A stretch of 64,000 nucleotides of DNA from Actinomadura flavalba DSM 45200. GTDB lineage: Bacteria; Actinomycetota; Actinomycetes; Streptosporangiales; Streptosporangiaceae. The position numbers and the translations under genes were made by a program. Numbering within the stretch: position 1 is the stretch's first letter; each line of letters opens with the position of its first letter. Positions 1 to 64,000 of the stretch are shown here, one piece after another. The DNA is taken from NCBI RefSeq assembly GCF_000374305.1, contig NZ_KB894096.1, positions 124,001 to 188,000 of the forward strand, read 5' to 3'. The notes beneath the pieces are model-generated. The model had not been told where the DNA came from. It searched no databases and saw only the letters and a list, made by a program, of their open reading frames with translations.

Positions 1-1
1 C

Positions 2-1306
2 TTCCCGGTCGCCCGGCCGCATTCGCTGATCAGCGGCGAGCCGATGAAGGTCGAGTGGAGCGCCAACTGGGACGACGACCTGGGCGGCGGCCCCGACCTG
101 GCCCGCCGCGACCCGGTCGTGGAGAGGATCTCCGACGCGGTCCGGCTCGACTTCGAGCGCGCGTTCATGTTCTACCTGCCGCGCATCTGCGAGCACTGCC
201 TGAACCCGACGTGCATGGCCGCGTGCCCGTCCGGCGCGATCTACAAGCGCGAGGAGGACGGGATCGTCCTGGTCGACCAGGACGCGTGCCGGGGCTGGCG
301 GATGTGCGTCACCGGCTGCCCGTACAAGAAGATCTACTTCAACCACCGCACCGGCAAGGCCGAGAAGTGCACGTTCTGCTATCCGCGCGTGGAGGTCGGG
401 CTGCCGACCGTCTGCTCGGAGACGTGCGTGGGACGGCTGCGCTACATCGGCGTGCTGCTGTACGACCAGGACCGCGTCACCGAGGCCGCGAGCGTCGAGG
501 ACGACCGCGACCTGTACGCCGCGCAGCTCGACGTCTTCCTCGATCCCGACGATCCGGCCGTTCGCGAGCGGGCCCGCCGCGACGGCGTCCCGGACGCCTG
601 GGTCGAGGCGGCCCGCCGTTCGCCGGTGCACGCGCTGATCAGCAAGTACCAGGTCGCGCTGCCGCTGCATCCGGAGTACCGGACGCTGCCGATGGTCTGG
701 TACGTCCCGCCGCTGTCGCCGGTCGTCGAGGCGCTGCGCGACAGCGGCCACGACGGCGAGGACGCCGGGAACCTGTTCGGCGCGATCGAGACGCTGCGCA
801 TCCCCGTCGAGTACCTGGCCGAGCTGTTCACGGCGGGCGACACCGAGCCGGTCACGGCCGTGCTGCGGCGGCTGGCCGCGATGCGCTCCTACATGCGCGA
901 CGTGACGCTCGGCGACCCGGCCGACCCCGGTAAGGCCGCCGCCGTCGGCCTCACCGAGACCGAGATGGGGGAGATGTACCGGCTGCTGGCGCTCGCCAAG
1001 TACGACGAGCGCTACGTCATCCCCACGCAGGCCGCCGCCGAGGCGGCGGCGCTGGAGGAGACGGCGTGCTCGGTGCCGGGCTCCGGCGGCCTGGACGGCG
1101 CCGCGCCGGTGTCCGGCCCGTTCGGTGAGGCGTCCGGGCCGCCGCCGACACCGACCGCCGAGAACTTCCACGCGCTCAAGGACCGGCAGACGAGCGGCGC
1201 GCTCACCCGCCCGCAGGATCGGAGGGGCAGGGTGAACCTGCTGAACTGGGACGGCAAGGGCAGCCCGGACGGGCTGTTCCCCGGACGCGACGGGGACGGG
1301 CGGTGA
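2..1306 (+). CDS. narH: Respiratory nitrate reductase beta subunit, 5' partial
   Basis: Iron-sulfur subunit of membrane-bound nitrate reductase, which passes electrons from the NarI hemes to the molybdenum subunit NarG on the cytoplasmic face. The reading frame is open to the window edge, so the true N-terminus and narG should lie upstream. Ferredoxin-like cysteine groups are visible: CEHCLNPTCMAAC (about nt 187-226), CRGWRMCVTGC (about 289-321), and KCTFCYPRVEVGLP with a following CSETC (about 366-426). The family's tryptophan variant in CRGWRMC, which gives the 3Fe-4S cluster, is present. The stop overlaps the narJ start by 4 bases (GTGA), so the genes are probably translationally coupled. 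Family assignment is secure; only the missing start is uncertain. Confidence 0.96.
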   Translation, partial: FPVARPHSLISGEPMKVEWSANWDDDLGGGPDLARRDPVVERISDAVRLDFERAFMFYLPRICEHCLNPTCMAACPSGAIYKREEDGIVLVDQDACRGWRMCVTGCPYKKIYFNHRTGKAEKCTFCYPRVEVGLPTVCSETCVGRLRYIGVLLYDQDRVTEAASVEDDRDLYAAQLDVFLDPDDPAVRERARRDGVPDAWVEAARRSPVHALISKYQVALPLHPEYRTLPMVWYVPPLSPVVEALRDSGHDGEDAGNLFGAIETLRIPVEYLAELFTAGDTEPVTAVLRRLAAMRSYMRDVTLGDPADPGKAAAVGLTETEMGEMYRLLALAKYDERYVIPTQAAAEAAALEETACSVPGSGGLDGAAPVSGPFGEASGPPPTPTAENFHALKDRQTSGALTRPQDRRGRVNLLNWDGKGSPDGLFPGRDGDGR

Positions 1307-1896
1307 GCGCGCCGGTCTGGCAGGCCGCGTCGCTGCTGCTGAGCTACCCCGACACCGCGCTGTACGACCGCCGCGCCCTGCTGCGCGCGTCCGTGGCCGA
1401 GCTGCCGCGCGGCGTCCCGGCGTCCCGGCTCGCCGCGTTCCTGGACCACCTGGACGCCACCGCGCACGGCGACCTGGCCCGCCACTACGTCGAGACGTTC
1501 GACCTGCGGCGCCGCTGCTGCCTCTACCTGACCTACTACCGCGACGGCGACACCCGCCGCCGGGGCGCGTCGCTGGCCGCGCTCATCCAGCGGTACCGGG
1601 CGGCGGGCGTCGTCCCGGCGACCAGCGAACTGCCCGACTTCCTGCCGGTCGTGCTGGAGTTCGCCGCGCTGCACGGCGGCGGCGACCTGCTCGCCGAGCA
1701 CCGGCCCGGCCTGGAACTGCTGCGCATCGCGCTCACCGACCGGGGCTCGCCCTACGCCGCGCCCGTCGAGGCGGTCTGCGCGACGCTGCCGGGCGTCTCG
1801 CCGCGCGACCGCGCCGCCGCGCTGGCGATGGCGCGGTCCGGGCCGCCCGCCGAGCAGGTCGGCCTGATCCCCTTCGGCCCGGGAGCGCCCGCGTGA
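1303..1896 (+). CDS. narJ: Nitrate reductase molybdenum cofactor assembly chaperone
   Basis: Predicted 197-residue NarJ, the system-specific chaperone that binds apo-NarG and allows cofactor insertion and membrane attachment; it is not part of the final enzyme. The alpha-helical TorD/NarJ fold is indicated by the conserved ELPDFLPVVLEFAA stretch near residue 109 and the N-terminal SLLLSYPD motif. The GTG start overlaps the narH stop by 4 bases, and its own stop overlaps narI by 4 bases in the same way, so narH, narJ and narI form one tightly coupled unit. The length is slightly short for the family but no motif is missing. Confidence 0.95.
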   Translation: MSAPVWQAASLLLSYPDTALYDRRALLRASVAELPRGVPASRLAAFLDHLDATAHGDLARHYVETFDLRRRCCLYLTYYRDGDTRRRGASLAALIQRYRAAGVVPATSELPDFLPVVLEFAALHGGGDLLAEHRPGLELLRIALTDRGSPYAAPVEAVCATLPGVSPRDRAAALAMARSGPPAEQVGLIPFGPGAPA

Positions 1897-2618
1897 GCCT
1901 GCTGCTGTGGGTCGCGTTCCCCTACGTCGCGCTCGCCTCGCTCGTCGGCGGAACGGTCTGGCGGTACCGCTACGACCGGTTCGGCTGGACGACCCGTTCC
2001 TCGGAGCTGTACGAGAAGCGGCTGCTGCGCGTCGCCAGCCCGCTCTTCCACTACGGGTTGCTGTTCGTCATCGGCGGCCACGCGCTCGGGCTGCTGATCC
2101 CCGAGCAGTGGACGTCGCTGGTCGGCTCGGAGACCACCTACCACGCCGTGTCGCTGTACGCCGGGACGGCGGCGGGGCTCGCGGCCGGGGCGGGGCTCGT
2201 CCTGCTCGTCTACCGGCGCCGCCGCACGGGCCCGGTGTTCGCCGCCACGACCCGCAACGACAAGGTCATGTACCTGCTGCTCGGCGGCGCGCTGCTGCTC
2301 GGCATCGGCGTCACGACGATCGAGAACGGCCTGCTCGGCGGGTACGACTACCGGCAGACGGTCTCGCCGTGGTTCCGGGGGATCTTCCTGCTGGACCCGC
2401 GTCCGGAGCTGATGGAAGGAGCGCCGTTGCTGTACCGCTTCCACGTGGTCCTGGGGTTCGCGCTGATCGCGCTGTTCCCGTTCACGCGGCTGATCCACGC
2501 GTTCGCGGTGCCGGTGAAGTACCCGTTCCGGCCGTACATCGTCTACCGCCGCCGCACCGGCACCGCCCCGGCCACCCGCGCCGCGCGGCGCGGCTGGGAG
2601 CCGGTCAGCCGCGACTGA
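1893..2618 (+). CDS. narI: Respiratory nitrate reductase gamma subunit (cytochrome b)
   Basis: Membrane cytochrome b subunit of 241 residues that oxidises quinol (in actinobacteria menaquinol) and carries two hemes b. Five hydrophobic segments are evident (about residues 1-20, 50-70, 85-110, 125-145, 180-200). Candidate heme ligands lie in FHYGLLFVIGGHALG and in FHVVLGFALIALFPFTRLIHAF, typical NarI sequences. The GTG start overlaps narJ by 4 bases. The 3' end overlaps the convergent transporter gene by 14 bases. The men genes at 48-60 kb would supply its electron donor. Confidence 0.95.
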   Translation: MSLLLWVAFPYVALASLVGGTVWRYRYDRFGWTTRSSELYEKRLLRVASPLFHYGLLFVIGGHALGLLIPEQWTSLVGSETTYHAVSLYAGTAAGLAAGAGLVLLVYRRRRTGPVFAATTRNDKVMYLLLGGALLLGIGVTTIENGLLGGYDYRQTVSPWFRGIFLLDPRPELMEGAPLLYRFHVVLGFALIALFPFTRLIHAFAVPVKYPFRPYIVYRRRTGTAPATRAARRGWEPVSRD

Positions 2619-3540
2619 GGTGGCGCAGCGCGCCCGTCCCGACGACCGCCCACACGATCACGGCGGGCCACAGCAGCACCTCGCCGGCGGTGCCGAGCCA
2701 GGAGAGGCCCGCGACGGACGCCGCCGTGATCGTCGCGACCGCCGTCATGCCGAGCGGGAACACGGTGGACCAGCGGCGCACGTCGTAGCGCCACCGGGGC
2801 CAGCGGACCTCGCACACCACGAGCACCGCGTACCAGGCCAGCGCGGCGGCCAGCACGGCCAGGGTCGCCCACACCAGCGGGTCGCGGGCCGTCGCGGGCG
2901 TCGCGGCGGCCAGCTTCCCGGCGGCCAGCGCGGAGATCGCCAGCGCGCCGCCCGCGACCCAGTGGTCCCCGGCCCCCACGCGGAGCTGCGCGAGGTCGAA
3001 CCGCGACAGCACCATCGCGTACAGCGCCAGGCCGACGAGGAACAGCAGCCCGGCGGGCCACAGCAGCCACCCGAACGGCCACGCGCCGGGCTCGGTCGCG
3101 GCCAGCGTCGCCGCCAGCACCGCGAGGGACTGCGTCGAGACGCACACCAGGTACGCGGCGCCCGGCAGCCGGTCGCGCAGGTGCCGCACGACGGCCGGCA
3201 GCAGCACCGCCCACAGCACCGCCGCGATCACCAGCAGCAGCGCCGCGACGCCCCGCCACCCGAGCAGCGACAGCCGCACCCCGAGGACGCCCGTGCCCGC
3301 CACGCCCGTCAGCGCGGCGGGCGTCACCGCCTCCCGCGTCCAGCGCGCCCGGTCGGCGCCGAGCCGCCCGGCGAACACCGCGCCGAGCAGCACCCACAGC
3401 ACCGCCGCGATCACCAGCAGCGCCAGCGACGCCCACTCCACGCCCGCCAGATGCAACCCGACCGACACGATGCCGGTCGCCATCACCTCCGCGCCCCACG
3501 CGGGAGTCACGATGCCGGTGCCGCGCCGCAGTCCGTCCAC
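2605..3540 (-). CDS. TDT-family (TehA/SLAC1-like) transporter or anion channel
   Basis: Predicted polytopic membrane protein of 311 residues, almost entirely hydrophobic, with about ten membrane segments. The N-terminal [20 protein letters not shown] resembles the TDT (tellurite-resistance/dicarboxylate transporter) family. Members include TehA, fungal malate permeases and the plant SLAC1 anion channel, which conducts nitrate as well as chloride. The gene converges on narI and overlaps its last 14 bases. The placement makes a link with nitrate or nitrite movement attractive, but that is inference; dicarboxylate or tellurite-related roles are equally allowed by the family. The first ATG of the frame was used. 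Confidence 0.8.
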
Positions 3541-3591
3541 CCGGGGATCGTGCCGTCCGGTGCGACGCGCCGGTCGGGGGACACGCTGCGC

Positions 3592-3619
3592 TTTGCCGGG
3601 CGGTGGTCCGGGATATGTT
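3592..3619 (+). promoter_or_regulatory. Possible glpK promoter
   Basis: TTTGCC at 3592-3597 and TATGTT at 3614-3619 are separated by 16 bases and lie about 35 bases before the glpK start. The -10 match is good and the -35 match is weak, so this is a tentative call made by eye. Confidence 0.3.
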
Positions 3620-3653
3620 CTCCCGAGCCCCCACCCGTGGAAGGAGCCGGACC

Positions 3654-5171
3654 ATGGCCGACTTCGTCGGAGCGCTCGACCAGGGCACGACCAGCACCCG
3701 CTTCATGATCTTCGATCACGGCGGCGCCGAGGTCGCCCGCCACCAGCTCGAACACGAGCAGATCCTGCCGCGCTCGGGGTGGGTGGAGCACAATCCGCTG
3801 GAGATCTGGGAGCGGACCCGCGCGGTCGTCGAGACCGCGCTGACCAAGGCGAACCTGGACGCCTCCGACCTCGCGGCGGCCGGGATCACCAACCAGCGCG
3901 AGACCACCGTGGTGTGGAACCGGCGCACCGGCCGCCCGTACGCCAACGCGATCGTCTGGCAGGACACCCGCACCGACCGGATCGCCGCCGCGCTCGACCG
4001 CGACGGGCGCGGCGACGTCATCCGGCACCGGGCCGGGCTGCCGCCCGCCACCTACTTCGCCGCCGGGAAGGCGCAGTGGATCCTGGAGAACGTGGACGGC
4101 GTCCGCGCCGACGCCGAACGCGGCGACGCGCTGTTCGGCACGATGGACACCTGGATCCTCTGGAACCTCACCGGCGGCCGGGACGGCGGCGTGCACGTCA
4201 CCGACGTCACCAACGCCTCCCGCACCATGCTGATGGACCTGGAGACGCTCGACTGGGACGACGAACTGCTGTCCTTCTTCAACCTCCCGCGCGCGATGCT
4301 GCCGCGCATCATGCCGTCCTCGGCGCCCGAGCCGTACGGCGTCACGCTCGCGTCCGGGCCGTTCGGCGGCGAGGTGCCGCTGACCGGTGTGCTCGGTGAC
4401 CAGCAGGCCGCCACCGTCGGGCAGGTCTGCTTCGCGCCGGGCGAGGCCAAGAACACCTACGGCACCGGCAACTTCCTGCTGCTCAACACCGGCACCGAAC
4501 TCGTCCGCTCCGAGGCGGGCATGCTCACGACGGTCTGCTACCGGTTCGGTGACGACGCCCCCGTCTACGCGCTGGAGGGCTCGATCGCCGTCACCGGGTC
4601 GGCCGTGCAGTGGCTGCGCGACCAGCTCGGCATCATCTCCGGCGCCGCGCAGAGCGAGTCCCTGGCCGCCCAGGTCGAGGACAGCGGCGGCGTGTACTTC
4701 GTCCCGGCGTTCTCCGGGCTGTTCGCGCCGTACTGGCGCAGCGACGCGCGCGGCGCCATCGTGGGGCTCTCGCGGTACAACACCAACGCGCACCTGGCCC
4801 GCGCCACGCTGGAGGCCATCTGCTACCAGAGCCGGGACGTCGTGGAGGCCATGCACCGGGACTCGGGCGTCTCCCTGGACGTCCTCAAGGTGGACGGCGG
4901 CGTCACCGCGAACGAGCTGTGCATGCAGTTGCAGGCCGACATCCTCGGCGTGCCGGTCTCCCGCCCCGTCGTCGCCGAGACCACCGCGCTCGGCGCCGCC
5001 TACGCCGCCGGGCTCGCCACCGGGTTCTGGCGCGACACCGACGAATTGCGCGCCAACTGGGCCGAGGACCGGCGCTGGGAACCGCGGTGGGACGACGACC
5101 GCCGCGCCGACGGCTACGCGGGCTGGCGCAAGGCCGTCGAGCGCACCTTCGGCTGGGTGGACGTGGACTAG
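3654..5171 (+). CDS. glpK: Glycerol kinase
   Basis: Phosphorylates glycerol to sn-glycerol 3-phosphate with ATP in the cytosol. The 505-residue length matches the family. The FGGY-kinase ATPase signature [11 protein letters not shown] is at residues 5-15, followed by [17 protein letters not shown] and the GTGNFLL phosphate loop. The start was set at ATG 3654 because AAGGAG lies 8 bases upstream and the product then begins [11 protein letters not shown]; a further in-frame start at 3603 would add an unrelated tail. No glpF or glpD is adjacent. The TAG stop overlaps the stop of the convergent oxidoreductase gene within a shared CTAG, leaving no room for a terminator between them. Confidence 0.96.
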
Positions 5172-6142
5172 CCCGCGCCGGCCTGCGCGCGGACGGCCTC
5201 GATCGTCGCCAGGATGGCGACGGTCTCGTCCAGCGGCATCAGCGGCGACTCGGTGAGTCCCGCGCGCAGGCAGCGGGCCACCTCCCGCGCCTGGTAGCCG
5301 TAGCCGTGGCCGGGCAGCTCGGTCGTGAACGTCTCCGGTTCGGCGCCGGTGCGGACGAGCGTCAGCGCGCCCGGCCGGTAGAACGGCGCCGCGAACTCCA
5401 GCCGCCCCCGGGTGCCGACGACGGTCGCCGTGTGCGGGGAGTCGCCGCGCAGGCCGCAGTGCAGCAGCGCCAGCGCGCCCGAGTCGTAGCCGAGCAGGAT
5501 GCCGGTGTTGGCGTCCACGCCGGTCGGGGCGGGGGCCGTGACGGAGCGGACGGTGTCCGGCGCGCCGAGCAGCGGCCAGGTGAACGACAGCGCGTAGCAG
5601 CCGAGGTCGAACAGGGCGCCGCCCGCCAGGTCGGCGTCCCAGAGGCGGTTCGCCGGGTCGTAGGCGGGGGCGATGGAGAAATCGGCGTAGACGGCGGTGA
5701 CCTCCCCGATCGCGCCGTCGGCGGCCAGCGCGTAGCCACGGCGGACCAGCGGGTTGAACCGCGTCCACATGGCCTCCATCGCGAACAGGTTCCGTTCGCG
5801 GGCCAGCGCCGCCAGCGCGGCCGCGTCGGCCACCGACGTCGTGAACGGCTTCTCCACCAGCACCGCGCGGCCCGCCTCCAGGCAGAGCGCCGCCGGTTCG
5901 CGGTGCAGCGGGTGCGGGGTCGCGACGTAGACGACGTCCACCCCGGCGTCGGCGGCCAGCGCGGCGTACGAGCCGTGCGCGCGGGCGACGCCGTACCGGT
6001 CGGCGAACGCGCGGGCCGTGCCCTCGGCCCGCGACCCCACGGCCACGACCTCGTGATCGGGCAGGGCCAGCAGGTCCTCGGTGAAGACGGCGGCGATGCC
6101 GCCCGTGCCGAGCACGCCCCAGCGGATCGCACGCTCGCCCAT
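5168..6142 (-). CDS. Gfo/Idh/MocA-family NAD(P)-dependent oxidoreductase
   Basis: Predicted 324-residue sugar or polyol dehydrogenase-like enzyme. The N-terminal Rossmann motif is [15 protein letters not shown] (residues 5-19). The family EKP motif appears in [10 protein letters not shown] near residue 95, with the catalytic Lys in it. The C-terminal half has the family's beta-sheet substrate domain. The start at 6142 is supported by a GGAGGG ribosome binding site; the longer open frame to 6355 runs over the thioredoxin gene and is rejected. The substrate cannot be told from sequence; being beside glpK does not establish a polyol substrate. Its stop codon shares CTAG with the glpK stop. Confidence 0.88.
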
Positions 6143-6296
6143 CCCGGCTCCCTCCGCCGTCCCGATCGTGATCGTACGCTGCGCCCGCCGGGCCGCGCGT
6201 TCGCCCGGCGGGCGGTGGGTAGGGGCCGGAATGCGCCCGGCGCCGCCGGGGTTGACGTGGACGACGAGCCCAGTGCAGGCAGGAGAGGAGCACCCG

Positions 6297-6671
6297 ATGG
6301 CCACCGTGGAGCTGACCCGCGAGACGTTCGACGCGACCCTCGACAAGGAGGGCATGGTCCTGGTCGACTTCTGGGCGTCCTGGTGCGGCCCGTGCCGGTC
6401 GTTCGCGCCCGTCTACGACCGCGTCTCGGAGAAGCACCCGGACGTGACGTTCGCCAAGGTCGACACCGAGGCCGAGCCGGAGCTGTCGGCCGCGTTCGAG
6501 ATCAGCTCGATCCCCACCCTGATGATCGTCCGGGACAAGGTCGTGCTGTACTCCGAGCCCGGCGCGCTCCCGGAGAACGCCTTGGAGGACCTGATCTCGC
6601 AGGCCAAGGCGATCGACATGACCGAGGTGCAGCGCCAGGTCGCCGAGCGGCGGGACGCCCAGGGGAGCTGA
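6297..6671 (+). CDS. Thioredoxin-family protein
   Basis: A 124-residue cytosolic thioredoxin with the active site WCGPC in FWASWCGPCRSFAP (residues 23-36) and the cis-proline in SSIPTLMIV near residue 77. It has about 15 extra charged residues at the C-terminus (ending RQVAERRDAQGS) compared with E. coli thioredoxin. The start is fixed by the purine-rich AGGAGAGGAG 6 bases before ATG 6297. It is divergent from the oxidoreductase gene. No thioredoxin reductase is nearby, so it is probably an accessory thioredoxin; that is inference. Confidence 0.92.
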   Translation: MATVELTRETFDATLDKEGMVLVDFWASWCGPCRSFAPVYDRVSEKHPDVTFAKVDTEAEPELSAAFEISSIPTLMIVRDKVVLYSEPGALPENALEDLISQAKAIDMTEVQRQVAERRDAQGS

Positions 6672-6689
6672 GCGCCCCGGGCGCTCAGC
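6667..6689. terminator. Bidirectional hairpin between thioredoxin and aldehyde dehydrogenase genes
   Basis: A perfect 10-bp stem (GCTGAGCGCC pairing with GGCGCTCAGC) with a 3-base loop covers both stop codons of the convergent genes. There is no long T tract, as is usual for actinobacterial hairpin terminators. Confidence 0.6.
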
Positions 6690-8058
6690 CCACCCAGATC
6701 GTCTTGGTGTTCGCGAACGCGTGCAGGCCCGGTCCGGCCAGCTCGCGGCCGTAGCCGGAGCGCTTCACGCCGCCGAACGGCAGCTCGGGGTAGGACGTCA
6801 CCATCCCGTTGAGGAACACCTGCCCCGCGTCCAGTTCGCGGATGAAGCGCTCCTGCTCGGCCAGGTCGTTCGTCCACGCGTTGGAGCCGAGCCCGAACCC
6901 GGTCGCGTTGGCCAGCTCGACGGCGGCCGACACGCCCCGCACCCGGTACAGCGACGCGACCGGCGCGAACACCTCCTCGCCGAAGATCCGCATGTCCCGG
7001 GTGATGCCGGTGACGACGGTCGGCGGGTAGTACCAGCCCGGCCCCGCGGGGATCTCGCCGCCGCACAGCACCGTCGCGCCCTTCTCCACGGCGTCCGCGA
7101 CGAGCGCGGCGGCCTCCTCGCGGGCGGACTCGCTGACGAGCGGGCCGACGTCGGTGTCCGCGTCGCGCGGGTCGCCCACCCTCTTGGCGCGCATCGCGGC
7201 GACGAACAGCCGCTCGAACGCGTCCGCGACCTCCTCGTCCACGATGAACCGCTTGGCCGAGATGCAGCTCTGCCCGTTGTTGAGGCAGCGCGACTCGGCG
7301 GCGGTCGCGGCGGCGCGCTCCAGGTCGGCGGACGGCATGACGACGAACGGGTCGCTGCCGCCCAGCTCCAGCACGGTCGGCTTGATCTCCGCGCCCGCCG
7401 CGGCGGCCACCGCCCGTCCGGCGGGCTCGCTGCCGGTGAGCGTCGCGGCCTTGACGCGCGGGTCGCGGACGATCCCCTCGACCGCGCCCGACCCGATCAG
7501 CAGCGTCTGGAACGCCCCCTCGGGGAACCCGGCGCGGCGGAACAGCTCCTCCAGGAACAGCGCGGTCTGCGGCACGTTCGACGCGTGCTTGAGCAGCCCG
7601 ACGTTCCCGACCATCAGCGCGGGCGCCGCGAACCGGATCACCTGCCACAGCGGGAAGTTCCACGGCATGACGGCGAGGACCGGCCCAAGCGGGTCGTAGC
7701 GGACGAACGCCCGCTTCGCGCCGACCGCCCCGGCGTCCACGACGCGCTCGGTGAGCAGGTCCTCCGCGTGGTCGGCGTAGTAGCGCAGCGCCTTGGCGCA
7801 CTTGCCCGCCTCGGCGCGGGCGGCGGCGAGCGTCTTGCCCATCTCGGCCGTCATCACCGCCGCGATCCGGTCGGTCTCGGCGTCGAGCAGGTCGGCGGCG
7901 GCGCGCATCCACCGGGCGCGGTCCTCGTAGGGGGTGAGGCGGTAGGAGCCGAACGCGTGCGCGGCGCGGCCGAGCGCGCGGTCGACCTCCTCCCCGCTCA
8001 TCGCGTCGAACGTCTTCTCCACCTCGCCGGTGGCCGGATTCGTGCTGGCGATCCCCAT
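6685..8058 (-). CDS. NAD(P)-dependent aldehyde dehydrogenase, succinate-semialdehyde dehydrogenase-like
   Basis: Predicted 457-residue aldehyde dehydrogenase. Catalytic Cys lies in NNGQSCISAKRF (about residue 255) and the general-base Glu in LELGGSDPFVV (about residue 222). The start MGIASTNPATGEVEKTF and the absence of a long N-terminal extension match the short GabD2/SSADH-like subgroup of actinobacteria, which oxidises succinate semialdehyde to succinate. ATG 8058 was chosen because the product starts at the conserved region and a G-rich ribosome binding site precedes it; an upstream in-frame start at 8085 is possible. No gabT is adjacent, so the physiological substrate stays open. Confidence 0.88.
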   Translation of the reverse strand: MGIASTNPATGEVEKTFDAMSGEEVDRALGRAAHAFGSYRLTPYEDRARWMRAAADLLDAETDRIAAVMTAEMGKTLAAARAEAGKCAKALRYYADHAEDLLTERVVDAGAVGAKRAFVRYDPLGPVLAVMPWNFPLWQVIRFAAPALMVGNVGLLKHASNVPQTALFLEELFRRAGFPEGAFQTLLIGSGAVEGIVRDPRVKAATLTGSEPAGRAVAAAAGAEIKPTVLELGGSDPFVVMPSADLERAAATAAESRCLNNGQSCISAKRFIVDEEVADAFERLFVAAMRAKRVGDPRDADTDVGPLVSESAREEAAALVADAVEKGATVLCGGEIPAGPGWYYPPTVVTGITRDMRIFGEEVFAPVASLYRVRGVSAAVELANATGFGLGSNAWTNDLAEQERFIRELDAGQVFLNGMVTSYPELPFGGVKRSGYGRELAGPGLHAFANTKTIWVG

Positions 8059-8103
8059 GACCGTTGCCCCCCTGATCGGTTCCAAGGGGCCCGTTCCCGC
8101 CGC

Positions 8104-9138
8104 TTACCTGGGGAAACGCGCCGTGATCAGGCAGACCGGGGACGGGACGTCGACGTTCGCGCCGGTCGCGACGGGCACGCCGTCCGCGCCGATCGCGAAC
8201 GCCGTGACCCCGCCGCCGTTCTCGTTCGCGACGAGCAGCGCCGCCGCGTCCGCCCACAGGTCGCGCGGCCCGGCGCCGCCGGACGGCACGTCCGCGACCG
8301 GGCTGAGCCGGGCGCCGCCGTCCTCGACGCGGTGCGCCGTGACGACGTCGGCGCCGCGCATGGACGTGTAGACGAACGCGCCGTCCGCGCCGATCTTGAT
8401 CGCGGCGCCGGTCGAGCCGTTCGGCGTCGCCCCGGCGGTCGCCGCCGACTCGGCGGTCACGCTCAGGTCGGCGTAGGAGCCGCCGGGCGTCAGGACGAGC
8501 AGCCGGGGCTCCAGCTCGCACATCAGGTAGACGCGTCCGGACGGGTGCAGGGCCAAGTGCCGGGGGCCGTGACCGGGCGGCACCGCCAGCTCGGCCAGCA
8601 CCTCCAGCTCGCCGCCGCGCGCCCGCAGGGTGCGGACGGTGTCGGTGCCGAGGTCGGTGGCCAGCGCGGTGCCGTCCGGGGTCCACAGGACGTTGTGGGC
8701 GTGCGGGGCGTCCTGCCGGTCGGTCCGCGGGCCGCTGCCCCGGCCGTGGAACAGGCCCGGGTCGCCGGTGAGGTCGCCCGCCTCGTCCAGCGCCAGCGCG
8801 GCGACGGTCCCGGCGGTGTAGCAGGCGACGAGCAGCGTGCGGCCGTCCGGGGAGACGGCGAGGTGGCACGGGTCGGCCGGGAGGGTCCGGGAACCGGTCT
8901 CGCGCAGCGTGCCGTCGGCGCCGACGGCGAACGCGACGACGCCGCCCTCGGGCTGCTCGCGGACCGCGTAGAGGCGGTCGCCGCGCGGCCCGGCCGCCAG
9001 GTACGACGGCGCGACGGTCTCGGCGGCGAGCGACGGGCCGTCCAGCGCGCCGTCCGCGCCCTGCCGCAGCAGGTAGACGCCCCGGCCCCGGCCCATGTCG
9101 CCGGTGTAGGTACCGGCCCACCACGCGCGCGTGCTCAC
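8104..9138 (-). CDS. Lactonase-family seven-bladed beta-propeller protein
   Basis: A 344-residue protein of the YbhE/6-phosphogluconolactonase beta-propeller family, with repeated blades carrying PCHLAVSPDGRTLLVA, HAHNVLWTPDGTALA and GPRHLALHPSGRVYLM. These enzymes hydrolyse 6-phosphogluconolactone or related lactones. The start is GTG 9138, since GGGGGGCGGA precedes it and the product then begins VSTRAWWAGTYTG, the usual first blade; the much longer open frame on this strand runs across the DUF2252 gene and is spurious. Proximity to pgi (10.6 kb) suits sugar-phosphate metabolism, although the genes are not in one operon. Confidence 0.88.
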   Translation of the reverse strand: MSTRAWWAGTYTGDMGRGRGVYLLRQGADGALDGPSLAAETVAPSYLAAGPRGDRLYAVREQPEGGVVAFAVGADGTLRETGSRTLPADPCHLAVSPDGRTLLVACYTAGTVAALALDEAGDLTGDPGLFHGRGSGPRTDRQDAPHAHNVLWTPDGTALATDLGTDTVRTLRARGGELEVLAELAVPPGHGPRHLALHPSGRVYLMCELEPRLLVLTPGGSYADLSVTAESAATAGATPNGSTGAAIKIGADGAFVYTSMRGADVVTAHRVEDGGARLSPVADVPSGGAGPRDLWADAAALLVANENGGGVTAFAIGADGVPVATGANVDVPSPVCLITARFPR

Positions 9139-9267
9139 ATCCGCCCCCCAACGCTCGATGATCTTCTCCGACCCTACGGCCTCGCCGGGCGGTCCGAGCG
9201 GGTCTTGCCTGGTTCTTGGTGTTATGCGACCCCGGCCGTTGGAACGACGCCCCAGAGGAGGGTGCGC

Positions 9268-10500
9268 GTGACGACTGCGGGCGAGCGGTACCGGCGGGGC
9301 CGCGCGCTGCGCGCGCAGGTTCCCCGCGCCGCGCACGCCGTGTGGGCGCCGCCGTCCGGCCGCCGCCCGCCCGCCGCCCCGGCCGCGCTGCGCCCGGCGG
9401 CGACGCCGCTCGCGCTGCTGTGCGCGACGCCCGCCGCGATGGCCGCCGACCTGGCCCGCACCCCCGTCACCGGCCTGGACGTCCAGGCCGCCGGAGACGC
9501 GCACCTGCTCAACTTCGGCGCCCACACCGCCGACGCCGGGCCGCCGCTGTTCGGCCTCACCGGCTACGACCACACCCATCCCGGCCCGTGGGAGTGGGAC
9601 GTCAAGCGGCTGGCCGCGAGCCTCGCCGTCGCCGCGCTCCAGAACGGCCACGCCGAGGGCGCCGCCCGGTACACGGCGCGGTGCGCGGCCACCGCCTACC
9701 GGGAGTGGGTCCGGGGCTTCGCCGAGATGTCCGACATCGACGTGTTCACGTTCCGCCAGGCCGCGTGCGGCGTCCTGGACGGCGCCCCGCTGCGGCGGCG
9801 GCGCCCCACCCGGCCCGGCACGGCGCGCGACGGGCTCCCGCCGCTGTGGCGGCTCACCGAGGCGTGCGACGGCGCCCGCCGCATCACCGACGACCCGCCG
9901 CTGCTCGACCACGCCGGAGCCCGCCCGCCGGACGCGTTCGCCGCCGCGCTCACCGGCTACCTGCGCACCCTCGGCGAGGACGCCGCGGCCCTGCTCGGCG
10001 GCTACCGCGTCACCGACGCCGCCCGCGAGGCGTCCGGCGGCCACCTCGTCGCGCTGACCGGCCGCGACGAGCACGACCCGCTCGTGCTGGCCGTCCGCCC
10101 GGCGGGCCGCTCGGCCCTGGCCCCGCACGTGCGGCCCGCCGCGTTCCCCGACCCGGGGCACCGCGTCGTCGCCGGGCGGCGCCGCATCCAGCCCGTCCCC
10201 GATCCCTTCCTCGGCTGGGGCGCCGGTCCCGGCGGACGCCGCCACGTGTGGTGCTGGCTGCGGGACGTCCCCGCCACGCCCGACCCGACGCGGATGCGGC
10301 TGGAGAGCCTGGCCGCCTACGGCGCGGCGTGCGCGCAGGCGCTCGCCCGCGCCCACGCCCTCACCGGCGACCGGATCGCGCTGGCCGGATACCTCGGCTC
10401 GGCCGACCGGTTCGACCGCGCCGTCGCCGCGTTCGCGGTCGCCTACGCCGCACAGAACGCCGCCGACCACCGGGAGTTCCGCGCCGCGCGGTTGACGTGA
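9268..10500 (+). CDS. DUF2252-family protein, function unknown
   Basis: A 410-residue protein with DUF2252 features: AGDAHLLNFG (about residue 74), WEWDVKRLAASL (about 108), a basic RRRIQPVPDPFLGW block (about 306) and a C-terminal ALARAHALTGD motif. The GDAHLxNFG and DxKRL motifs recall aminoglycoside-phosphotransferase-like kinase folds, so a kinase-like activity has been suggested for such proteins; that is inference. Start GTG 9268 has GAGGAG 7 bases upstream. A very long open frame (from 6721) on this strand contains this gene but its first two thirds are antisense to two well-supported genes. Confidence 0.85.
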   Translation: MTTAGERYRRGRALRAQVPRAAHAVWAPPSGRRPPAAPAALRPAATPLALLCATPAAMAADLARTPVTGLDVQAAGDAHLLNFGAHTADAGPPLFGLTGYDHTHPGPWEWDVKRLAASLAVAALQNGHAEGAARYTARCAATAYREWVRGFAEMSDIDVFTFRQAACGVLDGAPLRRRRPTRPGTARDGLPPLWRLTEACDGARRITDDPPLLDHAGARPPDAFAAALTGYLRTLGEDAAALLGGYRVTDAAREASGGHLVALTGRDEHDPLVLAVRPAGRSALAPHVRPAAFPDPGHRVVAGRRRIQPVPDPFLGWGAGPGGRRHVWCWLRDVPATPDPTRMRLESLAAYGAACAQALARAHALTGDRIALAGYLGSADRFDRAVAAFAVAYAAQNAADHREFRAARLT

Positions 10501-10591
10501 AGCCCGGCGGGAAGGCCCCGCCCTATGATCGCCTGGGGGAGGCGGTGCGGGCGCCGCGCGCCCGTCTCAGGCACGGCGGAGAAGGGGACAC

Positions 10592-12256
10592 ATGACGGAC
10601 ATCGCCGCTTCGGCGGAATGGTCGGCGCTCACCGGGCACCACGCGGACCTGGCGGAGGTGACGCTGCGCGAGCTGTTCGCCACCGATCCCGGCCGCGCCG
10701 AACGCCTCACCGTCACCGCCGCCGACCTGTACCTCGACTACTCCAAGCACCTGGTCACCGACGAGACGCTGCGGCTGCTGGCCGGTCTCGCCGAACGCGC
10801 CGGGCTGCGCGAGCGCACCGAGGCGATGCTCACCGGTGAGCACATCAACGTCAGCGAGGACCGCGCCGTCCTGCACACCGCGCTGCGGCTGCCGCCCGGC
10901 GCGTCCCTCACCGTCGACGGCCAGGACGTCGCGGGCGACGTGCACGCCGTCCTGGACCGGATGGCCGCGTTCGCCGGGAAGGTCCGGTCGGGGGAGTGGA
11001 CCGGGTTCACCGGGAAGCGCGTCACCACCGTCGTCAACATCGGCATCGGCGGCTCGGACCTCGGCCCCGCGATGGCCTACGAGGCGCTGCGCGACTACGC
11101 CGACCTGCCGGACCGGCCCGGCGAACGCATCGACGCCCGGTTCGTCTCCAACGTCGACCCCGCCGACATCACCGGCGTCCTGGCCGGCCTCGACCCCGAG
11201 CGGACGCTGTTCGTCGTCGCGTCCAAGACGTTCGGCACGCTGGAGACGCTGACCAACGCCAAGGTCGCCCGCGCCTGGCTCGTCGGCCGCCTCGGCGACG
11301 AGGCCGCCGTCGCGGACCACTTCGTCGCGGTGTCCACCAACGCCGAGCGCGTCGCGGAGTTCGGCATCGACACCTCGGCCATGTTCGGCTTCTGGGACTG
11401 GGTCGGCGGCCGGTACTCCTTCGACGGCGCCATCGGCCTGTCGCTCATGCTCGCCGTCGGCGCCGAGCGGTTCCGCGAGATGCTCGCCGGATTCCACGCC
11501 ATGGACGAGCACTTCCGCACCGCGCCGTTCACCGCCAACATGCCGGTGATCATGGGAATGCTCGGCATCTGGTACACCGACTTCTTCGGCGCCCAGACCC
11601 GCGCCGTGCTGCCCTACAGCCAGCGCCTCGCCCGCTTCCCCGCCTACCTCCAGCAGCTCACGATGGAGTCCAACGGCAAGTCGGTGCGGGCCGACGGCGC
11701 ACCGGTCACCGTGCCCACCGGCGAGATCTACTGGGGCGAGCCGGGCACCAACGGCCAGCACGCGTTCTACCAGCTCCTGCACCAGGGGACGCGACTCGTC
11801 CCGGCCGACTTCATCGGGTTCGCCGAGCCGTTCGAGGACGCCGCCGCCGGGGACGGTCCCGGCATGCACGACCTGCTCACCGCGAACCTGCTCGCGCAGT
11901 CGTCCGCGCTGGCGTTCGGCAAGACCGCCGCCGAGATCGTCGCCGAGGGGACGCCCGCCGAGCTGGTGCCGCACAAGGTGATGCCGGGCAACCGGCCGAG
12001 CGGCACGCTGCTCGCGCCGAAGCTGACGCCGTCCACGCTCGGGCAGCTCGTCGCCCTGTACGAGCACGTCGTGTTCGTCCAGGGGACCGTCTGGGGGATC
12101 GACTCGTTCGACCAGTGGGGCGTCGAGCTGGGCAAGGTCATGGCGAACGACCTGGTGCCCGCGCTGACGGAGCAGGCGCCGCCGTCCGGCCTGCCGGACG
12201 CGTCCACGGCCGCGCTCGTGCGCCGCTACCGGGAGCTGCGCGGCCGGAGCGTCTGA
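10592..12256 (+). CDS. pgi: Glucose-6-phosphate isomerase
   Basis: Interconverts glucose 6-phosphate and fructose 6-phosphate in the cytosol. The 554-residue length fits the long bacterial/eukaryotic type. Signatures seen: [14 protein letters not shown] (about residue 147), [17 protein letters not shown] (about 207), the [15 protein letters not shown] block (about 270), MESNGKSV (about 355) and [19 protein letters not shown] (about 372), with the catalytic Glu and His in the last two. ATG 10592 follows GAAGGGGA at proper spacing. It appears to be a single-gene unit ended by the hairpin at 12283-12313. Confidence 0.97.
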
Positions 12257-12282
12257 GCGCCCCTCCCGTTCCGGACAGCCGA

Positions 12283-12313
12283 CCGGGCCCACACCGCGGG
12301 GTAGTGGGCCCGG
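12283..12313. terminator. Hairpin terminator between pgi and the EF-hand gene
   Basis: CCGGGCCCAC and GTGGGCCCGG form a perfect 10-bp stem around an 11-base loop, between two convergent genes. No T tract follows on either side. Confidence 0.65.
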
Positions 12314-12340
12314 GGTTCCGGCGGTGCGCCGATCAGGCCG

Positions 12341-12595
12341 TCAGCCGGCCGCGGCCAGGCCGCCGCTCGTCCAGCCCTGCGTCCGCAGGACCTGCGTGAA
12401 TTCGGAGAAGGAGATGAATCCGTCGCGGTTGAGGTCGGCCTGCTCGAACCGATGCTGTACCTGCGCCTTGTTCCAGGACAATCCGAGATGGTCCAGAACG
12501 AGCGAGAACTCCATCAGGTCGAGTTTCTCGTCACCGCCGAGGTCCGCCCGCGAGAACACGGCAAGAAGGTCGTCCTCGGTCGGCTTGATGGTCAT
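12341..12595 (-). CDS. Small EF-hand calcium-binding protein
   Basis: An 84-residue acidic protein with two EF-hand helices. The second loop, DLNRDGFISFSE (about residues 53-64), is canonical with acids at positions 1, 3, 5, 9 and 12 (N, D or S allowed) and Gly at 6. The first loop, DLGGDEKLDLME (about residues 18-29), is degenerate: Gly at position 3 and Glu at position 6. It is therefore a calmodulin-like or calerythrin-like calcium buffer or sensor, with one likely functional site. Start ATG 12595 has GAGGGA upstream; an in-frame start 15 bases earlier lacks one. Lower GC flanks (12.6-12.8 kb) hold no other gene. Confidence 0.85.
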   Translation of the reverse strand: MTIKPTEDDLLAVFSRADLGGDEKLDLMEFSLVLDHLGLSWNKAQVQHRFEQADLNRDGFISFSEFTQVLRTQGWTSGGLAAAG

Positions 12596-12793
12596 ATCAC
12601 TCCCTCGCATGGGTCCGATGTGCCCGCATCATGCCATAGCGGCCGGTGATTTCAGGAGGGGAAACGCCGCGCCGCACGGGAAAGTTCCCGGTCACCGGGT
12701 TCCGGACCGCGTGCAATACATGACGCCGGTGAAACAACCGTGTTCCGGGACGGAAAACGCCGAATTGCGTGCGCGGGAAATGCGCGCGGTCCT

Positions 12794-13732
12794 TCAGCGC
12801 CGGTCGCGGTACTCCTGCGGGCTGACCCCGTGCGCGCGCTTGAACGCGGTGCTGAGCGCGAACGGCGTCCCGTAGCCGACGCGCCGCGCCACCGCCTCCA
12901 GCGTCGCGTCGGTCTCGCGCAGCAGGTCGGCGGCCTGCGCGAGCCGGAACCCGGTGAGATACGCCATCGGCGGCTCCCCGACCAGGCGCCCGAACCGCTG
13001 GGCGAACGCCGCGCGGGACACCGCCGCCTCGGCGGCCAGCGCCGCGACCGTCCACGGCCGCGCCGGATCGGCGTGCACCGCCCGCAGCGCGGGCCCGACC
13101 ACCGGGTCGCCGTGCGCCCGGTACCAGCCGGGCGCCGCCGCGTCCGGCCGCGCGAACCAGGCGCGCAGCACGGCGATGAGCAGCAGGTCGAGCAGCCGGT
13201 CCAGGACGACGTCCTGGCCGGGCTCGTCGCGGCCGATCTCGCTCTCCAGCAGCCCGGCCAGTGCCGCCGCCGCGCCCGCGTCCGCGCCCGGCACGGTCAG
13301 CACCGGCGGCAGCGCGGCCAGCAGCCGCCCGGTGACCGCGCCGCGCAGCCCGTAGGTGCCGACCAGCATCACGTCGGGGGCGTCCAGCGCGTCGCCCCAG
13401 GCCCGGACGCCGAGCGTCATCTGCTCGGTGCGGCTCGTCCCGTCGGGCGCGGAGCAGCGCTGCCCCGGATGGATGATCACCCGGACGGGCGTGGCCGGGT
13501 CGGACGTCATCGTGTACGGCTCGGGCCCGCGCACGATCGCGACGTCGCCCTGCGCGACCCGCACGGCCGGGCCGTCGCCGGACACCAGCCACGACGTGCC
13601 GCGCACCATCGCGACGAGCGTCAGCGGCGCCCGGTCCTGGACCCGCACCGACCACGGCGGCTCCATCGTGACCCGCAGCAGGAAGGCACCCCGCGCCCGG
13701 GGGCCGTCGAGGAGATCGGCGAGAGCGTCCAC
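12794..13732 (-). CDS. AraC-family transcriptional regulator with cupin-like sensing domain
   Basis: A 312-residue regulator. The N-terminal part (residues 1-180) resembles the AraC_binding-like cupin domain of the Rv1931c/CmrA type (VRVTMEPPWSVRVQDRAPL..., QGDVAIVRGPEPYTM). The C-terminal 100 residues hold two helix-turn-helix units: PWTVAALAAEAAVSRAAF and LEAVARRVGYGTPFALSTAF, ending in GVSPQEYR. The GTG start at 13732 sits 7 bases after TAGAGT, consistent with a leaderless transcript. The gene diverges from the NmrA-like gene 81 bases away, the usual layout for an AraC regulator controlling the neighbour; that target is inference. Confidence 0.9.
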   Translation of the reverse strand: MDALADLLDGPRARGAFLLRVTMEPPWSVRVQDRAPLTLVAMVRGTSWLVSGDGPAVRVAQGDVAIVRGPEPYTMTSDPATPVRVIIHPGQRCSAPDGTSRTEQMTLGVRAWGDALDAPDVMLVGTYGLRGAVTGRLLAALPPVLTVPGADAGAAAALAGLLESEIGRDEPGQDVVLDRLLDLLLIAVLRAWFARPDAAAPGWYRAHGDPVVGPALRAVHADPARPWTVAALAAEAAVSRAAFAQRFGRLVGEPPMAYLTGFRLAQAADLLRETDATLEAVARRVGYGTPFALSTAFKRAHGVSPQEYRDRR

Positions 13733-13813
13733 GCGGCGCACTCTAGACGCTCGCGTATGCGGACGCGCGTCCGAGCCATGTCCGCGCGCGGCCGGGTCCG
13801 GTGGACTGAGGAC

Positions 13814-14644
13814 ATGACGAACGACGACACCCTGCACCTGGTCACGGGCGGTACCGGCAAGACGGGCCGCCGCGTCGCCAACCGGCTCATGGAACGCGGC
13901 CTGCCGGTCCGCATCGGCTCCCGGTCGGCCGCCCTCCCCTTCGACTGGACCCGCGAGGACACCTACGGCCCGGCACTGGCGGGCGCCGGCGCGGTGTACC
14001 TCTCCTACCAGCCCGACCTGGCCGCCCCCGGCGCCCCGCAGACCATCGCGGCGTTCACCGAGGCGGCCGTCAAGGCGGGCGTGCGGCGGATCGTGCTCCT
14101 GTCGGGGCGCGGCGAGCCGGAGGCCGCCGAGTGCGAGGACGTCGTGCGCGCCTCGGGGCTGGAGTGGACGGTCCTGCGCTGCTCGTGGTTCGCGCAGAAC
14201 TTCAGCGAGGACCACCTGCTCGACCCCGTCCGCGCCGGGGAGGTCGCGCTGCCCGCCGGGGACGTGCCCGAGCCGTTCGTGGACGCCGCCGACATCGCTG
14301 ACGCGGCGGTCGCGGCGCTGACGCAGGACGGCCACCACGGCGAGGTCTACGAGCTGACCGGCCCGCGCGCCCTCACGTTCGCGCGGGCGGTGGCCGAGAT
14401 CGGCGCGGCGGCGGGCCGCGACGTCGCCTACGTGCCGGTGCCGCTGGACGCCTACCTGGGCGTCCTGGCCGAGCACGGCGTGCCGGACGAGGTCGGCGGG
14501 CTGCTGGCCTACCTGTTCGGGACCGTCCTGGACGGCCGCAACGCCGCGCCCGCCGACGGCGTCCGCCGCGCCCTCGGCCGCGAACCCGCCGACTTCACCG
14601 ACTATGCCCGCGCCACCGCCGCCACCGGCGTCTGGAACCCCTGA
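13814..14644 (+). CDS. NmrA-like NAD(P)-binding protein
   Basis: A 276-residue Rossmann protein of the atypical short-chain dehydrogenase NmrA/HSCARG group. The dinucleotide motif is LVTGGTGKTGRRVA (residues 9-22); EWTVLRCSWFAQNF (about residue 118) is typical of the family, where a catalytic Tyr-Lys pair is usually lacking. Such proteins act as quinone reductases or redox sensors. It starts at ATG 13814, just after GAGGAC. It is 30 bases upstream of the DUF1772 gene on the same strand, so the two are probably co-transcribed and may be regulated by the divergent AraC protein. Confidence 0.85.
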   Translation: MTNDDTLHLVTGGTGKTGRRVANRLMERGLPVRIGSRSAALPFDWTREDTYGPALAGAGAVYLSYQPDLAAPGAPQTIAAFTEAAVKAGVRRIVLLSGRGEPEAAECEDVVRASGLEWTVLRCSWFAQNFSEDHLLDPVRAGEVALPAGDVPEPFVDAADIADAAVAALTQDGHHGEVYELTGPRALTFARAVAEIGAAAGRDVAYVPVPLDAYLGVLAEHGVPDEVGGLLAYLFGTVLDGRNAAPADGVRRALGREPADFTDYARATAATGVWNP

Positions 14645-14674
14645 AACCGACACCCGACCGCAGAGGAACTTCTC

Positions 14675-17008
<2,334 letters not shown>

Positions 17009-17275
17009 ATCTGCCGTGCACGACGGTAACCCGGCGCACCGGGCTTGCCGCAACCCGGGACACGGAGGTATGACGCGCGGGGCAGGGGCGGGTGACGTTC
17101 TGTCGGAGCCGTCCGCGAAGATGACACCGGCGGCGCCGGGAGCGGGCCGGACGGTCCGGACGTTGGGGGAGAAGTACCCCATCGAGTGTCACAGGTGCCG
17201 TCACGGGGCTTTCGGATCCGCACCGGTAGGGTCAGGATCATAGGGGACGGGTAGCGAAGGGGAGCGAGCCGGAAG

Positions 17276-18010
17276 GTGAGTGCCAAGGTCGACGGGGACC
17301 GCGACGCGCGAGGCGGATCGGACGACGAGCCGCCGTCGCGGGTGCTGACCGTCCCCAACCTGCTGAGCTTCGCGCGGCTGCTCGGCGTGCCGCTGTTCCT
17401 CTGGCTGATCCTCACCGAGCAGGACGCCGCCGCGCTCGTCGTGCTCGTCGTGGCCGGCCTGTCGGACTGGCTGGACGGCAAGCTCGCCCGCGCCCTGAAC
17501 CAGACGAGCCGCCTCGGCATCGTGCTCGACCCCGCCGCCGACCGGCTTTACATCCTCGCCACGCTCATCGGCCTGACGGTCCGCGACATCGTGCCGCCGT
17601 GGCTGATCGTGCTGCTGGTGGCGCGCGAGGTCTCCATCTTCCCCATCTGGCCGATCATGCGGCGGCTCGGCTACGCGGGCACGCTGCCCGTGCACTTCGT
17701 CGGCAAGGCCGCCACGATGTGCCTGCTCTACGCGTTCCCGCTGCTGCTCCTCGGCGACTACGACGGCCCGGTCGCCACCGGCGCCAAGGTCGTCGGCTGG
17801 TCCTTCGCCATCTGGGGCACGGCCCTGTACTGGTGGGGCGCGCTGCTGTACTGGGAGCAGACCCGCCGCCTGCTCGTCGCCGCCCGCCGGGCCCGCACCG
17901 CGCCGCCCGCCGTCGGCGAGCCCGGCGCGCCCCCCGAACCCGATCCCGATCCCGATCCGCGCCGGGACATCCCGCCCGGCGACCAGAAGGGAGCGCAGAC
18001 ACCCCGATGA
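17276..18010 (+). CDS. CDP-alcohol phosphatidyltransferase (PgsA/PgsA2-like)
   Basis: A 244-residue integral membrane enzyme with the CDP-alcohol signature D-x2-DG-x2-AR-x8-G-x3-D-x3-D at about residues 62-84 (DWLDGKLAR ... GIVLDPAADR). It should join CDP-diacylglycerol with glycerol 3-phosphate or a related alcohol. The N-terminus (about 22 residues) and the Pro/Asp-rich C-terminal tail (EPDPDPDPRRD) are cytosolic and variable. Gene order matches mycobacterial pgsA2 (Rv1822), whose exact product is not settled. GTG start 17276 follows GGAAG. Its stop overlaps the next start by 4 bases (ATGA). Confidence 0.9.
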   Translation: MSAKVDGDRDARGGSDDEPPSRVLTVPNLLSFARLLGVPLFLWLILTEQDAAALVVLVVAGLSDWLDGKLARALNQTSRLGIVLDPAADRLYILATLIGLTVRDIVPPWLIVLLVAREVSIFPIWPIMRRLGYAGTLPVHFVGKAATMCLLYAFPLLLLGDYDGPVATGAKVVGWSFAIWGTALYWWGALLYWEQTRRLLVAARRARTAPPAVGEPGAPPEPDPDPDPRRDIPPGDQKGAQTPR

Positions 18011-20505
18011 AGGCCGTCGTGATGGCGGGCGGTGAGGGGACGCGGTTGCGTCCGATGACCGCCAACCAGCCGAAACCCCTGCTCCCCGTCGTCAACCGGC
18101 CGATCATGGAACACGTGCTGCGCCTGCTCAAACGGCACGGCTTCGACGAGACCGTCGTCACCGTCCAGTTCCTCGCCGCGCTCATCCGCAACTACTTCGG
18201 CGACGGCGAGGAACTCGGCATGACGCTGAGCTACGCCACCGAGGAGGTGCCGCTCGGCACCGCGGGCAGCGTCAAGAACGCGCAGGAGGCGCTGCGCGAC
18301 GACCGCTTCCTGGTCATCTCCGGCGACGCGCTCACCGACATCGACCTCACCGACATGGTGCGGTTCCACCGCGAGAACGGCGCCCTGGTCACCATCGGGC
18401 TCAAGCGCGTCCCCAACCCGCTCGAATTCGGCATCATCATCGTCGACGAGCAGGGGCGCATCCAGCGCTTCCTGGAGAAGCCCACCTGGGGCCAGGTGTT
18501 CTCCGACACCGTCAACACCGGCATCTACGTGATGGAGCCCGAGGTCCTCGACCACGTGGCCGACGGCGAGTCCGTCGACTGGTCCGGCGACGTGTTCCCC
18601 AAGCTGCTCGCCGCCGGTGCGCCGCTGTACGGGTACGTGGCCGACTGCTACTGGGAGGACGTCGGCACCCACGAGAGCTACCTCAAGGCCCAGGCCGACA
18701 TGCTGTCGGGCCTGGTCGACGTCCAGATCGACGGGTTCGAGGTGTCGCCCGGCGTCTGGGTGGCCGAGGGCGCCGAGGTCGACGCCGAGGCCGTCCTGAA
18801 GGGCCCGCTGTACGTCGGTGACTACGCCAAGGTCGAGGCGGGCGTCGAGCTGCGCGAGTTCACCGTGCTCGGCAGCAACGTCGTCGTCAAGGAGGGCGCG
18901 TTCCTGCACCGCGCCGTCGTCCACGACAACGTGTTCGTCGGGCCGTCCACGAACCTGCGCGGCGCCGTCATCGGCAAGAACACCGACCTGATGTCCGGCG
19001 CCCGCGTCGAGGAGGGCGCGGTCATCGGCGACGAGTGCGTCATCGAGGCCGAGGCATACGTGTCCAACGACGTCAAGGTCTACCCGTTCAAGACGATCGA
19101 GGCCGGCGCCGTCGTCAACACCAGCGTCATCTGGGAGTCGCGCGGGCAGCGCAACCTGTTCGGCCCGCGCGGCGTCTCCGGCCTGGTCAACGTCGAGATC
19201 ACCCCCGAACTCGCGGTGCGGCTGGCCAGCGCCTACGCCACCACGCTGCGCAAGGGCACCACGGTCGTCACCGGCCGCGACGCCTCCCGCGCCGCCCGCA
19301 CCCTCAAACGCGCCGTCATCGCCGCGCTCACCGCCAGCGCGATCAACGTCCGCGACCTGGAGGCGTGCCCGCTGCCCACCGCCCGGTTCCAGACCGGCCG
19401 CGAGGAGGGCGCGGGCGGCGTCTACATCCGCACCACCCTGGGCGACCCGCAGGGCGTCGACATCCTCTTCCTGGACGACCGGGGCGCCGACCTGTCCCAG
19501 GGCGCCCAGCGCAAGCTGGAGCGCGTCTACGGCCGCCAGGAGTACCGCCGCGCGTTCCCCGGCGAGATCGCGGAGCTGAGCTACCCCGCCCGCACGATGG
19601 AGACCTACGCCCGCGAGGTGCTGCGGCAGATCGACATGACGGGCGTCCGCGAGGCCGGGCTGAAGATCGTGCTCGACTGCGCGGGCGGCGCCGCCTCGCT
19701 CGTCCTGCCGACGCTGCTCGGCAAGGTCGGCGTGGACGTCCTCACCCGCAACAACGCCCTCGACGAGGCCAACCCCACCGAGACCCTGGCCGAGCGGATG
19801 CGCGACCTGCAACGGCTCGGGGAGCTGGTGTCGTCGTCGCGCGCCGCGTTCGGCGTCCGGTTCGACCCGGTGGGGGAGCGGATCTCGCTCGTCGACGAGA
19901 ACGGCGCGCTGATCAGCGACGACCGGGCGCTGCTCGTCCTGCTCGACCTGGTCGCCGCCGAGCGGCGCGGCGGCAGCGTCGCCCTCCCGGTCACCACCAC
20001 CCGCGTCGCCGAGCAGGTCTGCCGCTTCCACGGCGTCCAGGTCGAGTGGACCTCCACCTCCCAGGACGTGCTGACCCGCGCCGCCGCCCGGCCCGATGTG
20101 ATCTTCGCCGGGGACGGGCGCGGCGGGTTCCTCATCCCCGAGTTCAGCACCGCCGTGGACGGCATCGCCGCGTTCGTCCGGCTCGTCGGCCTCGTCGCCC
20201 GCACCCGGCTCACCCTCTCCCAGATCGACCGCCGCATCCCCGAGGCGCACCTGCTGCGCCGCTCGGTCCCGACCCCGTGGGCCGCCAAGGGCGGGGTGAT
20301 GCGGCACGTCGTGGAGGCCGCCGCCGGACGCGAGATCGACACCACCGACGGCGTCCGCGTCGTCGCCGAGGACGGCCGCTGGGTGCTCGTCCTGCCCGAC
20401 CCGTCCGAGCCCGTCACGCACCTGTGGGCCGAGGGCCCCGACGCCGACGCCGCCCAGGAGCTGATCACCGAGTGGGCCGCCGTGGTCGAACGCGCGGTGA
20501 GCTGA
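18007..20505 (+). CDS. Sugar nucleotidyltransferase fused to a degenerate phosphohexomutase
   Basis: An 832-residue three-part protein. Residues 1-230 form a nucleotidyltransferase with an intact MAGGEGTRLRPMT loop and KP motif (QPKPLLPVVN), as in mannose-1-phosphate guanylyltransferases. Residues 250-380 are left-handed beta-helix hexapeptide repeats. Residues 385-832 have a phosphohexomutase fold, but every active-site loop is altered: TASHNP is replaced by RTTLGDP, the metal loop DGDxDR by DPVGER, the sugar loop GExSGH by GDGRGG, and the phosphate loop RPSGTEP by LPDPSEP. The enzyme is therefore likely to make NDP-mannose or NDP-glucose, with the mutase part structural or regulatory. It is translationally coupled to the upstream gene (ATGA). 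Confidence 0.88.
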   Translation: MKAVVMAGGEGTRLRPMTANQPKPLLPVVNRPIMEHVLRLLKRHGFDETVVTVQFLAALIRNYFGDGEELGMTLSYATEEVPLGTAGSVKNAQEALRDDRFLVISGDALTDIDLTDMVRFHRENGALVTIGLKRVPNPLEFGIIIVDEQGRIQRFLEKPTWGQVFSDTVNTGIYVMEPEVLDHVADGESVDWSGDVFPKLLAAGAPLYGYVADCYWEDVGTHESYLKAQADMLSGLVDVQIDGFEVSPGVWVAEGAEVDAEAVLKGPLYVGDYAKVEAGVELREFTVLGSNVVVKEGAFLHRAVVHDNVFVGPSTNLRGAVIGKNTDLMSGARVEEGAVIGDECVIEAEAYVSNDVKVYPFKTIEAGAVVNTSVIWESRGQRNLFGPRGVSGLVNVEITPELAVRLASAYATTLRKGTTVVTGRDASRAARTLKRAVIAALTASAINVRDLEACPLPTARFQTGREEGAGGVYIRTTLGDPQGVDILFLDDRGADLSQGAQRKLERVYGRQEYRRAFPGEIAELSYPARTMETYAREVLRQIDMTGVREAGLKIVLDCAGGAASLVLPTLLGKVGVDVLTRNNALDEANPTETLAERMRDLQRLGELVSSSRAAFGVRFDPVGERISLVDENGALISDDRALLVLLDLVAAERRGGSVALPVTTTRVAEQVCRFHGVQVEWTSTSQDVLTRAAARPDVIFAGDGRGGFLIPEFSTAVDGIAAFVRLVGLVARTRLTLSQIDRRIPEAHLLRRSVPTPWAAKGGVMRHVVEAAAGREIDTTDGVRVVAEDGRWVLVLPDPSEPVTHLWAEGPDADAAQELITEWAAVVERAVS

Positions 20506-20540
20506 GCCGCGCGTTTGGCGCGGGTTGGCATGATGAGCCG

Positions 20541-21407
20541 GTGAAACGGGAGGAACGGCACGAGACGCGAGGGGCGGCGCGGCCCGACGCGTCCATGTCG
20601 CTGCTCGCCGAGCTGTTCTCCGCCCGCGCCGCCGACCCCGGCTACGCCGACGCCGCCGCCCGCCGCGCCGCGCGCGGCGAACCGCCCGGCACCCGGGGGC
20701 GCGGCGCGGGCGTGCTGCTCGTCGTCGCGCTCGTCGGCGTGCTGCTGGCCGTAGCGGGCGCCGAGGCGCGCCGCCGCGAACCCGTCGCCGCGCAGGAACG
20801 TGCCCGTCTGGTCAAGGAGATCCGCGCCCGCACGGCCGAGTCCGACGCGCTGCGCCGCCGCGCCGACGCCGCCCGCGCCGAGGCCGAGCGGCTGCGCGCC
20901 GCCGCGCTCGCCGGAACCGACGCCGGGCACCGCGCCCGCCGCGCGCTGTCGGCCGCCCAGGCCGCCGCGGCGGCGGCCCCGGCGCGCGGCGCCGCGCTGG
21001 TCGTCACCGTGGACGACGCCCCGCACGGGGCCGGGGACGGCGGCGGCCGGGTCTACGATCAGGACCTCCAGGTGCTCGTCAACGACCTGTGGGGGGCCGG
21101 CGCGACCGCGATCGGCGTCAACGGGCTGCGGCTCACCGCCACCTCGGCGATCCGGGGCGCCGGTGAGGCCGTCCTGGTCGACTACCGGCCGCTGACGCGG
21201 CCGTACACGGTGACCGCGCTCGGTGACCCCGAGCGGCTGTCGGCCGCGCTGGCGGGCTCGGCGGCCGACCGGCGGCTCGCCGCGCTGCGCGACCGCTACC
21301 GGCTCCGGTACGAGCGCCGCGTCCGGTCCGACGCGCGGCTGCCCGCCGGGACCGTTCCTGAACCGCGCCACGCCCGGCCGGTGGAAGAGGGGGAGAGAGG
21401 CCGATGA
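20541..21407 (+). CDS. DUF881-family membrane-anchored protein (first copy)
   Basis: A 288-residue protein with a cytosolic N-terminus, one membrane segment at about residues 57-76 (VLLVVALVGVLLAVAGA), a coiled coil (about 85-150) rich in Arg, Ala and Glu, and an extracytoplasmic DUF881 domain. Typical pieces are YDQDLQVLVNDLWGAGA and AIGVNGLRLTATSAIRG. The position matches Rv1823. GTG 20541 was chosen; ATG 20595 (MSLLAELF) is an alternative because neither has a strong ribosome binding site. It overlaps the following small gene by 4 bases. The function of this family is unknown; linkage with the next two genes is strongly conserved in actinobacteria. Confidence 0.88.
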   Translation: MKREERHETRGAARPDASMSLLAELFSARAADPGYADAAARRAARGEPPGTRGRGAGVLLVVALVGVLLAVAGAEARRREPVAAQERARLVKEIRARTAESDALRRRADAARAEAERLRAAALAGTDAGHRARRALSAAQAAAAAAPARGAALVVTVDDAPHGAGDGGGRVYDQDLQVLVNDLWGAGATAIGVNGLRLTATSAIRGAGEAVLVDYRPLTRPYTVTALGDPERLSAALAGSAADRRLAALRDRYRLRYERRVRSDARLPAGTVPEPRHARPVEEGERGR

Positions 21408-21736
21408 TCGTCCTGCTCGGCCTGCTGGCCGGCATCGCCCTCGGGCTGCTGCTGGACCCCGCGGTCCCGCTGTGGCTCCAGCCCTACCTGCCGATCGCGA
21501 TCGTCGCCGCGCTGGACGCGGTCTTCGGCGGCGTCCGCGCCCGGCTGGAGGGCGTGTTCGACGAGAAGGTGTTCGTCGTCTCGTTCCTGTCCAACGCCGT
21601 CATCGCCGCGCTGATCGTCTTCCTCGGGGACCAGCTCGGCGTCGGCTCCCAGCTCTCCACCGGCGTCGTCGTCGTGCTCGGCATCCGGATCTTCTCCAAC
21701 GCGGCCGCCATCCGCCGCCGGGTGTTCGGCGCATGA
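21404..21736 (+). CDS. sbp: Small basic protein (Sbp, DUF1290)
   Basis: A 110-residue membrane protein with three hydrophobic segments (about residues 1-17, 27-42, 58-75). The motifs GLLLDPAVPLWLQPYLPIAI, ALDAVFGGVRA and FLSNAVIAALI are characteristic of the Sbp/DUF1290 family found between two DUF881 genes in actinobacteria and near division genes in Bacillus. It is coupled on both sides by 4-base ATGA overlaps, so the three products probably work as one membrane complex; this is inferred from conserved context only. Confidence 0.92.
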   Translation: MIVLLGLLAGIALGLLLDPAVPLWLQPYLPIAIVAALDAVFGGVRARLEGVFDEKVFVVSFLSNAVIAALIVFLGDQLGVGSQLSTGVVVVLGIRIFSNAAAIRRRVFGA

Positions 21737-22446
21737 GCGAGCCGGAGCGGACGCGGCCGGAGGACCTGCGCGGGTGGCGCGTCCTGGCCGACATGCTGCG
21801 GCCCCGCTCGACGCCCGGGCAGTGGGTGGGGGCGCTGCTGTGCGTCGTGCTCGGCTTCGCCGTCGTCGCGCAGGTCCGGTCCACCGACCGGGACTCCACG
21901 TTCGCCACGGCCCGCCAGGACGAGCTGGTCGGCATCCTGTCCGACCTGGGGCAGCGGTCTGAGCGGCTGCGCGGCGACCTGCGCGAGCTGGAACGCACCC
22001 GCGAGGAACTGGTCCGCGACGGCGAGGGCGCCGCCGCGGTGGAGGAGGCGCGGCGCCGCGCCACCGTCTACGGCCTGCTCGCCGGGACGCTGCCCGCCGA
22101 GGGGCCCGGCGTCGAGCTGGTCGCGGCCGACCCGGCCGGGCGGCTGCGCGCCGTCCACCTGCTGGACGCGCTGGAGGAACTGCGCGACGCGGGCGCCGAG
22201 GTGGTGCAGATCGGTGACGTGCGCGCCGGGGTCGGCACGCACTTCGTGGACGCCGCGGGCGGCATCGCCGCCGACGGGCGGCTGCTCAGCGCGCCCTACC
22301 GGTTCCTGGCCATCGGCGACCCGCACACGCTGACCACGGCGCTGAACATCCCGGGCGGCGTCGTGCGGACGCTCCAGGGCTCGGGCGCCACGGTCGCGCT
22401 CTCCCAGCGCGCGAAGGTGACCGTCCGCGCGGTACGGTCGGGGTGA
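21733..22446 (+). CDS. DUF881-family membrane-anchored protein (second copy)
   Basis: A 237-residue protein with one membrane segment at about residues 32-47 (VGALLCVVLGFAVVA), a coiled coil from about 55 to 105, and a DUF881 domain to the end. Motifs HLLDALEELRDAGAEVVQI and APYRFLAIGDPHTLTTAL match the family; the position corresponds to Rv1825. ATG 21733 overlaps the sbp stop (ATGA). In mycobacteria gcvH follows here, whereas in this genome the next 320 bases carry no gene. Confidence 0.9.
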   Translation: MSEPERTRPEDLRGWRVLADMLRPRSTPGQWVGALLCVVLGFAVVAQVRSTDRDSTFATARQDELVGILSDLGQRSERLRGDLRELERTREELVRDGEGAAAVEEARRRATVYGLLAGTLPAEGPGVELVAADPAGRLRAVHLLDALEELRDAGAEVVQIGDVRAGVGTHFVDAAGGIAADGRLLSAPYRFLAIGDPHTLTTALNIPGGVVRTLQGSGATVALSQRAKVTVRAVRSG

Positions 22447-22768
22447 GGGGTGCTGACGGATCGGGCCGAACGGGGCTGACCGCCCGGTCATCACAGGCTG
22501 CGCGACCGTGACCGCACGGGCGTTCCGCGCGGCGGCGTGGACCTGCGATCATTGACGGCGGTAGCTTGGGGGCGGCCGGCGTGACCGTTCCGGTTGACCC
22601 CTCGGGTACTACCCGCGTAAGTTGCGGCAACCGCCTGCGGCCCCGGCCGCGGGCAGGCCGTTCGGGGGCGGGTCCCCGGCGTGGGTTGGTTGAGTGGATG
22701 CGCGCGTTGCGGGCGGCCCCGGAAGGGGCGGTGCGCGGCGCGCCGATGGTAGGAGGCCGAGCCGATCT
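22447..22768 (+). promoter_or_regulatory. Gene-free region upstream of garA, with a candidate promoter
   Basis: No coding sequence is supported here; gcvH, which occupies this place in mycobacteria, is absent. A promoter-like pair TTGACC (22594-22599) and TAAGTT (22618-22623) with an 18-base spacer lies about 145 bases before the garA start. The spacer contains a perfect inverted repeat CGGGTA-C-TACCCG (22603-22615), a possible operator. The remaining sequence is GC-rich leader. Confidence 0.45.
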
Positions 22769-23305
22769 ATGCCGAGCGTCTACTGCACGCAGTGCGGTCA
22801 CGCCAACCCGGATGATGCCCGCTTCTGCTCCAACTGCGGCACTCCGCTGACCCGGAGCGGCCAGCCTCCGCTGCCGCCCCGCGAGTCCCCCGGCGAGTCC
22901 ACCTCCACGATCACCATCGGCAACCTGGACGCCTACGAGGCCGACCAGGGCGACGCCGAGCCCGCCGGCCCCGACCAGGTCGCCGCCGAGTCGCTGCCGC
23001 CCGGCACCGCGCTGCTCGTCGTCCGGCGCGGCCCCAACGCGGGCAGCCGGTTCCTGCTCGACAAGGAGCGCACCTCCGCCGGACGGCACCCCGAGAGCGA
23101 CATCTTCCTGGACGACGTCACCGTCTCCCGGCGGCACGCCGAGTTCGGCCGCCAGGGCGGCCGGTTCTCCGTCCGCGACGTCGGCAGCCTCAACGGGCTG
23201 TACGTCAACCGGCAGCGGATCGACCAGGCGGGGCTGTCCAGCGGCGACGAGGTCCAGATCGGGAAGTTCCGGCTGGTGTTCCTGACCAACCCGCAGCACG
23301 GCTGA
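22769..23305 (+). CDS. garA: FHA-domain regulator of the GarA/OdhI type with N-terminal zinc ribbon
   Basis: A 178-residue cytosolic protein. Residues 1-25 form a zinc ribbon (Cys 6, 9, 20, 23). Residues 43-49 (ESTSTIT) occupy the place of the phosphorylated ETTS motif of mycobacterial GarA. Residues 78-174 form the FHA domain, with Arg106, Ser120, Arg121, His123 and Asn142 for phosphothreonine binding and long identities to GarA ([20 protein letters not shown]). GarA/OdhI inhibits 2-oxoglutarate dehydrogenase and controls glutamate metabolism when unphosphorylated by PknB/PknG-type kinases. The Zn ribbon is absent in mycobacterial GarA. ATG 22769 has AGGAGG 12 bases upstream, somewhat distant. 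Confidence 0.88.
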
Positions 23306-23378
23306 CCCGGCGCCCCCGCTCGGCGGTCCCGTCCGGACGGGCACACCGCGAGCGGGGGCGAGCACCGAACGGAGGTCC

Positions 23379-24119
23379 ATGAACGCGCAACCGGCGCCCC
23401 GCCCGGACGCCGCCCCGATGACCATCGGGGACGTCCTGGCGCTGCTCCGGGCCGACTTCCCGGACGTCACCGTCTCCAAGATCCGGTTCCTGGAGGCCGA
23501 GGGCCTGGTCGAGCCCGAGCGCACGCCCGCGGGGTACCGCAAGTTCTCCGCCGCCGACGTGGCGCGGCTGCGGTTCGTCCTCACCGCCCAGCGCGACCGG
23601 TACCTGCCGCTGCGCGTCATCCGCGAGCAGTTGCGCGCGCAGGACCGGGGCGAGACCGCCCCGGCGGGCGACGACGGGAGCCCCGCCGTCCCGGCGCCGC
23701 GTCCGCGCACGCTCGTCGCGGCGGACGCCCGGACGCCCGAGGGGGCGCCGCCCGTCCGCCTCACCCGCCGCCAGCTCCTGGCGGGCGCCGGCATCGACGC
23801 CGGGCTCCTCACCGAGATGGAGGAGTACGGGCTCGTCCGCGCCACCGGCAACCGCTACGACGGCGAGGCGCTCACGATCGCCCGCACCGTCGCCGCGCTC
23901 GGCGAGCACGGGCTCGGCGTCCGGCACCTGCGCGCCGCCAAGGCCGCCGCCGACCGGCAGGTCGCGCTCGTCGAGCAGACGGTCGCGCCCCGGCTGCGCC
24001 GCCGCGCCCCCGGCGCCCACGCGGAGGCCGCCGACGCCGCCCGCGCCGTCGCCGAGCTGTCGGTGCGGCTGCACGCCGCCCTGGTCACGGCCGGTCTCGC
24101 CGAGATCCTGGACTCCTGA
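23379..24119 (+). CDS. MerR-family regulator (Rv1828-like)
   Basis: A 246-residue regulator. The N-terminal winged HTH (about residues 14-85) has TIGDVLALLRADFPDVTVSK and RFLEAEGLVEPERTPAGYRKF, standard MerR DNA-binding motifs. A low-complexity linker follows, then a C-terminal helical effector domain (from about residue 125: RRQLLAGAGIDAGLLTEMEEYG). It lacks the Cys metal sites of MerR proper. GGAGG precedes ATG 23379. The place next to garA and the nuclease-domain gene corresponds to Rv1828. The C-terminal ligand is unknown. Confidence 0.9.
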   Translation: MNAQPAPRPDAAPMTIGDVLALLRADFPDVTVSKIRFLEAEGLVEPERTPAGYRKFSAADVARLRFVLTAQRDRYLPLRVIREQLRAQDRGETAPAGDDGSPAVPAPRPRTLVAADARTPEGAPPVRLTRRQLLAGAGIDAGLLTEMEEYGLVRATGNRYDGEALTIARTVAALGEHGLGVRHLRAAKAAADRQVALVEQTVAPRLRRRAPGAHAEAADAARAVAELSVRLHAALVTAGLAEILDS

Positions 24120-24262
24120 CGCCGCCCGGCTCCGCCCGTTTCATCCGGTACGGCCCGGAGCCATCGAATCCGTCGGGGTGTACGTTGGTTCGAGGGGCCG
24201 CGCGTACGCGGCGGCTCCCGCGCACGGCCGACCGCGATGTCCAGGACCAGCAGGGAGCCGCA

Positions 24263-24733
24263 GTGAAGCAGATGGAGGTCGTCGGCGTACGGGTCGAGAT
24301 GCCCTCCAACCAGCCGATCGTCCTGCTCAGGGAGACGGGTGGGGAACGCTACCTGCCGATCTGGATCGGGGCCGTCGAGGCGACCGCGATCGCCTTCGCC
24401 CAGCAGGGCGTGCTGCCCGCCCGGCCGCTCACCCACGACCTCTTCCGCGACGTCGTGGAGGCGCTCGGTGTCCAGCTCCGGACGGTGAACATCACCGCCC
24501 TGCGCGACGGCATCTTCTTCGCCGACCTCGTCTTCTCCAACGGCGTCGAGGTCAGCGCCCGCCCGTCCGACTCCATCGCCCTGGCGCTGCGCACCGGGGC
24601 CACCATCTTCGCCAGCGAGGACGTGCTGGAGGAGGCGGGCGTCGCCATCCCCGACGAGCAGGAGGACGAGGTGGAGAAGTTCCGCGAGTTCCTCGACACG
24701 ATCTCCCCGGAGGACTTCGGCCGCGCGGGCTGA
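24263..24733 (+). CDS. Bifunctional nuclease-domain protein (DUF151)
   Basis: A 156-residue protein of the BFN/DUF151 family, equivalent to Rv1829. Seen: VVGVRVEMPSNQPIVLLRE near the N-terminus, LPIWIGAVEATAIAFAQQG (about residue 33), RPLTHDLF and RPSDSIALALRTGA. Plant relatives have been reported to have DNase and RNase activity; activity of bacterial members is less sure. GTG 24263 has CAGGGAG upstream and gives a start VKQMEVVGVRV typical of the family; the in-frame start at 24185 would add an unconserved tail. The C-terminus is acidic (DEQEDEVEKF). Confidence 0.9.
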   Translation: MKQMEVVGVRVEMPSNQPIVLLRETGGERYLPIWIGAVEATAIAFAQQGVLPARPLTHDLFRDVVEALGVQLRTVNITALRDGIFFADLVFSNGVEVSARPSDSIALALRTGATIFASEDVLEEAGVAIPDEQEDEVEKFREFLDTISPEDFGRAG

Positions 24734-24858
24734 GCCGCCCGGGCGGGACCGTTTTCCCCCGGTGGGGAGCGGGGTAGGAGTCGGGAGGACGCCGCCGGTG
24801 CGCGGTTTGCCCACGTGAAGCCGGTTCATCCGGGCATGCGACGCGCCGACGACGAACG

Positions 24859-24887
24859 TTGACCACACTCTGACCGGCACCTACCGT
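24859..24887 (+). promoter_or_regulatory. Promoter upstream of the second MerR gene
   Basis: TTGACC (24859-24864) and TACCGT (24882-24887) with a 17-base spacer match the actinobacterial housekeeping promoter pattern (TTGACN, TANNNT). They lie about 79 bases before GTG 24966. Confidence 0.5.
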
Positions 24888-24965
24888 GCTGGTGGAACAC
24901 CCGTGGCCTCCTCCGCCAAACCCCCTTGACGGAACGCCGCGGGCTGATAGAAGCCGGAGGTCCGC

Positions 24966-25559
24966 GTGGCGGTGAGCAGCGGCGAGGGCAAGGCGACCCC
25001 CGACAGGCGCAGGGCGTCCGAGCACGCCGGTGAGCAGGGCCTGCTCTTCGACGCGCAGGTGTCGGCGCCGCCCGAGGACGTCGGCTATCGCGGTCCCACG
25101 GCATGTGCGGCGGCGGGGATCACCTACCGCCAGCTCGACTACTGGGCCCGCACCGGGCTGGTCACGCCGAGCGTGCGCGCCGCGCACGGCTCGGGCAGCC
25201 AGCGGCTGTACGGGTTCCGCGACATCCTGGTGCTGAAGGTCGTCAAACGCCTCCTCGACACCGGCGTCTCGCTCCAGCAGATCCGCACCGCCGTCACGCA
25301 CCTGCGCGACCGCGGCGTGCGCGACCTGGCGCAGATCACGCTGATGAGCGACGGCGTCAGCGTCTACGAGTGCACCTCGGCCGACGAGGTCGTCGATCTG
25401 CTCCAGGGCGGCCAGGGCGTGTTCGGCATCGCGCTCGGCCGCGTCTGGCAGGAGGTCGAGGGCACGCTGGCCGAACTTCCGGGGGAGTCCGCCGTGGGCG
25501 ACGAGGACGGCGGCCACGACGAACTGGCCTCCCGCCGCCGCGCCCGCCGGACCGGCTAG
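24966..25559 (+). CDS. MerR-family regulator (Rv1830/McdR-like)
   Basis: A 197-residue MerR-type protein. An unstructured N-terminal 40 residues precedes the HTH (about 43-110): GPTACAAAGITYRQLDYWAR, GLVTPSVRAAHGSGSQRLYG and FRDILVLKVVKRLLDTGVSL. The C-terminal part (SVYECTSADEVVDLLQGGQGVFGIAL) is conserved with Rv1830, linked in mycobacteria to cell-division control. GTG 24966 has GGAGG upstream and its own candidate promoter. The position between the nuclease-domain gene and gcvP conserves mycobacterial order. No ligand-binding Cys cluster is visible. Confidence 0.9.
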   Translation: MAVSSGEGKATPDRRRASEHAGEQGLLFDAQVSAPPEDVGYRGPTACAAAGITYRQLDYWARTGLVTPSVRAAHGSGSQRLYGFRDILVLKVVKRLLDTGVSLQQIRTAVTHLRDRGVRDLAQITLMSDGVSVYECTSADEVVDLLQGGQGVFGIALGRVWQEVEGTLAELPGESAVGDEDGGHDELASRRRARRTG

Positions 25560-25575
25560 CCGCGCCGCACGTCCG

Positions 25576-28050
25576 CTAGATCGCTTCCTTGCGCTGGAGA
25601 TAGGCGAAGGCCCCCCACCCCGGCAGCACCGGCAGCCACAGCGTCAGCAGACGGAACAGCAGGACCGCCGACGTCGCGGTCTCCGCCGTCAGTCCCGAGA
25701 TCGTCAGCGCCAGCGTCAGCGCGCCCTCGACGGCGCCGAGGCCGCCGGGGGTGGGCGCGGCCGAGCCGACCGCGTTCGCGGTGAGGAACACCACGACGAC
25801 CGTCGTCCAGGGCAGTGCCCCGCCGAACGCGCGGACCGAGGCGTCCAGGCAGAGCACGAACCCGACCGTCAGCAGCAGCGTGCCGCCCAGGCCGGTGAGC
25901 ATGTTGCGGGGCGACTGGACGACGTCCACCAGGCGCGGCACGACGCCGGAGAACATGCTGCGCAGCCGTCCGGCGACGATGCGCCGCACGCGCGGGATCG
26001 TCAGCGCGGCGGCCGCGAGGATCGCGACCGTCAGCACCGCGATGACGATCATCCGGGACGGCGCCAGGTCGCGGGTCGCGTTGCCGGTGGACCCGGTGAG
26101 GAAGCCGAACAGCACCAGCAGCAGGATGTGCACGCCCAGCCCGACGAGCTGCGACGCGCCGACGCTGGCCACGGCGAGCGTCGGCCGCACCCCCGACTTC
26201 TGGAGGTACCGGGTGTTGACGGCGACGCCGCCGACGGCGGCGGGCGCCACGAGCTTCACGAACGACGCCGCGACCTGCACGATCACCGTGCGGCCGAGCG
26301 GCAGCCGCTCGGGCACGAACCCGAGCAGCATGAGCGCCGCCGCCAGGTAGGTCAGGGCGGCGCCGCCGAACGCCACCAGAATCCACCACCACTCGGCGGT
26401 CGTCACCAGGTGGACGATGTCGACGCTGCTGACCTGCGGGACGACGATGTAGGCCGCGACGCTCAGCGCGACGATCGACACGATCGTGCGCGGCCGGAAC
26501 CGCTCCAGCCGGATCGGCGGCGCCTCGCTCTCGGGCTCCAGCCGGACGATCTGCTCGCGGATGGCGGCGAGCAGTTCCTTCTCGTGCCGCAGCGCGGTCC
26601 GCGTCGCGCGCGACAGCGCGACCCGCTGGAGCAGCGGGACGGCGTGCGCCAGCGTCCCCTCGCCGAGCACGGTGGCGGCGGTGGCGACCGCGCGCTCCGG
26701 CCCGACGCGCAGGGCGAGCGTGGTGAGGAGCTGGGCCAGGTCGAGGCGGAGCGTGAGGTCGCCGGCGGCGATCTCCCCGGCGCCGAGCGCGGCGAGCCGG
26801 ACGCGGCCGTCGCCGGTGACCAGCAGCGCCTCGGCGTCCAGCCGCCGGTGCGCCAGCCGCGCCGCCTGGAGGCGGCGGAACTGCCGCCACACGTCGACCA
26901 GCAGCGCGTCGGTGATCTCGTCGTCGTCGAGTTCGGACAGCAGCCGTCCGGGCACGTGCTCGTAGGCGAGCAGCGCCGCCTCGGTGCCGACCTCCACGGT
27001 GCCGACGAGCCGCGCGGTGCGGGCGCCGGACGCGCTGACGGCGTAGGCCATCAGGGACTCCTGCTCCAGCGAGCGCCGCAGCGACCGGACGGCCCGGCGC
27101 TGCACCGCCGCCCGCACCCGCACCAGCCGCCACACCCGGTACAGCAGCCCGGCGCTCTGCATGTCGCGGTCGAGCACGCGGACGTCGAGCTGCCATTCGC
27201 CGCGCGGCAGCGTGGCGCCGGTGGCGTCGGCCGGGGCGGCGCCCTGCGCGCGGGCGAGGGCGACGCCGTAGCGGCGGGGCTCGTCGGGGGCGTCGGCGAG
27301 CCGTTCGGCGCGCACCGGGCGCAGCCCGATGCGGGTGAGGGCGGCGACGACGGCGGTGCCCGACGGGCGCGGGTTCGGGGTGCCGAGCGCGTACAGGGTG
27401 CCGAAGCCGATGGCGCGGCCGAGGAAGTAGGTCTCGGCGAGGGCGGCGACCGAGGCGTAGGCGGCGGTCAGGCCGGTGAGGGCGGCCAGCCCGATCATCG
27501 TCCAGGTGGCGATCTGCCAGCGGGTGCGGCCGGACATGCCGACGGCGCTGACGAACGCGATGACGGGGGCGATGGCGGTGTGCACGGGGGCGGTGCCGGC
27601 GCCGCCCCAGATGAGCGAGTCGAGGACGCCGCCGTCGGTGGCGGGCGCGACAAGGTCGTCGAGCAGGACCGTCACCACGAAGGTGATCACGGCGGCGAAC
27701 AGCGCGATCGCGACGCGCATGCCGCCCCGGTGCAGCAGCCGCTCGATCGCGAACGCGACGGGCACGGCCAGCACGCCGAACCCGGAGATCAGCGTGGCGA
27801 AGGTGAGCAGCGGGCGGGGCGCGTGCGCGGTGCCCTCGGCGATGTCGTTGGCGAGGCCGTGCGTGGTCTGCTGCGCGATCGAGACGAGCAGCATGACGGC
27901 GGCCAGGCCGATGAGCGAGGTGGCGAAGCGCAGCGCGTCGGCGGGGCGCCGGATGCGCTCGGGCAGGTCGGGCTCGTCGACGGGCACGCCGAGGACGCCG
28001 GTGGGCTCGGCCCGCCCGGAATCCGCCGTGGTGTCGCGCGTCTGCGTCAC
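25576..28050 (-). CDS. Large UPF0104/flippase-like membrane protein with degenerate kinase-like domain
   Basis: An 824-residue protein in three parts. Residues 40-240 hold about six membrane segments. Residues 250-500 are soluble and kinase-like: HRRLDAEALLVTGDGRVRLA stands where HGDLxxxNVL and the DFG segment would be, but the Asn and the metal-binding Asp are gone (AALG in place of DFG). Residues 520-824 form a lysylphosphatidylglycerol synthase-type transmembrane domain (UPF0104, eight or so helices; FVKLVAPAAVGGVAVNTRYLQ, SAAPTPGGLGAVEGALT). It is probably a lipid or polyprenol-linked transporter; it lacks the MprF aminoacyl-transferase domain. It is transcribed away from gcvP and converges on the MerR gene. 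Confidence 0.82.
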   Translation of the reverse strand: MTQTRDTTADSGRAEPTGVLGVPVDEPDLPERIRRPADALRFATSLIGLAAVMLLVSIAQQTTHGLANDIAEGTAHAPRPLLTFATLISGFGVLAVPVAFAIERLLHRGGMRVAIALFAAVITFVVTVLLDDLVAPATDGGVLDSLIWGGAGTAPVHTAIAPVIAFVSAVGMSGRTRWQIATWTMIGLAALTGLTAAYASVAALAETYFLGRAIGFGTLYALGTPNPRPSGTAVVAALTRIGLRPVRAERLADAPDEPRRYGVALARAQGAAPADATGATLPRGEWQLDVRVLDRDMQSAGLLYRVWRLVRVRAAVQRRAVRSLRRSLEQESLMAYAVSASGARTARLVGTVEVGTEAALLAYEHVPGRLLSELDDDEITDALLVDVWRQFRRLQAARLAHRRLDAEALLVTGDGRVRLAALGAGEIAAGDLTLRLDLAQLLTTLALRVGPERAVATAATVLGEGTLAHAVPLLQRVALSRATRTALRHEKELLAAIREQIVRLEPESEAPPIRLERFRPRTIVSIVALSVAAYIVVPQVSSVDIVHLVTTAEWWWILVAFGGAALTYLAAALMLLGFVPERLPLGRTVIVQVAASFVKLVAPAAVGGVAVNTRYLQKSGVRPTLAVASVGASQLVGLGVHILLLVLFGFLTGSTGNATRDLAPSRMIVIAVLTVAILAAAALTIPRVRRIVAGRLRSMFSGVVPRLVDVVQSPRNMLTGLGGTLLLTVGFVLCLDASVRAFGGALPWTTVVVVFLTANAVGSAAPTPGGLGAVEGALTLALTISGLTAETATSAVLLFRLLTLWLPVLPGWGAFAYLQRKEAI

Positions 28051-28254
28051 CCATCACCGCCTGACACAGCACCGCCTCGGGACGGCCCTTCCCCGCGAGA
28101 GGTCGCATGATGCCGCGCCACCGGGAGCCGTCGCTGTGGTCATCGTACCGATCACGTCGCGGACCGTGCTCCCGGCCACGGCCGGAGCGCATCCCCGGAG
28201 TGATCGTCACGGCGGTCCATTGGATAGGCTGCCGGGAGGAAAGCCGTCGACCCT

Positions 28255-28443
28255 GAGCGGGAGAGATCCCACGCAGCCGGCGCGGGACGCCGAAGGGGCA
28301 ACCTCCCCGGAACCTCTCAGGCACCCAGGACCGCTCGGGCGAGGCACCTCTGGAAAGCAGGCGGCCGCACCGTCGCGGAGCCGCCTCACCGAAGGGGAAA
28401 CCCCGCCGTACGCGGGTGAAGCTCTCAGGTGCCGTGACAGAGG
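28255..28443 (+). ncRNA. Tandem glycine riboswitch of gcvP
   Basis: Two glycine aptamers in tandem. Aptamer I is closed by GAGCGG (28255-28260) pairing with CCGCTC (28331-28336) and contains GGAGAGATC, CCGAAGGGGCAA and ACCTCTCAGGCACC. Aptamer II is closed by CCTCTG (28347-28352) with CAGAGG (28438-28443) and contains GGAAAGC, ACCGAAGGGGAAA and GCTCTCAGGTGCC. Glycine binding should switch on gcvP. A -10-like TAGGCT at 28225-28230 would start the RNA about 20 bases before aptamer I. The 83 bases between aptamer II and gcvP contain no T-rich terminator, so translational control is likely. Confidence 0.94.
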
Positions 28444-28526
28444 GGGAGAAGGCCACACCGGCCCGCCGTCCGGCCGTGCGCCGGTGGCGGCCCTGAGCGA
28501 CCGCTAGCCCAGGAGGCTTCTCTCAC

Positions 28527-31403
<2,877 letters not shown>

Positions 31404-31472
31404 CCGCCACCGGCCCTCCGGGTGTCGGGGCGCGACGCCGGGCGCCCGGATCGCTAGGCTGTGTCGACGAAT

Positions 31473-31518
31473 TCCCGGCCCGCGTCCGCCGTCTCCGGGC
31501 GGCGGACGCGGGCCGGGA
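31473..31518 (+). terminator. Strong hairpin terminator after gcvP
   Basis: TCCCGGCCCGCGTCCGCC (31473-31490) and its exact complement (31501-31518) form an 18-bp perfect stem with a 10-base loop, 70 bases after the gcvP stop. No T tract follows. Confidence 0.75.
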
Positions 31519-31591
31519 GTCTGCGGGCCGCCGCCCCTGTGACGCGGGCCCCGAGATCCGAGGCCGACCGACCCCCGAGGGCAGCAGAGCG

Positions 31592-32689
31592 ATGACGGAG
31601 ACGCCCGATGCGGCGGAGTGGTGCGAGCGGGCCCGGCGGCTGGCCGAGGACGGTGAGCCCGACCGCGCGGCCGAGCTGTTCGCGCGCGTCCTCGGGCTCG
31701 GTGACGGCCCGTACCGGGCGCGTGCCGCGCTCGGGCTCGCCGTCGTCCTGGACGACGCCGGCGACGTCGCCGGGGCCCGCGCGGCGGGCCGCACCGCCAT
31801 CGCCACCGGCGACCCCGAGTACGGCGCCCGCGCCGCCTACCACCTCGCGCTCGGGCACGAGCGCGCCGGGGAACGCGACGAGGCCGCGCCCGTGTGGCGG
31901 ACCGTCCTGGAGTTCGGCACCCCCGAGTACCTGCCGCCCGCGCACCTGGCGCTGGCCCGGCTCGCGGACGACCGCGGCGACTTCGACGCCGCCCGGGAGC
32001 ACTGGGAGGAGGCGATCGGCACCGGCGACGCCGAGTACGGCACGCTCGCCGCGCACGACCTCGCCCAGCGGCTGCTGGAACGCGGCGAAGCGGCCCGCGC
32101 GCAGCGCGTCCTGACCGCCGGGCTCAAGCTCATCGACCGCGACGCCGCCCCCTACGCGTACGCGCGGCTGGCCGTCGCGCTCGGCATCGCCTGCCTGGAC
32201 CAGGCCATCGGCGCGTTCGGCGCCGCCCTCGGCGACGGACCCGCCGACCCCGAGGTCGGCCCGCTGGCCACCGAACTGCTCGCCCGCACGCTGCCGCTGC
32301 GCGGCCGCGACGAGGAGGCCCGCGACGCCTGGCGCCGCGGCCTGGCCGACCCGGGCGTCGCCGGGCAGGTCCGCGCCCGGCTCCGCCGCGACTTCGCCGA
32401 CGACGCCGACACCGACGACCCGGCCGACCTGTGGTGGGAACCGGTCGTGGAACGCGCCGCCGCCGACGGCGCGCTGCCCGTCCTCACCGGTGAGGCGTTC
32501 GGCGCCCTGGACCACATGTACGCGCTGCTGGCCGTCCGGCACGCCGAGGACCCCTCCGGCGAGACGCCCGCCGCCGCGCACGCGGCCCTCACCGAGGCCG
32601 TCCGCGTCCCGGCCGCCTACCCCTGGGGGCCGCTGCTGGAGGAGAGCTTCGCCGAACGCCTCCGCCTCGCCCTCGGCGACGCCGGTTAG
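31592..32689 (+). CDS. Tetratricopeptide-repeat protein
   Basis: A 365-residue, helical, alanine-rich protein. Repeats of about 34-36 residues run from residue 5 to about 260, for example RARRLAEDGEPDRAAELFAR, AAYHLALGHERAGERDEAAPVW and LALARLADDRGDFDAAREHW; each has the small-residue pattern of TPR or Sel1-like helices. The repeats share a GTGDxEYG-type turn (ATGDPEYGA, FGTPEYLPPA, GTGDAEYGT). No signal peptide is seen, so it is probably a cytosolic interaction scaffold. ATG 31592 is preceded by a weak purine stretch. The stop overlaps the convergent gene by 4 bases. Confidence 0.8.
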   Translation: MTETPDAAEWCERARRLAEDGEPDRAAELFARVLGLGDGPYRARAALGLAVVLDDAGDVAGARAAGRTAIATGDPEYGARAAYHLALGHERAGERDEAAPVWRTVLEFGTPEYLPPAHLALARLADDRGDFDAAREHWEEAIGTGDAEYGTLAAHDLAQRLLERGEAARAQRVLTAGLKLIDRDAAPYAYARLAVALGIACLDQAIGAFGAALGDGPADPEVGPLATELLARTLPLRGRDEEARDAWRRGLADPGVAGQVRARLRRDFADDADTDDPADLWWEPVVERAAADGALPVLTGEAFGALDHMYALLAVRHAEDPSGETPAAAHAALTEAVRVPAAYPWGPLLEESFAERLRLALGDAG

Positions 32690-33111
32690 TCCGCCAGGTC
32701 GCGTTCCGCGATCACCTTGCCGATCTTGACGCGGACGAGGATCTCGCCCGGGACGGCGTTGCGGCGGCCGAACTCCTCGCCGCGCTCGGCGCCCATGTAG
32801 CGGGCGCCGATCGCGGTGGCGACGGGCAGCATCGCCTCGACGTCGTCGGTGAGTTCGACCGCACCGAGGATCGTGACGAAGGAGAACGGGGGCTCGTCGT
32901 CCTCGACGCAGAGCGCGAGGCGCGGGTCGCGGCGCAGCGCCCTGCCCTTGACGGTGCTGGCGCCGGTGTTGAAGACCAGGTCGTCGCCGTCCAGGACGAA
33001 CCACACCGGCGTCACGTGCGGCGAGCCGTCCTCGCGGACGACCGCGACCTTCGCGGTGCGGGTGCCGTGGGAGACGAACGCGCGCCATTCACTCTCGGTC
33101 ATGTGCTCCAT
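32686..33111 (-). CDS. PPOX-class flavin/F420-dependent oxidoreductase
   Basis: A 141-residue split-barrel protein. The motifs RTAKVAVVREDGSPHVTPVWF (read as two short blocks), FNTGASTVKGRALRRDPR and LALCVEDDEPPFSFV are typical of the pyridoxamine-phosphate-oxidase-like family; actinobacterial members of this size often bind F420 and reduce small electrophiles or biliverdin. The start is uncertain between 33111 (MEHMTES) and 33102 (MTES); neither has a strong ribosome binding site. It diverges from the hydrolase gene by 70 bases and shares its stop region with the TPR gene. Confidence 0.85.
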   Translation of the reverse strand: MEHMTESEWRAFVSHGTRTAKVAVVREDGSPHVTPVWFVLDGDDLVFNTGASTVKGRALRRDPRLALCVEDDEPPFSFVTILGAVELTDDVEAMLPVATAIGARYMGAERGEEFGRRNAVPGEILVRVKIGKVIAERDLAD

Positions 33112-33181
33112 GCGCTCAGTCTGCCGCACGTGATCATCCCGGTGCGTGAGCGGGTCGGGGCGGCGCGTTAGGTTGGGCGCC

Positions 33182-33790
33182 ATGGAGATCGCCACCGGGG
33201 CGGGCCCGGCCGAGGTCACGTTCGACGACGTCGCCGGTCCGGCGTTCCTGCTCGTCCTCACGCACGGCTCGAACGGCGGCGTGGACGCGCCCGACCTGCT
33301 CGCCGTCCGCGACACCGCGCTCGGGCTCGGCGGCGCGGTCGCCCGCGTGCTCCAGCCGTTCCGGAAGGCGGGGCGGCGGGCGCCCGGACCGGCCGCCGCG
33401 CAGGACGCCGCCTGGCTGGAGATCCTCAAGCGGGTCCGGGGCCGGTACGGCGACGCGGTGCCGCTCGTCCAGGGCGGCCGGTCCAACGGCGCGCGCGTCG
33501 CCTGCCGGACGGCCGCCGAGGCGGGCGCCACGGGCGTGCTCGCGCTGGCGTTCCCGCTGCACCCGCCGGGCCGCCCGGAGAAGACCCGGGTCGACGAGCT
33601 GCGCGGCGCGGGCACGGAGGTGCTGGTGGTCAACGGCGACCGCGACCCGTTCGGCGTCCCCGACGCGGCGGACGCGGCGGCCGTCGTCGTGCTGCCGGGG
33701 GAGCGGCACGACCTGAACCGGGCACCGGACGCGGTCGGCGCGGCGGTGGAGCCGTGGCTGCGGCGCTGGGGCGGGCTCGGCGCGGGCTGA
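33182..33790 (+). CDS. Alpha/beta hydrolase of the KANL3/Tex30-like family
   Basis: A 202-residue hydrolase-like protein. The nucleophile elbow is GGRSNGARVA (G-x-S-x-G, Ser near residue 104), the acid is in NGDRDPFGVP (about 150) and the His in GERHDLN (about 178), so a complete catalytic triad is present. LTHGSNGGVDAPDL near the N-terminus gives the oxyanion region. ATG 33182 lies 7 bases after TAGGTT (33169-33174) with no ribosome binding site, which suggests a leaderless message. Substrate unknown. Confidence 0.82.
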   Translation: MEIATGAGPAEVTFDDVAGPAFLLVLTHGSNGGVDAPDLLAVRDTALGLGGAVARVLQPFRKAGRRAPGPAAAQDAAWLEILKRVRGRYGDAVPLVQGGRSNGARVACRTAAEAGATGVLALAFPLHPPGRPEKTRVDELRGAGTEVLVVNGDRDPFGVPDAADAAAVVVLPGERHDLNRAPDAVGAAVEPWLRRWGGLGAG

Positions 33791-33887
33791 GCGCATGGGA
33801 AGACCGGCCCGCCGGGGGCGGACCGGTCGGCGACGGTCTCTGCTGGTCGTGCGGTGGGCGGCGGCCCCCCGAGGAAGATCACCCGTC

Positions 33888-33908
33888 CGGACTAGTCCCC
33901 CTAGTCCG
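33888..33908 (-). terminator. Hairpin after the DUF5999 gene
   Basis: CGGACTAG and CTAGTCCG form an 8-bp perfect stem with a 5-base loop, ending about 10 bases downstream of the minus-strand stop at 33917. Confidence 0.5.
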
Positions 33909-33916
33909 CGCGGACG

Positions 33917-34120
33917 TCAGGCGGCGGACACGACCCCGAGGTCGGTCGGCCGGTGCGGTGCGATGATTCCCCCGTCGGGCAGCAGCTCACCGGTGTCCTC
34001 GAAGGTGACCACGCCGTTGCACAGCAGGCTCCACCCCTGTTCGGGGTGGTGGGCGACGGTGCGCGCGGCGTCGCGGTCGGACGCGCTGGCGATGGGACAG
34101 GGCGGCTGGTGCGGGCACAT
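33917..34120 (-). CDS. Small DUF5999-family protein
   Basis: A 67-residue protein beginning MCPHQPPCPIASASDRDAA and containing VAHHPEQGWSLLCNG, VTFEDTGELLPDG and IIAPHRP, a set of motifs I recognise from a small conserved protein common in streptomycetes (DUF5999). The Cys and His in the first eight residues and the later LLCNG cysteine could bind a metal. Function unknown. Start ATG 34120 follows a purine-rich stretch. It stands alone between two hairpins. Confidence 0.85.
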   Translation of the reverse strand: MCPHQPPCPIASASDRDAARTVAHHPEQGWSLLCNGVVTFEDTGELLPDGGIIAPHRPTDLGVVSAA

Positions 34121-34238
34121 CGGCGTGCCTCCGGTTCCGTGCGGTGATCGCTGTCGAAATGTGGGACGCGTCTCAGTGTGGAACGGTTCGCCGTCCGCTC
34201 GCCATAGTCCGAACGGGCGATTATGAGGGGAGCCCGCC

Positions 34239-34403
34239 GTGGCGTCGTGCTGTGAGCCGTGTCACGCCGAGGCGCTGGGCACAGCGTGCCCGGTGCGCGT
34301 GAACGGACGGGTGCGACACGCCGGACGCCGCCCAAACGTTCCGGAGGGTGCGGTCACCGTCACGCACGGCGTCCTGGAGCGGCCACGCCCTAGCCGGGAT
34401 TGA
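34239..34403 (+). CDS. Possible 54-residue Cys-rich small protein
   Basis: GTG 34239 has an excellent ribosome binding site, GAGGGG (34225-34230), 8 bases upstream. The frame encodes a peptide starting VASCCEPCHAEALGTACPV with four Cys and one His in the first 20 residues and ends within the convergent TetR gene (14-base overlap). About three quarters of third codon positions are G or C, somewhat low for this genome. I do not recognise a family, and it could be a chance frame. Confidence 0.3.
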   Translation: MASCCEPCHAEALGTACPVRVNGRVRHAGRRPNVPEGAVTVTHGVLERPRPSRD

Positions 34404-34983
34404 CGCCCGCGAGGGCCTGGTCGAGCCCCGCCGCGAAGCGCGCGTCCCAGTCGATCGGGGCCTCGCCGGGCGTGCCGACCGAGTCGCCCGGGAACGCGGG
34501 CGTGCCGCGCACCTCCAGGGCCGCGTGGCCGAGGACGAAGCCGAGCAGCACGTGGGCGGCGACGCGCGCGGTGTCCTCCGGGACGCCGCCGCCGCGCATC
34601 AGCTCCAGCAGCGACGCCGTCGTCGTGGTGAGCGCGGCCGGGTTGCGGCGGGTGACGAGCAGCGGCAGCACGCCCTGGTGGGTGAGCAGCCGGGCCCGGT
34701 AGGCGACGGCCCAGCGGTGCAGCGCGTCCCGCCAGCCGGTCGCGTCGCCCTCGCTCGCGGGCAGCACCGCGACGTGCGCGACGAGGTGGTCGAGCAGCTG
34801 CTCCTTGCCGCGCGGGAGGTGGTGGTAGATCGCCATCGCCTCGACCTCCAGCGCGTCGCCGAGGCGGCGCATCGTCAGCCGGCCGAGGCCCTGGCCGTCC
34901 ACGATCGACAGGGCCGCGTCGGTGATGCGGTCGATCGACAGGGGCGGGCGGTTCTGGGCGTTGATGCTGGGCTGCCGGACCAT
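34390..34983 (-). CDS. TetR/AcrR-family transcriptional regulator
   Basis: A 197-residue regulator. The N-terminal HTH (about residues 15-60) reads LSIDRITDAALSIVDGQGLG, LTMRRLGDALEVEAMAIYHH, a TetR signature. The C-terminal half (HRWAVAYRARLLTHQGVLPLL and later) is a TetR_C-type helical ligand domain. Start ATG 34983 has AGGGAGA upstream; an in-frame GTG at 35025 is possible but would sit on the palindromic element at 35025-35040. That element, CCTTACTGCGTAAAGA, lies 42 bases upstream of the ATG and is a good candidate for its own operator. Similar elements occur at 41.5, 47.7 and 53.6 kb. Confidence 0.9.
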   Translation of the reverse strand: MVRQPSINAQNRPPLSIDRITDAALSIVDGQGLGRLTMRRLGDALEVEAMAIYHHLPRGKEQLLDHLVAHVAVLPASEGDATGWRDALHRWAVAYRARLLTHQGVLPLLVTRRNPAALTTTTASLLELMRGGGVPEDTARVAAHVLLGFVLGHAALEVRGTPAFPGDSVGTPGEAPIDWDARFAAGLDQALAGVNPG

Positions 34984-35024
34984 CGGGACGTCTCCCTGCC
35001 TGGAGTCTGCGCGGACGGACGTCA

Positions 35025-35040
35025 CCTTACTGCGTAAAGA
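35025..35040. promoter_or_regulatory. Near-palindromic element, copy 1 (candidate TetR operator)
   Basis: CCTTACTGCGTAAAGA, in the leader of the TetR gene. Related to copies at 41536 (CCTTACTATGTCAAGG), 47669 (CTTACTATGTAAAGG) and 53570 (CCTTACTGTGTAAAGG), all in the same orientation. Read on the minus strand it includes a -10-like TAAGGT. Confidence 0.5.
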
Positions 35041-35134
35041 GCCGATTCTCGGTGTCCCGGCTCACACTCGGCGGGTCACCCGCGTACGCTGGCCTCGATC
35101 GGAACGTGTGATCGCAGATCGAAGGAGCACCGTC

Positions 35135-35551
35135 ATGCCGCTGGGCCGCCGGGTCAGCAAGGACGTCGCCGGGCCGTACGAGGCCGACCGGCGCCTGGCC
35201 GGGGAGTACCGCACCCGCCTCGCCGAGGCCGGCGCGGCCGAGCGCGCCCTGCGCGACGCCGAGGCGCGCGACGCGGCCGAGCCCGAGCTGCGCGAACTGA
35301 CGCTCGCCTTCGACCGCGCCCTCACCGCCGCGCTGGCCGGGGCCGAGGCCGCCGAGCGCGAGGCGATCGGCCCGCGCGGCTACGCGCTCCCCGAGCAGGA
35401 CGCCAAGACGCGCCGCGCCGCCGAGATCGCCCGCCGCCGGGGCAAGGCCAAGCCCGCCGTCAAGCCGTGGACGGCCGAGGTCGACCGGCTGCGCACCGCC
35501 CGCGAGGCGCACCGGCTCGGGTTCCGCACCGTCCCGACGATCGCCGTCTGA
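35135..35551 (+). CDS. Small helical coiled-coil protein, function unknown
   Basis: A 138-residue, highly charged and Ala-rich protein that should be almost all helix: residues 20-95 are a continuous heptad-like stretch (RLAEAGAAERALRDAEARDA and further), followed by a basic segment (RRAAEIARRRGKAKPAVKPW) and a short C-terminal block FRTVPTIAV. The basic segment could bind nucleic acid; this is only a possibility. ATG 35135 has GAAGGAG at good spacing, so the gene is likely real. No membrane segment or known motif is present. Confidence 0.7.
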   Translation: MPLGRRVSKDVAGPYEADRRLAGEYRTRLAEAGAAERALRDAEARDAAEPELRELTLAFDRALTAALAGAEAAEREAIGPRGYALPEQDAKTRRAAEIARRRGKAKPAVKPWTAEVDRLRTAREAHRLGFRTVPTIAV

Positions 35552-35751
35552 CGCGCGGCCGGGCGCGGCGCGCGCTACGTCCGGCACCAGGTCACACGGT
35601 GGCACCGGCCACCGATCTCTGAGAGCCTGCCCACCGGGGAACGTCCCGGCGCACCGGGGCGGGGCCGCGCGGGGGCGCGGCCGGAAGGGCAGGCCGCAGC
35701 GGTCCGGAGGGGGTTCCGGCCGCGCGCGAGCACGGGGGGTTGAGACACATC

Positions 35752-36429
35752 GTGGAGCGCACGCCTCCGGACCGGTCACGCGTCCTGGCGTCCTACACGG
35801 ACGGGGTGCGGGCGATCCGCGCCCTGGCGGGACGGGCCGGCGACTGGGAGACGCCGACTCCGTGCGGCGACTGGCTGCTGATCGACCTGGCGGGGCATCT
35901 GCGGTGCGTCGCGGAGAACTACCTGGAGTACCTTCAGGACGCGCCCGACAGCCGGCTGGCCAAACTGTTCGCGCGGGACGCGGTGGCGGCCGTGCTGATC
36001 CGTCAGCAGGCCCGGCAGAACGCCGCCGAGCTGGCGGTGCTGCCGGCCGAGCCGGGCCCCGACCGCGTCACGGCGTTCACCGTGTCGGCGGGCGCCTACG
36101 CCGATCTCGTCCCCGACCAGTGGGACCGCACCCACCTGATCTACCGGGGCACCAAGTACTCGGTCGGCGACCACACCGGCGCCGCCTGCGTCGAGTTCCA
36201 CCTGCACGCCTGGGACATGGCCCGCGCCCTCGGCACCGACCACCGCCCCGCCGACCCGGCCCTCCTGGTCTCCGCCTGGCACTGGGGCGTCCCGCACCTG
36301 CGCCTGCGCCCCCTGGCCACCACCGACCCCTGGGAAGCGGTCCTCCGCTCGTCCGGCCGCGACCCGTCCTGGCATCCGCCGCGCCCGCACCGGACGGCGC
36401 CCGCGCGCGCCTCCGCGCGCAGGATGTAG
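35752..36429 (+). CDS. DinB-like maleylpyruvate isomerase N-terminal-domain protein
   Basis: A 225-residue protein of the mycothiol-dependent maleylpyruvate isomerase superfamily (DinB-like four-helix bundle). TPCGDWLLIDLAGHLRCVAENY (split: TPCGDW at about 42, LAGHLR at about 53) and EFHLHAWDMARALG (about 145) supply the metal-binding His residues found in the fold. Many actinobacterial members are uncharacterised thiol-transferases. Start GTG 35752 follows a G-rich run; TTG 35740 is an alternative. The last codons and stop (CGCAGGATGTAG) occur again as an exact 14-base copy 123 bases downstream. Confidence 0.82.
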   Translation: MERTPPDRSRVLASYTDGVRAIRALAGRAGDWETPTPCGDWLLIDLAGHLRCVAENYLEYLQDAPDSRLAKLFARDAVAAVLIRQQARQNAAELAVLPAEPGPDRVTAFTVSAGAYADLVPDQWDRTHLIYRGTKYSVGDHTGAACVEFHLHAWDMARALGTDHRPADPALLVSAWHWGVPHLRLRPLATTDPWEAVLRSSGRDPSWHPPRPHRTAPARASARRM

Positions 36430-36635
36430 CGGGATGCCAGGGGCCGCCGCGTCGACCGGACACGGAGACCTTTCATCTCGTCACGGCGTCTGAGATCGCC
36501 CGGCGGTGGGTGTGTCTCACAGTCGGGTGTTTTCGGTGTGCGCAGGATGTAGCAGGGTGGGCACGTGGGGCATGGTTCGGTGTAACGCGGGGTTTCTAGG
36601 TTCGGCGCTGTCCGACGAGCCTGGAGGCAGACGAG

Positions 36636-38027
36636 ATGACCGCGCTGACCGATGAACCCGTGACCGTGGCCCCGGCCGGCCGCGGGCGGGCCTGGATCGA
36701 CGACTGGGCGCCCGACGACGAGCGGTTCTGGGCGGACAGGGGCCGCCGGATCGCCAACCGGAACCTGGTGTTCTCCATCCTCACCGAGCACCTCGGCTTC
36801 TCGGTGTGGCTGCTGTGGAGCATCGCGGTGCTGAGCCTGCCGAGCGTGGGGATCGGGCTGTCGGTCGGGCAGACGCTGTGGCTGACGACGGTGCCGAACC
36901 TGGTGGGCGCGGTGCTGCGGGTGCCGTACACGTTCGCCCCGGCGCTGTTCGGCGGACGGAACTTCACGGTGATCAGCGCGCTGCTGCTGCTCGTGCCGTG
37001 CGGGCTGTTCGTCTACGCGATCGAGAACCCGTCGATCCCGTTCTGGGTGCTGCTCCTCATCGCGGCGACGACCGGTCTCGGCGGCGGGAACTTCGCGTCG
37101 TCGATGGCGAACATCACGCACTTCTACCCGGCGTCGCGGCAGGGCCTGCCGCTGGGGCTGAACGCGGCGGGCGGCAACCTCGGCACGAGCGTGACACAGC
37201 TCGCGATGCCGCCGCTGATCGTGGCGTTCGGGCTGGTGGCGGTCGGCTGGGTGTGGATGCCGTTCATCCTGCTGGCGGCGGTGCTGGCCTACCTGTTCAT
37301 GAACAACCTGACGAGCGCCGCGTCGTCGTACACGCTGCGGGAGATGGGCGCGAGCGCCCGGGACCGGCAGACCGTCGTCATGTCCGTCCTGTACGTGGGG
37401 ACGTTCGGGTCGTTCATCGGCTACTCGTTCAGCTTCGGCGTGCTGATCAAGACGCAGTTCCCGGACGTGACGGGGTCGCACTTCATCTGGCTCGGCGCCT
37501 TCGCGGGCTCGGTGGCCCGGCCGTTCGGCGGCTGGCTCGCCGACCGGCTCGGCGGCGCCCGCGTCACGCTGGTGACGTTCCTGGTGATGGGCGCCGGGAT
37601 CGCGGCGGTCGCGGCGGCGGTCGGTGCCGGGAGCTGGCCGTGGTTCCTGGCGGCGTTCCTGCTGGTCTTCGTGGCCACCGGACTGGGGAACGGCTCGACG
37701 TACAAGATGATCCCGGCGATCTTCCGCAGCCGCGCGGTGGCCGCGGCGGACGCGACCAAGGCGGGCGCGGTCGAGCAGGCGGTGGCGGCGTCCCGGCGCG
37801 AGGCCGCCGCCGCGATCGGCCTCATCTCGGCGGTCGGCGCCGCGGGCGGCGTCCTCATCCAGCAGACGTTCCGCGTGTCGATCGAGCAGACCGGCGGGAT
37901 CGCCCCGGCGCTGCTCACGCTGGCGGGGTTCTACGGTGTCTGCGTGCTGCTGACCTGGGCCTGCTACCTGCGGCGTCCGCGCGGGAAGGCGGACGCGGAA
38001 CGCAGTCTCGCGTCGGCCGGAGTGTGA
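36636..38027 (+). CDS. narK: MFS nitrate/nitrite transporter
   Basis: A 463-residue, twelve-segment membrane transporter of the nitrate/nitrite porter family. The two nitrate signature motifs are present: GGGNFASSMANI (about residue 148) and GNGSTYKMIP (about 350). A cytosolic N-terminal 45 residues with WAPDDERFWADRGRRIANRN is typical of actinobacterial NarK. GGAG upstream of ATG 36636 sets the start. A -10-like TAGGTT lies at 36597-36602 with a poor -35, as expected for an activated promoter. It probably imports nitrate for NarGHI or exports nitrite. Confidence 0.95.
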   Translation: MTALTDEPVTVAPAGRGRAWIDDWAPDDERFWADRGRRIANRNLVFSILTEHLGFSVWLLWSIAVLSLPSVGIGLSVGQTLWLTTVPNLVGAVLRVPYTFAPALFGGRNFTVISALLLLVPCGLFVYAIENPSIPFWVLLLIAATTGLGGGNFASSMANITHFYPASRQGLPLGLNAAGGNLGTSVTQLAMPPLIVAFGLVAVGWVWMPFILLAAVLAYLFMNNLTSAASSYTLREMGASARDRQTVVMSVLYVGTFGSFIGYSFSFGVLIKTQFPDVTGSHFIWLGAFAGSVARPFGGWLADRLGGARVTLVTFLVMGAGIAAVAAAVGAGSWPWFLAAFLLVFVATGLGNGSTYKMIPAIFRSRAVAAADATKAGAVEQAVAASRREAAAAIGLISAVGAAGGVLIQQTFRVSIEQTGGIAPALLTLAGFYGVCVLLTWACYLRRPRGKADAERSLASAGV

Positions 38028-38068
38028 CGGCCCGCTGAACGACGGAATCGGCTCCTTCAGGCACTGAA

Positions 38069-38103
38069 CGTGGGCGCCCCGGTGGTGAACCGGGGCGCCC
38101 ACG
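38069..38103 (+). terminator. Hairpin terminator after narK
   Basis: CGTGGGCGCCCCGG and CCGGGGCGCCCACG form a perfect 14-bp stem with a 7-base loop, 41 bases after the narK stop. Confidence 0.75.
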
Positions 38104-38121
38104 CGTGTTCCGGCATGGCTC

Positions 38122-38151
38122 TTGCCCGTGGGCAATCCGCCCGGTTAGCAT
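38122..38151 (+). promoter_or_regulatory. Candidate chitinase promoter
   Basis: TTGCCC (38122-38127) and TAGCAT (38146-38151) with an 18-base spacer, about 75 bases before the chitinase start. The palindrome at 38161-38181 would cover the predicted transcription start. Confidence 0.45.
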
Positions 38152-38160
38152 CGCGCTAAT

Positions 38161-38181
38161 TGTTAGGAAACTTTCCTAACA
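38161..38181. promoter_or_regulatory. Perfect 21-bp palindrome, candidate repressor operator
   Basis: TGTTAGGAAA and TTTCCTAACA are exact inverted arms around one central C. It lies just downstream of the predicted promoter, a typical repressor position. Operators of this AGGAAA/TTTCCT type occur before glycosidase genes of actinobacteria and are suspected to bind ROK-type sugar repressors; the regulator here is unknown. Confidence 0.7.
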
Positions 38182-38226
38182 GTGGACGGAGTCTGTGGGT
38201 TCGGGGGCCGAGCTGACAGGAGAACG

Positions 38227-39810
<1,584 letters not shown>

Positions 39811-39824
39811 GCACCCCCGAGACG

Positions 39825-39865
39825 AAAGGTCCCGGACGGCGGACGACCCGCCTTCCGGGACCTTT
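39825..39865 (+). terminator. Hairpin terminator after the chitinase gene
   Basis: AAAGGTCCCGGA (39825-39836) pairs with TCCGGGACCTTT (39854-39865) over 12 bp, with a 17-base loop, 15 bases after the stop. Confidence 0.75.
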
Positions 39866-39932
39866 CCATGCGTCGCGGCGGACCGGGCGGGGTAGGGCGG
39901 TCAGCAGTGGTGACACGGGGGAAGGGACCACC

Positions 39933-40181
39933 ATGGCGACCTGTGAGGTCTGCGGAAACGACTACGCGCTGTCCTTCGAAGTCCACGCGCAGGGGGGAGT
40001 TCACACATTCGACTCGTTCGAGTGCGCGATCACCCGCCTGGCGCCGGTCTGCGAGAACTGCGGCTGCCGCGTCATCGGGCACGGAATCGACGTCGACCGG
40101 CACTGGTACTGCTCGGCGCACTGCGCCCGCGTCGCCGATCCCGAGCGCGGCGCGGAGGCCCGCGACCACGTCTCGGTCTGA
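39933..40181 (+). CDS. Metallothionein-like zinc-ribbon small protein
   Basis: An 82-residue Cys-rich protein. Cys/His clusters: CEVCGNDY (residues 4-11), HTFDSFEC (24-31), CENCGCRVIGHG (40-51) and CSAHCARVAD (60-69). It resembles small actinobacterial proteins annotated as prokaryotic metallothionein, with two or more zinc-ribbon knuckles. It probably buffers or senses zinc. GGGAAGGGA precedes ATG 39933. The gene sits alone between the chitinase terminator and the convergent NUDIX gene. Confidence 0.8.
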   Translation: MATCEVCGNDYALSFEVHAQGGVHTFDSFECAITRLAPVCENCGCRVIGHGIDVDRHWYCSAHCARVADPERGAEARDHVSV

Positions 40182-40208
40182 CTCGCCGTCCTGACCCGGC
40201 GGGCCGGG

Positions 40209-40679
40209 TCAGGGCTCGCGGCCGTCCTCCAGGTAGACGGTGCGTCCCCCGGCCAGGGCCCGCAGGGCCGGGCCCATCCGGCGGGCGATGTGCGGCGGCG
40301 CGAACTCGTCGATCTTCTCCGGCCGGACCAGGGCGTGGTCGGACAGCTCGTCGGGCGGCAGTGTGAGCCGGGCGGTCTCGTCGGCGGTGACGGTGCCGCC
40401 GAACACGAAGACGTTGGCGGCGTCCACGCCCTCGCGCGGCGGCGCCCAGTCGACGCAGACCAGGCCGCCGACGGCCGGGACGAGGCCCAGTTCCTCCTCG
40501 CACTCGCGCAGGCACGCGGTGCGCGGCGACTCGCCCGCCTCGATGACGCCGCCGGGCAGGAACCAGCCCTCCTTGTAGGTCGGTTTGACCAGCAGCACGC
40601 GGCCGAGGTCGTCCAGCAGCAGGGCGGCGGCGGCGCCGCGGGTGCGCGGCAGCGAGGCGTAGTAGGCGAGGTCCGGCAT
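40209..40679 (-). CDS. NUDIX hydrolase
   Basis: A 156-residue NUDIX enzyme. The box G-x5-E-x7-RE-x-x-EE-x-G is complete in GGVIEAGESPRTACLRECEE followed by ELG (about residues 46-68), so metal-dependent hydrolysis of a nucleoside diphosphate derivative is expected; the substrate cannot be deduced. The ATG at 40679 is 7 bases from TAGCCT (40687-40692 on the minus strand) with only a weak AAGG, a leaderless-type start. The longer open frame upstream has no conserved residues. Confidence 0.87.
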   Translation of the reverse strand: MPDLAYYASLPRTRGAAAALLLDDLGRVLLVKPTYKEGWFLPGGVIEAGESPRTACLRECEEELGLVPAVGGLVCVDWAPPREGVDAANVFVFGGTVTADETARLTLPPDELSDHALVRPEKIDEFAPPHIARRMGPALRALAGGRTVYLEDGREP

Positions 40680-41107
40680 GGCCTTGAGGCTAAACCGCGC
40701 GGACGGGCCGCCGCCCCGGGCCGGGGACGGGTCCGGCCGCATCGGGCCGCGCGGCGGGGGAATCGCCACCGATCCGTGCGGGTATGTGCGGGTGTGACGG
40801 CGAACGGCGCCCGGCATTCGCGGCAGAACGCTTGACCCGCGACCGTCAAGGCGAGGGGAGGGCGGCCCGCCGCCGCGCCCGCCGGTGCGCGGGCCTTCCG
40901 GCCGCCGTCGCGTGACCCCCGTGCGGGGCGCCGACCGGCATCGGCGGGTGATCATCCGTGCGTATTTTCCCGGCCCGGAAGAATCGCCATAATTCACAAG
41001 GATACGGTTGCGGTATGACCACGATTAGGTTGCAAAGTGAGCGGCTTTTAACACGCCGGTGACAGAGGCGACGCAACCGCGAAACGGCCGCTGCTGAGGA
41101 TCGGCCC
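40680..41107 (+). promoter_or_regulatory. nirB upstream region, with a GlnR-like phased site
   Basis: No gene is supported in these 428 bases. Close to nirB, pentamers TTAAC (41048-41052), GTGAC (41059-41063), GACGC (41070-41074) and GAAAC (41081-41085) are spaced exactly 11 bases apart, resembling the GTNAC-N6-GAAAC boxes of the nitrogen regulator GlnR, although the third element is poor. A lower-GC stretch (40960-41050, with ATAATTCACAAGG and CGATTAGGTTGC) probably contains the promoter. Regulation by GlnR with the NnaR-like protein encoded downstream would fit published streptomycete biology. Confidence 0.38.
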
Positions 41108-43663
41108 ATGAACGACGAAGGGCACGCGGTACGCGACGTCGTGATCGTCGGGCACGGCCCGGCAGGTCACCGGCTGGTGGAGGCACTGCGGGAGCGTGAC
41201 CCGGACCGGGTCCTGCGGGTCACCGTGGTGGGGGAGGAGACGCGGCCCGCCTACGACCGGGTGGCGCTCACGTCCTACCTGACGGAGGACGCCGACCTGG
41301 CCTGCGCGCCGCACGACGCGGACGTCACGCTCGTCACCGGCGACCCGGTCGTGGCGCTGGACCGCGCGGCCCGGACCGTGCGCACCGCCGCCGGCCGCGC
41401 GATCGGCTACGACGCGCTGGTGCTGGCCACCGGCTCGGCGCCGTTCGTCCCGCCGGTGGCCGGGCACGACCTGCCCGGCGTGTTCGCCTACCGGACGCTG
41501 GACGACCTGGACGCCCTCCGCGCCCACTGCACCAACCTTACTATGTCAAGGCCCGGGGCGAACGGCGTCGTCATCGGCGGCGGACTCCTCGGCCTCGAAG
41601 CCGCCCGCGCCCTGCAAGGACTCGGCGTCCGCACCCACGTCGTCGAGATCGCACCCTGGCTGATGCCGCGCCAGCTCGACGAGGGCGGCGGCGCCATGCT
41701 GCGCCGCCACATCGAGGCGCTGGGCATGACCGTGCACGCGGGCACGCCGATGGCCGGGCTGGAGGCGGGGGAGGACGGCGCGGTCGCCCGCGTCGCCCTG
41801 GCCGACGGCGGCGCCGTCGAGGCGGGCGTCGTGGTGTTCTCCGCCGGCATCCGCCCGCGCGACGAGCTGGCCCGCGCCGCCGGGCTGCCGGTGGGCGAGC
41901 GCGGCGGCGTCGCGGTGGACGCGGGCTGCCGCACCGCCGACCCGGACGTCTACGCGGTGGGGGAGTGCGCCTGCGTCGACGGCCAGGTGCACGGCCTGGT
42001 CGCGCCGTGCTTCTCCATGGCCGAGGTCGTCGCGGACGCGCTGCTGGCCCGCGCCGCCGGGCGCGCGAGCGGCGCCCGGTTCGAGGGCGCCGACGCGTCC
42101 ACCAAGCTCAAGCTGATGGGCGTGGACGTCGCCAGCTTCGGTGACCCGTTCGCCGGAGCCCGCGACGGCCACCTGGACGTCACCTACACCGACCCGGTCG
42201 CCGGGGTCTACAAGCGCCTGGTCGTCAGCGACGACGCCCGCACGCTCGTCGGCGGCGTGCTCGTCGGCGACGCCGCCGCCTACCCGACGCTGCGGGCGCT
42301 GCTGGGCGCCGAGCTGCCGGGCAGCCCGGAGCAGACGCTGTTCGGCGGCACCGAGGCGGCGTCCGGCGGCGATCTGCCGGACGCGACCGTCATCTGTAGC
42401 TGCAACAACGTGTGCGCGGGGACGATCCGCACGGCGGTCCGCGACGAGGGTCTCACCGACCTGGCGGCGGTCAAGAACTGCACCCGGGCGGGCAGCACGT
42501 GCGGGAGCTGCGTCCCGCTGGTGAAGAACCTGCTGGACGCCGAGCTGACGGCGGCGGGCGTCCAGGTCAGCCGGGCGCTGTGCGAGCACTTCGAGCACAG
42601 CCGCGCCGAGCTGTTCGACATCGTCCGGGTGCGGGGGATCACGACGTTCACCCGGCTCATCGAGGAGCACGGGCGGGGCCGCGGCTGCGACATCTGCAAG
42701 CCGGTGGTGGCGTCGATCCTGGCGAGCCTGGGCAACGGCCACATCCTGGCGGGGGAGCAGGCCGCCCTCCAGGACACCAACGACCACTTCCTCGCCAACA
42801 TCCAGAAGAACGGCACGTACTCGGTGGTGCCGCGCATCCCGGGCGGGGAGATCACGCCGGAACGGCTCATCGTCATCGGCGAGGTCGCCCGCGACTTCGG
42901 CCTGTACACCAAGATCACCGGCGGGCAGCGGATCGACCTGTTCGGCGCCCGCGTCGAGCAGCTTCCCGACATCTGGCGGCGCCTGGTGGAGGCGGGGTTC
43001 GAGTCCGGGCACGCCTACGGCAAGTCGCTGCGCACGGTGAAGTCGTGCGTCGGGTCGACGTGGTGCCGGTACGGCGTGCAGGACTCGGTGGCGATGGCGA
43101 TCCGGCTGGAGCTGCGCTACCGGGGGCTGCGCGCGCCGCACAAGCTGAAGTCGGCGGTGTCGGGGTGCGCCCGCGAGTGCGCCGAGGCGCAGGGCAAGGA
43201 CTTCGGGATCATCGCGACCGAGCAGGGCTGGAACCTGTACCTGGCGGGCAACGGCGGGATGCGCCCGCGCCACGCCGACCTGTTCGCCACCGACCTCACC
43301 GACGAGGACCTGGTCCGCTACATCGACCGGTTCCTGATGTTCTACATCCGCACCGCCGACCGTCTCCAGCGCACCGCGAGCTGGCTGGAGAACCTGGACG
43401 GCGGCCTGGACTACCTCCGCGAGGTCATCGTGGAGGACCGGCTCGGCCTGTGCGCCGAGCTGGACGCCGCCATGGCGCGGCACGTCGCCGCCTACTCCGA
43501 CGAGTGGCGCGACACGCTGGACGACCCGGAGAAGCTCGGGCGCTTCGTGTCCTTCGTGAACGCTCCCGGGACGCCCGATCCCAGCATCGTCTTCGAGCCC
43601 GAACGCGACCAGATCAAGCCGGTCCTGGTGGCCGGAACCCGCCTGGAGGTTGCCGCCCGATGA
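41108..43663 (+). CDS. nirB: NAD(P)H-dependent nitrite reductase large subunit
   Basis: An 851-residue cytosolic enzyme reducing nitrite to ammonium with six electrons. FAD site IVGHGPAGHRLVEAL (about residue 15); NAD site VVIGGGLLGLEAARAL (about 155); BFD-like [2Fe-2S] domain CSCNNVCAG ... CTRAGSTCGSC (about 429-470); ferredoxin-like nitrite reductase half with the siroheme/4Fe-4S cysteines in CVGSTWCRYG (about 646) and CARECAEAQGKDFG (about 684). GAGGA precedes ATG 41108. About six extra residues (around NLTMSR, residues 143-148) before the NAD motif coincide with copy 2 of the dispersed 16-bp element. It is coupled to nirD by an ATGA overlap. Confidence 0.96.
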   Translation: MNDEGHAVRDVVIVGHGPAGHRLVEALRERDPDRVLRVTVVGEETRPAYDRVALTSYLTEDADLACAPHDADVTLVTGDPVVALDRAARTVRTAAGRAIGYDALVLATGSAPFVPPVAGHDLPGVFAYRTLDDLDALRAHCTNLTMSRPGANGVVIGGGLLGLEAARALQGLGVRTHVVEIAPWLMPRQLDEGGGAMLRRHIEALGMTVHAGTPMAGLEAGEDGAVARVALADGGAVEAGVVVFSAGIRPRDELARAAGLPVGERGGVAVDAGCRTADPDVYAVGECACVDGQVHGLVAPCFSMAEVVADALLARAAGRASGARFEGADASTKLKLMGVDVASFGDPFAGARDGHLDVTYTDPVAGVYKRLVVSDDARTLVGGVLVGDAAAYPTLRALLGAELPGSPEQTLFGGTEAASGGDLPDATVICSCNNVCAGTIRTAVRDEGLTDLAAVKNCTRAGSTCGSCVPLVKNLLDAELTAAGVQVSRALCEHFEHSRAELFDIVRVRGITTFTRLIEEHGRGRGCDICKPVVASILASLGNGHILAGEQAALQDTNDHFLANIQKNGTYSVVPRIPGGEITPERLIVIGEVARDFGLYTKITGGQRIDLFGARVEQLPDIWRRLVEAGFESGHAYGKSLRTVKSCVGSTWCRYGVQDSVAMAIRLELRYRGLRAPHKLKSAVSGCARECAEAQGKDFGIIATEQGWNLYLAGNGGMRPRHADLFATDLTDEDLVRYIDRFLMFYIRTADRLQRTASWLENLDGGLDYLREVIVEDRLGLCAELDAAMARHVAAYSDEWRDTLDDPEKLGRFVSFVNAPGTPDPSIVFEPERDQIKPVLVAGTRLEVAAR
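41536..41551. repeat. Dispersed near-palindrome, copy 2, inside nirB
   Basis: CCTTACTATGTCAAGG, translated as part of NLTMSR in nirB. Same orientation as the copies at 35025, 47669 and 53570. Its AT content is far above that of the surrounding codons. Confidence 0.6.
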
Positions 43664-44055
43664 CCCCGACGCCCGCTCCGACGCTCGCCCGGGAGGCTCC
43701 TCCGGGCGGCCCCCGCTGGACCGACGTGTGCGCCTACGCCGATCTGCTGCCCGAACGGGGTGCCTGCGCGATCGTCGGCGGCGTCCAGGTCGCGGTGTTC
43801 CGCACCCACGACGGGGCGCTGTACGCGCTGTCCAACCTCGACCCGTTCAGCGGCGCGCAGGTGATCTCGCGCGGCCTGCTCGGGACGCGCGGCGATGCCG
43901 CCACGGTCGCCTCGCCCATGTACAAGCAGGTCTTCGCACTGGAGACGGGGGTCTGCCTGGACGATCCGGCGGTGTCCCTGCGCGTCTTCCCGGTCCGCCG
44001 CACGGCGGCGGGGGATCGGGTGGAGGTGGGGACGAGCGATGAGCACCGCGAATGA
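43660..44055 (+). CDS. nirD: Nitrite reductase small subunit (Rieske-like)
   Basis: A 131-residue partner of NirB. It has the Rieske-like beta fold (AIVGGVQVAVFRTHDGALYALSN, read in parts) but, as in E. coli NirD, lacks the Cys and His ligands for a 2Fe-2S cluster; the SPMYKQVFALETG motif near residue 88 is typical. Its start overlaps nirB by 4 bases and its end overlaps the regulator gene by 17 bases, so the cluster nirB, nirD, regulator and chelatase is probably one transcript. Confidence 0.93.
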   Translation: MTPTPAPTLAREAPPGGPRWTDVCAYADLLPERGACAIVGGVQVAVFRTHDGALYALSNLDPFSGAQVISRGLLGTRGDAATVASPMYKQVFALETGVCLDDPAVSLRVFPVRRTAAGDRVEVGTSDEHRE

Positions 44056-45232
44056 ACCCTTGGCCGGGTTCGCGGTCGGGGTGACCGCGGCCCGCCGGCA
44101 CGAGGAGCTGGCGACGCTGCTGGAGCGGCGCGGCGCGCGCGTCGTGCACGCCCCGGCGATCCGGCTGATCCCGCTGGCCGACGACGTCGAGCTGCTGGAG
44201 GCGACGCGGGCGTGCGCGGCGCGGCCGTTCGACCACCTGGTGGTGACGACGGCGATCGGGTTCCGGGCGTGGCTGGAGGCCGCCGACGGCTGGGGCCTGC
44301 GGGACGCGCTGATGGAGCGGCTGTCGGGGGTGTCGATCCTGGCGCGCGGCCCGAAGGCGCGCGGGGCGATCCGGTCGGCGGGGCTCCAGGAGCGCTGGTC
44401 TCCGGCGTCGGAGAGCTGCGCGGAGGTGCTGAAGTACCTGCTGGAGCACGACCTGGCGGGACGCCGGGTGGCGGTGCAGCTCTACGGCGAGCAGCTTCCG
44501 GAGTTCACCGAGGCGCTGCGGGCGGCGGGCGCGGAGGTGGTGGAGATCCCGGTGTACCGGTGGTCGCGCACCGACGACTCCACGCCGCTGCGGCGCCTGG
44601 TCGGGCAGGCGGTGGCCGGGACGGTGGACGCGATCACGTTCACCAGCGCCCCGGCGGTCGCGGCGACGCTGGCGGTGGCGGCCGAGGACGGGCTGGAGGA
44701 GCCGCTGCTGGACGCGTTGCGGCGGCAGGTGGTGGCGGCGTGCGTGGGCCCGGTGACGGCGCAGGCGCTGACCGAGCGGGGCGTCCCGACGGTGCAGCCG
44801 GAGCGGCCCCGGATCGGGGCGCTGGTGCGGACGTTGGCGGCCGAGCTGCCCCGGCACCGGTCGCGGCTGCTGGAGGTGCGCGGCACGTCGCTGGAGCTGC
44901 GCGGGCACGCGGTGGTGCTGGACGGGCAGTTGCGGCCGATCGCGCCGGCGCCGATGGCGATCCTGCGGGCGCTGGCGCGGCGTCCGGGGCACGTGGTGTC
45001 GCGGGCGGAGCTGACCGGGGTGCTGCCGAGCCGGCTGGTGCTGAGCGGGGCGCCGTGGTCGCGTGATCCGCGTCCGCAGGCCGACGAGCACGCGGTGGAG
45101 ATGGCGGTGGCGCGGCTGCGGCGGGGGCTGGGCCGGTCGGGGATCGTGGAGACGGTCGTCAAGCGCGGGTACCGGCTGGCGTGCGACCCGCGGCTGATCG
45201 AGCCGGTGCGGGCGGAGTTCTCCGGTGGGTGA
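44039..45232 (+). CDS. nnaR: NnaR-like regulator: uroporphyrinogen-III synthase fused to winged-helix domain
   Basis: A 397-residue protein. Residues 1-260 are a HemD (uroporphyrinogen-III synthase) fold: GFAVGVTAARRHEELATLLE, DHLVVTTAIGFRAW, DAITFTSAPAVAATL. Residues 295-385 are an OmpR/PhoB-type winged helix (RPGHVVSRAELTGVL, VEMAVARLRRGLGRSGI, VVKRGYRLA). This architecture matches NnaR, described in streptomycetes and mycobacteria as an activator of nitrate/nitrite assimilation genes working with GlnR. Whether the HemD part keeps enzyme activity or senses a tetrapyrrole is open. The start at 44039 overlaps nirD; the end overlaps the chelatase start by 8 bases. Confidence 0.87.
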   Translation: MSTANEPLAGFAVGVTAARRHEELATLLERRGARVVHAPAIRLIPLADDVELLEATRACAARPFDHLVVTTAIGFRAWLEAADGWGLRDALMERLSGVSILARGPKARGAIRSAGLQERWSPASESCAEVLKYLLEHDLAGRRVAVQLYGEQLPEFTEALRAAGAEVVEIPVYRWSRTDDSTPLRRLVGQAVAGTVDAITFTSAPAVAATLAVAAEDGLEEPLLDALRRQVVAACVGPVTAQALTERGVPTVQPERPRIGALVRTLAAELPRHRSRLLEVRGTSLELRGHAVVLDGQLRPIAPAPMAILRALARRPGHVVSRAELTGVLPSRLVLSGAPWSRDPRPQADEHAVEMAVARLRRGLGRSGIVETVVKRGYRLACDPRLIEPVRAEFSGG

Positions 45233-45944
45233 GCCGGGCGTGCCCGCGCTGCTGGCGGTGGCGCACGGCACGCGCAGCGCGGAGGGCGCGGCGACGGCGG
45301 GGCGGCTGCTGGCGCGGGTGCGGGAGCTGCGGCCGTGGCTGCCGGTGCACGGCGCGTTCGCCGAGATCAGCGCGCCGCGGCTGGAGGACGCGCTGGACGG
45401 GCTGGCCGGGGCGCCGGTCGTCGCGGTGCCGCTGCTGCTGGCGCGCGGCTACCACGCGTTGATCGACATTCCGGGGCGGGTGGAGCGGCGGCGTCCGGAC
45501 GCGGTGCCGGGCCGTCCGCTGGGGCCGCACGGGCTGCTGGCCGAGGCGCTGGCGGCGCGGCTGCGCGAGGCGGCGGCGCCGCGCGCGGGCGACGCGGTGG
45601 TGCTGGCGGCGCCCGGCTCGTCGGACCCGGCGGGCGTCGCGGACGTGCGGGCGGCGGCAAGGCTGCTGGGCCGCCGGCTGCGGCGCCCGGTGCTGTGCGG
45701 TTTCGTCGCGTCGGGCGGCCCGTCCCTGCGCGCGACGGTGGCGGCGGCCCGCGCGAACGGCGCAAGACGCGTCCTGGTGGCCTCGTACGTACTGGCCCCG
45801 GGCGAGTTCCACACCCGAATGACCAAGGCAGACGCTGACGCGGTAGCCGCCCCACTAGGCGCCCACGACACGGTGGCCCGCCTCCTACTCCGCCGCTACG
45901 ACGAGGCCCGAAGAAGAACCCAGACCATGATCCCCGTGCCCTAA
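45225..45944 (+). CDS. Sirohydrochlorin chelatase-like protein (CbiX/SirB family)
   Basis: A 239-residue two-lobe chelatase. Metal-binding His14 is in LAVAHGTRSAEG and a second His in ARGYHALIDIPGRV (about residue 78). The C-terminal lobe repeats the fold (VLVASYVLAPGEFHTRM). In this context it most likely inserts iron into sirohydrochlorin for the siroheme of NirB. Start GTG 45225 overlaps the regulator. From about 45760 onward codon use shifts to A-ending codons (GCA, GTA, CTA, CGA, AGA), unlike the first two thirds. Confidence 0.88.
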   Translation: MGEPGVPALLAVAHGTRSAEGAATAGRLLARVRELRPWLPVHGAFAEISAPRLEDALDGLAGAPVVAVPLLLARGYHALIDIPGRVERRRPDAVPGRPLGPHGLLAEALAARLREAAAPRAGDAVVLAAPGSSDPAGVADVRAAARLLGRRLRRPVLCGFVASGGPSLRATVAAARANGARRVLVASYVLAPGEFHTRMTKADADAVAAPLGAHDTVARLLLRRYDEARRRTQTMIPVP

Positions 45945-46033
45945 AGAGTGAACCCGAACCACGCAAGGCCCGGCACACCCGTATACACGCGAACAACCGG
46001 GCCCGGGGTCGGTGCCAAAGAGGCCCTGACCCC

Positions 46034-46050
46034 CCGCGACGCAGTCGCGG
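46034..46050. terminator. Small hairpin between convergent chelatase and sigma genes
   Basis: CCGCGAC and GTCGCGG form a 7-bp stem with a GCA loop, within 200 bases of gene-free, A/C-rich (plus strand) sequence. Terminator function is uncertain. Confidence 0.35.
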
Positions 46051-46144
46051 CAGCAAACACGCCCCTCGCACCAACAAGTCCCGCCGCACCATCCCCCAGC
46101 AAGACCAGCAACCCCAGCCCTACACAGCCACCAGCCCCACCGCC

Positions 46145-47524
46145 CTACACGGCAAAGTCCAGCAAAGGCCGGGCATTACTAGGATGCCGCAGCTTGGAAA
46201 GCGACTCCTTCTCCAACTGCCGAATCCGCTCCCGGGTAAGCCCCAACGCCTTACCGATCTCGTCCAACGTCCGAGGCGTCCCGTCGTACAACCCGAACCG
46301 CATCGCCATGATCTTCGCCTCACGCGGGTTGAGGATGTCGAGGGTGCGCCGAAGCTGCTCGGCCATGAGCTGCCGGTCGACCAGGTCGCCCGCTTCGGGG
46401 CTGTCGGTGTCCTCGATGAGGTCGCCGATGCGGGTCTCGCCGTCCTCGCCGATCGTGGAGTCCAGGCTGATCGGCTGGCGGCTGGTGCGCAGCAGTTCGC
46501 GGACCTGCTCGGGGCTCTTGTCGAGTTCGACGGCCAGTTCCTCGGGGGTGGGCTCGCGGCCGAGGCGCTGGTGCATCTCGCGTTCGATGCGGCTGAGCTT
46601 GCTCAGCATCTCCAGCACGTGGACGGGCAGCCGGATCGTGCGGGCCGAGTCGGCGAAGCCGCGCTGGATGGCCTGGCGAATCCACCACATGGCGTAGGTG
46701 GAGAACTTGTAGCCCTTGGAGTAGTCGAACTTCTCCACGGCGCGGATGAGGCCCAGGTTGCCCTCCTGGACGACGTCCAGCAGCGACAGGCCCCGGTCGG
46801 AGTACTTCTTGGCGACCGAGACGACGAGCCGGAGGTTGGCCTCCAGCATGTGGGCCTTGGCGCGGCGGCCGTCGGCGGCGACCCACTCCAGTTCGAGGCG
46901 GGTCTCGTGGTCGAGGCCGACCTCGTTCTCCAGCTTGTGCTCGGCGTACAGGCCGACCTCGATGCGCTGGGCCAGGTCGACCTCCTGTTCGGCGGTGAGG
47001 AGCTGGCGCCGTCCGATCGCCTTGAGGTAGGTGTGCACCGAGTCGCCCATGACGGTGGAGGTGTCGTCCAGGTCGGCGGGGGGCTCGGTCTCGACCTCGG
47101 TGACCTCGAACGTGCCGTCGTCCTCGGTGGCGTCGTCGGCGGGGGAGGGGGAGGCGGGGGCGGCCTGGACGGCGGCCTTGGCGGTGACGGCCGTCACGGC
47201 GGCGGTCTTGGCGCGGGGGGCGCGCTTGGCGGGGACGGCGGTGCCGTCGGCGGCGGCCTTGCGGGCGCGCTTGCGGGGTGCGGCGGGCTTGCCGCCGGGG
47301 GCGGTGTCCTCCTCGCCGGAGTTGTCACCGGCCATGCTGACGCCGGCCTCGGAGAGCCCGCGCAGGATGGACCGGCCCTGGGCCGGGCTGATCCCGGCGG
47401 TCTCGAACGCCCGGCGGACCTCGTCGAGCGACAGGCGGCCGTTGGCACGGCCGCGCTCGAGCAGGGCTTCCAGCGCGGGGTTCGCGGGCTGCGTGAGCGG
47501 GGTCTTGGCGGCGGATCGCGGCAT
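46145..47524 (-). CDS. RNA polymerase sigma factor, RpoD/HrdB type
   Basis: A 459-residue sigma-70 of group 1 or 2. An N-terminal Ala/Lys/Pro-rich segment (to about residue 150, with KPAAPRKRARKAAADG) replaces a classic region 1.1. Region 1.2 is DSVHTYLKAIGRRQLLTAEQ (about 160), core-binding region 2 includes NLRLVVSVAKKY, region 2.4 YAMWWIRQAIQR recognises the -10 box, and region 4.2 has RTLDEIGKALGLTRERIRQ for the -35 box. The C-terminus is RPLLDFAV. ATG 47524 has GGGAGGGGGG upstream. It is probably the principal or a closely related sigma factor. The last 180 bases share the neighbour's unusual composition. Confidence 0.93.
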   Translation of the reverse strand: MPRSAAKTPLTQPANPALEALLERGRANGRLSLDEVRRAFETAGISPAQGRSILRGLSEAGVSMAGDNSGEEDTAPGGKPAAPRKRARKAAADGTAVPAKRAPRAKTAAVTAVTAKAAVQAAPASPSPADDATEDDGTFEVTEVETEPPADLDDTSTVMGDSVHTYLKAIGRRQLLTAEQEVDLAQRIEVGLYAEHKLENEVGLDHETRLELEWVAADGRRAKAHMLEANLRLVVSVAKKYSDRGLSLLDVVQEGNLGLIRAVEKFDYSKGYKFSTYAMWWIRQAIQRGFADSARTIRLPVHVLEMLSKLSRIEREMHQRLGREPTPEELAVELDKSPEQVRELLRTSRQPISLDSTIGEDGETRIGDLIEDTDSPEAGDLVDRQLMAEQLRRTLDILNPREAKIMAMRFGLYDGTPRTLDEIGKALGLTRERIRQLEKESLSKLRHPSNARPLLDFAV

Positions 47525-47668
47525 GGTGACGCCCCCCTCCCTTCCGTGTGGTGGTGCGGCGGAGACGTTTTCTCTCGTGACGCGCGCAATAGCGGGAACG
47601 TCGGATGGAGGGGTTCTTGTTCCCGGCCGGTAGGCGTCGACACATAACGGTCGCTCCACCACCTCGAT

Positions 47669-47683
47669 CTTACTATGTAAAGG
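47669..47683. repeat. Dispersed near-palindrome, copy 3
   Basis: CTTACTATGTAAAGG, between the sigma gene start (145 bases away) and the end of the cation efflux gene. On the minus strand it offers TAAGAT, a possible -10 box for the sigma gene. Confidence 0.55.
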
Positions 47684-47698
47684 ACGCGGGCGGGGGAT

Positions 47699-48721
47699 TT
47701 ACCCCTCGACGGACGCGTCTCCGGACTCGCCCCGCGTCTCACCGAGGGCCTTGCCGTAGCGGGCGACGACGCGGGCGCGCAGGTCGGGGTCGTCGCGGGG
47801 GACCGGTTCGAGGAAGACCTCGTCGATCTCCGGGTGCGCCTCGCCCAGCTCCTGCGCCATCCGCACGCAGGCGCGCTCGACGTCGCCGGCGGTCAGCGTG
47901 TCGGTGAAGTCCAGCCGGGCGCAGACCAGGATGCGGTCGGCGCCGACCGTCATCGTGACCAGGTCGACGACCCACTCGATCTCGGGCGCGGCGGCCAGGC
48001 GTTCGCGGACGTCGGCGACCAGGCGCGGGTCGGCCTGGTTGCCGATCAGCAGGTTGAGGTTGACGCGGCCGAGGACGAGCGCGACGGTGGTGAGCAGCAC
48101 GCCGATGAGCAGCGATCCGACGCCGTCCCAGACGGCCGAGCCGGTCAGCTCGTGCAGGGCCAGGCCCGCGAACGCGATGAGCAGGCCGAGCAGGGCCGCC
48201 GAGTCCTCCAGTAGGACGCTCAGCGAGGTGGGCTCGTCGGTGCGGCGCAGGAACGTCAGGAACGGCAGCCCCTCGGCGCGGGCGTCGGCGCGGACCTGTT
48301 TGAGCGCCTGCCGCCAGGAGATCCCCTCCAGGACGAACGAGACGGCCAGCACGGTGTAGGCGACAAGGTAGGAGGTCTCCTCCTCCTCGGTGCGCAGGAA
48401 CGCCTCGACGCCCTGGTAGAACGCGAACAGGGCGCCCATCCCGAAGATCGCGACGGCGACGAGCAGCGTCCAGATGTAGCGTTCCTTGCCGTAGCCGAAG
48501 GGGTGGCGGCGGTCGGCGGCGCGGGCGCTGCGCCGCAGCCCGACCATGAGCAGCACCTCGTTGAAGGTGTCGGCGACCGAGTGCGCGGCCTCGGCCGCCA
48601 TGGACGCCGATCCGGTCAGCACCGCAGCGATGATCTTGGCGATGGCGATGCCGAGGTTGGCGGCGAACGCCAGGAAGACCGTCAGCGTGCTCTCGGAGTG
48701 CTGGTCACGGGCGCGAGGCAT
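47699..48721 (-). CDS. Cation diffusion facilitator family transporter
   Basis: A 340-residue membrane protein that should export divalent metal ions (zinc, iron, manganese or cobalt) in exchange for protons. Six membrane segments precede a C-terminal cytosolic domain from about residue 215. The metal site residues are in AAEAAHSVADTFNE (helix 2, about residue 43-56) and LLEDSAALLGLL (helix 5, about 170); the usual HxxxD pair of helix 2 is HSVAD and helix 5 has ED instead of HxxxD, a variation of the family. RRHPFGYGKERYIWTL is the standard loop after helix 2. It lies between the sigma gene and menE on the same strand. Confidence 0.9.
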   Translation of the reverse strand: MPRARDQHSESTLTVFLAFAANLGIAIAKIIAAVLTGSASMAAEAAHSVADTFNEVLLMVGLRRSARAADRRHPFGYGKERYIWTLLVAVAIFGMGALFAFYQGVEAFLRTEEEETSYLVAYTVLAVSFVLEGISWRQALKQVRADARAEGLPFLTFLRRTDEPTSLSVLLEDSAALLGLLIAFAGLALHELTGSAVWDGVGSLLIGVLLTTVALVLGRVNLNLLIGNQADPRLVADVRERLAAAPEIEWVVDLVTMTVGADRILVCARLDFTDTLTAGDVERACVRMAQELGEAHPEIDEVFLEPVPRDDPDLRARVVARYGKALGETRGESGDASVEG

Positions 48722-48733
48722 GCGTCCAGCGTG

Positions 48734-49906
48734 TCATGTGACGTTCGGCACCGGGGCGGGCGGGTCGGGGTTCCTGAGCCGGGCGCGGTCGGGTTTCCCG
48801 GACGGCAGCAGCGGGATCTGGGTGACGAGCTGGAGTTCGTGCGGGGCCGCGTAGGGCGGGAGCGTGGCGCGGACCCAGGCGCGCAGCTCGTCCAGGGCGG
48901 GGGCGGTGCCGCGCGGGACGACGACGGCGGTGACGCGTTCGCCCCAGCGGGGGTCGGCGCGGCCGACGACGACGACGTCGCCGACGCGGGGGTGGCGGGA
49001 CAGGACGGTGGCGACGTCTCCGGCGACGACCTTCTCGCCGCCGGTGTTGATGACGTCGTCGGCGCGGCCGGAGATCGTGAGGACGCCGCCGGTGAGGGCG
49101 CCGAGGTCGGCGGTGCGGAACCAGGCTCCGTCGCGGGCGGCGGCGGTGAGGTCGGGCCGGAGCCGGTAGCGGCTGAACAGGACGGGTCCGGCGAGGCGGA
49201 CGCGGCCGTCGGCGCCGGTGGTGACGCGGACGCCGTCCAGGGGGACGCCGTCGTAGACGCAGCCGCCGCAGGTCTCGCTCATGCCGTAGGTGGTGACGAC
49301 GCGGGCGCCGCGCGCGCGTGCCTCGGTGAGCAGGCCGGGGGCGGCGGGGGCGCCGCCGAGCAGGACGGTGCGGAAGCGGGTGAGGTCGGTGCCGTCGTCG
49401 AGGAGGCGGCGGAGCTGGGTGGGGACGAGGGACAGGTGCGCGACGCCGTCGGCGGCGGCCGGGTCGAACCGGGGGACGATGACGGGGTCGGTGCCGGCGA
49501 CCAGGGACCGGACGAGGACCTGGAGTCCGGCGATGTGGTCGGTGGGCAGGCAGCACAGCCAGCGGTCGCCGGGGGCGGCGCCGATGCGGTGCAGGGTGGC
49601 GGTGGCCGAGTGGCGCAGGGCGGCGGCGGTGAGTTCGACGGCCTTGGGGGCGCCGGTGGAGCCGGAGGTGGCGACGAGGACGGCGGTGGCGTCGTCGACG
49701 GGGATGCCGCCGGGGCGGGGGGTGAGGCCGTCGGGGGTCTCGACGGCGTGGGGGGCGACGGCGTCGAGGAGGGCGTCGCGGGCGGGGGCGGGCAGGGCGG
49801 GGGAGAGGGGGCAGATCGCCGGGCCGGTGCCGTCCAGCGCGGCGGCCAGGGCGCTGAGCAGGCGCGGGCCGGGCGGCAGCACGAGGGCGTGCAGGCGGCG
49901 GTCCAT
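48734..49906 (-). CDS. menE: o-Succinylbenzoate--CoA ligase
   Basis: A 390-residue ANL-superfamily ligase activating o-succinylbenzoate for menaquinone synthesis. Seen: AMP loop LVATSGSTGAPKAVELT (about residue 77), TTYGMSETCGGCVYDG (about 198), GAWFRTADLG and SGRADDVINTGGEK; catalytic Lys near PSGKPDRARL at the end. The N-terminal region is short, as in other actinobacterial MenE. ATG 49906 lies 8 bases after TACGCT (49915-49920, minus strand). It is divergent from menB with a shared TGAAC-N2-GTTCA element between. Confidence 0.9.
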   Translation of the reverse strand: MDRRLHALVLPPGPRLLSALAAALDGTGPAICPLSPALPAPARDALLDAVAPHAVETPDGLTPRPGGIPVDDATAVLVATSGSTGAPKAVELTAAALRHSATATLHRIGAAPGDRWLCCLPTDHIAGLQVLVRSLVAGTDPVIVPRFDPAAADGVAHLSLVPTQLRRLLDDGTDLTRFRTVLLGGAPAAPGLLTEARARGARVVTTYGMSETCGGCVYDGVPLDGVRVTTGADGRVRLAGPVLFSRYRLRPDLTAAARDGAWFRTADLGALTGGVLTISGRADDVINTGGEKVVAGDVATVLSRHPRVGDVVVVGRADPRWGERVTAVVVPRGTAPALDELRAWVRATLPPYAAPHELQLVTQIPLLPSGKPDRARLRNPDPPAPVPNVT

Positions 49907-49914
49907 GATCCCTC

Positions 49915-49967
49915 AGCGTAGACGACCCCGCTGAACGTGTTCACTTTCCGGGCGGGTTGAATAGGGT
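49915..49967. promoter_or_regulatory. Divergent menE/menB promoters with shared palindromic operator
   Basis: TGAACGTGTTCA (49932-49943) is a perfect TGAAC-N2-GTTCA palindrome. On the minus strand TGAACA (49938-49943), 17 bases, then TACGCT (49915-49920) forms the menE promoter. On the plus strand TTCACT (49940-49945), 16 bases, then TAGGGT (49962-49967) forms a candidate menB promoter. The palindrome overlaps both -35 boxes. The menF promoter at 59.7 kb carries the same palindrome in the same place. Confidence 0.55.
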
Positions 49968-49993
49968 CGTCGCCCACCGGAGAAGGAGCACCC

Positions 49994-50893
49994 ATGGTCT
50001 CGGAGCTGTTCGACGCGGACGCCTGGACGGAGGTGGAGGGGTTCGGGTTCACCGACATCACCTACCACCGGGCGGTCGAGCACGGCACGGTGCGGATCGC
50101 GTTCGACCGGCCCGAGATCCGCAACGCGTTCCGGCCGCACACGGTGGACGAGCTGTACCGGGCGCTGGACCACGCGCGGATGTCGTCGGACGTCGGCTGC
50201 GTGCTGCTGACGGGGAACGGGCCGTCGCCGCGGGACGGCGGGTGGGCGTTCTGCTCGGGCGGCGACCAGCGCATCCGGGGCCGGGACGGCTACAAGTACG
50301 CCGAGGGTGAGACGTCGGACACGATCGACCCGGCGCGGGCGGGTCGGCTGCACATCCTGGAGGTGCAGCGGCTGATCCGGTTCATGGGCAAGGTCGTCAT
50401 CTGCGTCGTGCCGGGCTGGGCGGCGGGCGGCGGGCACAGCCTGCACGTGGTGGCCGATCTCACGCTGGCCAGCCGCGAGCACGCCCGGTTCAAGCAGACC
50501 GACGCCGACGTGGCCAGTTTCGACGGCGGGTTCGGGTCGGCGTACCTGGCGCGGCAGGTCGGGCAGAAGTTCGCCCGCGAGATCTTCTTCCTGGGTGACA
50601 CCTACTCGGCCGAGGACGCGCACCGGATGGGCATGGTGAACGCGGTCGTCCCGCACGCGGAGCTGGAGCGGACGGCGCTGGAGTGGGCGCGCAAGATCAA
50701 CGGTAAGAGCCCGACGGCGCAGCGGATGCTGAAGTTCGCGTTCAACGCGATCGACGACGGTCTGGTGGGGCAGCAGGTGTTCGCGGGGGAGACGACGCGG
50801 CTGGCCTACGGCACCGCCGAGGCGGCCGAGGGCAGGGACTCTTTCCTGGAAAAGCGTGATCCGGACTGGTCTCCGTACCCGTGGTACTACTAG
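49994..50893 (+). CDS. menB: 1,4-Dihydroxy-2-naphthoyl-CoA synthase
   Basis: A 299-residue crotonase-family enzyme closing the naphthoquinone ring from o-succinylbenzoyl-CoA. Typical MenB segments: ITYHRAVEHGTVRIAFDRPE, RNAFRPHTVDEL, CSGGDQRIRGRDGYKY (oxyanion region, about residue 95), VVPGWAAGGGHSLHVVADL, and the C-terminal DPDWSPYPWYY. AGAAGGAG precedes ATG 49994. It begins the menB, menC, menD operon and overlaps the longest possible menC frame by 13 bases. Confidence 0.96.
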   Translation: MVSELFDADAWTEVEGFGFTDITYHRAVEHGTVRIAFDRPEIRNAFRPHTVDELYRALDHARMSSDVGCVLLTGNGPSPRDGGWAFCSGGDQRIRGRDGYKYAEGETSDTIDPARAGRLHILEVQRLIRFMGKVVICVVPGWAAGGGHSLHVVADLTLASREHARFKQTDADVASFDGGFGSAYLARQVGQKFAREIFFLGDTYSAEDAHRMGMVNAVVPHAELERTALEWARKINGKSPTAQRMLKFAFNAIDDGLVGQQVFAGETTRLAYGTAEAAEGRDSFLEKRDPDWSPYPWYY

Positions 50894-50928
50894 GCGTCTT
50901 GTCCGACGCGGTGCAGGGGGTTCGACGG

Positions 50929-51858
50929 GTGCGGGTGTTCGCGATCCCGATGCGGACGCGGTTCCGCGGCGTCACGCGGCGGGAGGGAGCGCTGCTGCAC
51001 GGCCCCGCCGGGTGGGGGGAGTTCTCCCCGTTCGCCGAGTACGGCCCGGCGGAGGCGTCCCGATGGCTGGCGGCGGCCCGGGAAGCGTCCGGGGTGGGCT
51101 GGCCCGCGCCGGTGCGCGACCGGGTGCCGGTGAACGCCACGATCCCGGCGGTGGACGCGGCGACCGCGCACGCGCTGGCCAGGGCGTCGGGGTGCTCGAC
51201 GGCGAAGGTGAAGGTCGCCGAGCGCGGGCAGACCGACGCCGACGACCTGGCGCGGGTGGAGGCCGTCCGGGACGCGCTCGGCCCGGCCGGGAAGATCCGG
51301 GTGGACGCCAACGGCGCCTGGGACGTCGATCACGCGGTGGCGATCCTGCGGTCGCTGGGCCGGTTCGACCTGGAGTACGCCGAGCAGCCGTGCGCGACGC
51401 TGGAGGAGCTGGCGGCGGTGCGGATGCGGGTGGACGTGCCGGTCGCGGCCGACGAGTCGATCCGCCGCGCCGAGGACCCGCTGAAGGTGAAGGCGGCGGG
51501 CGCCGCCGACATCGCGGTGCTGAAGGTGCAGCCGCTGGGCGGGGTGCGGGCGGCGCTGCGGGTGGCCGAGGCGACGGGCCTGCCGGTGGTGGTGTCGAGC
51601 GCGGTGGAGACGTCGGTGGGGCTGGCGGCGGGGGTGGCGCTGGCGGCGGCGCTGCCCGAGCTGCCGTACGCGTGCGGGCTGGGGACGCTGTCGCTGCTGG
51701 AGGGCGACGTGGTGGACGAGCCGCTGGCGCCGGTGGACGGCGTCCTGGCCGTCCGGCGTCCGGAGGTGGACGAGGCGGCGCTGGCCCGGTTCGAGGCCGA
51801 TCCGTCCGGGTGGCGTGAGCGCGCGGACGCCGCGGCCGTGTATCTGGACGCGCGGTGA
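50929..51858 (+). CDS. menC: o-Succinylbenzoate synthase
   Basis: A 309-residue enolase-superfamily enzyme dehydrating SHCHC. The catalytic Lys pair is in STAKVKVAERG (about residue 87), metal ligands Asp in RVDANGAWD, Glu in LEYAEQPC and Asp in VAADESI, and the opposite Lys in VLKVQPLGG. The start GTG 50929 was chosen because AGGGGG lies 8 bases upstream and the product starts VRVFAIPMRTRFRG; GTG 50881, overlapping menB, is possible. The stop overlaps the menD GTG by 4 bases. Confidence 0.9.
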   Translation: MRVFAIPMRTRFRGVTRREGALLHGPAGWGEFSPFAEYGPAEASRWLAAAREASGVGWPAPVRDRVPVNATIPAVDAATAHALARASGCSTAKVKVAERGQTDADDLARVEAVRDALGPAGKIRVDANGAWDVDHAVAILRSLGRFDLEYAEQPCATLEELAAVRMRVDVPVAADESIRRAEDPLKVKAAGAADIAVLKVQPLGGVRAALRVAEATGLPVVVSSAVETSVGLAAGVALAAALPELPYACGLGTLSLLEGDVVDEPLAPVDGVLAVRRPEVDEAALARFEADPSGWRERADAAAVYLDAR

Positions 51859-53528
51859 ACCCGGCGACGGCGCTGGCGACCGTCCTGGTGGACGAGCTGG
51901 CGCGCTGCGGCATGACCGACGTGGTGCTGGCGCCGGGGTCGCGGTCGGCGCCGCTGGCGCTGGCGCTGGACGCGGCCGACCGGGCGGGCCGGCTGCGGCT
52001 GCACGTGCGGATCGACGAGCGGTCGGCGGCGTTCCTCGGGCTGGGGCTCGCCAAGCGGTCGGGGCGTCCGGTGGCGCTGGTGTGCACGTCGGGGACGGCG
52101 GCGGCGAACTTCCTTCCGGCGGTCGTGGAGGCGCACGAGTCGGGCGTCCCGCTGCTGGTGCTGACGGCCGACCGTCCGCCGGAACTGCGCGGCACGGGCG
52201 CGAACCAGACGATCGACCAGGTGAAGCTGTACGGCACGGCGGTGCGGTGGAGCAGCGAGGTCGGGGTGCCGGAGGACCGGCCGGGGATGGTGGCGTACTG
52301 GCGGTCGCTGGTGAGCCGCGCGTGGGGGATCGCGCTGGCGCCCGCGCCCGGGCCGGTGCATCTGAACGTCGCGTTCCGTGAGCCGCTGGTGCCCGACGGG
52401 GACGAGAACTGGTGCGAGCCGCTGGACGGTGACGCGACCGGCGCGTGGACGAAGGTGCGGGCGGCCACGCCGGGGTCGGTGCTGCACGTGCCGCCGACGC
52501 GGCGGGGGCTGCTGGTCGTCGGGGACGGGGCGGTGAACGTCAAGCGGTACGTGGCGGCGGCGTCGATGGCGGGGTGGCCGGTGCTGTCGGAGCCGTCGGG
52601 CAACGCCCGGTACGGCGACCACGCGCTGTCGGCGCACCATTTCCTGCTGGGGGTGCCGGAGTTCGTGGAGCGGCACCGTCCGGAGGTGGTGGTGACGCTG
52701 GGCAAGCCGGGGTTGTCGCGGCCGCTGCTGGCGCTGCTGCGGCGGGCCGAGGAGCACATCGTGCTGGCGCCGGACCTGACGCGCTGGCCCGACCCGGTGC
52801 GGTCGGCGACGCAGGTGGCGCAGGAGGTGGAGATCCCGGTCGTGTCGGGGGACGGGGCGTGGCTGCGGTCGTGGCAGACGGCCGACCTGGCCGCCGCCGA
52901 CGCCGTGGACGCGGTGCTGGACTCCGTCGCGGAGGTCACCGAGCCGGGGCTGGCGCGGGACCTGGCGGCGGGGCTGCCGGGCGGGGCGCTGCTGTTCTCG
53001 GCGGCGAGCATGCCGATCCGCGACCTGGACCAGGTGATGCGGCCCCGGCGCGGCATCCGGGTGCTGGCCAACCGGGGGGCGAGCGGCATCGACGGGCTCG
53101 TCTCGACGGCGGTGGGGGCGGCGCTGGCGCACGGAGGCCGGTCGTACGCGCTGCTGGGCGATCTGGCGTTCCTGCACGACCAGAACGGGCTGCTGCTGGG
53201 TCCGCACGAGCGCCGTCCGGATCTGGCGATCGTCGTGGTGAACAACCAGGGCGGCGGGATCTTCTCGCTGCTGCCGCAGGCGGCGCTGGCCGACCCGTTC
53301 GAGCGGGTCTTCGGCACCCCGCACAGCGTGGACTTCGCGGCGGTCGCGGAGGCGCACCGGCTGCCGTACCGGCGCCTGGAGACGGCGGGGGACCTGTCCA
53401 AGGCGCTGACGGGGGAGGGGCTGCGGATCGTGGAGGCCCGCACCGACCGGGAGAGGAACGCGGCCCTGCACGCCGACCTGCGGACGGCGGCGCACGCGGC
53501 CGTCCGAGAGACGCTGACGACCGGCTGA
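51855..53528 (+). CDS. menD: SEPHCHC synthase (menaquinone biosynthesis)
   Basis: A 557-residue thiamine-diphosphate enzyme adding 2-oxoglutarate-derived succinyl semialdehyde to isochorismate. N-terminal VLAPGSRSAPLALALDAAD and IDERSAAFLGLGLAK are strong MenD motifs; the ThDP/metal site is in LLGDLAFLHDQNGLLLG and VVNNQGGGIFSLLPQA (about residues 435-475). It uses the same cofactor whose pyrimidine is made by ThiC at 16 kb. GTG 51855 overlaps menC by 4 bases. It ends the operon; no clear terminator follows on the plus strand. Confidence 0.95.
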   Translation: MNPATALATVLVDELARCGMTDVVLAPGSRSAPLALALDAADRAGRLRLHVRIDERSAAFLGLGLAKRSGRPVALVCTSGTAAANFLPAVVEAHESGVPLLVLTADRPPELRGTGANQTIDQVKLYGTAVRWSSEVGVPEDRPGMVAYWRSLVSRAWGIALAPAPGPVHLNVAFREPLVPDGDENWCEPLDGDATGAWTKVRAATPGSVLHVPPTRRGLLVVGDGAVNVKRYVAAASMAGWPVLSEPSGNARYGDHALSAHHFLLGVPEFVERHRPEVVVTLGKPGLSRPLLALLRRAEEHIVLAPDLTRWPDPVRSATQVAQEVEIPVVSGDGAWLRSWQTADLAAADAVDAVLDSVAEVTEPGLARDLAAGLPGGALLFSAASMPIRDLDQVMRPRRGIRVLANRGASGIDGLVSTAVGAALAHGGRSYALLGDLAFLHDQNGLLLGPHERRPDLAIVVVNNQGGGIFSLLPQAALADPFERVFGTPHSVDFAAVAEAHRLPYRRLETAGDLSKALTGEGLRIVEARTDRERNAALHADLRTAAHAAVRETLTTG

Positions 53529-53569
53529 CCGTCACCCCGCGAGGGCTCGGCCGTTCCACCCCTGTCTTA

Positions 53570-53585
53570 CCTTACTGTGTAAAGG
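53570..53585. repeat. Dispersed near-palindrome, copy 4
   Basis: CCTTACTGTGTAAAGG, 42 bases after the menD stop and in an AT-richer gap. Best palindrome of the four copies. Confidence 0.55.
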
Positions 53586-53615
53586 TGTCGGGTTAGTTGC
53601 ACCCTCTTCATTTTA

Positions 53616-53645
53616 AGGAAAAAGAAAAACCCCTCAGCAGGGGAC
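53616..53645 (-). terminator. Classical T-tract terminator downstream of the LuxR remnant
   Basis: On the minus strand a CCCCT-GCTG-AGGGG hairpin is followed by TTTTTCTTTTTCC. Such a T-rich Rho-independent terminator is rare in this GC-rich window, and lies 22 bases beyond the remnant's stop. Confidence 0.75.
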
Positions 53646-53666
53646 TAGCCCAGTACATGGTTCCGG

Positions 53667-53962
53667 TCAGTCGCGTTGAGGAGTGACCAGGCCGGATTCG
53701 CAGGCGAGCATGACGAGCTGCGCGCGGTCGCGGGCGCGGAGTCCGGTCATGGCGCGGCTGACGTAGGTCTTGGCGGTGGGTGGCTGATCACCATGTGGGC
53801 GTCGATCTCCTGGTTGGACAGGCCGCGGGCGACCAGGGCGGTGACCTCGCGTTCGCGGGTGGTGAGCGGGTCGAGGCCGCGCGGGGTGGGGGGTGATGGC
53901 GGGGGACAGGAGGGTGATCGAGCGGCTGCCCGGTGGTGGGACCTGTTCCAGGTGGCGGGCGG
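53667..53962 (-). pseudogene. Decayed LuxR-type response regulator, C-terminal fragment
   Basis: The minus strand encodes the HTH end of a NarL/LuxR response regulator in broken frames. One frame has ITLLSPAIT (the linker before the HTH, about 53900-53930); another has LDPLTTREREVTALVARGLS and NQEIDAHMVIS; the first frame resumes with TAKTYVSRAMTGLRARDRAQ and ends LACESGLVTPQRD. The second junction, near 53778-53782, has five bases where six are expected, a one-base loss; the first, near 53885-53900, also shows a deletion. The receiver domain is absent, cut off just before the divergent gene at 54011. A regulator gene has been truncated and inactivated. Confidence 0.75.
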
Positions 53963-54010
53963 CGCGAAAACGGGGTGACCGGGGGAGGGGGGTCGGCCTA
54001 GCGTGGGGGC

Positions 54011-54598
54011 ATGCAGGTGACCTTCGCGCGGACGGGGTGGCGGCGTTACGCGACGATCGTGGCGGTGCCGGGGCGGCCCGAACGGCTGATGAACCCGGCG
54101 CCCGGCTACGACCCCGACATCCCGCACGACCTCGTCCACTACGTGGTGGAGGCCGAGCTGCGTTTGACCGGTGGCGTCTACGGCCGTGCCGCCGCCGGTG
54201 GCGGCTCGTTCCATGACGCCGGCGGCGGGGACGCGCGTGAGCGGCGCCGCGCCGAACGCCGGCGGCGCCGCAAGGAGGACGCGCTGCGCCGCGACGACCA
54301 TGGCACGGGCGACTCGGACATGGCGCGGTCCGAGCGTCTGGCGGCGCTGTGCGACGTGGTGTGGCGGCGCCGTCACGGGCAGGTCCCGCCGCACGCCCGC
54401 GCCGCCGCGCTGCTGGAACCCGGGTCGGCCGCGCTCGCCGACCCCGGCGAGCTGCCCGGCGCGGAACGCGCGGCCGTGGAGCGGATCGTGGCGCGGCTGG
54501 ACGAGCTGGCGCCGCGCTGGGGCGCACTGGAACCCGGCCAGGCGCTCACCTTCGCCTGGCCGGACCTGGCCGCCGCCCGCGTCGACCGCACCCTGTGA
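54011..54598 (+). CDS. Conserved actinobacterial protein of unknown function
   Basis: A 195-residue protein starting MQVTFARTGWRRYATIVAVP with the motif GYDPDIPHDLVHYVVEAELRL (split at about residues 32-52), which recurs in many actinobacterial hypothetical proteins. A very basic Arg/Glu linker (RERRRAERRRRRKEDALRRD, about 76-95) separates it from a helical C-terminal domain (residues 100-195). No enzyme motif is recognised. ATG 54011 is 6 bases after TAGCGT (53999-54004), so the message is probably leaderless. Confidence 0.75.
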   Translation: MQVTFARTGWRRYATIVAVPGRPERLMNPAPGYDPDIPHDLVHYVVEAELRLTGGVYGRAAAGGGSFHDAGGGDARERRRAERRRRRKEDALRRDDHGTGDSDMARSERLAALCDVVWRRRHGQVPPHARAAALLEPGSAALADPGELPGAERAAVERIVARLDELAPRWGALEPGQALTFAWPDLAAARVDRTL

Positions 54599-54652
54599 CC
54601 CCCGGCCCCGAGACCCCAGGCCACGAGACTTTTCGGCCCCGAGACCCCGAGA

Positions 54653-54670
54653 CCCCTCGGCTCTGAGGGG
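54653..54670. terminator. Hairpin between convergent genes, next to short GAGACCCC repeats
   Basis: CCCCTC and GAGGGG form a 6-bp stem with a 6-base loop just before the phosphatase stop. The preceding bases contain the phrase CCCCGAGACCCC in near-tandem copies (54606-54657). Confidence 0.4.
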
Positions 54671-54679
54671 GGCGGGGGG

Positions 54680-55498
54680 TCAGCCGACGAGGCGGTCCAC
54701 CAGGGCGGCGGAGTCCTCGTCGGTCCAGCCGTGGGTGCCCAGCCAGCCCAGGGTGCCGCCGTGCCGCTCGTCCACGCGGCCCAGGAACTTGTCCATGATG
54801 GCCGCGTGCGGTCGGTGGGAGTCGGCGGGACGGGCGTCCAGGTCGGCGGCGTAGGTGTCGCTGCCGCGCAGGCGCCGCAGGATCGCCTCCAGGCGCTCCC
54901 CGGTCTGGGCGTAGTCGTCCACGATCGCCTCGCGGTGCACGCCCGCGACCTCCAGCGCGAGCGCGCACACCACGCCGGTGCGGTCCTTGCCGGCCGCGCA
55001 GTGCACGAGCGCGGCGCCGTCGGCGCGGGCCATCACCCGCAGCGCCGCGACGATCGAGTCGGCGCGGTGGTCGAGGTAGCCCTCGTAGTGGGCGATCGAA
55101 CGGTCCTGCTCGGGCAGGTCGCCGTCGTCGCGGCGCTGCCAGGGCAGAATCCGGTCGAGGTCGATCCCGGCGGCGGTACCGGGGGTGTCGGCCGCGACGT
55201 CGGTGTGCGCGCCGCCCTCGGCGAACAGCGACAGGTGGTGCAGCGTGACCGAGGGCGTGCGGGTCAGCGGGCCGGGGCCCTCCAGCCGCACCTCGGCGTC
55301 GCTGCGCAGGTCGATGACGTTCTTCAGGACGTAGTCGTCGAGCAGGACACGGACGTCGGCGACCGTGAGGCTCTGGAGGTTGTCGGCGCGCAGCACGCGC
55401 CCCAGCCGGGTCCGCCGCCCGTCGGCGGTCGGCAGGCCGCCCAGGTCCCGCACGTTGACGGCGCCGTCCAGCGTGATCCAGCGCGTACTGAGGGTCAT
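54680..55498 (-). CDS. Tyrosine-protein phosphatase, PtpB-like
   Basis: A 272-residue phosphatase. The P-loop HCAAGKDRTG (C-x5-R-T/S, Cys near residue 150) matches the dual-specificity PtpB/Y_phosphatase3 family, along with NVRDLGGLPTADGRRTRLGR (about residue 15-34) and VIDLRSDAEV. PtpB-type enzymes dephosphorylate phosphotyrosine and sometimes phosphoinositides. No signal peptide is visible. ATG 55498 is 8 bases after TAAAAT (55507-55512 minus strand), a strong -10 box. Confidence 0.9.
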   Translation of the reverse strand: MTLSTRWITLDGAVNVRDLGGLPTADGRRTRLGRVLRADNLQSLTVADVRVLLDDYVLKNVIDLRSDAEVRLEGPGPLTRTPSVTLHHLSLFAEGGAHTDVAADTPGTAAGIDLDRILPWQRRDDGDLPEQDRSIAHYEGYLDHRADSIVAALRVMARADGAALVHCAAGKDRTGVVCALALEVAGVHREAIVDDYAQTGERLEAILRRLRGSDTYAADLDARPADSHRPHAAIMDKFLGRVDERHGGTLGWLGTHGWTDEDSAALVDRLVG

Positions 55499-55774
55499 GA
55501 CTTGTGATTTTAACGGGCGCTCTCGACCTTTCTCTTACCCAGGGTCCGCTTTGCGGCGTTCGCGGTGGTCGTCCGGGGTGGTGGGGGCAGGCCCCCTCCG
55601 GGACGGGTGCAGGCCCCCCTGCGCCCGGCGGCGCGGGCGTCCAGGGTGGGAGAACGCCGGGGCCGCCCGGCCACCCGATACCGCAGGACCACGTCGGGGT
55701 TGGCTCCCGCGCGGGACGACCGGGCGGCCCCCGGCTCCGTAGCGTCATGGACGCACCCGACCGATGGAGGCCGC

Positions 55775-56824
55775 ATGACCGTCGCCGTGACCGACCCGCC
55801 CGCCCCGCCGCCCGTCCCGGGCCCGCCCGCCCGCACCGGCGGCGACTTCGGGCCGCTGGCCCGCCGCGTCCGCGACCAGGGACTGCTGCGCCGCCGCCGC
55901 GGCCGGTACACGCTGATGATCGGGCTCAACGTCGCGGCGACCGCCGCCACGTGGGCGGGCGTGGGCGTCCTGGCCGCCCACGGCGCCGCCTGGTGGGCCG
56001 TCGCGCTCGGCGTCCCCCTGGCGGTCCTGTCGGCGCGGACCGGGTTCCTCGGCCACGACGCCGGGCACCGGCAGATCGCCGCCACCCACCGCGTCAACCG
56101 CCTGCTGGGCCTGCTGCTCGGCGACCTCATGCTCGGCATGGGCCACGGCTGGTGGAACGACAAGCACAACCGGCACCACGCCAACCCCAACCACGTCGGC
56201 AAGGACCCCGACGTCGGCGAGGGCGTCCTGGCCTGGACGCGCGAGCAGGCCGCCGGGCGGCGCGGCGTCGGACGCTGGATCATCCGCCACCAGGCCGCGC
56301 TGTTCTTCCCGCTGCTGCTCCTGGAAGGGCTCAACCTCAAGGTCGCCAGCGTCCTGTACCTGCGCGGCCGCGCCCGCCGCGAACGGCTCCTGGAAGGCAC
56401 GCTGCTCGCCCTGCACACCGCCGGATACCTCGCGCTGGTGTTCACGCTGCTGCCCGTCCCGCAGGGACTGGCGCTCATCGCCGTCCACCAGGGACTGTTC
56501 GGGCTGCACCTGGGCGCCTCGTTCGCCCACAACCACAAGGGCATGGCCATGCCCGGCCCCGGCGACCGGTGGGACCATCTGCGCCGCCAGGTCCTCACCT
56601 CCCGCAACGTGCGCCCCGGGCCCGTCACCGACTACCTCACCGGCGGTCTCAACTACCAGATCGAGCACCACCTGTTCCCCAGCGTCCCCCGGCCCTCCCT
56701 CGCCCGGCTGCGGCCCCTGGTCCGCGAGCACTGCGCCAGCGTCGGCCTCCCCTACACCGAGACCGGCGCCCTCACCTCCTACCGGCAGGCCCTCGCCCAC
56801 ATGAAGGACGCCGGCGCCGGGTGA
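55775..56824 (+). CDS. Membrane fatty acid desaturase
   Basis: A 349-residue integral membrane di-iron desaturase. The three His boxes are HDAGH (about residue 94), HNRHH (about 131) and QIEHH (about 298); the last, with Gln first, is typical of front-end/linoleoyl-CoA-type desaturases. Four membrane segments lie in pairs around residues 48-80 and 180-250. It should introduce a double bond in acyl lipids using oxygen and ferredoxin-type electrons. GGAGG precedes ATG 55775. The 276 bases before it contain no gene, only GC-rich sequence with two copies of GCAGGCCCCC. Confidence 0.9.
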   Translation: MTVAVTDPPAPPPVPGPPARTGGDFGPLARRVRDQGLLRRRRGRYTLMIGLNVAATAATWAGVGVLAAHGAAWWAVALGVPLAVLSARTGFLGHDAGHRQIAATHRVNRLLGLLLGDLMLGMGHGWWNDKHNRHHANPNHVGKDPDVGEGVLAWTREQAAGRRGVGRWIIRHQAALFFPLLLLEGLNLKVASVLYLRGRARRERLLEGTLLALHTAGYLALVFTLLPVPQGLALIAVHQGLFGLHLGASFAHNHKGMAMPGPGDRWDHLRRQVLTSRNVRPGPVTDYLTGGLNYQIEHHLFPSVPRPSLARLRPLVREHCASVGLPYTETGALTSYRQALAHMKDAGAG

Positions 56825-56849
56825 CCCGCCCGGCCGTATGCTGGCCGCC

Positions 56850-57656
56850 ATGCCCGAGGGTCACACCGTCCACCGCCTGGCCGCCGAGCACCACCGCGTG
56901 TTCGGCGGCACCGCCGTCGCCGCCACCAGCCCCCAGGGCCGCTTCGCGGGCGGCGCCGCCCGCATCGACGGCCGCGTCCTCACCCGCGCCGACGCCCACG
57001 GCAAACACCTGCTCCTGGACTTCGACGACGACCGCACCCTCCACGTCCACCTGGGCATCTACGGCAAGTACACCTTCGGGCCCGCCCCCGCGCCTCCGCC
57101 CGTCGGCGCCGTCCGGCTCCGCCTGGCCGCCGCCGGCGGCCACGCCGACCTGCGCGGCCCCAACGCGTGCGAACTCCTGGAACCCGGCGACGTCGAACGC
57201 CTGCGCGACCGGCTCGGCCCCGACCCGCTGCGCGCCGACGCCGACCCCGCCCGCGCCTACGCGCGCATCGCGCGCAGCCGCGCACCCGTCGCCGTCCTGC
57301 TCATGGACCAGGCCGTCGTCGCCGGACCCGGCAACATCTACCGCGCCGAAGTGCTGTTCCGCCAGGGCGTCCACCCCGAGATCCCCGGCCGCGACCTGGG
57401 CGTCGACCGCTGGACCGCCCTCTGGGACGACCTGGCCGCCCTCATGGCCGACGGCGTCCGCGACGGGCGCATCGACACCGTCCGCCCCGAGCACACTCCC
57501 GAGGCCATGGGCCGCCCCCCGCGCGTCGACGGCCACGGTGGCGAGGTCTACGTCTACCGCCGCGCCGGGCAGCCCTGCCTGATCTGCGGCACCGAGATCC
57601 GGACCCAGGTCCTCGCCACCCGCAACCTCTTCTGGTGCCCCCACTGCCAACGCTGA
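56850..57656 (+). CDS. Fpg/Nei-family DNA glycosylase
   Basis: A 268-residue base-excision repair enzyme. It begins MPEGHTVHRL, with the catalytic Pro2 and Glu3 in the PEGHT form found in Nei (endonuclease VIII) rather than PELPE of MutM. The H2TH region includes GPGNIYRAEVLFRQG (about residue 155), and the C-terminal zinc finger is CLICGTEIRTQVLATRN ... CPHCQR. It should remove oxidised pyrimidines. ATG 56850 is 7 bases after TATGCT (56837-56842), so a leaderless start is likely; the ATG at 56838 overlaps that -10 box and is rejected. Confidence 0.92.
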   Translation: MPEGHTVHRLAAEHHRVFGGTAVAATSPQGRFAGGAARIDGRVLTRADAHGKHLLLDFDDDRTLHVHLGIYGKYTFGPAPAPPPVGAVRLRLAAAGGHADLRGPNACELLEPGDVERLRDRLGPDPLRADADPARAYARIARSRAPVAVLLMDQAVVAGPGNIYRAEVLFRQGVHPEIPGRDLGVDRWTALWDDLAALMADGVRDGRIDTVRPEHTPEAMGRPPRVDGHGGEVYVYRRAGQPCLICGTEIRTQVLATRNLFWCPHCQR

Positions 57657-57702
57657 CCCCCGCCACCGGGCGCCCGCGTTGGACGAGCGCGCCCGGCTCT
57701 GA

Positions 57703-57846
57703 CGCGCGTCGATTGGCGCTTGCCCGGCCGCGCTCTTCCACCACCTGTTCGAGCGGCCCGCCGGCGGCGCCGAAGCCGCCTGGCGGCACTGGCTCACCAC
57801 CCTGCTCGCCCGGCCCGACATCGAGGACGATCCATGCGCACCCTGA
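57703..57846 (+). pseudogene. Possible protein-coding remnant before the reductase gene
   Basis: Between the glycosylase and the next gene an open frame with normal codon bias reads ALFHHLFERPAGGAEAAWRH followed by WLTTLLARPDI and stops just inside the next gene. It has no plausible start codon after the in-frame stop at 57700 and no ribosome binding site, so it looks like the C-terminal tail of a lost gene. I do not recognise the family. Confidence 0.3.
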
Positions 57847-58406
57847 TCACCACCGCCTTCGTCTCCCTGGACGGCGTCATGCAGGCGCCCGGCGGCGAAC
57901 CCGGCTACCGCAACTCGGGCTGGACGTTCCAGCACACCGCGTTCCTCCCCGAGGCGTTCGAGATCAAGGAACGCGAACAGCGTGAGGCGGCCGCGCTGCT
58001 CCTGGGTCGCGTCAGCTACCAGGCGTTCAGCGCCGTCTGGCCCAAGATGGAGGAGTTCGCCGACTACAACGCCCTGCCCAAGTACGTCGTCTCCACCACC
58101 CTCGCCGACGGCGACCTGGCCACCGGCTGGGGTGACACCACCCTGCTGCGCACCCTCGACGACGTCGCCGCGCTCAAACGGACCGACGGCGGCCCGATCC
58201 TCGTCCACGGCAGCGCCACCCTCAACCAGAACCTGTCCGACGCCGGGCTCATCGACCGCTACCACCTGCTGGTGTTCCCCCTGCTGCTCGGCGCCGGGCA
58301 GCGCCTGTTCAGCGACACCGACAAGGACACCCAGAAACTCGAACTCGTCGAACACCGCGCGTACGGCAACGGGCTCCAGATGAACGTCCTGGACGTCGTG
58401 CGCTGA
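57834..58406 (+). CDS. Dihydrofolate reductase-fold (RibD C-terminal) family protein
   Basis: A 190-residue protein of the YyaP/YwjB-like DHFR-fold family: starts MRTLITTAFVSLDGVMQAPGG, then LLLGRVSYQAFSAVWP (about residue 60), KYVVSTTLAD and GGPILVHGSATLNQ, ending MNVLDVVR. Such proteins bind NADPH, but substrates are mostly unknown. GAGG lies 8 bases before ATG 57834. Upstream 38 codons in the same frame are unconserved and are excluded. Confidence 0.88.
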   Translation: MRTLITTAFVSLDGVMQAPGGEPGYRNSGWTFQHTAFLPEAFEIKEREQREAAALLLGRVSYQAFSAVWPKMEEFADYNALPKYVVSTTLADGDLATGWGDTTLLRTLDDVAALKRTDGGPILVHGSATLNQNLSDAGLIDRYHLLVFPLLLGAGQRLFSDTDKDTQKLELVEHRAYGNGLQMNVLDVVR

Positions 58407-58417
58407 ACCCGCCGGGT

Positions 58418-59653
58418 TCAGCCCTCCAGGGCGTACTGCATCGCGCGGAACTTGTTCTGCGCCTCGGCCAGCTCGGCCGCCGGGTCGGAACCGCCGACGA
58501 TGCCGCACCCCGCGAACAGCCGCGCCGACGCGCCGTCCACCTCCGCGCAGCGCAGCGCGATGCCCCACTCGCCGTCGCCGCGCGCGTCGATCCAGCCGAC
58601 CGGCGCCGCGTAACGGCCCCGGTCCATGCCCTCCAGCTCCGCGATCAGGTCGAGCGCGGCGGCCGTGGGGGCGCCGCCGACGGCAGGCGTCGGATGCAGC
58701 GCCGCCACCACGTCCAGCACCGACCGGTCGCCCGACAGGCGGCCGTGGATCGCCGACGCCAGATGCATCACGTTCGGCAGCCGCAGCAGCCGGGGCCGGT
58801 CGGGGACGTGCAGGTCGCTGCACAGCGGCCCCAGCGCGTCCCGCACCATGTCGGCGGCGTAGGCGTGCTCATGCTGGTCCTTGGCCGAGGCCAGCAGCGC
58901 CTCGCCGCGCGCCGCGTCGGCGGCCGGGCCCGTCCCGCGCGCCGACGTGCCCGCCAGCACCAGCGACTCCACCCGCCCCCCGTGCCGGCGCACCAGCAGC
59001 TCGGGCGTCGCCCCCACCAGGCCCGCCACCGCGAACGTGTAGCAGGCGGGATAGCGGGCGGCCAGGCGGCGCAGCAGGACGCGCGCGTCCAGCGGAGCGT
59101 CCGCGTGCGCGCGCAGGTCACGGGCCAGGACGACCTTGCCCAGGCGGCCCGCCCGGATGTGGTCGCGGGCCGTGGCGACCGCGTGCTGCCACGCCGGGGC
59201 GGGCAGCGCCCCGTCGCTCCACGTCAGCGGGCCCGGCGCGGTGGACGGCTGCACCAGGCCCGGGTGCGGCGGCTCGGCGCCGATGGTGGTGAGCCACGCC
59301 GTCCCGTCCCGGCGCCCCAGCACGTGCCGCGGCACGATGAGCACCGAACCGGGCGCGTGCGGGGTGAAGGCGAAACTGCCGAACGCCACCGGACCGGTCC
59401 CGGGCAAGGCCAGGGGGTCGTCGACGTGGGCGCCGGCGAACAGCTCGCGCAGCCGCGACGCGGCGTCGGTGAAACGCCCCGCGCCCGCGGGCAGCGTGAT
59501 GCGGGCCGCCTCGCCCCAGCCGATGACGCCGTCGCCGCGGTGGACCCACGCCAGCGCGTCGGGCGCCGGCAGATGCGCGAGCAGGTCACCGGGATCGGCG
59601 ACCGGCGCGGTGCGGACGGTCAGACGGTCCGTTGCAGTCGCGGCGAGCTTCAC
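58418..59653 (-). CDS. menF: Isochorismate synthase
   Basis: A 411-residue chorismate-binding enzyme converting chorismate to isochorismate for menaquinone. Conserved parts: KVVLARDLRAHAD (about residue 180), ATPELLVRRHGGRVESLVLA (about 225), ARGTGPAAD, the HPTPAVGGAPTAAAL motif (about 320) and AGCGIVGGSDPAAELAEAQN near the end. The start is GTG 59653, 7 bases after TACAGT (59661-59666, minus strand), so leaderless. The TTGAAC (59683-59688) -35 box lies within a TTGAACCCGTTCAA palindrome. A siderophore role is less likely because no siderophore gene is nearby. Confidence 0.9.
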   Translation of the reverse strand: MKLAATATDRLTVRTAPVADPGDLLAHLPAPDALAWVHRGDGVIGWGEAARITLPAGAGRFTDAASRLRELFAGAHVDDPLALPGTGPVAFGSFAFTPHAPGSVLIVPRHVLGRRDGTAWLTTIGAEPPHPGLVQPSTAPGPLTWSDGALPAPAWQHAVATARDHIRAGRLGKVVLARDLRAHADAPLDARVLLRRLAARYPACYTFAVAGLVGATPELLVRRHGGRVESLVLAGTSARGTGPAADAARGEALLASAKDQHEHAYAADMVRDALGPLCSDLHVPDRPRLLRLPNVMHLASAIHGRLSGDRSVLDVVAALHPTPAVGGAPTAAALDLIAELEGMDRGRYAAPVGWIDARGDGEWGIALRCAEVDGASARLFAGCGIVGGSDPAAELAEAQNKFRAMQYALEG

Positions 59654-59660
59654 GCGCCCA

Positions 59661-59688
59661 ACTGTACGGGAGAGTTGAACCCGTTCAA
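59661..59688 (-). promoter_or_regulatory. menF promoter with TGAAC-N2-GTTCA operator
   Basis: On the minus strand TTGAAC (59683-59688), 16 bases, TACAGT (59661-59666), then 7 bases to GTG. TTGAACCCGTTCAA (59675-59688) is a perfect palindrome covering the -35 box, the same core and placement as at menE/menB (49932-49943). Confidence 0.6.
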
Positions 59689-60201
59689 ACGCACGCCCCG
59701 ACGGTGAGGCACGCACCACACCCACCCCACCGCCCCCGCGACACCCCCACCCGAAGCGACCACCCCAGCCCACCCGAGTCCCGCCCACGCACCGCCGACG
59801 CCCCGGACGGGCCCCGGCCTCCACGACCGTCACCGCCCAGCCGACGCCTCCGCGCGCGGAAAACACCCTGCATTCAGAAGTCCACGACTCGCTCACGACC
59901 CGCCTCTCTCTCCCCCCCCCCCGCCCGCGCCCTCCGGACGCGAGCACGGAAGCGTCTCAATCTCCAAGCCCAGAAAACATCGCCCGAACGCCAGCCGTCA
60001 CGGGTCAGGGCCCCCCCCCGCGCGGAGGGCGCGGGTCTCCGCGCTGTTCTGCTTGGCCACACGGGCCGCCCCGCGTGGGGGAGGCGGTCAAGGTCGTCCG
60101 GGGCCGCGACCGGGCCCGCTGCTCGTCCCCCCGCCCACGCGGAGGACGCTCGCTCCCACCGTCCCGGCACCGCCGCGTGCCGGGGCGGCTTCGCGCCCCG
60201 A
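59689..60201. other. Gene-free interval with C-rich, A/C-skewed sequence
   Basis: No coding region is supported. The plus strand is markedly C- and A-rich (for example the CACACCCACCCCACCGCCC run near 59710). It contains CT-rich and poly-C tracts (about 59901-59925 and 60008-60016), which give G-runs on the minus strand. Open frames here show no codon bias or known motif. Confidence 0.5.
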
Positions 60202-60249
60202 CCCGGACTCGCCGCGCTCCGGCGGCCGCCGGAGCGCGGCGAGTCCGGG
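60202..60249. terminator. Perfect 24-bp inverted repeat after bioY, bidirectional terminator candidate
   Basis: The arms 60202-60225 and 60226-60249 are exact complements with no spacer (centre GGCGG/CCGCC); GGGTTTTCTT follows on the plus strand. It lies 50 bases downstream of the bioY stop on the minus strand. Confidence 0.65.
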
Positions 60250-60298
60250 GTACCCGGGTTTTCTTGGTGGGTAGGGCGGGGAGCTTCGCGGGTGTCGG

Positions 60299-60871
60299 TC
60301 AGTGGCGGGTCAGTTTCCAGGTGGCGGGCAGGAGGGCCGCCGCGAGCGCGATCTTCAGGGCGTCGGCCGCCAGGAACGGCGTCGCGCCCAGCGACAGCGC
60401 CTTGGCCAGGCCCACGTCCAGCGACACCGCCAGGTACGGCACGCCCACCGCGTAGATGATCAGCGTGCCCAGCGCCATCGTCGCCAGCGTGCGCGCCGGA
60501 GTGCGGTCCCCACCCCGGCGGGCCAGGGTGCCCACGGCCGCCGCCGCCAGCAGGAAGCCCAGCACGTACCCGAGCGTGGGCAGCGACGCGCCGGACTGGC
60601 CCTCGTTGAACCACGGGACGCCCGCCACGCCCGCGACCAGGTACAGCACCATGCCGAGCACGGCGCGCGGCGCGCCCAGCGCGGCGGCCGACAGCAGCAC
60701 CGCGAACGTCTGCGCCGTCACGGGCACCGGCGTGCCCGGCAACGGCACGATGATCTGCGCCGCCAGGCCGACGGCCAGCGCCGAACCGGCGACGAGCGCG
60801 GCGTCGCGGACGCGGGCGCCCGGGAGCAGGTCGCCCAGGACGAGGCGCTGGGGGGCGTGGGTGAGGGCCAC
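60299..60871 (-). CDS. bioY: Biotin transporter substrate-binding subunit
   Basis: A 190-residue membrane protein of the BioY family, the biotin-specific S component of ECF transporters. Six hydrophobic segments; motifs LPGTPVPVTAQTFAVLL (about residue 43) and GVAGVPWFNEGQSG (about 80) are diagnostic. GTG 60871 follows GGAGGA. No bioM/bioN (ATPase and T component) genes are adjacent, so it must use shared ECF parts or act alone. TAGGTT at 60904-60909 on the minus strand may be its -10 box. Confidence 0.93.
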   Translation of the reverse strand: MALTHAPQRLVLGDLLPGARVRDAALVAGSALAVGLAAQIIVPLPGTPVPVTAQTFAVLLSAAALGAPRAVLGMVLYLVAGVAGVPWFNEGQSGASLPTLGYVLGFLLAAAAVGTLARRGGDRTPARTLATMALGTLIIYAVGVPYLAVSLDVGLAKALSLGATPFLAADALKIALAAALLPATWKLTRH

Positions 60872-60919
60872 GGTGGTTCCTCCGCTGAGGTCGATAGGAG
60901 ATTTCGGTGTGGTCGCAAC

Positions 60920-61660
60920 CTAGCGAAGGGGATGTCCGGTAGGGGTGGGGCGGGGCGACAAGTTCCGGCCCGAGTCCTTTGGAGGACGGGGCCGCCGCGC
61001 CACGTAGACCAGGTCCGGTTCGCCGCGCGGCACCGGCACCGGATGGACGGCGACGTCGGCGAAACGCGCCGCCAGCCGGTCGGCGAACCCGGGAGCGTGC
61101 CCGGCCGACCACAGCGCCAGGGCGCCGCGCGGCGTGAGCAGCGCCGCCAGCCGCGCCAGCCCCGCGTCGTCGTACAGGCGCGCGTTGCCGGGGGTGACGG
61201 TCCAGTGCGGGCCGTTGTCGACGTCCAGGCACAGCGCGTCGAACGGGCCCGGCGCGGCGGCGACCCAGTCGAGCAGATCGGCGACCTCCAGCCGGACGCG
61301 CGGATCGTCCAGCGCGCCGTCCGAACACCGGCGCAGCGGCCCGCGATGCCAGGCCGCGACCGCCGGTTCGCGCTCGACGACGGTGATCGCGGTCAGGTGC
61401 GCGTGCGCGGCGGCGCGGGCCAGCGAGAACCCGACGCCCAGCCCGCCGATCGCCAGCGCCGCCGGTGCCTGCAGCCCGGCGACGGCCAGGTCGACCAGGA
61501 GCCGTTCGCTGGTGCCGTCGCGGGTGTCCATGAGGAACACGCCGTTGCTGATGATCTCGTGGTGCGCTCCGGCGCGGCGCAGCACCAGCTCCCCGCCCAC
61601 GCCCACGGCGCGCTCCACGACGACCGGCCGTCCGCCCGGCGTGGGCCGTGTCGCGTCCAT
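60920..61660 (-). CDS. Spermidine synthase-like methyltransferase-fold protein
   Basis: A 246-residue protein with the polyamine aminopropyltransferase/SAM-methyltransferase fold: NGVFLMDTRDGTSERLLVD (about residue 40), LAIGGLGVGFSLARAA (SAM motif I, about 70), VVEREPAVAAWH (motif II) and DALCLDVDNGPHWTV (about 138). The catalytic Asp typical of spermidine synthase (DxxDP) is replaced by LDVDNGP, so it may not make polyamines. ATG 61660 is 6 bases after TACGCT, a leaderless start. The last 20 residues are Pro-rich. Confidence 0.8.
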   Translation of the reverse strand: MDATRPTPGGRPVVVERAVGVGGELVLRRAGAHHEIISNGVFLMDTRDGTSERLLVDLAVAGLQAPAALAIGGLGVGFSLARAAAHAHLTAITVVEREPAVAAWHRGPLRRCSDGALDDPRVRLEVADLLDWVAAAPGPFDALCLDVDNGPHWTVTPGNARLYDDAGLARLAALLTPRGALALWSAGHAPGFADRLAARFADVAVHPVPVPRGEPDLVYVARRPRPPKDSGRNLSPRPTPTGHPLR

Positions 61661-61724
61661 GAGGGCAGCGTAGCCAGAACCCGCGCCGGGACGGGGACGC
61701 CGCACGCCCCCGCCGCGCCCGGGG

Positions 61725-62030
61725 TCAGCGGCGGGCGCCGTCGCCGGGATGGCGCCGGCGCCCGTCCGGCGGATCGGCGGGCTTCGCCTCGGGCAGCAGA
61801 TGATGGGTGGCCAGGCGGCCGCGCAGCCGGTCGGCGGCCAGGTGCTCCACGACGCGGTCGTCCACGACGCGGTCCAGATGCTCGGCGCAGTCGGCGGCGG
61901 CGCGGACGGCGTCCTCGACCGCGCCCGGATCGAGCGTGGGGAACCGGCGGCGCAGATGGTCGATGACGGGGCCGTGCCGTTCCAGATGCCGGGTCGAGGT
62001 GCGGGCTGCGGTCCGGGCGCGCGTGTTCAC
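61725..62030 (-). CDS. Small three-helix protein, function unknown
   Basis: A 101-residue charged protein: a basic N-terminus (MNTRARTAARTSTRHLERHG), a predicted three-helix core HLRRRFPTLDPGAVEDAVRA, DCAEHLDRVVDDRVVEHLA, and a basic Pro-rich tail. The core resembles small actinobacterial proteins annotated as three-helix-bundle dimerisation domains. GTG 62030 is preceded by GGGAGGAG, which supports it as a real gene. Role unknown. Confidence 0.65.
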   Translation of the reverse strand: MNTRARTAARTSTRHLERHGPVIDHLRRRFPTLDPGAVEDAVRAAADCAEHLDRVVDDRVVEHLAADRLRGRLATHHLLPEAKPADPPDGRRRHPGDGARR

Positions 62031-62142
62031 GGGTGTGCTCCTCCCGCCGGGGCCGCCGCGCGGGTACGGCGGCTGAGCGGCATCTACCCGCCGTGAAAGA
62101 TCGGTAACACCCGGTGCCGGGCGATTCTCCCGGAACGGGCGG

Positions 62143-62997
62143 TCAGTGCGCGTGGCCGCCGCCGTGCGCCAGCGCGACGACGAGCAGAATCGCGGCCAGG
62201 CCCGCGCCCGTCATCAGCAGCGTCGCCACGCGCGGATGGTTGCTGTGCGCCTCGGGCAGGATGTCGGCCGCCGCCAGATAGAGCAGCACGCCGGAGATGA
62301 AACCCAGATACGGGCCGAGGACCCCGTGCGGCACCTCGACGAGCTGGGTGAGCGCCGCACCGGCGACCGGGGCCAGCATCGCCGCCGCCAGGAACCCCAG
62401 CGCCGGACGGCGCGCCGGGTCGCGCAGCGACGCGAACGTCACCGTGTTGAACCCGTCGGCGAAGTTGTGCGCGAAGATCGCCACGGTGACGAGCAGCCCC
62501 GTCGCGCCCGGCGCGTCCAGGGCCAGCCCGATCGTCAGGCCGTCCAGGAACGTGTGCGTGATCAACGCGATCGCCGCCAGCCGGCCCGCCGTCGCGCCGT
62601 GCCGGTGCCCGGACCCCGCCGTGCTCGCCGTCGCCCCCACCGGGCCCGCCGACGCGTCCACCGCCGGATGCGCGGCCGGATGACGGTGCGGGGCGTACTC
62701 GTGCTCGTGCGCGTGGTGCATCGCCGTGGCCTGCTCCACCACGTGCAGCAACGCGAACCCCGCCGCGAACGCGATCATCGGCGCGGGGACGTGGAGCAGC
62801 TCGGCGTCCGACGCGTGCAGCGCCTCGGGCAGCAGGTCGAACGCCACCACCCCCAGCACGATGCCGCCCGCCAGCCCCAGCACCAGATGACGGCGGTCCC
62901 CGATCCGCAGCGCCACCCCGCCGCCCGCCGCGATCATCACCGAGGACACCAGCGCCAGCAGCACCGCCACGCCCGGCCCCCCGACCTCGATGATCAC
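62143..62997 (-). CDS. ZIP-family metal ion transporter
   Basis: A 284-residue, eight-segment membrane transporter for zinc or iron uptake. The paired metal-site motifs are HTFLDGLTIG (helix 4, about residue 147) and HNFADGFN (helix 5, about 175), with LLPEALH (about 55) and ILPEAHSNH (about 245) also present. A His-rich cytosolic loop HHAHEHEYAPHRHPAAHP (about 93-110) and the C-terminal HGGGHAH are typical metal-binding stretches. The metallothionein-like protein at 39.9 kb and the efflux protein at 47.7 kb are further metal-handling genes in the window. Confidence 0.9.
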   Translation of the reverse strand: MIIEVGGPGVAVLLALVSSVMIAAGGGVALRIGDRRHLVLGLAGGIVLGVVAFDLLPEALHASDAELLHVPAPMIAFAAGFALLHVVEQATAMHHAHEHEYAPHRHPAAHPAVDASAGPVGATASTAGSGHRHGATAGRLAAIALITHTFLDGLTIGLALDAPGATGLLVTVAIFAHNFADGFNTVTFASLRDPARRPALGFLAAAMLAPVAGAALTQLVEVPHGVLGPYLGFISGVLLYLAAADILPEAHSNHPRVATLLMTGAGLAAILLVVALAHGGGHAH

Positions 62998-63059
62998 GAA
63001 CCCTGGTGTCGTGCCCCCGCCGCACCCCCTCTAACCCGCCCCGGCCCCCACCACGAACC

Positions 63060-63684
63060 ACCACGACACCGACACACCCGCAACCCGAGCACCGGCAAGA
63101 CACGGCCACACCCGGCGGCACGCCACATCCCGGCGCGAGCACTGGCGAGACACAACCACCGCCAGGGGCACGGCCACGTTCCGGGGCGCGCGGGCACGCC
63201 CGGGACGCGGGCACAGCCACGGCCACAGCCACGGCCACAGCCACGGCCACAGCCACGGCCACGGCCCGGACGCGGCCACCGCCCGGGCCGCGCGGCCACC
63301 GCCTGGGGCGCACGGGCGCGCGCGAGCCACGGCCACATCCCGGGGCGCGGCCACATCCGCGGGCGCGGGCACGCCCGGGGCGCGAGCACTGGCGAGGCAC
63401 GGCCACCGCCGGGGCCGCCGCCACGGCCTGGGGGCGCGGCCACATCCCGGGGGCTCGGGCGCTGGCGAGGCACGGCCACCGCCGGGGGCGCGGCCACGCC
63501 CGGGACGCGGGCACAGGCTAGGCACGGTCACCGCCGAGGGCACGGCCGCGGACGCGCCGCGTGTGGCGACGGCCCGGGTCGCGCGGGCACGGGCACGGCC
63601 GGGGCGCGGGCACTGGCGAGGCGCGGCGACATCCGGGGGCGCGGTCACATCCCGGGGGCGCGGGTGCGGCCTGGGGTGCGCGGG
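63060..63684. repeat. Degenerate GC-rich repeat tract
   Basis: About 620 bases made of imperfect copies of a roughly 50-base phrase built from GAGCACTGGCGAGGCACGG, CCACCGCCGGGGGC and GCGGCCACATCCCGGGG. GCACTGGCGAG-type starts occur near 63088, 63138, 63384, 63463 and 63609. No frame shows codon bias or a ribosome binding site; long open frames on both strands give low-complexity Ala/Val, Thr/Ala or Gly/Arg peptides. Confidence 0.65.
63212..63265. repeat. 12-bp tandem repeat
   Basis: The unit CAGCCACGGCCA is repeated four times head to tail with a partial fifth, inside the larger repeat tract. Confidence 0.85.
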
Positions 63685-64000
63685 TCACAGCAGGGTGAGC
63701 TGGCGCGGTTCGGGCGGGGGCGGTGCGATGCGCGGGCGCGGGCGGGTGCCGACGCCGTGCCGGGCCGCCAGGTCGCGGACCTGCGCGGCGATGCGGTCCT
63801 GGTAGGCGCGCGGCGTGTAGGAACCGCCCCGGTACAGGCGGGCGTAGGGGACGACCAGGTCGGGGCGGTGCTCGCGCAGCCAGCGCTGGAACCAGGCGCG
63901 GGCGCCGGGACGCAGGTGCAGCGGGATCGCGGTCACCGACGTGGCGCCCGCCTCGGCGGCGGCGCGGACGGCGGCGTCGAGCTGCGCGGGGGAGTCGGTC
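63685..64000 (-). CDS. C-terminal part of an Rv2578c-type radical SAM protein, 5' partial
   Basis: The frame runs off the right edge, so only about the last 105 residues are seen. They include SPAQLDAAVRAAAEAGATSV, TAIPLHLRPGARAWFQRWL, RLYRGGSYTPRAYQDRI and a final PRQLTLL. These match the C-terminal region of the Rv2578c family of radical SAM proteins (relatives of the SplB fold); the CxxxCxxC cluster would lie beyond the window. The GTG at 63936 is an internal codon, not the start. Confidence 0.75.
   Translation of the reverse strand, partial: TDSPAQLDAAVRAAAEAGATSVTAIPLHLRPGARAWFQRWLREHRPDLVVPYARLYRGGSYTPRAYQDRIAAQVRDLAARHGVGTRPRPRIAPPPPEPRQLTLL

Follow-up and report, generated by a model that had tools for sequence, protein, structure and literature searches.

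The menaquinone genes menF and menE/menB of Actinomadura flavalba DSM 45200 carry a palindrome in their promoters that we read, with a probability of roughly 0.75, as the 14-bp operator TTGAACNNGTTCAA of a TetR-family repressor with a TetR_C_23 domain, which would repress both units by binding over the −35 box. The site recurs at these promoters throughout the genus and, in other bacterial families, repeatedly precedes the gene of the same regulator. Most actinobacteria use menaquinone as their respiratory quinone, and TetR repressors acting on short palindromes are a known kind. A conserved operator is now paired with a candidate regulator whose family has a crystal structure; several targets can be named, some of them of unknown function, and control of the men genes in actinobacteria becomes directly testable by binding and deletion.

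A palindrome on the putative −35 boxes of menE and menF

Within the window, that is, the whole stretch of 64,000 nucleotides analysed here, TGAACGTGTTCA occupies positions 49932-49943 in the 87-bp gap between menE and menB, where the first-pass annotation had reported it, and TTGAACCCGTTCAA lies upstream of menF, 21 bp from its GTG start (Table 1). The menF site matches TTGAACNNGTTCAA exactly; with the outermost base of each arm left free, so does the menE/menB site, whose core is exact and whose outer bases are C and C here. The annotation had further proposed that the unlinked menF carries the palindrome in the same position relative to its −35 box and that chance is an unlikely source. Indeed, the menF and menE sites both fall on the putative −35 box, and at up to one mismatch the window contains three matches against 0.37 expected, a count reached in 0 of 100 shuffles. 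The third match (50373-50384) lies within menB.

Table 1 Features of the men loci in the window
Feature	Position	Strand	Basis
Putative men operator CTGAACGTGTTCAC, core TGAACGTGTTCA	49931..49944	.	sequence, genome scan, conservation
Putative −35 of menE, GTGAAC, inside operator	49939..49944	-	comparison with relatives
Putative −10 of menE, TACGCT, 18 bp from −35	49915..49920	-	
Conserved TTGAAT element, menB promoter region; distance to operator not fixed	49957..49962	+	
menE, o-succinylbenzoate--CoA ligase	48734..49906	-	NCBIfam and place beside menBCD
menB, 1,4-dihydroxy-2-naphthoyl-CoA synthase	49994..50893	+	family model above cut-off
menC, o-succinylbenzoate synthase	50881..51858	+	family model above cut-off
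menD	51855..53528	+	family model above cut-off
Putative menF operator TTGAACCCGTTCAA	59675..59688	.	
Putative −35 of menF, TTGAAC, the outer operator arm	59683..59688	-	
Putative −10 of menF, TACAGT, 16 bp from −35	59661..59666	-	
menF, isochorismate synthase, VKLAATATDRL..., GTG start 59653	58418..59653	-	isochor_syn

The whole genome (6,167,782 bases in 22 contigs, 99.27% complete) contains eight exact TGAACNNGTTCA sites, compared with none for the reversed control. Five fall in open reading frames as placed by a simple calling script, one has a LacI-like gene, named by eye, as its neighbour, and the last two lie at the men promoters. Since all eight are accounted for, an exact site at any further men gene promoter of this genome is ruled out, wherever menA and menG lie. 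When a −10 box was demanded 9-12 bp downstream (TGAACNNGTTCN{9,12}TANNNT), two places in the genome matched, the menE and menF promoters. Relaxing the scan to one or two mismatches yielded 121 places per strand versus 72 for the reversed control, and the 14 loci examined were mostly coding. At the site beside the LacI-like gene (L006, G000:C2:644197), TGAACCGGTTCA and a near-copy alongside stand between the regulator gene and a divergent ORF; this is probably the operator of the adjoining LacI-like regulator.

Comparison with relatives refined the promoter geometry. The −10 box of menF reads TACAGT or TAGAGT among the loci read, 16 bp from TTGAAC, and the GTG follows it so closely that a leaderless menF transcript is likely. 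For menE, the −35 arm is TTGAAC in most relatives read and GTGAAC in the window. The conserved element of the menB promoter region, GGTTGAAT, varies in its distance to the palindrome (L016, L025, L033) and persists in menE/menB gaps of sister genera that have no palindrome (L158, L161, L163). The earlier claim that the site overlaps the −35 boxes of both divergent promoters is thus well supported for menE but not for menB. On the best reading of these sequences, menF and menE are the genes for which the site behaves like an operator; where it stands with respect to the menB promoter is not conserved.

The gene assignments differ in firmness. For menE the best NCBIfam matches are menE models, both under their curated cut-offs (309.6 versus 345 bits and 201.3 versus 330 bits); for menF the isochor_syn model is above its cut-off, scored on a longer ORF extending to 59947. 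The menC reading frame overlaps the end of menB, so the two probably form one operon. Two other features were seen near menF: a perfect, loop-free 48-base palindrome (60202-60249; arms of 24 bases) that separates a BioY-like gene, named by eye, from menF and is possibly a terminator, and an 11-C run (59912-59922) in the long gap upstream of menF. As to a local regulator, inspection by eye of a rough gene list for window 30-64 kb found one TetR-like gene (34390-35025), 14 kb off, and a regulator beside the men genes was discarded on this rough view.

Conservation in Actinomadura and near relatives

Among 60 genomes of the genus, all 51 menF genes with an assembled start have the exact TTGAACNNGTTCAA upstream (45 located by coordinates, those of L040, L042 and L056 by sequence, plus those of G027, G019 and G047). 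The menF of G037, cut before its start by a contig end, was left out, and in the rest of the 60 genomes the menF search gave no match or paralogues only. In the 45 genes, 17 or 18 bp separate TTGAACNNGTTCAA from the first residue of the query frame, which corresponds to about 21 bp from the GTG. For menE/menB we read 33 gaps, 30 from the 58 menB places found and three further ones; TGAACNNGTTCA is exact in 22, has one mismatch in 10 and two mismatches in one (L012). The first-pass annotation had suggested checking the men upstream regions for conservation, and had named absence from the men promoters of close relatives, or equal frequency at random genome positions, as results that would speak against an operator. 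The site is instead conserved across the genus and much rarer elsewhere, and a men operator is the best reading of the palindrome on this comparative evidence.

Alignment resolved invariant arms around a varying centre. At menF, TTGAAC and GTTCAA are invariant in 30 of 30 loci, with AG (18), GG (11) or GA (1) between them. At menE/menB, where the alignment of 32 loci omits L012 with its two mismatches, TGAAC and GTTC are invariant throughout, 22 loci retain the last A, and GC (23), GT (5), AT (2) or AC (2) forms the centre. Invariant arms with a varying centre form the pattern of a dimer-bound operator. Both arms are kept at menF, though just one of them is a −35 box.

Beyond the genus, the exact 14-mer occurs in 34 of 121 genomes of the order. 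It precedes menF, recognised by sequence in the g12 and g28 groups, in all four g12 genomes and the single g28 genome, and also in an Actinocorallia genome (L360). None of the five g12/g28 gaps read has an exact menE/menB site, which shows one mismatch in L159 and two in L166 and is gone in L158, L161 and L163; in g4, g14 and g7 loci the region upstream of menB is unrelated and contains no such site. Because the menE/menB site is decayed or gone in the g12/g28 gaps read and absent from the g4, g14 and g7 loci, recruitment of the men genes seems limited to Actinomadura and its close relatives, menF apparently being the more stable target.

The site probably marks a wider regulon

TTGAACNNGTTCAA was found without mismatch 81 times across the 60 genomes of the genus, compared with three for the reversed control. 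Besides the 51 menF genes, it precedes 24 genes for a TIGR01777-like oxidoreductase and four yndJ genes; the remaining two places are a TA-centred copy elsewhere (L110) and a copy inside a coding sequence (L141). Judged by this distribution, the site is not men-specific and appears to serve an actinobacterial regulon, whose commonest targets apart from the men genes are yndJ and the oxidoreductase gene. Scanning representative proteins against Pfam and NCBIfam gave clear YndJ and DUF1990 assignments. The oxidoreductase representative scored 205.8 bits, just below the TIGR01777 cut-off of 207.35; it is the one of the 24 scanned with family models, the others being recognised by peptide motif or by eye.

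The neighbourhood of the oxidoreductase gene differs between species, whereas the site and a similar −35/−10 spacing are kept, and menF, menE and the oxidoreductase gene share a common layout of TTGAAC, 16-18 bp and TAnnnT. An alignment search for yndJ gave 80 named loci, in which sites lie upstream of the gene in Streptomyces, Micromonosporaceae and Streptosporangiaceae, often as two copies about 40 bp apart. At yndJ loci L096 and L115, one copy lies over the −35 box and the other between the −10 box and the start codon.

A TetR_C_23 protein is linked to the site in other families

No regulator gene adjoining yndJ was seen in the first ten yndJ loci. We listed the exact sites of 13 genomes with a yndJ site and read 18 regions away from yndJ. 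In seven of these (L343, L347, L348, L350, L351, L353, L355) the sites precede a gene for a small putative membrane protein followed by a TetR gene, in some of these operons with a DCC-type thiol oxidoreductase gene between them (Pfam for L351); sdhAB-like genes, named by eye, adjoin the operon in L351 and L353. In Phytohabitans (L309, L310, L315) and Pseudofrankia (L313, L318) the TetR gene stands directly behind the site and is followed by yndJ. The family was seen in Streptomyces, Kribbella, Micromonosporaceae, Pseudofrankia and many Streptosporangiaceae, and the three proteins tested with Pfam consist of TetR_N and TetR_C_23.

When the 121 genomes of the order were searched with a profile built from six of these TetR proteins, 58 yielded a single strong match each (E 3.6e-95 or better), and the remaining 63 had no match at 1e-25. 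The orthologue in the genome of the window lies at G000:C1:1288785-1289444 (E 8.4e-100), and its recognition segment TTMRAIAKEAGVSVGNAYYYF is nearly identical to that of the Streptomyces protein. In a profile comparison the orthologue matches 3c07_A over positions 7-224 of 226 (E 1.2e-110), a solved structure titled 'Putative tetR-family transcriptional regulator' whose entry names no function, operator or target. We take the 3c07 protein to be SCO4850 of S. coelicolor, which two transcriptome tables list as a TetR regulator with no function given.

To assess the linkage more broadly, we took 50 genomes, picked from the 80 yndJ genomes with knowledge of which had no yndJ site; 45 have the TetR gene and five do not, and 30 TetR loci were returned. 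Eighteen of these have an exact site and a second one (at most one mismatch) within 1.5 kb upstream, and in a nineteenth, L396, the sites lie about 1.8 kb upstream, as seen in L347. The other 11 loci have no such site: seven are of Streptosporangiaceae type (L409-L411, L415, L417-L419), and L397, L398, L404 and L405, which are not, have none within 1.5 kb of the TetR gene. Two of these last four belong to Streptomyces genomes (G171, G173) whose sole exact sites are at yndJ. None of the five TetR-less genomes (L314, L319, L323, L324, L325) has TGAACNNGTTCA in its yndJ locus, compared with 36 of the 45 TetR-bearing ones. The other nine are eight Kribbella and one labelled Streptomyces sp. SID13031, and all five TetR loci returned from them (L412, L413, L414, L416, L420) show a pair of sites in front of the TetR operon.

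The family of the window behaves differently. There, no site at up to one mismatch was found near the TetR gene in any of 30 loci, nor in the seven Streptosporangiaceae-type loci just named, so the link between operator and TetR rests on the other families. With no site near the regulator gene, autoregulation would have been lost or never present in this family, and the target sites would lie away from the regulator gene.

Co-occurrence was also counted within the order. Sites at or just before gene starts, judged by eye, are present in 26 of 58 TetR-bearing genomes versus 0 of 63 TetR-less ones; when all exact sites are counted, those in mid-gene included, the figures are 26 of 58 versus 8 of 63. 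Mid-gene and gene-start placement were told apart with a simple ORF caller and by eye. Fisher values for the two contrasts, 1.1e-10 and 1.0e-4, are not calibrated, since the genomes are related, and serve as a guide only. Among the eight TetR-less genomes with sites, six have them in mid-gene and two have intergenic, TA-centred sites (L185, L202), which share the Phytohabitans form and are not dismissible on form alone. Among the 26, G081 and G086 have the site within the opening codons of a gene for a small protein. The exact 14-mer is absent from 32 of the 58 TetR-bearing genomes. In sum, the men sites have the TTGAACNNGTTCAA form, the genome encodes an orthologue of the regulator, and operator and regulator gene are physically linked in independent lineages, namely Streptomyces, Kribbella, Micromonosporaceae and Pseudofrankia.

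Alternative readings

It is unlikely that a different TetR-type regulator, for example a KstR orthologue, binds the men sites while the TetR named here governs its own operon elsewhere only. The KstR core TnnAACnnGTTnnA fits the menF site, and the mycobacterial KstR operator is likewise a 14-bp palindrome with an AAC-N2-GTT core that is bound by an autoregulated TetR dimer and overlaps a promoter box (PMC1995591). As given there, KstR binds TAGAAC(N2)GTTCTA, so close specificities do exist within the TetR family. Yet the KstR arm TAGAAC, which the men sites do not have, differs by one base from TTGAAC, whose T is invariant in the 30 menF loci, and our operator further differs in its targets (men, yndJ and the TIGR01777-like gene) and in a regulator with TetR_C_23. 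The NCBIfam KstR model covers just the HTH of the candidate TetR, at about 36 bits versus a cut-off of 280, and the TetR_C_23 protein is the sole regulator gene repeatedly found behind the exact site.

That the same TetR acts as an activator of the men genes seems quite improbable. Sequence alone leaves the direction of control undecided, but the site covers the −35 box and the spacer, and the start region at yndJ as well, positions typical of repression, and TetR-family proteins are mostly repressors.

We give very little credence to the idea that the palindrome is no operator at all and instead supplies a bidirectional promoter with two −35 boxes facing opposite ways, one TTGAAC per strand. 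It would suit the putative −35 boxes of menF and menE, which both read TTGAAC, and the divergent arrangement of menE and menB. The second arm is kept at menF in 30 of 30 loci, however, though no divergent gene start lies close in the window; the second yndJ copy of L096 and L115, lying downstream of the −10 box, is no −35 box for yndJ; and tandem copies of the site recur.

Control of the men genes by Rex through a shortened Rex operator is highly improbable: TGAACNNGTTCA is contained in the Streptomyces Rex operator, TGTGAACNNNTTCACA, with the same inner GAAC..GTTC, but the men sites have CTGAAC or TTTGAAC in place of the TGTGA ends of the Rex motif, whereas the Rex-like sites of the same genome, TTGTGAAGTACTTCACAAG and TTGTGAAGACATTCACAAG, carry TGTG/CACA ends. 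These two sites (L070, G000:C1:1940039; L071, G000:C5:222301) stand before FAD-dependent (geranylgeranyl-reductase-like) and ndh-like genes, named by eye.

Three other known systems deserve mention. The BioQ box, in the form given by the first-pass annotation (TGAAC-N3-GTTAC), shares the TGAAC arm and has a spacing of N3 versus N2. LacI-family operators have a central CG dinucleotide, and the centres found here are AG, GG, GA, GC, GT, AT and AC; the site adjoining the LacI-like gene was set aside by eye. We also discarded CrtR, the GGPP-responsive MarR regulator, whose motif centres on TTAA (PMC7432914, PMC6739363, PMC5401885).

Proposed mechanism and context

Returning to the TetR_C_23 repressor as the preferred reading, we infer that the TetR of this genome binds the men sites, represses them and is released by a ligand; the evidence tying it to the men genes is the shared operator sequence, the nearly identical recognition segment and the co-occurrence. 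A TetR dimer on the site would cover the −35 box and spacer of menF and of menE and thereby block RNA polymerase, until binding of the ligand releases it from the operator. Effects may also reach menB-menC-menD across the gap that these genes share with the divergent menE. Wider targets of the regulator would be yndJ, the TIGR01777-like oxidoreductase gene and the operon containing its own gene, and in Actinomadura and its close relatives the operator would have been gained by menF and menE/menB. With MenF converting chorismate to isochorismate and MenE and MenB working at late steps of naphthoate synthesis, control at both ends would set the flux through the pathway. Read in this way, the distribution suggests a clear case of regulon rewiring, in which a single operator serves genes of the yndJ type across several families and, in one group of genera, those for menaquinone synthesis.

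A more speculative extension, which we hold to be rather doubtful, is that the TetR senses a signal from the menaquinone pathway or the quinone pool. The regulon (yndJ, DUF1990, TIGR01777-like, DCC-type and men genes) would then form one quinone or membrane-redox response, and here the regulator would be a dedicated naphthoquinone feedback controller. If true, the orphan YndJ, DUF1990 and TIGR01777 proteins would gain a role in quinone physiology.

Our literature search covered open-access papers, subscription papers being outside its scope, and among the matches listed no men-gene regulator using this site was found; among those listed for YndJ and DUF1990, titles and abstract openings contained nothing on regulation. 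The open literature searched thus showed neither this pairing of operator and regulator nor its proposed control of menaquinone genes. For comparison, PMC12421875 describes MenD feedback and MenF reversibility in Lactococcus and cites CRP and CcpA for men promoters elsewhere.

Further observations on related sites

In Phytohabitans (L309, L310, L315) the operators read TTGAACTAGTTCAA, and in the recognition segment of the TetR protein SVSN replaces SVGN; protein and site may possibly co-vary. At five loci the palindrome sits right at the first codons of its target gene or within them, the target being an oxidoreductase gene in L181 and L182 and a gene for a small putative membrane protein in L192, L206 and L208; this suggests leaderless transcripts that begin with the operator. 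A CRP-like site, TGTGAAACCGTTCACA, was seen upstream of a WhiB-like gene, named by eye, in the genome of the window (L069, G000:C12:109010). Finally, in three Streptomyces loci (L352, L354, L357) one exact site, the only one there, lies shortly before a gene whose product starts with MRSGAK or MRSGVK; this secreted or membrane protein is possibly another target.
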